Source: Methanobacteriota archaeon (GTDB lineage Archaea; Thermoplasmatota; Poseidoniia; Poseidoniales; Poseidoniaceae). Taken from it: DNA of 34,460 nucleotides. The notes under the pieces were generated by a model that was not told the origin of the DNA, did no database searches, and was given only the letters and a program-made list of their open reading frames with translations. Shown here one piece after another: positions 1 to 34,460 of the stretch. Location of the stretch: positions 57,765 to 92,224 of the forward strand of contig NZRR01000056.1 in the NCBI GenBank assembly GCA_002696315.1, given 5' to 3'. Numbering within the stretch: position 1 is the stretch's first letter; each line of letters starts with the position of its first letter. The translations under genes were made by a program, and so were the position numbers.

Positions 1-167
1 CCCTTTTTTTGTTGTTTAATCATCTTTTGAAAATCTTCACTGATGATTCCATATCCTCCACCTGCAATTGAAAGAATTGCTGCTTCTAAACCAACTCCTG
101 AGGACATCATTATTTCCAAAGCCCTAATTGCATAAAGTAAATCTCTGGATTCTTCTTGTTCCCTCAT
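1..167 (-). CDS. Type II secretion system F-family (archaeal pilus assembly) protein, N-terminal fragment
   Basis: The gene starts with ATG at 167 and runs off the left edge of the window, so only about 55 codons are visible. The visible protein begins MREQEESRDLLYAIRALEIM and continues with a stretch rich in small residues (SSGVGLEAA, IAGGGYGIISEDF). This pattern is typical of the cytoplasmic helical region at the start of a T2SSF/TadC/FlaJ-like domain, the polytopic platform protein of archaeal type IV pili. No membrane segment is visible yet. It follows the 118-codon unknown gene by about 13 nt on the same strand, so the two are probably co-transcribed. The match is from family pattern recognition only. 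The partner pilus ATPase would be expected outside the window to the left. Confidence 0.7.
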   Translation of the reverse strand, partial: MREQEESRDLLYAIRALEIMMSSGVGLEAAILSIAGGGYGIISEDFQKMIKQQKK

Positions 168-180
168 AACTTAACACATC

Positions 181-522
181 CTAAACTATGTCTTCAATAA
201 ATTCAAATGTAAATTCTTTTGATTCTCCATCAAATTCAAATTTTGAGAATACCACTTTCTTTTCATTTTCTTCATATGGTTCATGTATGTATGGTTGACC
301 GCCTCTAAATATTAATAAAACTTCTTTATATTGATCTAAATCTAAAGTACCTTTAACAGTGTAAACTGCACTTTCTGAACCTTCATCAACTAAATCATCA
401 CCTTCTCCTCCGTGAATTATAGTTCTAGTTAATCTTCTAGATATTGCTACTTTCACGCTACAATTACTAAATTGAATCCATTCTCCATTTGCCGGCCGCA
501 GGAAGAAAACTTGATCGCCCAT
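181..522 (-). CDS. Small beta-rich protein of unknown function
   Basis: I do not recognise a named family. The reading frame is open back to a GTG at 537. I prefer the ATG at 522 (MGDQVFFLRPANGEW), because TTGAGG lies 6 nt before it and the upstream GTG is just 5' of that SD. The protein has about 113 residues, no membrane segment and no cysteine cluster. It alternates hydrophobic and polar residues and is probably all-beta. A central Y-x-V-x-G-x-L-D-L-D-x-Y segment and a C-terminal F-x-F-E-F-I-E-D-I tail faintly resemble small phage tail or baseplate-associated beta domains, but I would not assign it on that. It lies between the RPA-associated gene and the T2SSF pilus gene on the same strand. 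A role with either neighbour is only context. Confidence 0.75.
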   Translation of the reverse strand: MGDQVFFLRPANGEWIQFSNCSVKVAISRRLTRTIIHGGEGDDLVDEGSESAVYTVKGTLDLDQYKEVLLIFRGGQPYIHEPYEENEKKVVFSKFEFDGESKEFTFEFIEDIV

Positions 523-591
523 TGTCATCCTCAACACACCACAGCAGAACTGGAACTTGAATGTAATGGGGATTTTTAAGCTAAATTATGA

Positions 592-1506
592 TCAAGTGAC
601 TAATTTATACCAACCAAATTTAACTTCGAACAATTCACCTTCATCAACCATATTTTCTATGGTTATTTCTGAGATTTCTCTTTCTCCTTTGTTATTTAGA
701 CAATGAGTTACAATAGATTCAAAATCAGTTCCATTCGGTGAATTGTTTTGTTGTATATAATCTATAATTATCTTTTTATAATCAATCTCTCCTGATTTTT
801 CAAGGCTTTCTTCGGATTTAACGTCAATTTCTGGTAATTTTGTTTGGGGTGTATCGCCTTCAGCTATTGCTAATGATCTTAAGACATTCAATTTATGATA
901 TTCTGAGTCAATTTCTCCATAATGTTGTCTTGAAAGTAATATTCCATCAATTAAGTTTGATGGGATTCCAGCTTTTTTATATGCTGAAAACTCATGTTCT
1001 AATTTTGATGACTCTCTGTATGCTTCTATTCTTTTTAACGTAGCATCACTCGCTTCAACTAAGAGATTTGCATATTGTTGAGGGTTTATTATTACAATTT
1101 CTTCAGGTCTTAATCCCGTAAAAATAGATCCATCATCACCCTGCCTCATAGATGATTTTGCAACCATCATAATTAATACTGGTTCTTCTTGTTGAAACCT
1201 TGCTAGTAATTCATCAGCTTGAATTTGTAATTCATCAGGTTGGAATGTACCAATACTAAAAAAATGTAATCCGGTAGGGTCTCTAATTCTTCCAGTCCAA
1301 AAAAGTCCTGAGGAACTTTCTCTTCTTTCCATTAATTCCAATAGACCCATTGCTACTAAACGATTTACTTTAGCGCCAAGTTTTGTAATTATGAAGGCAG
1401 GATCAAATTCGCCAGTTCCTTGTTGTTTAAGTGTCGATTCAGAGTATTCTTGTGCTAGAATTCTGATTGCTGGTTGTCTTTTAGCTCTATTAAAATTTGA
1501 TTGCAT
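592..1506 (-). CDS. RPA-associated protein (archaeal RPA family, COG3390-like)
   Basis: This protein of 304 residues is the partner usually encoded beside archaeal replication protein A and thought to join the single-stranded DNA binding complex. Residues 8-20 (AKRQPAIRILAQE) followed by FDPAFIITKLGAKVNRL are the family's characteristic start. The region to about residue 130 reads as an OB fold, with WTGRIRDPTG and FFSIGTFQPDE strands. Residues about 238-304 look like a small winged helix (KKIIIDYIQQN, then IENMVDEGELFEVKFGWYKL). Its ATG directly abuts the RPA stop codon (TAG then ATG, no spacer), indicating translational coupling and a fixed stoichiometry. The binding role comes from the family, not from this sequence. 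Confidence 0.85.
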   Translation of the reverse strand: MQSNFNRAKRQPAIRILAQEYSESTLKQQGTGEFDPAFIITKLGAKVNRLVAMGLLELMERRESSSGLFWTGRIRDPTGLHFFSIGTFQPDELQIQADELLARFQQEEPVLIMMVAKSSMRQGDDGSIFTGLRPEEIVIINPQQYANLLVEASDATLKRIEAYRESSKLEHEFSAYKKAGIPSNLIDGILLSRQHYGEIDSEYHKLNVLRSLAIAEGDTPQTKLPEIDVKSEESLEKSGEIDYKKIIIDYIQQNNSPNGTDFESIVTHCLNNKGEREISEITIENMVDEGELFEVKFGWYKLVT

Positions 1507-3168
1507 CTAAATACCCCATTTTGTTTTAATTTCCATAGCATATGATTTAGGATCTTTTTCTTGTACTTCTAACTGCTCTGCTAAAAACATTGCACCTTGT
1601 TGGTCAACAATACTTCTTCCTTTCAAATTTACAGAAGAACCTAGTAATTTTGTCCTTAGTTCTTTAATAAATGCTTCTTTACTGGTTTTATTTAATTCTT
1701 CACTTAATTCTTCCATCGATTTTTGAATAAATTTTTCACTAGATTGCCTATTCATTATTATAGAAATACAATTTTCTCCATCGTCCATTATCATTCTAAT
1801 CCTTAGATCTTTAATTGCATCAGTTCTATCATCATCTTCTTTTAATACTCTTCTATTTTCATCTCTCCAAATTATTCCTGAATCATTTCTAACTGAAATA
1901 ATGATGCCTTGCGTTTCTATATTTGCTCTAGAACCTCCATTGACTATTTCTTCAGTAGTTACGTGATTAAATTCGTTTGAATCTTCAATTGATTCCCATA
2001 CCGCTTCTTCATGTATTTCCATTTGCTCAAGGTTATCTATTGTGATATCAGGAATACCTTGCCATGACCTTACTCTCACTTTATCCAAACTAACCCAAAC
2101 AGGTAAATCTTTTTCCTCTATTCCTAAATCCTGCCAACTTGTCATTCTACATTTTCCGGTGGGATCTATTATTTCTCCAGACCATACAGTTTTCTTCTCA
2201 CCTTCATTATTTGTAAATTCTCTTTTAACCCAATTTTTAATTTCAATTGTTATATCAATTTCTCTCATTCCATCTCTTAATCCTGCAATATTTTGTTTTG
2301 AAGAAGAATTTAAATCATCTAAGGATGGAAATTTAGAATCTCTAAAACTTTCTACTTTAGTATATTGCCCAATACTTAGTTCTGGTGTTTCTCTAAATCT
2401 TTTAATCTGAGATTTTTCAATTTTTATTAAATCGCCAACATTATGATTAAAATCAACCCAACTAACAAAGCCTATTTTTCCAGTAGAATCTGCAATTTGT
2501 CCTTTTACCATGTCTAAGGTTCCACTTCCATCTTTTCTTTCTATTGTATTTTGATTTTTACTAATTACTCTACCAATTACTGAGACAACACCATCTAAAT
2601 TATTTATTTCTGAAATATTGATTGGTTCATCCAGTGAAGGTATACTTTCACTACTTTCTTGTAGGACTACGATTCTAGAGCTTTGATTAATATTTAGTGA
2701 AAGTTTTCCTTCATATTCATTCACTGAAGCCCCCTCTATTCTAATTATTGAACCCGGTTTCATGGTTTCAGAATGATTTCCCCAATCAGTATACTTCAAT
2801 CTTTCACGAGAGTTTGATTTACCCCATGGATCTTCTTCAATCATTCCAAAACCCATTTGTCTTTGTTGGCCCCTAATTTCACGAGACCACGGATTGAAAC
2901 TAATTACTTTAACTTCAATCTCAATATTTTTATCATCACTACTTAAAGAATTAAAACCTTCAATTTTTTTCGACTCTCTAGTAGTATTTTGGGTTACTAT
3001 TTTTACATCTCCTGATGAAAATTTTCTTAACACGGATCTTAAAGCATCTTTTGGTGGGATTAAGAAATCTCTTTCATATCTTTCAAATTCATTCTTAATG
3101 TCCGTTTCAGATGCATCAGGACATTGTTCTAGTACTGTATTTATTGCATTTTTTAATTCTTCATTCAT
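1507..3168 (-). CDS. rpa: Replication protein A, multi-OB-fold ssDNA-binding protein
   Basis: This is the single-stranded DNA binding protein of archaeal replication, repair and recombination, 553 residues long. Residues 1-55 are helical. OB folds follow at about 80-170, 190-275 (IADSTGKIGFVSW), 298-385 (WSGEIIDPTGKCRMTSW) and 405-535 (DLRIRMIMDDGENCISI). The repeated pattern D-x-T-G-K-x-x-x-x-x-W marks successive DNA-binding OB domains. In archaeal RPA the last OB fold usually carries a Cys-rich zinc finger in the turn before DLRI. Here that turn reads IIWRDENRRVLKEDDDRTD, with no Cys, so the metal site is lost. The start is supported by GGAGGA 7 nt before ATG. It lies downstream of hel308-cgi121, but a 137-nt leader suggests its own promoter as well. 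Confidence 0.92.
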   Translation of the reverse strand: MNEELKNAINTVLEQCPDASETDIKNEFERYERDFLIPPKDALRSVLRKFSSGDVKIVTQNTTRESKKIEGFNSLSSDDKNIEIEVKVISFNPWSREIRGQQRQMGFGMIEEDPWGKSNSRERLKYTDWGNHSETMKPGSIIRIEGASVNEYEGKLSLNINQSSRIVVLQESSESIPSLDEPINISEINNLDGVVSVIGRVISKNQNTIERKDGSGTLDMVKGQIADSTGKIGFVSWVDFNHNVGDLIKIEKSQIKRFRETPELSIGQYTKVESFRDSKFPSLDDLNSSSKQNIAGLRDGMREIDITIEIKNWVKREFTNNEGEKKTVWSGEIIDPTGKCRMTSWQDLGIEEKDLPVWVSLDKVRVRSWQGIPDITIDNLEQMEIHEEAVWESIEDSNEFNHVTTEEIVNGGSRANIETQGIIISVRNDSGIIWRDENRRVLKEDDDRTDAIKDLRIRMIMDDGENCISIIMNRQSSEKFIQKSMEELSEELNKTSKEAFIKELRTKLLGSSVNLKGRSIVDQQGAMFLAEQLEVQEKDPKSYAMEIKTKWGI

Positions 3169-3175
3169 CTATAGT

Positions 3176-3204
3176 TCCTCCGGTACCATGTGCACATATA
3201 TCCC
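3176..3204 (-). promoter_or_regulatory. RPA promoter, perfect palindrome and ribosome-binding site
   Basis: Read on the minus strand, a TATA-like GATATAT (about 3203-3196) runs into the perfect 10-bp palindrome ATGTGCACAT (3197-3188). A second palindrome, GGTACC (3187-3182), follows, then the SD GGAGGA (3181-3176), 7 nt before the RPA ATG. The TATA position predicts transcription starting only a few bases before ATG, which would drop the SD. The SD may therefore serve read-through transcripts from cgi121. The palindrome between the TATA box and the start is where archaeal repressors typically bind. An operator role is inference. Confidence 0.45.
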
Positions 3205-3305
3205 ACGGCCCGAATTCTTGGAGATGGCATTATGTGCTGGTTGTGTTAGTAAATTCACTTGCTCACCATAACATTCCTCTAATCGGAGGTTCTTGAATTA
3301 ATTGA

Positions 3306-3857
3306 TTAACTCGTGATGGATGAACGAGCGATATGACCTATGAATAAATTATCATTTATTGAATTGATATTTCCATTAAATTCGATTCCTAATCGCTCTA
3401 ATCCTTCTTTACTAGGTCTCGGTCTTTCGGTCAATATTGAAGCATTAATTAAATAAATTATTTTTTGTGCTGATTCAGTGAATGATATGGTGGAGATGTT
3501 TGGTAATAAATCTAAATTTTCTTGAACGGATGGCAAATATATTAGCCATGCTTGCTCGTCATTTTTATTTAATCCAGCTCTAGAAAAAGCGGTTTTTAAT
3601 TGATTCGTACCCGAAATTATCCTAATGAATTCAGCATCAGGGTTTTTTGATAATGCGGTATTGTTCATGAAGTTTTGTTCCATTGTATACCATGCATTCC
3701 ATAAATGATTCTCACTCGCAGCAGAAAATTTTGATATTAATAACCATCTATTATTTGGTCTAATTTTTAGAAAGTTATTAACTAAATCAGGAATTAAGAT
3801 CTCTTTATTTTCAAATTTTATTCCCCAGCACGGAAACCACGGAGTTGCCTTCTCCAT
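3306..3857 (-). CDS. cgi121: KEOPS complex subunit Cgi121-like
   Basis: This 183-residue protein matches the Cgi121/TPRKB family, the small KEOPS subunit that recruits tRNA for t6A37 modification by Kae1 and Bud32. The family's core is an early 'SAASENHL' segment (residues about 46-52) followed by FIRIISGTNQLKTAFSRAGL (about 78-97). That is the usual 'L-R-x-L-S-G-x-x-Q-I-x-x-A' helix start. AWLIYLP follows as a core strand. The ATG is preceded by GAGGT with a short 3-nt gap. The gene sits 35 nt downstream of hel308 on the same strand. The hel308-cgi121 pairing is also known in haloarchaea, which supports both calls. Overall similarity is weak outside the core. The other KEOPS genes are not in this window. 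Confidence 0.75.
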   Translation of the reverse strand: MEKATPWFPCWGIKFENKEILIPDLVNNFLKIRPNNRWLLISKFSAASENHLWNAWYTMEQNFMNNTALSKNPDAEFIRIISGTNQLKTAFSRAGLNKNDEQAWLIYLPSVQENLDLLPNISTISFTESAQKIIYLINASILTERPRPSKEGLERLGIEFNGNINSINDNLFIGHIARSSITS

Positions 3858-3892
3858 GTGACCTCGTATTATTCATTCATTTTGATGGTTTT

Positions 3893-6436
3893 CTATTTTT
3901 CTTCTGGTAAAGGTTCATCATCAACTCGCTTTTCTTTATAGTCAATTATCTCTGTATCTTTTTTTATTCTCTGAATCAATTTATCTAATAATTTAGGTCC
4001 CCAACCAGGTAAAGATAATAATTTGTTTTTATCATTAGAAGTTAATTTTAAAATTTCATTCGGTCTTTGTAATCCTAAATTTACTAAGTCTCTTGCTCTT
4101 TTTCTTCCTATGTTTGGTAATGTTACGAGATTTAATAATTCTTTTTTGCAACCATAGCGAATTCTCTTTCTTAAATTTTCAATGAGTTCCATTACAATAG
4201 TCTTTGAATCTGAATATGTACCATCAAATTTTTTATCATAAAATAAGATCTGTTTTGCTGAAAAAAGTAACCATTCCGCCAATTCAATTCTTGATCTTAA
4301 ATCACCAGGCATTACATTATGTCTTTTCTCTAATTCTCTATGTTCAAATTCTTCAATCCAATCGCTGAGTACCATAGTAGATTTTATTCTACTTAGATGA
4401 ATATCTTCCAATTCTTTATTATTTAGTAACTCGTTATCTATTATTGAAGCTTTTTCAAGTAACTTTTCATATTCAGAATCTTTCCACCAAAAATTCATAA
4501 AATCATCAGTGGATGAGATTAGATATAATAATCCCTCTTCAGTAAACGGAATATCCTCATCACTTCTAAAAACTCTACGTACTGCTCTTCTCAAACCATT
4601 TCTTAATAATAATCCACTAGTAGGATCAAGATACATTCTATTGACTAATCTTCCAAATTCACTCGCTTCATAAGTCATTACCAATGGTTCTGAAGCTTTA
4701 GGTTGAACCGAATTCTCTTCCCAGTTGCTTGCCAAATTAAATCCTAGACTTTTTGGTGCCTTTGAAATCGTTTCAGAATTATTTTCTAATGAAATTCCAT
4801 CAGAATCTTTTGCGATATTTATCCAGGTTGGAACATCATCATTCCAACTTTCATTTTCGTCAATTGTAATTTCAAGAGGTATTGAATTGTATAATTCATT
4901 ATTACATCCAAGTCTAGTAATTAATTCATTTTCAGAAAGCCATTGAATCCATTGTTCAATTCTTTCTTCAAGTATTTTTATGGGTTGAGAATAACCTAAA
5001 AATGTATTTTTAAAGAATTCACTAATAGAATATCTGGTGTTGATTCTTCCAGCAGATATTATTGCTAAAATGTGTGTTCTTAATGCATTTTCAGAAGCTA
5101 ATTTCGAAGTAACATCCTCTGGATTTCCATGTATGAAACGTTCAGAGATTTCATCTGCATTTTCATACGACCTTTCTCCTTTACAGTGTAACCATGCTTC
5201 TCCAATTGAATCATATCTTGGCCTTCCTGCTCTCCCTAGCATTTGTTGAACTTCCATTACTGAAAGCCAACGTGACATTCCATTTTCATAACGTTTTAAA
5301 TCTCTGATAATTACTCTTCTTGCAGGTAAATTTACGCCAGATGCTAATGTCGGTGTAGCTACAATGCATAATATAATTTTATTTCTAAAAGCTTCCTCAA
5401 TAAATTTTCTCTGCTTACTGTTTAATCCTGCATGGTGGAATACAACGCCTCCTAAAATAGTTAATTCTAGCGAATCTGAAATAGAAGAATCATCCCCTAA
5501 TAATGAAATTTCTTTCTTTAATAATTCAAGTTCATTCAATCTATCATTTTTTTCACGAGTCCATTTTTTAATCACTCTTTCAGAGAGCTTCCTTGCTAAA
5601 CTTTGTGCAGATCTTCGAGTAGATACAAAAATTAAAGATTGGATATTTTGTTCTAAAGAATCTTCTAGGGCAGCAATCATTGGCTGTGAGGCAGGACCTT
5701 TCAACGTTCTAGGCGGTGGTAAATTTGAATTTTCTTTAGATGTAGATATTCTTTTTCTAGGTTCGAGATCTATGTTAGCTAATGTAGATTGTTCTAATGT
5801 TACTGGCCTCCATGATGAAACAATTAATTTTGCCCTTAGCCATTTTGCTAAATCTTCAGAGTTTCCAATTGTCGCAGATAATGCAATAATTTGAACATCC
5901 GAATCAGAATTCAAAAATCTCGTTAAATTAATTTCCATCGTTGGACCTCTTGAATAATCATGAATTAAATGAACTTCATCAGCAATAATAATACTCAATC
6001 CTTCCATTATTTCTGGTTTATTTCTCATTAATGAATCAAATTTTTCACTAGTACAAACAATTATGTCTGCATTTTTAATATTAGTGTTTTCACCCTCTCT
6101 ATCTCCTAGCGATAAACCAATTTTTAGTCCTAATGCCTCACCAATTTCCGAAAGTTCAGTAAATTTTTCACCAGCTAGAGCTTTTAATGGAACAATGTAA
6201 ACGGCTTTACTTCCTTTATTTCTAACTAGTAAACTTTGTATGATCCCAATGTAGGCAATTAACGATTTTCCACTAGCAGTTGGAATTGAAATTAAGGTAT
6301 TCTCTCCATTTATTACAGGGATAATAGCTTTTTTTTGAGGAGGGTATAATTCTTTAATCTGCCATTTTTCTTGAATAAATTTTTTAGCCAAAGTAGGTAT
6401 TTTCAATTTTGAAATTGAGTTTGAACTACTCGCCAT
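3893..6436 (-). CDS. hel308: Hel308-type Ski2-like DNA helicase
   Basis: This 847-residue superfamily 2 DNA helicase acts 3'-5' and remodels stalled replication forks in archaea. It shows all expected motifs in order: the YPPQ Q-motif-like start (31-34), Walker A PTASGKS (52-58), the Walker B box DEVH (153-156) and motif III SAT (186-188). Motif IV-like FVSTRRSAQ is next, then HHAGLN, motif V ATPTLASGVNLPARR and motif VI QMLGRAGRPRYD. A winged-helix and ratchet region follows. The C-terminus has two helix-hairpin-helix segments (TLPNIGRKRARDL and SLPGWGPKLLDKL), as in Hel308 domains 4-5. Length is slightly above the usual 700-750, through acidic insertions. No clear SD precedes the ATG. It heads the minus-strand block and is divergent from the TerB-like gene. 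Confidence 0.93.
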   Translation of the reverse strand: MASSSNSISKLKIPTLAKKFIQEKWQIKELYPPQKKAIIPVINGENTLISIPTASGKSLIAYIGIIQSLLVRNKGSKAVYIVPLKALAGEKFTELSEIGEALGLKIGLSLGDREGENTNIKNADIIVCTSEKFDSLMRNKPEIMEGLSIIIADEVHLIHDYSRGPTMEINLTRFLNSDSDVQIIALSATIGNSEDLAKWLRAKLIVSSWRPVTLEQSTLANIDLEPRKRISTSKENSNLPPPRTLKGPASQPMIAALEDSLEQNIQSLIFVSTRRSAQSLARKLSERVIKKWTREKNDRLNELELLKKEISLLGDDSSISDSLELTILGGVVFHHAGLNSKQRKFIEEAFRNKIILCIVATPTLASGVNLPARRVIIRDLKRYENGMSRWLSVMEVQQMLGRAGRPRYDSIGEAWLHCKGERSYENADEISERFIHGNPEDVTSKLASENALRTHILAIISAGRINTRYSISEFFKNTFLGYSQPIKILEERIEQWIQWLSENELITRLGCNNELYNSIPLEITIDENESWNDDVPTWINIAKDSDGISLENNSETISKAPKSLGFNLASNWEENSVQPKASEPLVMTYEASEFGRLVNRMYLDPTSGLLLRNGLRRAVRRVFRSDEDIPFTEEGLLYLISSTDDFMNFWWKDSEYEKLLEKASIIDNELLNNKELEDIHLSRIKSTMVLSDWIEEFEHRELEKRHNVMPGDLRSRIELAEWLLFSAKQILFYDKKFDGTYSDSKTIVMELIENLRKRIRYGCKKELLNLVTLPNIGRKRARDLVNLGLQRPNEILKLTSNDKNKLLSLPGWGPKLLDKLIQRIKKDTEIIDYKEKRVDDEPLPEEK

Positions 6437-6517
6437 GTATCTGCTCTAATGTCTAAGGCTCAAAAGTACTTGGTTTGCCTCATATATTCCTTAAATCTGT
6501 CTAAAACTAACTTGTTG

Positions 6518-6527
6518 TAATTTAAAT
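6518..6527 (+). promoter_or_regulatory. TATA-like promoter element for the TerB-like gene
   Basis: TAATTTAAAT lies with its centre about 21-23 nt before the ATG at 6543. That is close to the spacing expected for an archaeal TATA box feeding a leaderless or near-leaderless transcript. There is no strong SD before this start. The 106-bp interval with hel308 must also hold the divergent hel308 promoter, which is less clear. Confidence 0.4.
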
Positions 6528-6542
6528 TGAAGGGCAAGGGTA

Positions 6543-7250
6543 ATGAGCGGGGACATATTGGTAGTGTTAGGACTGACTATGGATGAAGACACTGAAGCTA
6601 TGATTTTAGAGAGATTGGCGGTATTCGATGATGAGCCGGATATCAACGACTGGGCAGAGATTTTCTCTGGTGCATTAATGGCATGTATTGGAATTGTATA
6701 CATGACACATCCAGGCGATTTTATTGATGAAACAGTAATGTTATGGTTATCCGCAGCAATTACTGCAGTAGGTTTAATTTGGGCAGGACATGGATTAAAA
6801 GATATGTCTGTAAAAGAAGTTAGAAGAAGTATTGTAATGCTTGAATTATCCAAAGAACGCGAAAAAGGAGTAGATTACGGATTAATTAGAGATGTATTAT
6901 TACATCCAAATCAATATACAGGTTTCTTGATGGAAATTTATGAATCTGCTTATGAGGACGGAGTTCTTGATAAATCAGAACTTGATGAACTAGAAGCTAT
7001 CCGTTCAGTTTTAGATTTAACAGATGAACAAGCAGCATCAATCGCATTGAAAGCAGCAATTACTGTAGCACTTAGGGATGGTAAGGTCGAAGAAAGAGAG
7101 ATTGAACTCATTGAAAATGCTGCAAAAGATGCTGGAATTGACAAATCAGGTTTAAAGAAAATTCATGATGCTCTAGAAGACGGTCATTTAGATGATGATG
7201 AGAAAAAGATGCTTGAAGGTTTAATATATGGAAATTCTGAAGAAGAATAA
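6543..7250 (+). CDS. Membrane-anchored TerB-like helical-repeat protein
   Basis: This 235-residue protein has two hydrophobic segments (about 42-54 and 66-82), followed by a soluble acidic C-terminal region. That region contains three similar units. They begin YEDGVLDKSELDELE (about 137-151), LRDGKVEEREIELIE (about 178-191) and LEDGHLDDDEKKMLE (about 211-225). Each has the D-G-x-hydrophobic-D/E-x-x-E pattern of TerB/DjlA-type domains, in which acidic residues sit at the start of paired helices. TerB domains are linked to membrane-associated stress and metal responses in bacteria. No function has been shown for this architecture in archaea as far as I can tell. It has no operon partner, being divergent from hel308 and ending 4 nt before the convergent SprT gene. 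The start could also be the Met at residue 13. Confidence 0.75.
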   Translation: MSGDILVVLGLTMDEDTEAMILERLAVFDDEPDINDWAEIFSGALMACIGIVYMTHPGDFIDETVMLWLSAAITAVGLIWAGHGLKDMSVKEVRRSIVMLELSKEREKGVDYGLIRDVLLHPNQYTGFLMEIYESAYEDGVLDKSELDELEAIRSVLDLTDEQAASIALKAAITVALRDGKVEEREIELIENAAKDAGIDKSGLKKIHDALEDGHLDDDEKKMLEGLIYGNSEEE

Positions 7251-7253
7251 TCC

Positions 7254-7781
7254 TTAAATTTCCCTATCAATTAGTTTGCAATTACACTTTTTGCAAATAT
7301 ATCTACCAGAGGATCTCCTTTGCCTTAAGATTTGAATATCACATTTAGGACAAATCCATCTCCAAGTAGAATTCTTTTGTTGAAGAACTTGCATAAATTT
7401 TTGTCCCTGTATTTTTTTTTGTATTATTGTAGGCCAGAGTGATTCTATGTTATAGAATTCTTTGTTATGTCCTAGATATCCTAAACAATGAATAAACTCG
7501 TGATAAATTATAATTTCTCTATAAATTTTCCATTCAGGTTCTAGTAATAATGGATGGATATCTACAACTTTAACACAAGATGAATTCGGAATCTCAGATT
7601 CCCATTTATTTTTAGGTAGGAATCTTGTAACGCCATGTCGGTATACAGAATTTTTCCTCAAAAGTCCGAATTTAATTTTTTTTAAATCATCTAGGTCTTT
7701 TTTAGAAAAAAAATCGATGTATGACATTGTTTTTAAAACTGAATTTATTGATGAATTTAATATATGATTTACATTATTCAA
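7254..7781 (-). CDS. SprT-like zinc metalloprotease with C-terminal zinc ribbon
   Basis: This 175-residue protein has the SprT/Spartan-like catalytic signature HEFIH (94-98), followed by GHNKEF, where His105 would be the third zinc ligand. A C-terminal zinc ribbon is formed by Cys144, Cys147, Cys163 and Cys166, with Cys168 nearby. Eukaryotic Spartan cleaves DNA-protein crosslinks. The function of small archaeal SprT-like proteins is not established, so a DNA-repair role is an inference. The start is a TTG: AGGTGA lies 6 nt before it, and the next Met (residue 19) has no such site. It begins about 20 nt after the thioesterase stop on the same strand, so the two probably form an operon. Its C-terminus nearly abuts the convergent TerB-like gene. 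Confidence 0.85.
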   Translation of the reverse strand: MNNVNHILNSSINSVLKTMSYIDFFSKKDLDDLKKIKFGLLRKNSVYRHGVTRFLPKNKWESEIPNSSCVKVVDIHPLLLEPEWKIYREIIIYHEFIHCLGYLGHNKEFYNIESLWPTIIQKKIQGQKFMQVLQQKNSTWRWICPKCDIQILRQRRSSGRYICKKCNCKLIDREI

Positions 7782-7800
7782 ACAGATTCACCTAACTAAA

Positions 7801-8271
7801 CTAATGCCATCTATGGTAAGCGGGATGACCTTCTTTTACAGATACAAATAATCCTTCTCCTTTCGCACATAATTTTTCTCCAGCGTGTAACTCCATAGAA
7901 ATTAATGCCCTATCTTCAAATAATTCTTCAACTTTAGATGTGATAACTAATAATGCATCTAAAGGAGTCGGTCGTATCAGTTTAACAGAGTAATTAGCAG
8001 TGACTGTACATGATGGTTTCTCTTCCTCTCTTTGGTCCATAATTGCAATTGCAGCTGTCCAATTACCGTGGCAATCAAGTAATGTTCCAATAATACCGCC
8101 ATTAATCATTCCAGGGAATGCTTGATGTTCAGAACTAGTTTCAAATTCAGTTCTTAAACCACCTTCAATTCTATATGAATCTATTTTCAAACCTTTTTCA
8201 TTAGCAGGTCCACATCCAAAACAAATTGAATTTGGAGCGAATTCTCTTTGGACACCAATCAATTCTGACAT
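7801..8271 (-). CDS. Hotdog-fold thioesterase (PaaI/4HBT-like)
   Basis: From the preferred ATG at 8271 this is a protein of about 156 residues. A TTG start at 8304 would add 11. It has the hotdog thioesterase pattern: a CFGCGPANEKGL segment near the N-terminus, then HQAFPGMINGGIIGTLLDCHG. There the G-M-x-x-G-G-x-x-G-x-L-x-D helix carries the catalytic acidic residue, and later beta strands include SVKLIRPTPLDALLVI. Members hydrolyse acyl-CoA thioesters. The substrate cannot be read from the sequence. The CFGCG start is common in small stand-alone thioesterases. It is the first gene of a two-gene minus-strand operon with the SprT-like protease and is divergent from the AstE-like gene. No SD decides the start. 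Confidence 0.85.
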   Translation of the reverse strand: MSELIGVQREFAPNSICFGCGPANEKGLKIDSYRIEGGLRTEFETSSEHQAFPGMINGGIIGTLLDCHGNWTAAIAIMDQREEEKPSCTVTANYSVKLIRPTPLDALLVITSKVEELFEDRALISMELHAGEKLCAKGEGLFVSVKEGHPAYHRWH

Positions 8272-8445
8272 ATCTTGCGATGTTTTGGTAGGTTTATGAA
8301 TCAATAGTATAGATTATTTATCATTAATATTAGAAATAGATTAATCAGTCTCCTTCAACAGTATCCCTATGGTGGTAATATAGGAGAAAAGGGGGTCGAT
8401 ACCGGGAAAAAAGTAGATTCTCCCAAAATTAGGATTTCTCATGAA

Positions 8446-9723
8446 ATGCCACCAGATAGGAAGAAAGCGGTAAAAGATGCAATGAAGGCAAAAAAATTAT
8501 CAAAGCCCGAATGGGATAGAATTAATGAACCATCGGTACATAAATTTAACAGAAAAAAAGTTAATCCTGGTGAGATTCGAACTATTAAACTTAATTTACT
8601 AAAGGTGACTATTGGAGATTCTTGGCCTACATCTGTATGTATTTTACATGGAAATCGTCCTGGCCCGATAGTTACAATTATCGGAGCAATTCATGGAGAT
8701 GAACTAACTGGTCCTAGTGCTTGCGCTCATCTTTTATCTGAGGCATTAACAGCAGATGGTGGCCCTCTGGATCCTAAAAAAATAGCGGGTACGATTCGAA
8801 TTGTACCTGTAATAAATACTCCAGGATTTAAATCAAATTCTAGATATTTCCCTGATGGAAGAGATTTAAATCGAGAATTTCCTGGAAGGAGGACAGGAAA
8901 TACAACACAAAGAGTTGCGCATAGAATTTATCATTCATTAATTAAAGATTCAGACTATATTATCGATTTACATTCTGCCGCTAAAGGGAGATCAAATATG
9001 CCTCAAGTTCGAGCAGATTTAACTCATCCAGCCTCCCAACATCTTGCTAAATCATTTGGAATTGAAGTTATTTTAGATAGTAAACCTCCAAAAGGTTCTC
9101 TTCGTAGAGTGATAAATAATTTAGATATTGGAGCAATTACTTACGAAGGTGGAGGGGCTAGTTCATTAGATCACCAAGCAGTTCAAGTTGCAGTTAATGG
9201 TGTATTAAATTCATTAAAAACATTACATGTAATTCCCGGTTCACCCAGTAGACCAAGATTTAGATTACTTGCATCTGGTTCAACTTGGTTGAGGGCTCAT
9301 GGAGGTGGTTTATTGGATATGCTTGTAGGGCCTGGTTCTATTGTCGAAGAGGGAGATATAGTTGCAACAATTAGTGATCCACAAAGTCCTGGAGAATCTA
9401 TTGAATTAGAATCTCCACTTACTGGTCTTTTTATTTGTGCAGCGACCCATCCATTTGTAACAGCAGGAACACCAGTCGGACATATTCTCCCTATTACAAA
9501 GTCTAAAGAATTAATTTTGAACCAATGTGATGAGCAATCAAGATTAATTGTTAATGGGTCATTGGGCACTCCTGTTTGGCGTGAAGAATCAGATGTTGAT
9601 GAAATCTCTATTGAGGGAGAATGGTCTGGAGGCAATGTTGATTCTGAGTGGCAAAGAAATTGGGTAAATGAAAGTAATAATTTAGATGAAAATAATATTA
9701 TCTCGGCTGAAGAAGAAGATTAA
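8446..9723 (+). CDS. Succinylglutamate desuccinylase/aspartoacylase family zinc hydrolase
   Basis: This 425-residue member of the AstE/AspA branch of M14 zinc carboxypeptidases removes an acyl group from an N-acylated amino acid or a related compound. The zinc site is visible as IGAIHGDELTGP (His and Glu ligands, about residues 81-85) and IIDLHSA (third His, about 175). The substrate-binding DLNREFPGR lies at about 143-151, and ITYEGGG holds the general-base Glu. A C-terminal barrel-sandwich region follows (GPGSIVEEGDIVATI to ESPLTGLF). The acidic tail of about 60 residues is not typical. No in-frame start lies upstream. An AGGA sits 11 nt before the ATG, and an out-of-frame ATG begins 5 nt earlier. 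Its stop overlaps the stop of the convergent LeuA-like gene. The exact substrate is unknown. Confidence 0.88.
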   Translation: MPPDRKKAVKDAMKAKKLSKPEWDRINEPSVHKFNRKKVNPGEIRTIKLNLLKVTIGDSWPTSVCILHGNRPGPIVTIIGAIHGDELTGPSACAHLLSEALTADGGPLDPKKIAGTIRIVPVINTPGFKSNSRYFPDGRDLNREFPGRRTGNTTQRVAHRIYHSLIKDSDYIIDLHSAAKGRSNMPQVRADLTHPASQHLAKSFGIEVILDSKPPKGSLRRVINNLDIGAITYEGGGASSLDHQAVQVAVNGVLNSLKTLHVIPGSPSRPRFRLLASGSTWLRAHGGGLLDMLVGPGSIVEEGDIVATISDPQSPGESIELESPLTGLFICAATHPFVTAGTPVGHILPITKSKELILNQCDEQSRLIVNGSLGTPVWREESDVDEISIEGEWSGGNVDSEWQRNWVNESNNLDENNIISAEEED

Positions 9724-10982
9724 GAATTAGTTTGTAAAAAATCTTGAACTACCAGGGTAACTTCTTCATCAGACATTAATTTTCTTTTTGATTTTGCAAC
9801 TTCAAATAAATGTGCTACCAACTCCTCTTTTGGTTCAAATCCATTATTTTCAAGCCACCATATAATATTTGATCTACCGCTCATATGACCGATTCTAATA
9901 ATCTGTTGTAATCCAAAATCTTGTGCTGGAACTCCAGAATACACTCTGTCTGCTAACCAATGATCACCTTTTTTCATTGCTTTAATCACTGCTGATGCGT
10001 GTACTCCCGTACCCGTTTCGAAAGCATCTTCACCAAATACGGGATAATTTCTCGGTAATGCAACTTCAACATATTCGTGTGCTTTATTCATGTATTCATT
10101 TAATAATGTTAAATCATTATCTATTACTCCCATCAAGCTCAGGTTTACAAGTGTTTGATCAAGAGGGGCATTTCCAGCTCTTTCACCTACGCCTAAAGCG
10201 GTTCCATGAAGTACATCAGCACCTGCTTCAACTGCGGCTAAATTATTTGCCACTCCTAGGCCTCTATCTTGATGCCCGTGCCAATTAATTTCAATGTCTC
10301 TTCTTTTAAATCCAGCATCAGGTATTACTTCATCTTGAATGAAAGTCAATAATTGTCTCGTTCCATTTGGTGTAACATGTCCACACGTGTCACAAACACA
10401 TAATCTGTCAGCTCCTAATTCAAGTGCTCTGGAGTAAATTTCTTTCACATCCTCTGGTCTACTTCGAGTTGTATCTTCAGTGACAAACATCACAGGAATG
10501 TCATTATCTCTAGCATAACCAACAGCTTTGTCCATAGTTGAAATTAATTTTTCCATAGTCCAATTTTCAGCATATTGACGAATAGGGCTAGTTCCTAAAA
10601 AAGCACTTGCTTGTATTTGAATTTCATATTTTGCTTGTAAATCAACTAATGGTTCAATATCAGAAATTACAGTTCTTACAGCAGCTCCAGGTCTAATTTT
10701 GTAATCGTTTTCTACAATATGGTTCAGCATCGCATCAATATGTTCAACATGGAATGGTCCAGCCCCAGGTAATCCAAGATCTACCTTTTGAATTCCTAAT
10801 TTCTCCATATATGTTAATAACTCAATTTTTTGTTCGATTGTAGGATTTCTAGCGGACGGTGATTGTAGTCCATCTCTTAATGTTTCATCATCAAACCATA
10901 CTTTATGCGGGTGTTTTGAATCATCACGATTTAATTCCCAATTAATGATATTCCAGTCGTAAATTAAATTTTGTTCATTCAT
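9720..10982 (-). CDS. 2-isopropylmalate synthase-like DRE-TIM metallolyase
   Basis: This is a protein of about 420 residues in the LeuA/homocitrate/citramalate synthase family, which condenses acetyl-CoA with a 2-oxoacid. The signature FDDETLRDGLQSP carries the metal-binding Asp and the catalytic Arg. EINWHGHQDRGLGVANN holds the HxH metal ligands, and GTALGVGERAGNAPLD is the conserved C-terminal barrel motif. The C-terminal allosteric domain of classical leucine-type LeuA is missing or very short, so substrate preference is open. The ATG at 10982 is chosen because GAGGTG lies exactly 6 nt before it. The upstream GTG at 10991 is part of that SD. It starts about 50 nt after gyrA on the same strand and may be co-transcribed. 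No other leucine genes are nearby. Confidence 0.85.
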   Translation of the reverse strand: MNEQNLIYDWNIINWELNRDDSKHPHKVWFDDETLRDGLQSPSARNPTIEQKIELLTYMEKLGIQKVDLGLPGAGPFHVEHIDAMLNHIVENDYKIRPGAAVRTVISDIEPLVDLQAKYEIQIQASAFLGTSPIRQYAENWTMEKLISTMDKAVGYARDNDIPVMFVTEDTTRSRPEDVKEIYSRALELGADRLCVCDTCGHVTPNGTRQLLTFIQDEVIPDAGFKRRDIEINWHGHQDRGLGVANNLAAVEAGADVLHGTALGVGERAGNAPLDQTLVNLSLMGVIDNDLTLLNEYMNKAHEYVEVALPRNYPVFGEDAFETGTGVHASAVIKAMKKGDHWLADRVYSGVPAQDFGLQQIIRIGHMSGRSNIIWWLENNGFEPKEELVAHLFEVAKSKRKLMSDEEVTLVVQDFLQTNS

Positions 10983-11034
10983 AAGAGGCACCTCAGGACA
11001 TTATCTCAGAGAATGTTCTAGTGTTTGAACTTCA

Positions 11035-15844
<4,810 letters not shown>

Positions 15845-15921
15845 TTAAGTTTCGATTAAGCTCACAAGTATAGGTAAAAAAAATTCGACAGCATTAAAGT
15901 TAACATCAGATACGCCTTGTC

Positions 15922-16707
15922 GTGAACCGTCCACTGGTATGTGTTTCTATTGAGGGGCACACAGTCAAAGAATGCATCAAGGCAGCGGGTTTAGCAGCTC
16001 TAGCAGGTGCAGATATGTTGGAGATTAGGTTCGACTTATTATATTTAGCAAAAGTACACCATAATGATGATTCAGATTCAGAAAATGATCAAAAAGTAAA
16101 ATTTGAATTAGTACCAAAAGAGGTTTCGGAAGTAGACGTAAAAGATACGATTAAAAAACTCAAAGAAGCTATAGAGCAACCAGTTATTTTTACATGTAGA
16201 AGTAAAGAAGAAGGCGGTTTTTTCCCAGGAACTGAGGAAGAAAGAATTGAAATCTTATCTAAGGCGATAGAAAGTAAGGTTAGTTGGATTGATTTAGAAC
16301 TTAATTTAGATTCAAAAAGTCGTAAAAAATTATTTGAAGATGCTACAAAGTCAAAAACAAAAATCATTTCATCTTTCCATGATATAAATCAAACTCCAGA
16401 TGCAGATAAGATAGTCTCTCTAGTAGAGGAAAATCATGAATCTGGAGATTTAATAAAATTATGTTTCAAGACAAATGATTATCACGATGGAATAGAAATT
16501 GTTACAGCTTGTTGGAATTTAAAGGACAGCCCCCACAAGATTAGTCTGATGGGTTTAGGACCAAGTGGAGATTGGACTAGATTACATGCACCTTTACTTA
16601 ATCAAGCATTAGTTTATGCTACTCTTGAATCTGATTTTCATTTAGGTAAAAAAGGTCTGATAAATGTTAGAGATTTGACAGATGCTTGGGAAATGCTAGA
16701 ATATTAA
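15922..16707 (+). CDS. aroD: 3-dehydroquinate dehydratase, type I
   Basis: This 261-residue TIM-barrel enzyme of the shikimate pathway converts 3-dehydroquinate to 3-dehydroshikimate through a Schiff base. Conserved sites are EIRFD (Glu34, Arg36), IFTCRSKEEGG (about 89-99), IISSFHD with catalytic His153, and LIKLCF with Schiff-base Lys179. GPSGDWTRL with substrate-binding Arg220 follows. An acidic loop insertion of about 20 residues (about 45-62) is unusual. The start is GTG: no earlier in-frame start is plausible, and a TATA-like CATTAAAGTT at 15892-15901 lies about 26 nt upstream, fitting a leaderless transcript. It is divergent from gyrB and ends 10 nt before the convergent membrane-protein gene. 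Other aromatic-pathway genes are not in view. Confidence 0.92.
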   Translation: MNRPLVCVSIEGHTVKECIKAAGLAALAGADMLEIRFDLLYLAKVHHNDDSDSENDQKVKFELVPKEVSEVDVKDTIKKLKEAIEQPVIFTCRSKEEGGFFPGTEEERIEILSKAIESKVSWIDLELNLDSKSRKKLFEDATKSKTKIISSFHDINQTPDADKIVSLVEENHESGDLIKLCFKTNDYHDGIEIVTACWNLKDSPHKISLMGLGPSGDWTRLHAPLLNQALVYATLESDFHLGKKGLINVRDLTDAWEMLEY

Positions 16708-16717
16708 TCTAGATTCA

Positions 16718-17689
16718 TTATTCTTCCTTCATTGTTCCGAATGATTTAGATTCCGTTCCTGAAACTTTTGGAATTAATTTCGAGTTTTCAGAGATTAAAC
16801 CAGCTTTTTGATAACGAACATGTAAGATCGCAGGAATTGCGGCAACGGTTAGAAATAATCCACAACAAGTTAGACTTACGGTCCAATTTGGTAGTGCAAA
16901 TCGTTCTTCAATCATTACTTGAATGTCAATTTGTACATCATGCCCTGGTGCTCCGGCATCATCATAAATATTATCCCATCCATCAACAATTAAGTAAAAT
17001 TCTTCCCAACTAGGGCCTCCTTCCTGCCACATTGTATTTGTCACTAAAGACTGATCTAATGCAACTGAAAACTCAAAGTTTGAATCATCATGATATTCAT
17101 GAACATCTCTAAATGGTTTCCAATATAGACTACCTAAATATGATTGCCATTCTACTGGAATATCATTCTTCCAATCTCTCCATTCCTCGTGTCTTTCTCT
17201 GTAATCTCTTTGATATGTTTCCCAGTCATATTCAGTTAGTAGATATACATCAACATTTGAGCTTCCCAAAATAGTTCCATTGTTCAAATGTTGTGCTGTA
17301 ATACAAAATGTATATTTTTGTCCCGTAGTTAAATTCAGTCTAAGACCACTAACTGAATCATTTAGCATCATTTGGCTAGTACTAAAATCATCATCTTGCG
17401 TTAATGTTCCTAGTGGTGATTGGGGAATATATTGCATAGACATATCCTGCATGTCTTCGGTTCCCTCATCGACAAATTGTTCTTTTTCCCCATACCAGTT
17501 ATAGTCTTGAATTGAAATATTTGCGGCTTCTATACCCCATATAGGTTCTCTATTTGAGGAACTACAAGAAGCAGCAGAAACAGGCTGAATTAGATTGTTT
17601 GATTGTGTTATTGTTGAAATAAAAAAAGGTAATAAAAAAATCAAAACTAAGTAAATAGAGATTCTTCGAATCCATGACATTTTCTTCAC
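16718..17689 (-). CDS. Secreted single-pass membrane protein, partner of the PKD protease
   Basis: I do not recognise a family. The 323-residue protein has an N-terminal signal peptide (hydrophobic about 11-27, possible cleavage after the Ala-Ala near 39-40). A Trp- and Asp-rich extracellular region of about 225 residues follows. A membrane segment at about 265-288 (SLTCCGLFLTVAAIPAILHV) and a cytoplasmic tail of about 35 residues complete it. The extracellular part has several Asn-x-Ser/Thr sites and a charged stretch around YRERHEEWRDW. The start overlaps the stop of the upstream PKD protein gene by the four bases GTGA, and an ATG 9 nt later is an alternative. The tight overlap and the shared layout (signal, ectodomain, C-terminal anchor, cytoplasmic tail) suggest that the two proteins act together at the cell surface. 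Confidence 0.8.
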   Translation of the reverse strand: MKKMSWIRRISIYLVLIFLLPFFISTITQSNNLIQPVSAASCSSSNREPIWGIEAANISIQDYNWYGEKEQFVDEGTEDMQDMSMQYIPQSPLGTLTQDDDFSTSQMMLNDSVSGLRLNLTTGQKYTFCITAQHLNNGTILGSSNVDVYLLTEYDWETYQRDYRERHEEWRDWKNDIPVEWQSYLGSLYWKPFRDVHEYHDDSNFEFSVALDQSLVTNTMWQEGGPSWEEFYLIVDGWDNIYDDAGAPGHDVQIDIQVMIEERFALPNWTVSLTCCGLFLTVAAIPAILHVRYQKAGLISENSKLIPKVSGTESKSFGTMKEE

Positions 17690-20600
17690 TTACCTCTAAC
17701 GGGGCGAATATAACCAGAACTAGAATTTCTTCTTTCTTCTTTATCTAAAACATTTGGTTTTGGAGGCGGAGTATGATTGTCCATTCCCATAACTCCTCCT
17801 TTAACTTCCACTGTATCTACTTCGTATGTTTCTGAAGCCTCTTCTGCATTTTCTTCAAGTTCATTAGGTTGCCTCATCGCAAAATATCCTAAGAGTAATA
17901 CAGCAATAATCGTACCAATAAATATTACACTATTACTTCCAATATCTGAACTAAAGTAGCTATTTGGATCAGCCCAATCAAATTCTTCTTGCTCTTCATC
18001 TGATTGCTTTTGTAGAATTTTTATCGGTATATATTCAATTGAACAATGGTTTATACCATCACAAATTTTCAAAGTAATCACTGTGTTTCCTGTATTGTTC
18101 CAAGAATATTCTAATGATTGAGCAATAATATAATCATTTGAATTATCTCCATCCATTGCTGTAGAAATTCCAGTTTCTTCATATCTAGAATCTAAATCCC
18201 AGTAATATTTTATTTCTGAATTTACATCTTCTTCACAATCATTTTCTGAAATTCCATCATCATCATTATCTATGCTTGGATTAAGATCTCTACAAGCGAT
18301 AATTCCGTTTGTCAGTTCTAAATCATCTGCAGAAGCTGTTACTCTAATGTTGGTTTGTTCTACTATCTGTTCAATCCCACTAGATATACTCAGACTATTG
18401 AAAATAGGTGCTTCATTAATTCTAACTTTAAATTGAATTTGACTTGTATCTCCAGTTCCGTAGCCATCTCTCACAGTTAGAGTAACCGTATATACTCCTG
18501 GAATGTCGTAAGAATGCCATGGACTTGCTTCATTACTAATAGGTCCCGCATCACCAAAGTCCCAAGAATATTCTACAATGCCATTCCAATCATTTTGGCT
18601 TTGGTCAGGGTTAGTAAAACCATCAAATCTGAAATCACCATCTCTAGTACCACTAGAATCAAAGAATAATAGTGTACCAGGTGCTGCAAAAATCTCTCCT
18701 TCGCTAGTAAATGTAGAAGTATATGTGAAAATACTATCATTACCTCTTGGAGTATTCTCATTAACGATTTCACCATTTAACCACGCATCTAATATTTTTG
18801 CATTAATTATTGGGGCTGGGTTTGCGATTCTAATTATTCTCTCTAAACTTAAAGAATTTAATCCTAGAGAGTCAGTAATTATTAATGTAACACTATAATC
18901 TCCAGGTTCATCAAATTGATATCCAATTGGTTCATTTGATGAAATATTAATTGAAAATCCATCAGAAAATATCCATTGGGCCATTAAGATATCTGAACTA
19001 TCTGGATCGTAGCTAGAACCTGAATCAAAAGTATAATTTCTTCCAGCAACTGCATCTTCTGTTACTAAATTAAGAGGATTACCCAAATTATCGTATACAT
19101 TTAGTACTGGTACTGGCCTTTGATTATTTACGGTAACAACAAATATTGCAATTGATTGATTTCCATCATCATCGGTAGCGGTAATTGTGATGTTGTAATT
19201 TCCGGGAAATTTCCAAGCTGGAGTGGGGTTTGTGTCAGAAGATGTGATTGGTTCTAGAAAAGAACTATCAAAAATGACTCCGCTACCATCTAAGTTGACT
19301 TCTCCTTCAAATTCCCAGATTATTTCTGTGATTGTACCATCGTCATCCACAAAAACTTCTGGTAACGTAATTGGAACAAGAGTTTCTGTTACGAAGTCAC
19401 CTGTAAATACTTGTCTTGGAATACGATTCATTACTAATATTTCTAATTCTAGGAAAGCAACGTTTGTTCCATCACTAATACTTAGATTTAAAATTGAAGA
19501 TCTGCCATCTGCTTCGCCTTCAACCCATGCATGGACAACTTCATACATCCCAACTCCCGACTCAACATTACCATCACCAAATGACCATGTGAATTCTAGT
19601 AAATCAATTGGAACATTGTCACTAGCTCTATACGCACTAAATTCAGTTGCTTGGTCGGTATCTAAACACCAATCAGCAGGACACCAATCTGGTTTTTGAC
19701 TCAAAGATTGGCCATTTATTCTAACTTCAATTACTGGAGTAGACTCATCAGTTATGTTCATACTCCAATTAAGGGTGTCACTCCACCCTCCTCCTATATC
19801 TTGAACTTTTAATGTGACTGGGAAAATCCCTACTGATGTATACGCTCTTCTAGGATTTTTGAGAGTAGATGTGCTTCCATCTCCAAAACTCCATTCATAA
19901 GCCACAGGAGCATCACTGTTGGGTAAACTTTCATTATCTGTTGATAATCCCCATTTATCTTCTCCAGATGCTGAAAATTGAATTTGATCCCATGTTTCAG
20001 CATCAAAAGTATTGATTGAACCAATTGCTTCAGGCTTCATATTTTCTAAAAAGAGATTAGGTAAAACTTGTGTGTCAATTACTGAACCTGTTAATTCAAC
20101 TAATCTTGTGACTATTGTGTAGGAATCAGTTAATTGAGGGGTAAACCATGAACTAAAAGTTACTGGTTGACCACCTCCAGCATTAACTCTAGATGTGGTA
20201 GAATCTACTAAATTATTAGACGAATCATATACTTCAAGTAAAACATCAACTTTTTCCGAGTATGCTTGAGATGTTACGTAAGTGTCAACTTGAATTGTGT
20301 CAAATCCTCCGTCTCCGTCTCTATCTGTATAGTTAAGTAACGGTGATGGGTTTAATGTTGGAGGTCCTGTAATTACATTTGCATCTATACTTACTGATGA
20401 TGTAGGGTATGATGTAAAACCAGGAGGTAATGTTCCGTAACAATCTTCGTAATTACAATCACTCGGAGTGGATTCAAACCATGTAATTGCATAAACTTCA
20501 TCAGTACCATTTCCAAATCCAGGTACTAGTCCTGTAGCTTGACCATAATCTGGGTTTCCATCACCATTTCCATCTGGTCCAGGTAAGAAATCGAGGGGAG

Positions 20601-21987
20601 AGGTAGTAACAATTCCATTAGTATCAATTGCCGCCAAAACCCCATCAAATTGTGTTAATTCCGAGGTTAGCCTAAGATTAAGTTTACCTGCATTTCCATC
20701 TGCAACCATCTTGAAAATTGCTAACCCCCATCCTTCTATAACAACACTCGGACTTGTCCAAGGTTGTGACCAAGTTGTGTGAGTTTCTGAAGGTTGAACT
20801 CTACAAACAGAACTAGAACCTCCACATGTAGGTGTCATATCAATACTATCAAATCCATATGGTGCTTGATCCGAGTCTAGCGCTGCTGCAACGGAGAAAT
20901 TGGCCATCGCATCAGAGAAGGTGTTACCAATTGGTGAAGAAACTCCACCTGGTGGATTTGCTAATAAATTCGAGACTCCAAACCCACCACTGGCTTGGTC
21001 TGAAACAAGTTGTGCCATAGCATTAGGACCACCTAGCATGTCGTGAAGATATAGCATGAAGAGCATTCCAGCACCATAATCTGAAGTGTCTTCTTTTTGA
21101 TCCCACCAACGAATGCTAACATCTGGACGACTTGTCCATGCGTTAATGTGTCCTCTAAGGGAATTATCCATTCCAAAGCAAAAGAATGCGGCCATGTCTG
21201 CATTTCCTTCATCTACCCACAGATATTCACTAGGATCTGCGTGATTATGTAGTAGATGTTGGAACTCATGTGCAAGAATTACCTTTCCAAATGAACCGCT
21301 AGTGTCAGAAGAGTCCACAAAAATTGATTCTTGGCTATTTGCGATTCCTGGGGAGAAATAACCTCCAATTCCTCCTCCTCCGTCTATATCATAAATTACA
21401 ATTTGAACTTGACAATTACCATCTCTGTCAGGCATTGAACCCGAAAGAAATAGATTTGTTACAGTTGGAAAAACTGTAGTTTCCCAATCAGTAGCAAAAC
21501 TATTCAATGTTGCAACATTGACATTACTACTAGTTCCAACTAAGAAAGCAGCATTCGCTGTTACCTTTTCCGCTACAACATCAATTGAACCTCCAGAGAT
21601 TGAAACTGTACCCGATTCACCTTCTGTCCAATCGTCTCCAGGGCTGGGTGAGCAACCTGGGTGAGCTCTTCCTGAGGTTTCTGTTTGAATCGCATTAGAT
21701 ACAGTCTGTTGAGAGTCAAAGGGCCTTCCTGCTTCTGAATATTTTGCTTTCATCCATCTAGATGCAGAATATACAGGTAATTCTTCAGAAAATAAATATT
21801 GTCGACCATCGATTTCAGGAATAAAATTATTCAAGTCACCTACTACATATGGTTCATTGATTGGATTAATTTCTTCATTATTTTCATCAGAGTTAGCAGA
21901 AACTAATGGAGAGAAACTAGCACCTAAAAACATGAATAACATTACTATAATTAGTTTAGCAGAGTAATTATTTTCGCGGTTCGACAT
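17686..21987 (-). CDS. Giant cell-surface HExxH metalloprotease with PKD repeats
   Basis: About 1433 residues, with a signal peptide (hydrophobic core about 12-32, cleavage near LVSA-NS). The peptidase-like domain contains LAHEFQHLLH (HExxH, about 243-247). Sixteen residues after the second His, WVDEGNADM supplies a Glu as third ligand, in the manner of gluzincins such as M6/M30-type enzymes. From about 655 to 1315 come five or six PKD-like units, marked by EWSFGDGS, FTWSFGDGN, IIWEFEG, AQWIFSDG, YSWDFGD and a weaker last copy. A membrane segment (SVIFIGTIIAVLLLGYFAM, about 1350-1372) and a basic, proline-containing cytoplasmic tail end the protein. Start: the ATG at 21987 has AGGTG 6 nt upstream, and the GTG at 21996 lies in that SD. 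It is probably a surface protease or adhesin. The substrate is unknown. Confidence 0.85.
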   Translation of the reverse strand: MSNRENNYSAKLIIVMLFMFLGASFSPLVSANSDENNEEINPINEPYVVGDLNNFIPEIDGRQYLFSEELPVYSASRWMKAKYSEAGRPFDSQQTVSNAIQTETSGRAHPGCSPSPGDDWTEGESGTVSISGGSIDVVAEKVTANAAFLVGTSSNVNVATLNSFATDWETTVFPTVTNLFLSGSMPDRDGNCQVQIVIYDIDGGGGIGGYFSPGIANSQESIFVDSSDTSGSFGKVILAHEFQHLLHNHADPSEYLWVDEGNADMAAFFCFGMDNSLRGHINAWTSRPDVSIRWWDQKEDTSDYGAGMLFMLYLHDMLGGPNAMAQLVSDQASGGFGVSNLLANPPGGVSSPIGNTFSDAMANFSVAAALDSDQAPYGFDSIDMTPTCGGSSSVCRVQPSETHTTWSQPWTSPSVVIEGWGLAIFKMVADGNAGKLNLRLTSELTQFDGVLAAIDTNGIVTTSPLDFLPGPDGNGDGNPDYGQATGLVPGFGNGTDEVYAITWFESTPSDCNYEDCYGTLPPGFTSYPTSSVSIDANVITGPPTLNPSPLLNYTDRDGDGGFDTIQVDTYVTSQAYSEKVDVLLEVYDSSNNLVDSTTSRVNAGGGQPVTFSSWFTPQLTDSYTIVTRLVELTGSVIDTQVLPNLFLENMKPEAIGSINTFDAETWDQIQFSASGEDKWGLSTDNESLPNSDAPVAYEWSFGDGSTSTLKNPRRAYTSVGIFPVTLKVQDIGGGWSDTLNWSMNITDESTPVIEVRINGQSLSQKPDWCPADWCLDTDQATEFSAYRASDNVPIDLLEFTWSFGDGNVESGVGMYEVVHAWVEGEADGRSSILNLSISDGTNVAFLELEILVMNRIPRQVFTGDFVTETLVPITLPEVFVDDDGTITEIIWEFEGEVNLDGSGVIFDSSFLEPITSSDTNPTPAWKFPGNYNITITATDDDGNQSIAIFVVTVNNQRPVPVLNVYDNLGNPLNLVTEDAVAGRNYTFDSGSSYDPDSSDILMAQWIFSDGFSINISSNEPIGYQFDEPGDYSVTLIITDSLGLNSLSLERIIRIANPAPIINAKILDAWLNGEIVNENTPRGNDSIFTYTSTFTSEGEIFAAPGTLLFFDSSGTRDGDFRFDGFTNPDQSQNDWNGIVEYSWDFGDAGPISNEASPWHSYDIPGVYTVTLTVRDGYGTGDTSQIQFKVRINEAPIFNSLSISSGIEQIVEQTNIRVTASADDLELTNGIIACRDLNPSIDNDDDGISENDCEEDVNSEIKYYWDLDSRYEETGISTAMDGDNSNDYIIAQSLEYSWNNTGNTVITLKICDGINHCSIEYIPIKILQKQSDEEQEEFDWADPNSYFSSDIGSNSVIFIGTIIAVLLLGYFAMRQPNELEENAEEASETYEVDTVEVKGGVMGMDNHTPPPKPNVLDKEERRNSSSGYIRPVRGK

Positions 21988-22000
21988 CGAAGACACCTGA

Positions 22001-22046
22001 TAATCTCGATTAGAGATGACGTTCTGTTATCGAGGACGTATATAAG
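22001..22046. promoter_or_regulatory. Shared divergent promoter with a TATA box and a dyad
   Basis: GTATATAAG (22038-22046) is a canonical archaeal TATA box, about 27 nt before the ATG of the glutaminyl cyclase at 22070, so that transcript is probably leaderless. Read on minus, the same bases give CTTATATAC, which would start transcription near 22014 and leave a leader of about 27 nt with the AGGTG SD for the protease. The dyad TAATC-tc-GATTA (22001-22012) lies at that predicted start and could be an operator. The dyad is visible in the sequence. Its regulatory role is inferred. Confidence 0.55.
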
Positions 22047-22069
22047 CCGCGTTGGAACATGTATCAGAC

Positions 22070-23071
22070 ATGCAAAGATGGCATGTTCCAAATAGCATGG
22101 CAATCATTATTCTAATTTTTTCAATTATTTGCTTAAATACAACTACGGCATCTATTGAAAATCCAGATACAATACAGTATTTAGAAGTTGTAATCGAAGA
22201 AACAAAAGATCATAATGTAAGTTCTTGGACTCAAGGATTATTAATTCATGAGGGTTATTTTTATGAAAGTACCGGAAAAAGAGGAGAATCATCATTACAA
22301 CAAATTAACATTAGTACTGGAATTACGGAAAAGATATTTTTTCATAATGAATCAATTTTTGCAGAAGGGCTGACATTATTCAATGATACATTAATTCAAT
22401 TAACTTATGTTTCAAATGTTGCATTTGTATTTGATTTAGAATCTTTTGATTTGATTAGAACATATGATTATTCTGGAGAAGGATGGGGAATCTGTACAAT
22501 GTCAGAATTCTTTGTAATGAGCGACGGAAGTAGTCAATTAACACTTAGAGATTTAGAAACATTTCAATCAATTGGTACTGTTAATGTGACTAAAAATGGT
22601 GTGCCTTTGAGTTATTTAAATGAATTAGAATGTATCGGAGATATGGTTTATTCTAATGTTTGGTTGACCGATGAAATTGTGGTTATTGATATAGAAACTG
22701 GAGTTGTTAATTCTTCTATCAATGCTAGTGGAATTTTAAGTGATATAGAATACGAAAATGCTGATGTATTAAACGGAATTGCATATGATGAAAATAATTC
22801 AGAGTTTTGGATAACAGGGAAGTATTGGCCTCATATATTCCAAATCACATTAGAAGAACGTGAAATATTTATAGAATCGGATTCAATTAATAATACGGAT
22901 AGTGAAAATGATACTAATATTAATCAACGTTATGTTGATTCAAATTCATTTGTTATTTCAATTATGATTTTATTGATGGTCGGAATCATAATTTGGACTA
23001 TTGACCTCAAAATAAGAGATAATTCAGAAAAAACTCAAGTCCAAGAGCTTAGTGGGGAGTATTATGGATGA
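22070..23071 (+). CDS. Membrane-tethered glutaminyl-peptide cyclotransferase (glutamine cyclotransferase)
   Basis: This protein of about 333 residues is of the plant/bacterial beta-propeller glutaminyl cyclase type, which converts N-terminal Gln to pyroglutamate on secreted proteins. Family landmarks appear in order: SWTQGLLIHEGYFYESTGKRG, FAEGLTLFND, IQLTY, YSGEGWGI, FVMSDGSSQLTLRD and LNELECIGDMVYSNVW. LNGIAYDENN and FWITGKYWP follow. An N-terminal hydrophobic signal (MAIIILIFSIICLN) exports it. A C-terminal segment (FVISIMILLMVGIIIWTI) anchors it, which is unlike the usual free secreted enzyme. The ATG at 22070 fits the TATA spacing better than the TTG at 22052. It overlaps the next gene by 8 nt. 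An extracellular role in protecting exported proteins is inferred. Confidence 0.87.
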   Translation: MQRWHVPNSMAIIILIFSIICLNTTTASIENPDTIQYLEVVIEETKDHNVSSWTQGLLIHEGYFYESTGKRGESSLQQINISTGITEKIFFHNESIFAEGLTLFNDTLIQLTYVSNVAFVFDLESFDLIRTYDYSGEGWGICTMSEFFVMSDGSSQLTLRDLETFQSIGTVNVTKNGVPLSYLNELECIGDMVYSNVWLTDEIVVIDIETGVVNSSINASGILSDIEYENADVLNGIAYDENNSEFWITGKYWPHIFQITLEEREIFIESDSINNTDSENDTNINQRYVDSNSFVISIMILLMVGIIIWTIDLKIRDNSEKTQVQELSGEYYG

Positions 23072-23963
23072 GGAAAGAGAACGTAAATTAGCATCATTGC
23101 GTAACAGAGTACGTTCACAATTAAAATCCGATAATCCTAGTGATGATGGAGAAAGTATAGGCCTTCTAGAGAAGGCTACTTCAAAGATTTCACAAAACAG
23201 CGAAGATGAAGTACCTGAAACAGATGAAGAGTCATTAACAATTTCACTGAGTAGAATTGAACAAGAATTTCAAAGATTTGCGTCATCAAATAAAGAAAAT
23301 GAAAATTTAAGGAATTTTGCAGCATTTTGTATTCTTGCAGGTGCTATTTTAGGATTGTTAAGCGGATTAATGCAACTTACAGGAAATCCCGCAGAATTAG
23401 TTGAAAACTCTCAATTTTTTGCAACTGATGATGAAGTAGATGTTTCTGGAATTGTATTGTTTGAAGATGGATCTGAATTTGATGGAATGGTAATAGAGAT
23501 TTTTGATATTAACTCTGGCAAAAATTATGGAACTCAGGTTACTGGAGAAGATGGATTTTTCGTTTTCAAAGATATACCTCAAAGACCAATGAGGATGGAA
23601 TTTTCTGAAGAAGGATTTACGTCTGTTCATGTGATATTTATTCCAGATAAAGCTACATTACATTACATTACAATGCATCAGGGGGATGATTTGACCGAAC
23701 TTGGAAATATAAATGAAAGTGAATTAAATCAAGTAGTTTTAGTTGGAACGATTGTTGGTATATTTTCTGTTTTGTTCGCACTATTAGGAATTCATGCTTA
23801 TTTTGAAGTAAAAAGAGCTAAGCATTACCGAAGGACATTGTATTTTGCTGGATTATCAATGTTTAGTAGAGGATTGATTATTGTAGGGCCTGCATTGACA
23901 TTAATTGGAATGGGTTTTCTTACTTTAGCTAAATTTCAGTTTGCAGATCAAAATTTAGAATAA
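23064..23963 (+). CDS. Three-TM membrane protein with an extracellular carboxypeptidase-regulatory-like domain
   Basis: From the ATG at 23064 this is a 299-residue protein. GGGGAG lies 4 nt before this start, and the GTG at 23052 is an alternative. A charged cytoplasmic N-terminal region of about 80 residues comes first. A membrane segment (about 84-106) leads to a beta-sandwich domain (about 125-206). Its VSGIVLFEDGSEFDGMVIEI and GEDGFFVFKDIP segments match carboxypeptidase-regulatory/CnaB-like folds. Two more membrane segments (about 225-246 and 260-290) end the protein. Such domains usually mediate adhesion or structural contacts. The exact function is unknown. It overlaps the glutaminyl cyclase by 8 nt and is followed after 14 nt by the thymidylate-kinase fusion, so the three genes form one operon. 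Confidence 0.8.
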   Translation: MDEERERKLASLRNRVRSQLKSDNPSDDGESIGLLEKATSKISQNSEDEVPETDEESLTISLSRIEQEFQRFASSNKENENLRNFAAFCILAGAILGLLSGLMQLTGNPAELVENSQFFATDDEVDVSGIVLFEDGSEFDGMVIEIFDINSGKNYGTQVTGEDGFFVFKDIPQRPMRMEFSEEGFTSVHVIFIPDKATLHYITMHQGDDLTELGNINESELNQVVLVGTIVGIFSVLFALLGIHAYFEVKRAKHYRRTLYFAGLSMFSRGLIIVGPALTLIGMGFLTLAKFQFADQNLE

Positions 23964-23977
23964 TAGTTGGTTGTATT

Positions 23978-25324
23978 ATGTATTTGATTACGGTAGAAGG
24001 TGGGGACGGTTCAGGCAAAGGAGAAGCAGTTAGAATTTTACGAAGAATCGCATCAGATGAATTTGCATTTAGTGGAGTTCATCTTACACATGAACCTCGA
24101 AGACACTCTAAATTAGGTGTTTTAGCAATAAATGCGGTTAGGGTTGGAGATCATACTCCTATGGAAGAGGCAGGATTATTTGCTGCAGACAGAATTGATC
24201 ATTCTCGTAGTTGGATAGAACCGCTATTAATTGAAGGGGGTTTGGTAATTAGTGATAGAAATATTCATTCATCTCTAGTTTATCAAGGAGTAGTTGGAGA
24301 GCTAGGTTTAGAGACAGTTGCAAAAATGAATTCTGCTGCATTAATTCCAGATTTAGTAATTTGGATAGATTGTGATCCTGAACGTGCTATGCGGAGAATA
24401 AATTCTGGAACATTACGTAGTATTTCTTTGAATAAGACTGAGTATTTTGAGACAAGTGAAATACAGAAAAAGATTAGAAAAGGGTTTAGTGACTTGTTAT
24501 CTGGCGAAATTAAAGTTCCTTCACCTTTCGATTCAAGCCCAATTGTTGGGCCAATAAAAAATGAAGATTCGCTTGATGAATTGGAAATTGAACTAAAAAA
24601 GGTATTAAGGACCTTTATCCAATCTAGACCACAGCCTTTGAATACAGATCCTAGTTTAGTTGATTTGAAATCACTAAAGAGATTAATTGAAGTTGTAAAG
24701 TCACAAAGGACATTACCTGGTTTTGAGCAACCAGATCATGTGACTTCTGAGAGTTTTTTAGAGAATTTGAGTCCTGCAGAATGGTTTAAAAAAGCCGAAC
24801 AACATTGGAATTCTGAATCTGCAAAATCTCAAAATGTCGCTTCAACTCCAGTAAATTTTTCAATAGCCTCTATTGTTGGCACGCTTTCATTAATTGGAAC
24901 AACAGATGTAGCAAGAATGCGAAGGAGGATGGGACCAGTACGTTTTGTTACAGCAAGGCATTCTCGTAGAATTTTAAAATGGTTAGAGGAAAATAAATGG
25001 GTAAATAGACAACAATTACATGTCCCTTTCCACGAGGGAGCAAGTTTTCGTTTAAGGGCCGAATGGATTGGATTTGGTAAAGTAATGATGGCATTATTAC
25101 CCTTGATTCAATCCTTAAACACTTGGAGAAGAAAAAATAAGACTTCTGATTGGTCAGAAGCAATGAGCGATTTAGTCAAATATGCAGATATTGATGAGAA
25201 CTTTTCAAATGCAATAGATTCTGTTTTTGACAGATTGAAATTATTAGGCACTGGTGTTCCTGGTAACAAAATTCCAGATGATTATTCATCGCTTGTATCT
25301 TGGTGGAATTCTTCAGGTGGCTGA
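23978..25324 (+). CDS. Thymidylate-kinase-like protein fused to an unknown C-terminal domain
   Basis: This 448-residue protein has an N-terminal domain (about 1-212) that follows dTMP kinase. The P-loop is VEGGDGSGKGEA (6-17), then LTHEPRRHSKLG (36-47). VISDRNIHSSLVYQGV (about 90-105) has the DR motif, and PDLVIWIDCDPERAMRRI (124-141) is next, followed by a lid-like TEYFETSEIQKKIRKGF. The usual Ser/Thr after the P-loop Lys14 is replaced by Gly15, which may weaken Mg-ATP binding. Residues about 225-448 are not part of the family. They are helical and basic (VARMRRRMGPVRFVTARHSRR, ILKWLEENKWVNRQQL), possibly a winged-helix or nucleic-acid binding region, which I cannot identify. It is the last gene of the cyclase operon. 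Its 3' end overlaps the convergent DUF2085-type gene by 43 nt. Confidence 0.8.
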   Translation: MYLITVEGGDGSGKGEAVRILRRIASDEFAFSGVHLTHEPRRHSKLGVLAINAVRVGDHTPMEEAGLFAADRIDHSRSWIEPLLIEGGLVISDRNIHSSLVYQGVVGELGLETVAKMNSAALIPDLVIWIDCDPERAMRRINSGTLRSISLNKTEYFETSEIQKKIRKGFSDLLSGEIKVPSPFDSSPIVGPIKNEDSLDELEIELKKVLRTFIQSRPQPLNTDPSLVDLKSLKRLIEVVKSQRTLPGFEQPDHVTSESFLENLSPAEWFKKAEQHWNSESAKSQNVASTPVNFSIASIVGTLSLIGTTDVARMRRRMGPVRFVTARHSRRILKWLEENKWVNRQQLHVPFHEGASFRLRAEWIGFGKVMMALLPLIQSLNTWRRKNKTSDWSEAMSDLVKYADIDENFSNAIDSVFDRLKLLGTGVPGNKIPDDYSSLVSWWNSSGG

Positions 25325-26061
25325 ACAAATCTTGCATTTGCAGGTAATAGTACTTGACTCTCACTGTTAAATTTAGATGGCTTTGCACTTAAAGAAGCAC
25401 AAAAAAACCACATGAATCCCATTCCAAATAGAGCCCCAGTAATTATTCTTCTTAAGGTATCAGATTCATAATCACTTATTGCTTGAATCCCTCCATCAAG
25501 TAATATTGGTAATATGGATAAACCACCAATTCCCCAAAACAAAAAATTCCTCTGGTTTTTTTCATAAATTGAGTCTAGCATCTTGTCTGGAAAAATACTG
25601 AACATTGAGTCTTTAATCGTCCATCTATTATGCCCAAATCTTGTCCAAATTAATCCAATTATGAAAATCCCTAAAAAAATTCCAAGATCTCTTGTACATA
25701 CAGGCATCTGATTTCCATTTATTTCCCAACTTCTTTCACTTTTTTGATGACAATTTAGGTCTCCAAATGCATAAATCATTGCAGCATAAGGATTTAATTC
25801 ACTCCAAGAAAAATAACCATATTCCTCTTGATTATGACCTATTCCTCCAAGGTCAGTAGTTTGTTGGTTTCCCCATGAGAAAGAACCATCTACTGACATA
25901 TAATCTAGTGCGTTGGCTCTTCCAGATAACTTAGGAACAGATCCATTTTCCAAGGTTAAGGGTGCTAGAAACATTGAAAAAAATATAAATCCACTGATGT
26001 ATGTCACCCAAAGCCCAATTTTACGCTCTCTTTTTCTGTCATCTAGTCCATTTTTCAGCAT
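25282..26061 (-). CDS. DUF2085-type predicted membrane protein
   Basis: This 259-residue membrane protein has a hydrophobic segment near 17-34, another at about 126-140, and two or more in the C-terminal third. The conserved pattern of DUF2085 proteins is visible as CHQKSERSWEINGNQMPVCTRDLGIFLG (starting at Cys104; Cys104, His105, Gln106, Arg110, Cys122 and Arg124 stand out). Later comes LPILLDGGIQ with ESDTLRRIITGALFG, which also fits the family. The Cys-His-Gln and Cys-x-Arg set could bind a metal or redox ligand, but no biochemical role is known to me. It is divergent from the Smr-domain gene. Its last 43 nt lie under the end of the thymidylate-kinase fusion on the other strand. Confidence 0.75.
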   Translation of the reverse strand: MLKNGLDDRKRERKIGLWVTYISGFIFFSMFLAPLTLENGSVPKLSGRANALDYMSVDGSFSWGNQQTTDLGGIGHNQEEYGYFSWSELNPYAAMIYAFGDLNCHQKSERSWEINGNQMPVCTRDLGIFLGIFIIGLIWTRFGHNRWTIKDSMFSIFPDKMLDSIYEKNQRNFLFWGIGGLSILPILLDGGIQAISDYESDTLRRIITGALFGMGFMWFFCASLSAKPSKFNSESQVLLPANARFVQPPEEFHQDTSDE

Positions 26062-26123
26062 GAATGTTCTAAATCAAAATAGAGTATAGTAGTTTGCATT
26101 CTTTCTCATTAATGCGATAGTCG

Positions 26124-26135
26124 ATATATGTATAA
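26124..26135 (+). promoter_or_regulatory. TATA box of the Smr-domain membrane protein gene
   Basis: ATATATGTATAA lies with its centre about 23-27 nt before the GTG start at 26152, the spacing expected for an archaeal promoter making a leaderless or very short-leader transcript. An AAGGT 6-7 nt before GTG could act as an SD if the transcript begins slightly upstream. Confidence 0.55.
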
Positions 26136-26151
26136 TCTCTAAGGTCTAATT

Positions 26152-26967
26152 GTGAGAGATAATAATTTCCAGTCTGATGATTTGATTTCTGAAGGTGAAG
26201 TAAGGGGTTGGGTACGTAGAAAAATGGGTTGGAAAGAAGCATTCCAAACAGGACTTGTGTTAGGGGTGGTTGGTTTCGTATTTACATTTATTTTGCATCT
26301 TTATTATATCGCATTAAATCCAGATTTAATTTTAAGAGGTTTCAAGGTAGCATTTGGGTCTTCTTTATTTCTTACATTTTCAGGTACAATTTGTTTTAAG
26401 TTAGTTGGTAAAAAAGTTTGGGAAGGACATCAAGGATTAGATCCAATTGATGTTTTGAAAAATGTATTATCACCTATAGAAAAAATGGCAGATAATTTAC
26501 TTTGGAGTCCCGTAAGAACTTGGAAAATAAAAACACATGTTCGTAGTGAAGGAATTGGTACAACTGTAGATTTGCATGATCTAGATGTCAAAACAGGTAA
26601 AGCTGTAGTTGAGGTATTGATTGCTGTACGGAATAAAGTAGGACGAATTAGATTAGTAACGGGTAGGGGAAAACATTCTTCAAAAGAAGCTAAAATGAGA
26701 CCAGCAATTTTAGAAATGTTAAGAAAAAGACAATTAGAACATAATTGGAATATGCAGATTGGACAAGGAAGCGTTACTCTAAGACCTAGAAAAAATAAAA
26801 TATCTAATGGAATGATGTTTCTTAAATTCTTATTATTTGCCATACCTCTTAGTATTGGTGGTTTTTTTGGTTTTTCTGCGATTGGTAATGGTGATGAAAT
26901 TTCTCAAGTGGTGGGCCTAGTTTCTGGGGCATTTTTAGCAGCAATACTTGCATCTTACAATGAATGA
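26152..26967 (+). CDS. Membrane-anchored Smr-domain protein
   Basis: This 271-residue protein starts with GTG. Membrane segments at about 33-53 and 66-84 precede a soluble domain, and two more (about 223-244 and 251-267) follow it. The soluble part (about 138-213) is an Smr domain: VDLHDLDVKTGKAVVEVL carries the D-L-H motif (140-142), and IRLVTGRGKHSSKEAKMRP carries the T-G-x-G-x-H-S motif (170-176). A final basic strand ends SVTLRPRK. Smr domains are found in MutS2 and in stand-alone nucleases that cleave RNA or DNA, including collided-ribosome mRNA. Placing one between pairs of membrane helices is unusual. I infer a membrane-localised nuclease or nucleic-acid binding role. It is a single-gene unit whose end overlaps the convergent thiQ by 13 nt. 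Confidence 0.8.
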   Translation: MRDNNFQSDDLISEGEVRGWVRRKMGWKEAFQTGLVLGVVGFVFTFILHLYYIALNPDLILRGFKVAFGSSLFLTFSGTICFKLVGKKVWEGHQGLDPIDVLKNVLSPIEKMADNLLWSPVRTWKIKTHVRSEGIGTTVDLHDLDVKTGKAVVEVLIAVRNKVGRIRLVTGRGKHSSKEAKMRPAILEMLRKRQLEHNWNMQIGQGSVTLRPRKNKISNGMMFLKFLLFAIPLSIGGFFGFSAIGNGDEISQVVGLVSGAFLAAILASYNE

Positions 26968-27569
26968 TTACTTTTACTATGGCTTGAAAGATTGACAATT
27001 CTATCCGAAAAAAGTTCAGCCTCCTCTTTGTTATGAGTGACTAAAATACTAGGACATTTACGTTTTTTTAACACATCTCTTACATCTGAAATTAATTTTT
27101 TTGATAATTCAGAATCTATTGCACTGAATGGTTCATCTAAAAGTAACACTTTTGGATTTGCCAATAGTGCCCTAGCAAGAGCAATTCTTTGACCTTCGCC
27201 TCCAGATAATTTATCTATTGCTCGAGATCCAAAACCAGAAAGACTAACTTCTTCTAATGCTTTATCATGTCCAAATTTAGACGCTAGTGATAGATTTCCA
27301 GATACAGATAAATGGGGGTAAAGAACAGGTTTTTGAAATATCATTCCAATCCCTCTTTCTTCTGCACGAGTATCTGTGATATCTATTCCACCTAATTTTA
27401 TTGTGCCAGAGTCCAAGGTCTCTAGACCGCAAATACATCTTAACAGTGTAGTCTTTCCACAACCAGAGGGTCCAACTATTGCTATAATTTCTCCAGATTT
27501 TAAATTTAGATTCAAATCTTTGAATAAATTTTTTTCAAATGATTTTGATAATCCTTCACATTCAAGCAT
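26955..27569 (-). CDS. thiQ: Thiamine ABC transporter, ATP-binding protein
   Basis: This 204-residue ABC ATPase has Walker A GPSGCGKTT (33-41), the Q-loop in IFQKPVLYPHL, signature KLSGGEGQRIALARAL, Walker B KVLLLDEPFSA and switch His in LVTHNKEEA. It powers the ThiB-ThiP importer. It is short, with no C-terminal regulatory domain, like E. coli ThiQ (about 230 residues). The ATG shares one base with the ThiP stop (TGATG), with GGAGGA 8 nt upstream, so translation is coupled. Specificity for thiamine or a thiamine precursor rests on the TPP riboswitch and ThiB at the head of the operon. A ferric-iron type system is the alternative by sequence alone. Confidence 0.88.
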   Translation of the reverse strand: MLECEGLSKSFEKNLFKDLNLNLKSGEIIAIVGPSGCGKTTLLRCICGLETLDSGTIKLGGIDITDTRAEERGIGMIFQKPVLYPHLSVSGNLSLASKFGHDKALEEVSLSGFGSRAIDKLSGGEGQRIALARALLANPKVLLLDEPFSAIDSELSKKLISDVRDVLKKRKCPSILVTHNKEEAELFSDRIVNLSSHSKSNHSL

Positions 27570-29239
27570 CAGAACATTCCTCCGTCTCTATTTGTTCGGA
27601 ATCGTTCAGCGAAAATAAATAATGCCATTGTAATTAACATTAGAACTGTAGCTACTGCATTAGATGCTGGAGAAGTTAATGGGTCCTTCATTGGCTTAGC
27701 TCTCCAAGAATCAATTAATAGGGGGAGTGTCGTCCAATCAGAATTTCTAGCTACAATAAATGATGCTCCAAATTCTCCTAGTGACATAGCTAGAGTAAAT
27801 ATTGTAGCTATGATGATTGAACCTTTTATCAGTGGAAGTTTTATTTTAAAGAATCTTTTGAATTTTTTGATGCCTAATACACGTGCGTTTTCATCATACT
27901 TATCATCTAATGAGCGAATAGTTGGTAAAATTATTCTAACTACAAAGGGAGTAGTAAGCATGATGTGTGCTAAAGAGGGAAGTGGCCAGAAATTATACGC
28001 AGATGAAACATCCAGTTTGATAATGCCTAGTAGAACGCCTAATCCAATCATAGCAGCACTTAATGCGAATGGTAGCATAGTGAAAATATCTAGAACTCTA
28101 GCCATTCGTTTATTTTTATTTTCTAGGTCGTGAATTGTTGATGCTAGTAAGTATCCTAACGGTAGTGCGACAAATAGTGTGATTATTGCATATCCTAATG
28201 AATTGAGCATTGCATCAATCAATGGTGGAAATGAATATGATCCTTCAAATGCTAAATACCATCCTTCTAAACCCCATCTAAATCTAATTTCATCATCTAT
28301 TGACTCACGAATTCTAAACGAACCAATTCCTACAGAAATCAAAGGTAATAAAGCAAATCCTATCGCAGGAATAAGAATTAACCATCCACGTGAATTTTTC
28401 TTTTGTGAATGTAGTGGACTTGATTGAGGTAACTTAGCTTGTCTTTTTCTTTGAATGACAGAGGTAATCCATAATGAAAATAGAAGTATTGAAAATTGTA
28501 TTACAGATGCACCCATTACAATTTTTGATGTAGATTCCATATATCCTTTTATGCCAGCAGATGAAGATACGTCTGCCATCATGCTTTCAAGAGTATTATT
28601 TCCCACAGTAATCCATCGAACTAATGCAAATGAGGTGAATGAGAACACGAATGTCATACATGCTGCAGCTATTATTGAAGGTGTTAACAGTGGTAACCAA
28701 AGATTTCTTAATCTTGAAAATCTACTTTGGCCATTAGGCAAAAGTCGTAATTGTTCTTCAAGTTCTGGATCTAATGTTGAAAGGACTGGTTCACAGAAAC
28801 GAATAACTAATGCCATATTGAACCATGCATGTGAGACTATTAAGGTCCACCACCAAGTTGATTCATTAGTCCTTAAATTAAGCCCTTGGTGGCCAACAAT
28901 TGTTAGAATCCCCATAGCTGCAATTATTGATGGGATGACGAAAGGCATTGTCAAAATAGTTCTGATAAAAGACTCGAAAGGCCATTTGTACCTTCCAAGT
29001 GTCCAAGCAATAGGGATTCCTATTAAAAGAGTAAAAACAGTTGAAAAAATGGCTTGAATAACTGTGAATTCAATAACTCCTTGAGAGATATAATTATTGT
29101 TTAGGGAATCAATCCATTCAAATGGACTAAAACCAGTAACCCAAACCAATCTTTGTAGTGCCAAATACAGCGGTAGAAGAATAATTGTTGCATATAGAGT
29201 TACAGCAAGTATGCTAGTAACTTTACGCAATTTAGTCAC
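27569..29239 (-). CDS. thiP: Thiamine ABC transporter, fused two-module permease
   Basis: This 556-residue membrane protein has the duplicated permease plan of ThiP/FbpB-type transporters. Two halves of about six membrane segments each are seen. Each half carries an EAA-type coupling loop, LEEQLRLLPNGQSRFSRLRN in the first and YDENARVLGIKKFKRFFKIK in the second. The two translocation modules form the pore that ThiQ drives and ThiB loads. It starts with GTG inside the end of thiB (8-nt overlap) with no clear SD, so it depends on translational coupling. It ends at thiQ with a one-base overlap. A 200-codon frame on the opposite strand is a shadow. Confidence 0.88.
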   Translation of the reverse strand: MTKLRKVTSILAVTLYATIILLPLYLALQRLVWVTGFSPFEWIDSLNNNYISQGVIEFTVIQAIFSTVFTLLIGIPIAWTLGRYKWPFESFIRTILTMPFVIPSIIAAMGILTIVGHQGLNLRTNESTWWWTLIVSHAWFNMALVIRFCEPVLSTLDPELEEQLRLLPNGQSRFSRLRNLWLPLLTPSIIAAACMTFVFSFTSFALVRWITVGNNTLESMMADVSSSAGIKGYMESTSKIVMGASVIQFSILLFSLWITSVIQRKRQAKLPQSSPLHSQKKNSRGWLILIPAIGFALLPLISVGIGSFRIRESIDDEIRFRWGLEGWYLAFEGSYSFPPLIDAMLNSLGYAIITLFVALPLGYLLASTIHDLENKNKRMARVLDIFTMLPFALSAAMIGLGVLLGIIKLDVSSAYNFWPLPSLAHIMLTTPFVVRIILPTIRSLDDKYDENARVLGIKKFKRFFKIKLPLIKGSIIIATIFTLAMSLGEFGASFIVARNSDWTTLPLLIDSWRAKPMKDPLTSPASNAVATVLMLITMALFIFAERFRTNRDGGMF

Positions 29240-30368
29240 CTGATGTCATGGCATTATTCCATTTTTGAAGCCATAATTCCATATTTTCTGCTATTTCTAA
29301 CATTGAAATTTGTGCAGAGTCTTGAGGTATTGTTGAGTGATATAGATATCCTTTTTCTTCAGGCAAATCTTGCCCCTCAAGTACTGAGTACATTGAATTT
29401 TGAATTGGCATTTCAGAATTTACTTCCTCACTCAAAAGATATTCAATAAATAGTGAAGAAGCTATATTATTTCCTCCAGCTACTGATGAAGCATATTCAA
29501 CCTGGAAGAATGAAGAACCAGGAATATCCAAAGTTGCAGATTTTGTCCAGTTATCATTGAACCAGGATTCAACTCCAGGCGAATGGCAATATGAGACTGT
29601 AACATGAGCGTCACCAATATATCCTTCAGTCCATTCTCCATATCCTCCTGTGTAATGGGTTTCATATGCTTCTGACCACCCTGATGTGATGATTACATCA
29701 TTTTCTTCCATTGCACTCCACCATTGTTCCCAGCCCATAGATGAATTATTATTTCCTGAGTTTGAAAAATAATCAATAGTTGCTAACATGAATGCTCTTC
29801 CAGGGCTACTAGATACTGGAGAGGGTATGGCTACTTTTCCACGCCATTTTTCTTCTGTAAGATTCCATAAATTAGTAGGAATAGTCATGTTTAATCCATC
29901 TACGATATTAGAATCATAGTTTAAACATACATGGCCCATATCGAAGGGTACTGCTAATGGACCATCATATGGTGTGAGTGCTTTTTGTGATATATTCTCT
30001 AAATTTTCAGCAATGTGTTCGATTAATATTCCTTGCTCAATTGCAATTTGCAGGTATGTATTATCCAGCCCAATTGCTAAATCAATAGCATTATTTCCTT
30101 TGTTTTGGATAAGAAAATCTAGAACTGAACCTGAATCGCCGAGTTTAGTCATTGTGACTTTAATTCCAGTTTGATTTTCAAAATTTTCAATCATTTCATC
30201 TGTTAATGCATATACGTCATAAGTCGCTATATTTAATTCAAAATCATGTTCTTGATCTGATTCTTGTTCTGAACTAAAACACCCAGAAAAAGACATGCTA
30301 ATAAGTAATAAAATTACAATTAATTCATTCGTTCTTTTTTTTATCGCTCTGTTAATTTTTTTATTCAT
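29232..30368 (-). CDS. thiB: Thiamine-binding lipoprotein of the ABC importer
   Basis: This 378-residue solute-binding lipoprotein has a hydrophobic signal ending in the lipobox SFSGC (Cys30). The mature part matches the thiamine-binding TbpA/ThiB group: LNIATYDVYAL, IDLAIGLDNTYLQ, LAVPFDMGHVCLNYD and VAIPSPVSSSPGRAFMLAT. VSYCHSPGVESWFND and FFQVEYASSVAGG follow. These regions line the thiamine pocket in E. coli TbpA. The ATG has GGAGGA 6 nt upstream, and that SD sits at the 3' end of a TPP riboswitch. Expression should fall when thiamine pyrophosphate is abundant. It is the first gene of the thiB-thiP-thiQ operon. Confidence 0.9.
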   Translation of the reverse strand: MNKKINRAIKKRTNELIVILLLISMSFSGCFSSEQESDQEHDFELNIATYDVYALTDEMIENFENQTGIKVTMTKLGDSGSVLDFLIQNKGNNAIDLAIGLDNTYLQIAIEQGILIEHIAENLENISQKALTPYDGPLAVPFDMGHVCLNYDSNIVDGLNMTIPTNLWNLTEEKWRGKVAIPSPVSSSPGRAFMLATIDYFSNSGNNNSSMGWEQWWSAMEENDVIITSGWSEAYETHYTGGYGEWTEGYIGDAHVTVSYCHSPGVESWFNDNWTKSATLDIPGSSFFQVEYASSVAGGNNIASSLFIEYLLSEEVNSEMPIQNSMYSVLEGQDLPEEKGYLYHSTIPQDSAQISMLEIAENMELWLQKWNNAMTSGD

Positions 30369-30371
30369 TTT

Positions 30372-30450
30372 TCTTCCTCCGCTGGCATTATCCAGTTCAG
30401 GTCAATGGGTCGTTACTAAATAACCTCTCAGCAAAAGCTCCCCAGTAAAC
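30372..30450 (-). promoter_or_regulatory. TPP riboswitch (THI element)
   Basis: Read on minus, the conserved TPP aptamer elements appear in order. GGGGAGC (30443-30437) is followed by GCTGAGAGG (30432-30424), which carries the invariant CUGAGA. ACCTGA (30402-30397) and CTGGATAATGCCAGCG (30395-30380) come next, the latter with the P4/P5 CUGG-CCAG stem and UAAUGC pyrophosphate-side loop. AGGAAG ends it. GGG pairs with ACCC to form P2, and AGC-UUUU-GCU makes a short P3. The SD GGAGGA (30380-30375) is the last part of the aptamer and lies 6 nt before the thiB ATG. Binding of TPP would therefore be expected to hide the SD and block translation. P1 pairing is weak by eye. Confidence 0.9.
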
Positions 30451-30463
30451 ATTCCTAGATAAT

Positions 30464-30482
30464 CAAATTAATTTAATATTTC
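30464..30482 (-). promoter_or_regulatory. TATA-like promoter of the thi operon
   Basis: On minus, AAATATTAAATTAATTT lies between the stop of the P5C dehydrogenase gene and the riboswitch. Its centre is about 25-27 nt before the first aptamer base, so transcription would begin right at the riboswitch. This supports thiBPQ being an independent unit and not a read-through from the upstream gene. Confidence 0.5.
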
Positions 30483-30490
30483 TAATTTAA

Positions 30491-32107
30491 TTAATCCATA
30501 AATGAATATGTCCATTTTTGTGGTATTTCTATAGCTCTTTTTACCGAACGCGGCGAAATCCAACGAAGTAAATTAAGAGGCCCTCCTGCTTTATCATTAG
30601 TTCCTGATGCTCTAGCACCTCCAAACGGTTGTTGGGCAACAGCAGCACCAGTTGGCTTATCGTTGATGTAGAAATTACCAGCTGTAAATCTTAGTGCATT
30701 AAATGCGGTTTGAATATCCTCTTCATTATTTGCGAATATAGAACCAGTTAATGCATAGGGTGATGATTTATCACATAATTTCAAAATATTTTGAAATTTA
30801 TCATCATCATAAATATAAATTGTTAAAACAGGACCGAATATTTCCTCGACCATAGTTTCTGATTTAGGGTCGGATGAAAGTATGATTGTTGGTTCAATAA
30901 ACCAGCCCTTGCTATCATCACAGTTCCCTCCGATGATAATTTCACAATTTGGATTATCTCGAGCTCTTTCAATATATCCTTTAATTTTGTTAAATGCTCT
31001 TTGATCAATTACTGCAGTCATGAAATTTGAAAAATCTTTAGCATCACCTATTTTAATTTTTGAAATCTCAGAACATAACTCTTCCGAGATAGAATTCCAT
31101 ACGCTTGTTGGAATATATGATCTACTTGCAGCTGAACATTTTTGACCTTGATATTCAAATGCTCCTCTAATTAATGCAACAATTAATCCTTTTTCATCAC
31201 AATTTGGATGGGCAACAATAAAATCTTTCCCGCCGGTTTCACCAACAATTCTTGGATATCCCTTTAGATTAGGTAATTCTTCAGCAATTCTTTGCCATAA
31301 ACCTTGAAATACTGAAGTTGAGCCTGTAAAGTGAACTCCCGCAAAGTCTGGATTCGAAAGAGCGATATCCGTAATTTCTGCTCCAGAACCTGGTACAAAA
31401 TTTATCACCCCAGCAGGTAATCCTGCTTCCATCATTAATTGCATAAGTAAGTAATTTGAGTAATATGAATTTCTACTTGGTTTCCATACTGCAGTACAAC
31501 CAACTAATGCAGGAGCACTAGGGAGGTTTGCAGCAATACTTGAGAAATTGAAAGGAGTGATGGCTAGAATAAAGCCTTCTAAAGGTCTTATTTCAGTTGT
31601 ATTTTCAACTCCTTTTGGTGAGACCAATGGTTGTAAATAATCATGGAAACCTCTGGCATAGTGGGAATTAAACCTCCAAAAGTCAATTAATTCGCATGCA
31701 GAATCAATTTCTGCTTGAAAACATGTTTTACTTTGGTTTAACATAGTTGCAGCATTGATTTTCATTCTCCATTCACCGGAAAGCATATCAGCACATTTTT
31801 CAAAAATAGCACATCTTGCTTCAAGTCCAATATTTATCCATTCTTCTTGAGCATCTACAGCAGCTATACATGCAGCTTCCATTTCTGCCTTCCCTGCTAG
31901 ATGTACATTTGCTAGAATATGTCCATGGTTATGAGGGACTACTTGAGTTACAGTATTGCCTGTGAAAATTTCTTGACCATTAATTATGCAAGGAATCTCA
32001 ATTATAGAATTCATTTGATTATCCAATTCTGTTTGTAATTCTTCTCTTTCTGGTGATCCAGGTGCGTATCCTAAAACAGGTTCGTTTGCGGGATGTTCAG
32101 ATGACAT
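30491..32107 (-). CDS. 1-pyrroline-5-carboxylate dehydrogenase
   Basis: This 538-residue aldehyde dehydrogenase of the ALDH4/P5CDH branch oxidises glutamate semialdehyde to glutamate with NAD, the last step of proline (and ornithine) breakdown. Key sites are ITPFNFSSIAANLP (about 183-196, cofactor loop) and HFTGSTSVFQGLW. The general base is Glu290 in VGETGGKDF, the catalytic Cys324 is in YQGQKCSAASRSY, and EEIFGPVLTIYIY and NDKPTGAAVAQQPFGGARASGTNDK lie near the C-terminus. The extended N-terminus and this last motif are typical of P5CDH over other ALDHs. No proline dehydrogenase gene is visible here. It is divergent from the SDR gene and its stop lies 40 nt from the thi riboswitch. Confidence 0.92.
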   Translation of the reverse strand: MSSEHPANEPVLGYAPGSPEREELQTELDNQMNSIIEIPCIINGQEIFTGNTVTQVVPHNHGHILANVHLAGKAEMEAACIAAVDAQEEWINIGLEARCAIFEKCADMLSGEWRMKINAATMLNQSKTCFQAEIDSACELIDFWRFNSHYARGFHDYLQPLVSPKGVENTTEIRPLEGFILAITPFNFSSIAANLPSAPALVGCTAVWKPSRNSYYSNYLLMQLMMEAGLPAGVINFVPGSGAEITDIALSNPDFAGVHFTGSTSVFQGLWQRIAEELPNLKGYPRIVGETGGKDFIVAHPNCDEKGLIVALIRGAFEYQGQKCSAASRSYIPTSVWNSISEELCSEISKIKIGDAKDFSNFMTAVIDQRAFNKIKGYIERARDNPNCEIIIGGNCDDSKGWFIEPTIILSSDPKSETMVEEIFGPVLTIYIYDDDKFQNILKLCDKSSPYALTGSIFANNEEDIQTAFNALRFTAGNFYINDKPTGAAVAQQPFGGARASGTNDKAGGPLNLLRWISPRSVKRAIEIPQKWTYSFMD

Positions 32108-32184
32108 AATGGTTGCTTATTCGATACATCCTTTGATTGTTACGTGCCACATTATTGAAGAAGTAGATGCATTTAGTACTATTT

Positions 32185-32862
32185 ATGCCAATAGCGGTAG
32201 TTACAGGAGCTAATAGAGGAATAGGTGCTGAATGGGTTAACCAGCTTTTAGAAAAGGGTTGGACCGTTTATGCAGGATACAGGAAAAATTTAGATAAATT
32301 AGAACATGTTTCAGAATCTAACTTATTTATTCATCAGTTAGACGTTCAATCTAATCAATCAGTAGTTAATTTTTGTAATCAAGTAGAAGGACCTATAGAT
32401 TTGTTAGTAAATAACGCTGGAGTAGGGGATGGAAGATGGCAAAAATTAGAGGATATTGATGATAAATGGTCTTTGGATGTATTGGATATAAATGCAATCG
32501 GGCCAGTAAGAATGGTTCAAGCTTTATACGGAAAAATGTCTCATGATAAACTTACTAAAGTTGCAATGATTAGTAGTTTAATGGGTTCGATAGATGATTG
32601 TAAATCTGGACGTTCATATGCTTACAGGGCTTCAAAATCTGCTCTAAATATGTTTACAATGGCTATGAAAAATGAAGCTAAAGAGAATAATATTACATTT
32701 GCAATACTTCACCCAGGTTGGGTAAAAACGGATATGGGTGGATCTTTGGCTCCAGTAACTATGTCTGAAAGTGTTGATGGAATGATGAAGGTTTTAGAAT
32801 CCCAAACCTTAGAAAATTCTGGACGTTTTATTCAATTTGACGGTGAAAAATTACCTTGGTAA
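32185..32862 (+). CDS. Short-chain dehydrogenase/reductase (SDR)
   Basis: From the ATG at 32185 this is a 225-residue classical SDR. The NAD(P)-binding TGANRGIG lies at the usual distance from the start, the cofactor-stabilising LVNNAGVGD is in the middle, and the active site has Ser in MISSLMGSIDD plus Y-x-x-x-K in YAYRASKSALN. HPGWVKTDMGG follows. An ATG at 32167 would add six residues and no SD favours it, so the shorter form is chosen from family length. The pattern resembles carbonyl-reductase/sniffer-like SDRs. The substrate is unknown. A hairpin and T-run follow the gene. Confidence 0.87.
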   Translation: MPIAVVTGANRGIGAEWVNQLLEKGWTVYAGYRKNLDKLEHVSESNLFIHQLDVQSNQSVVNFCNQVEGPIDLLVNNAGVGDGRWQKLEDIDDKWSLDVLDINAIGPVRMVQALYGKMSHDKLTKVAMISSLMGSIDDCKSGRSYAYRASKSALNMFTMAMKNEAKENNITFAILHPGWVKTDMGGSLAPVTMSESVDGMMKVLESQTLENSGRFIQFDGEKLPW

Positions 32863-32921
32863 AATTAAGTGATATTTTACACGAGTTTAAATGCTACCTT
32901 GATTTCATAATATTAGTTCCT

Positions 32922-32976
32922 TGTTGGGGGGTAGGATTTAGTCACCCGTTTTTTCTTGTATTGTCGCCCCCCAACA
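32922..32976. repeat. Perfect 10-bp inverted repeat between convergent genes
   Basis: TGTTGGGGGG (32922-32931) pairs exactly with CCCCCCAACA (32967-32976) around a 35-nt loop. It stands out as a G+C-rich block in A+T-rich sequence between the SDR gene and the convergent esterase gene. It may be a two-way transcript end structure. Confidence 0.7.
32929..32954 (+). terminator. Hairpin with T-run after the SDR gene
   Basis: GGGT (32929-32932) can pair with ACCC (32944-32947), and six T residues (32949-32954) follow one base later. T-runs are the known archaeal termination signal. The short hairpin uses some of the same G residues as the larger inverted repeat, so the two folds exclude each other. 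Confidence 0.45.
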
Positions 32977-32984
32977 CCCAAAAT

Positions 32985-34028
32985 TCAGTTAGTTATACTT
33001 TCATTTTTAGAATATCGACTAACAAAATCCCAAATAATTTGATGTGTATCAAAAGTTCCTTGAGTTCCCCAACAACTCCATACAAAATTGTATGATATAT
33101 CGTCACAGATGTCGTTTACATACAGATTATGTCCTCCTGCAAATGAAGTGAATAATGCCACCTCAGTATTATTTCCACAAGAAGTAAAACGCTGAATACT
33201 GTATACTGCATTTGGTTCATTAGAATCAATAATTGGTCCATCACAGTTGTTGAATGCTGCCCAATCATATAGATTCTCTACTGCTCCATTTTGTATTGCC
33301 TCTATGGTTCGAGCATCTTCTTCAAAAAATGTAAGACGTCCAGAATTCGTATATTGGGCAATTTCATCTAGTACACCGTGCATTTCCATAATGGGAATTG
33401 GAGAATATTGGGAATCATCAGTGAATCCGAGATAGCCAGAAGTGCATGCAACTGCGGCAATCAAATGACTAGCCTCCAAGGCCATTCTTTGAGACATTTG
33501 ACATCCATTTGACCAACCTGTGAAGTATATTCGATTTTCATCCACGGGATATTCTTCGGTAATATTGTTGATCAATTTGATTAGGAATCCTGAATCATTG
33601 ATATCTAGTGCCTTTGCATCTCCACAGCAAACTCCTGAATTCCATGATTCTTCATTTTCTCCAAATGCTCCACTATTTGGAATTGCTAGTCCTTCAGGAT
33701 GAACTACTATTGCACCAACATCATCAGCTAACGAGGTGATACTCGTGTAGTTCCTCATTTCAAAAGATGACGCCGCCCATCCATGAAGTTCGAAAATTAC
33801 AGGTGATTTCGATGATAAATTTATATTTTCAGGGAAATATGTAAGCCAACATCTATCCCATCCTTCAAACTCCATACATTCGTATTTATCTGGATCAGGT
33901 ACTATTAATTCATCAATAATCAAATTTTCATTATCAACTTCTTCTGAAATTACTTCTTTTCCTATACATCCAGAGATACTGGCAGAAATGAAGAGAAACG
34001 CAACTAATAGTATTTTCACATCTCTCAT
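32985..34028 (-). CDS. Secreted lipoprotein esterase, PHB-depolymerase/feruloyl-esterase type
   Basis: This 347-residue alpha/beta hydrolase is exported by a signal ending in the lipobox SISGC (Cys21). The fold is shown by VIFELHGWAASS (oxyanion region, about 77-88), IVVHPEGL and SWNSGVCCGDA. The nucleophile elbow GWSNGCQMS has Ser173. Asp221 is in MHGVLDEI and His300 in FAGGHNLY. The pattern is that of the LpqC/PHB-depolymerase family, which includes feruloyl and other polyester or carbohydrate esterases. The cluster of Cys residues suggests disulfides in the extracellular protein. It is convergent to the SDR gene and probably a single unit. The substrate cannot be told from the sequence. 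It fits a lifestyle of polymer degradation. Confidence 0.87.
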   Translation of the reverse strand: MRDVKILLVAFLFISASISGCIGKEVISEEVDNENLIIDELIVPDPDKYECMEFEGWDRCWLTYFPENINLSSKSPVIFELHGWAASSFEMRNYTSITSLADDVGAIVVHPEGLAIPNSGAFGENEESWNSGVCCGDAKALDINDSGFLIKLINNITEEYPVDENRIYFTGWSNGCQMSQRMALEASHLIAAVACTSGYLGFTDDSQYSPIPIMEMHGVLDEIAQYTNSGRLTFFEEDARTIEAIQNGAVENLYDWAAFNNCDGPIIDSNEPNAVYSIQRFTSCGNNTEVALFTSFAGGHNLYVNDICDDISYNFVWSCWGTQGTFDTHQIIWDFVSRYSKNESITN

Positions 34029-34154
34029 AACATAGGCTAGAATTTAAAGTAGAAAAATATCATCTATTACTGTTGGATATTTTATTTATTAAAACATGGC
34101 TAAACTATACTGATTACAGAAAGATGCTCGATCCAGGGTGCTAACACTTTTCCA

Positions 34155-34448
34155 TCATTCTAAAATTAGATTTATTTCCATAATCTGTTTGTCATGTCCC
34201 CAATTCATTTTTCCGGGTTCTTCAAATTTGAAATATTTAGTTGTAAAGTATTCACCCCAGTAAGGATGTAATTCATCAAATAGAATTACTATCTTTGTTG
34301 AGTAAAAGATTCTATCATGCAGGAAGCATGATGCATTATAACCATCAATATTTACTTTTATTGTTTTTAATTCTTCATTACCTACTACCACAGGTATCAT
34401 TTCTTCAGTCATTCTTATATTTTCAGATTTATTATTTCTTTTTTTCAT
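34155..34448 (-). CDS. Small protein of unknown function
   Basis: I do not recognise this 97-residue protein. It has a clear GGAGGA SD before its ATG (about 6 nt), so it is likely translated. The N-terminus is basic (KKRNNKSENIRM), and the rest alternates hydrophobic and polar residues in a beta-like pattern, with GYNASCFLHDRIFYSTK in the middle. It has no membrane segment and a single Cys. The SD suggests an internal position in an operon whose upstream genes lie beyond the window edge. The following 126 bp to the esterase gene hold no recognisable signal other than A+T-rich sequence. Confidence 0.6.
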   Translation of the reverse strand: MKKRNNKSENIRMTEEMIPVVVGNEELKTIKVNIDGYNASCFLHDRIFYSTKIVILFDELHPYWGEYFTTKYFKFEEPGKMNWGHDKQIMEINLILE

Positions 34449-34460
34449 AATTTTTCCTCC

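Follow-up and report, generated by a model that had tools for sequence, protein, structure and literature searches.

Marine Group II archaea (order Poseidoniales) are abundant and uncultured. In TPP riboswitches of the E. coli thiM/thiC type, the archetype of Rfam family RF00059, a helix P1 and a separate expression platform belong to the switch. Direct attenuation of translation by TPP riboswitches is reported to have been predicted by Rodionov et al. (2002), and Barrick and Breaker (2007; PMC2258182) described riboswitches in which the ribosome-binding site is buried in the aptamer core and the ligand directly attenuates translation, a design commonest for TPP, preQ1 and SAM-I riboswitches; TPP riboswitches occur in euryarchaea as well (PMC2258182). 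For the thiV riboswitch of SAR11, transcriptional shut-off has been proposed (PMC11452348). A pattern scan for the design with a ribosome-binding site in the aptamer returned at least 117 stretches from many bacterial phyla, Bathyarchaeota and Thalassarchaeum, and TPP riboswitches were confirmed by cmscan in 17 of the 19 loci checked. Because the design has been described and the scan finds it widely, the mechanism is already known, and direct masking of the Shine-Dalgarno (SD) sequence, for which the initial annotation of the locus studied here implied novelty, belongs to a recognised class of TPP riboswitches (PMC2258182).

The window, that is, the whole stretch of 34,460 nucleotides analysed, belongs to a MAG of 1.71 Mb (80.6% complete). 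A single RNA was detected in it by cmscan, an RF00059 match on the minus strand between pruA and thiB (model positions 1–105, 62.1 bits, E 4.8e-10, gathering cut-off 54.3 bits), and no other match was found in the rest of the MAG. The initial annotation had recognised the core TPP aptamer motifs on this strand and had proposed an RF00059 search, with a match expected over 30372–30450; the search bore this out, and the span then given (30372–30482) takes in the TATA-like stretch as well as the core of the aptamer. Features are listed in Table 1.

Table 1. Features of the thiBPQ leader and its surroundings (window coordinates)
Feature	Coordinates	Strand	Remarks
pruA, upstream neighbour	30491..32107	-	TIGR01236, 769 bits
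TATA-like promoter element AATATTAAAT	30471..30480	-	consensus AAtgTTgAAT in the order
TPP riboswitch aptamer	30357..30454	-	RF00059 covariance-model match; core P2–P4, 30444–30376
Predicted transcription start region	30444..30447	-	A30446 likely +1, inferred from promoter spacing
P2 5' strand UGGG	30441..30444	-	partner CCCA 30409–30406; outer pair covaries UA/AU/CG/GC
CUGAGAG segment, presumed pyrimidine-binding	30425..30431	-	invariant in 52 relatives; role taken from established TPP aptamer structures
P3 stem-loop	30412..30424	-	5/6 pairs with changes on both sides in relatives
P4–P5 arm	30376..30401	-	P4, CCU 30401–30399 with AGG 30378–30376; P4 pairs kept in 52/52
P5	CUGG 30395–30392 with CCAG 30385–30382	-	within P4–P5 arm
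Shine-Dalgarno GGAGG	30376..30380	-	last three bases in P4; kept in 60/60 leaders
thiB, thiamine-binding lipoprotein of ABC importer	29232..30368	-	TIGR01254, 157.8 bits (cut-off 93.4)
thiP-like permease	27569..29239	-	BPD_transp_1; ThiP and related permease models below cut-offs
thiQ-like ATPase	26955..27569	-	ABC_tran; ThiQ models below cut-off

The aptamer, its helices, the position and conservation of the SD and the absence of P1 were read from sequence. An alignment of 52 relatives contained the core helices P2, P3, P4 and P5, and the RNAalifold consensus proposed P2, P3a, P3, P4 and P5 and left out P1; P3a is minimal in the window aptamer. Covariation was observed in P3, the outer pair of P2 and P5, P4 being invariant, and all covariation measures exceeded those of shuffles and slid controls. 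Taken together, helix covariation in the 52 relatives and retention of GGAGG in 60 of 60 leaders confirmed, at the level of sequence comparison, that the predicted TPP riboswitch is real, beyond chance. Many relatives nevertheless score near or below the Rfam cut-off, as might a relic without function or an aptamer whose ligand has changed (e.g. to HMP-PP or thiamine), and the targets found elsewhere in the order are similar to ThiV, which in SAR11 is an HMP symporter (PMC11452348). Against such a reading, to which we give very little credence, the motifs CUGAGAG, ACCUGA, UAAU and GCGGAGG are invariant or nearly so in the 52 sequences, and P3 covaries.

The genes downstream, thiB, thiP and thiQ, overlap head to tail. 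ThiB is assigned at subfamily level and matches PDB 2qry, the thiamine-binding periplasmic protein ThiB of E. coli, and ThiP and ThiQ are assigned at superfamily level only, so that a ThiBPQ importer is recognised at these levels. The first annotation of thiB as the target of the riboswitch is supported; its start codon (30368–30366) lies 7 nt after the SD. In five genomes of the genus, all incomplete MAGs, ThiC was not found and ThiN was found in 5/5; therefore, thiamine-type import matters, and cells of the genus probably rely on the import of thiamine or of its pyrimidine. Elsewhere in the window, a lipoprotein gene (32985–34028) weakly matches extracellular short-chain PHA depolymerase/esterase families (101 bits, cut-off 150).

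Three of the five bases of GGAGG are paired in the ligand-binding fold as the 3' strand of P4. The SD thus does not close the aptamer, as had been supposed in the initial annotation, and the closing helix P1 is itself unsupported; the SD does, as annotated, lie within the conserved 3' portion. At model position 83, where the Rfam consensus has u, the window has G; this base makes up the full GGAGG at the expense of a G-U pair. Sixty leaders were extracted from genomes of the order; GCGGAGG was kept in all of them, and ATG followed GGAGG at 3–11 nt in 59, almost always at 7–8 nt. One aberrant match (G050:C69:45-140, L006/L076) was set aside; this TPP riboswitch is unlike the others in the order, with 5/5 P1 pairs and a different core, and its contig, of 7.4 kb, may be foreign DNA in that MAG. 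By its sequence, the leader combines a ribosome-binding site within the conserved aptamer core with a start codon close behind, the arrangement of direct translation attenuation.

The 16S rRNA 3' end of relatives, one of them from the window's genus, is GGATCACCTCCT and, as located through 16S loci, reads AGATGGATCACCTCCT; because it carries the anti-SD CCTCC, masking of the SD is plausible. SD-like 4-mers were found at −16 to −5 in about 24% of the genes of the MAG versus 5–7% further upstream, and since only about a quarter of the genes show such a site, dependence of thiB on its SD is assumed. The computed cost of opening the SD was 3.7 kcal/mol for the free RNA. In the computed fold of the window RNA, AGG is already paired without ligand (probability of being unpaired ca. 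0.02–0.05), which leaves the ON state less than obvious on energetic grounds. TPP riboswitches work by various mechanisms (PMC2258182), and given that SD use is a minority trait in this MAG, the RNA might bind TPP and act on transcription or mRNA stability, its overlap with the SD being incidental. This is quite improbable: no leader of the order lacks GGAGG, while in other Thermoplasmatota the leaders that bear a P1 mostly carry GAAGG, and the 7 nt between SD and ATG leave no room for a terminator, or for any separate expression platform, in agreement with the initial annotation.

A TATA-like motif was extracted by expectation maximisation from the 48 nt upstream of the leaders, with a log-likelihood ratio of 156.5 versus 24–33 for shuffles. 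In 44 of the 46 leaders left after dereplication it lies 37–33 nt upstream of the first G of P2, and in the window the first T of the element is 33 nt before P2; the TATA-like box noted at the outset just upstream of the aptamer therefore recurs at a near-fixed distance in relatives. The motif returned by a first search over 90 nt upstream was rejected, being the end of the pruA gene and not a promoter; a pruA-like end lies just upstream of the riboswitch in 45 of 60 leaders. Upstream of annotated genes in general the TATA-like motif is diffuse, about two-fold over shuffles, and it is weak before the few tRNA genes of the MAG examined. The start site was calibrated with the order's own SRP and RNase P RNA genes, RNA 5' ends being equated with model ends. 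A TT-N-A core was located 29 nt upstream of the first conserved GGG in 23 of 29 SRP RNA genes and 31 nt upstream of GGGAG in 16 of 30 RNase P RNA genes, and the distance from the TATA-like core to the P2 GGGG is 29–33 nt in nearly all TPP leaders. Because these spacings match, the mRNA probably begins at P2; as predicted from spacing, the start of the thiBPQ transcript is most likely no more than about four bases away from it. A transcript start downstream of the aptamer, named in the initial annotation as grounds for refutation, is not indicated, the predicted start being the 5' edge of P2. Also upstream of the SRP RNA (L370–L399) and RNase P RNA (L400–L429) genes, TT[CG]AAAT and GGTTCAT elements stand at a fixed distance and are candidates for a promoter consensus of the order.

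With a start at P2, transcription would leave out the 5' strand of P1. This closing helix, a feature of RF00059, was sought across the leaders of the order and was not found, pairing being equal to that of permuted controls. The five Rfam P1 pairs were formed in 46% of cells versus 44% after shuffling, and the best flanking helix scored 6.18 versus 6.14 with permuted partners (z 0.23, n = 60). The test is insensitive where a set shares one identical P1, a P1-bearing archaeal group reaching only z 0.83, and for this reason a mostly bacterial set of 71 direct-SD TPP leaders from other genomes served as positive control; its z of 4.65 indicates that the test can detect a P1, and many of the individual bacterial leaders are likewise devoid of it. 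A P1 that is short, shifted or formed with a longer upstream transcript could have been missed, as UGUUU and AAAUG of the window RNA can pair in an AU/GU-rich helix of 5 bp out of the consensus register, and a weak P1 signal (z 2.24) is seen in other Thermoplasmatota of the GGAGG type. We consider this unlikely: the consensus register is at chance, no register tested does better than permuted partners in the 60 sequences, RNAalifold does not recover P1, and the predicted transcript start excludes its 5' strand. The predicted absence of P1 throughout the order is thus the real departure, and its loss seems to be due to the mRNA probably beginning where the aptamer begins.

Some other Thermoplasmatota have a short P1 (GCU/AGC), GAAGG in place of GGAGG and a start codon further downstream. 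P1-bearing archaeal TPP leaders (L024, L029–L031, L077, L080, L082, L096 and L100) share GCTA...AAGC and carry a downstream GCTTYTCTGG-type segment that resembles a separate expression platform. In L088, L091 and other leaders of another Thermoplasmatota family (f6), a possible hairpin after the aptamer, e.g. CTCTCCGCCGGTTCGCCGGAGGA, could hide a second SD.

The leader is very probably a TPP-sensing OFF switch on translation, P1-less and located at the very 5' end of the thiBPQ mRNA. From the sequence we infer the start of transcription, TPP binding, masking and the sign of the response, as follows. Transcription would start at P2 or within about four bases of it, making the aptamer the 5' end of the message. 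When TPP is plentiful, it would bind between the P2–P3 and P4–P5 arms and hold P4 (CCU/AGG) shut; the last three bases of GGAGG would then be paired and initiation on thiB blocked. When TPP is low, the 3-bp P4 would open, GGAGG would pair with CCUCC at the end of 16S rRNA, and synthesis of the importer would follow.

RF00059 matches were found in 102 of 390 genomes of the phylum Thermoplasmatota and in 94 of 319 within the order, taken here as Poseidoniales and called Thalassarchaeum/MGIIb in other records, these 94 being split between the family of the window (6/171) and the other family (88/148); the statement of the initial annotation that TPP riboswitches are sparse in archaea fails in this phylum. 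A survey of relatives for the same thiBPQ leader, also proposed there, found the leader mostly before another target: a ThiV-like SSF symporter in 44 cases, and thiB in 12. Both types of transporter share the leader and its chromosomal place, even within one genus. Genus g18 is one of putative transporter replacement behind a fixed switch. Following the same pruA-riboswitch leader, G298 and G301 have thiB and G400 and G413 have thiV; among its leaders L042, L043, L127 versus L056, L059, L067, some precede thiB and others the unrelated SSF symporter. Riboswitch-led thiB genes form one supported clade (99/96), which brings together the other family and two genomes from the genus of the window, and one small second group. 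In the family of the window thiB is present in 133 of 171 genomes and stands behind this leader only in the window's genome and G003; at most of the other loci inspected there is no leader between thiB and a preceding gene with a ThiN-type end. That the riboswitch had been lost or missed before these other thiB genes (family f1) was considered and rejected, since at most of the loci inspected thiB directly follows the gene with the ThiN-type end. On balance we lean, with less assurance than for the switch itself, towards a 5'-terminal, P1-less TPP riboswitch across Poseidoniales, in which the promoter would lie at a near-fixed distance, the outer switching helix would be gone, P4 would serve as both ligand arm and SD mask, and the leader would be reused before unrelated thiV or thiB genes at one chromosomal place.

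The leader indicates how Marine Group II archaea may sense and import scarce vitamin B1, and offers an inexpensive way of marking thiamine-type import in them in silico. If P1 is dispensable in an aptamer that starts its transcript, the minimal TPP switch falls below textbook size, and the view of P1 as the switching helix would need an exception. In the literature searched, mainly non-subscription journals, no description of riboswitches in this order was found, nor one of an archaeal order with a 5'-terminal, P1-less TPP aptamer.

Compared with known systems, the leader resembles the E. coli thiM/thiC type in P2, P3, P4, P5 and the motifs that contact TPP, and differs from it in having no P1, a minimal P3a and G at model position 83. 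As with the SAR11 thiV riboswitch (PMC11452348), the setting is marine and a TPP riboswitch stands before a transporter for a thiamine precursor; in the order, an SSF symporter follows most of the related leaders. SAR11, however, is bacterial, and the window gene is thiB, not thiV. As in the class of direct translation attenuation, the conserved 3' part of the aptamer, rich in purines, holds the ribosome-binding site, and thiamine genes lie downstream; unlike that class, whose 71 mostly bacterial leaders as a set show P1, the switch described here belongs to an archaeal order in which P1 is at chance.
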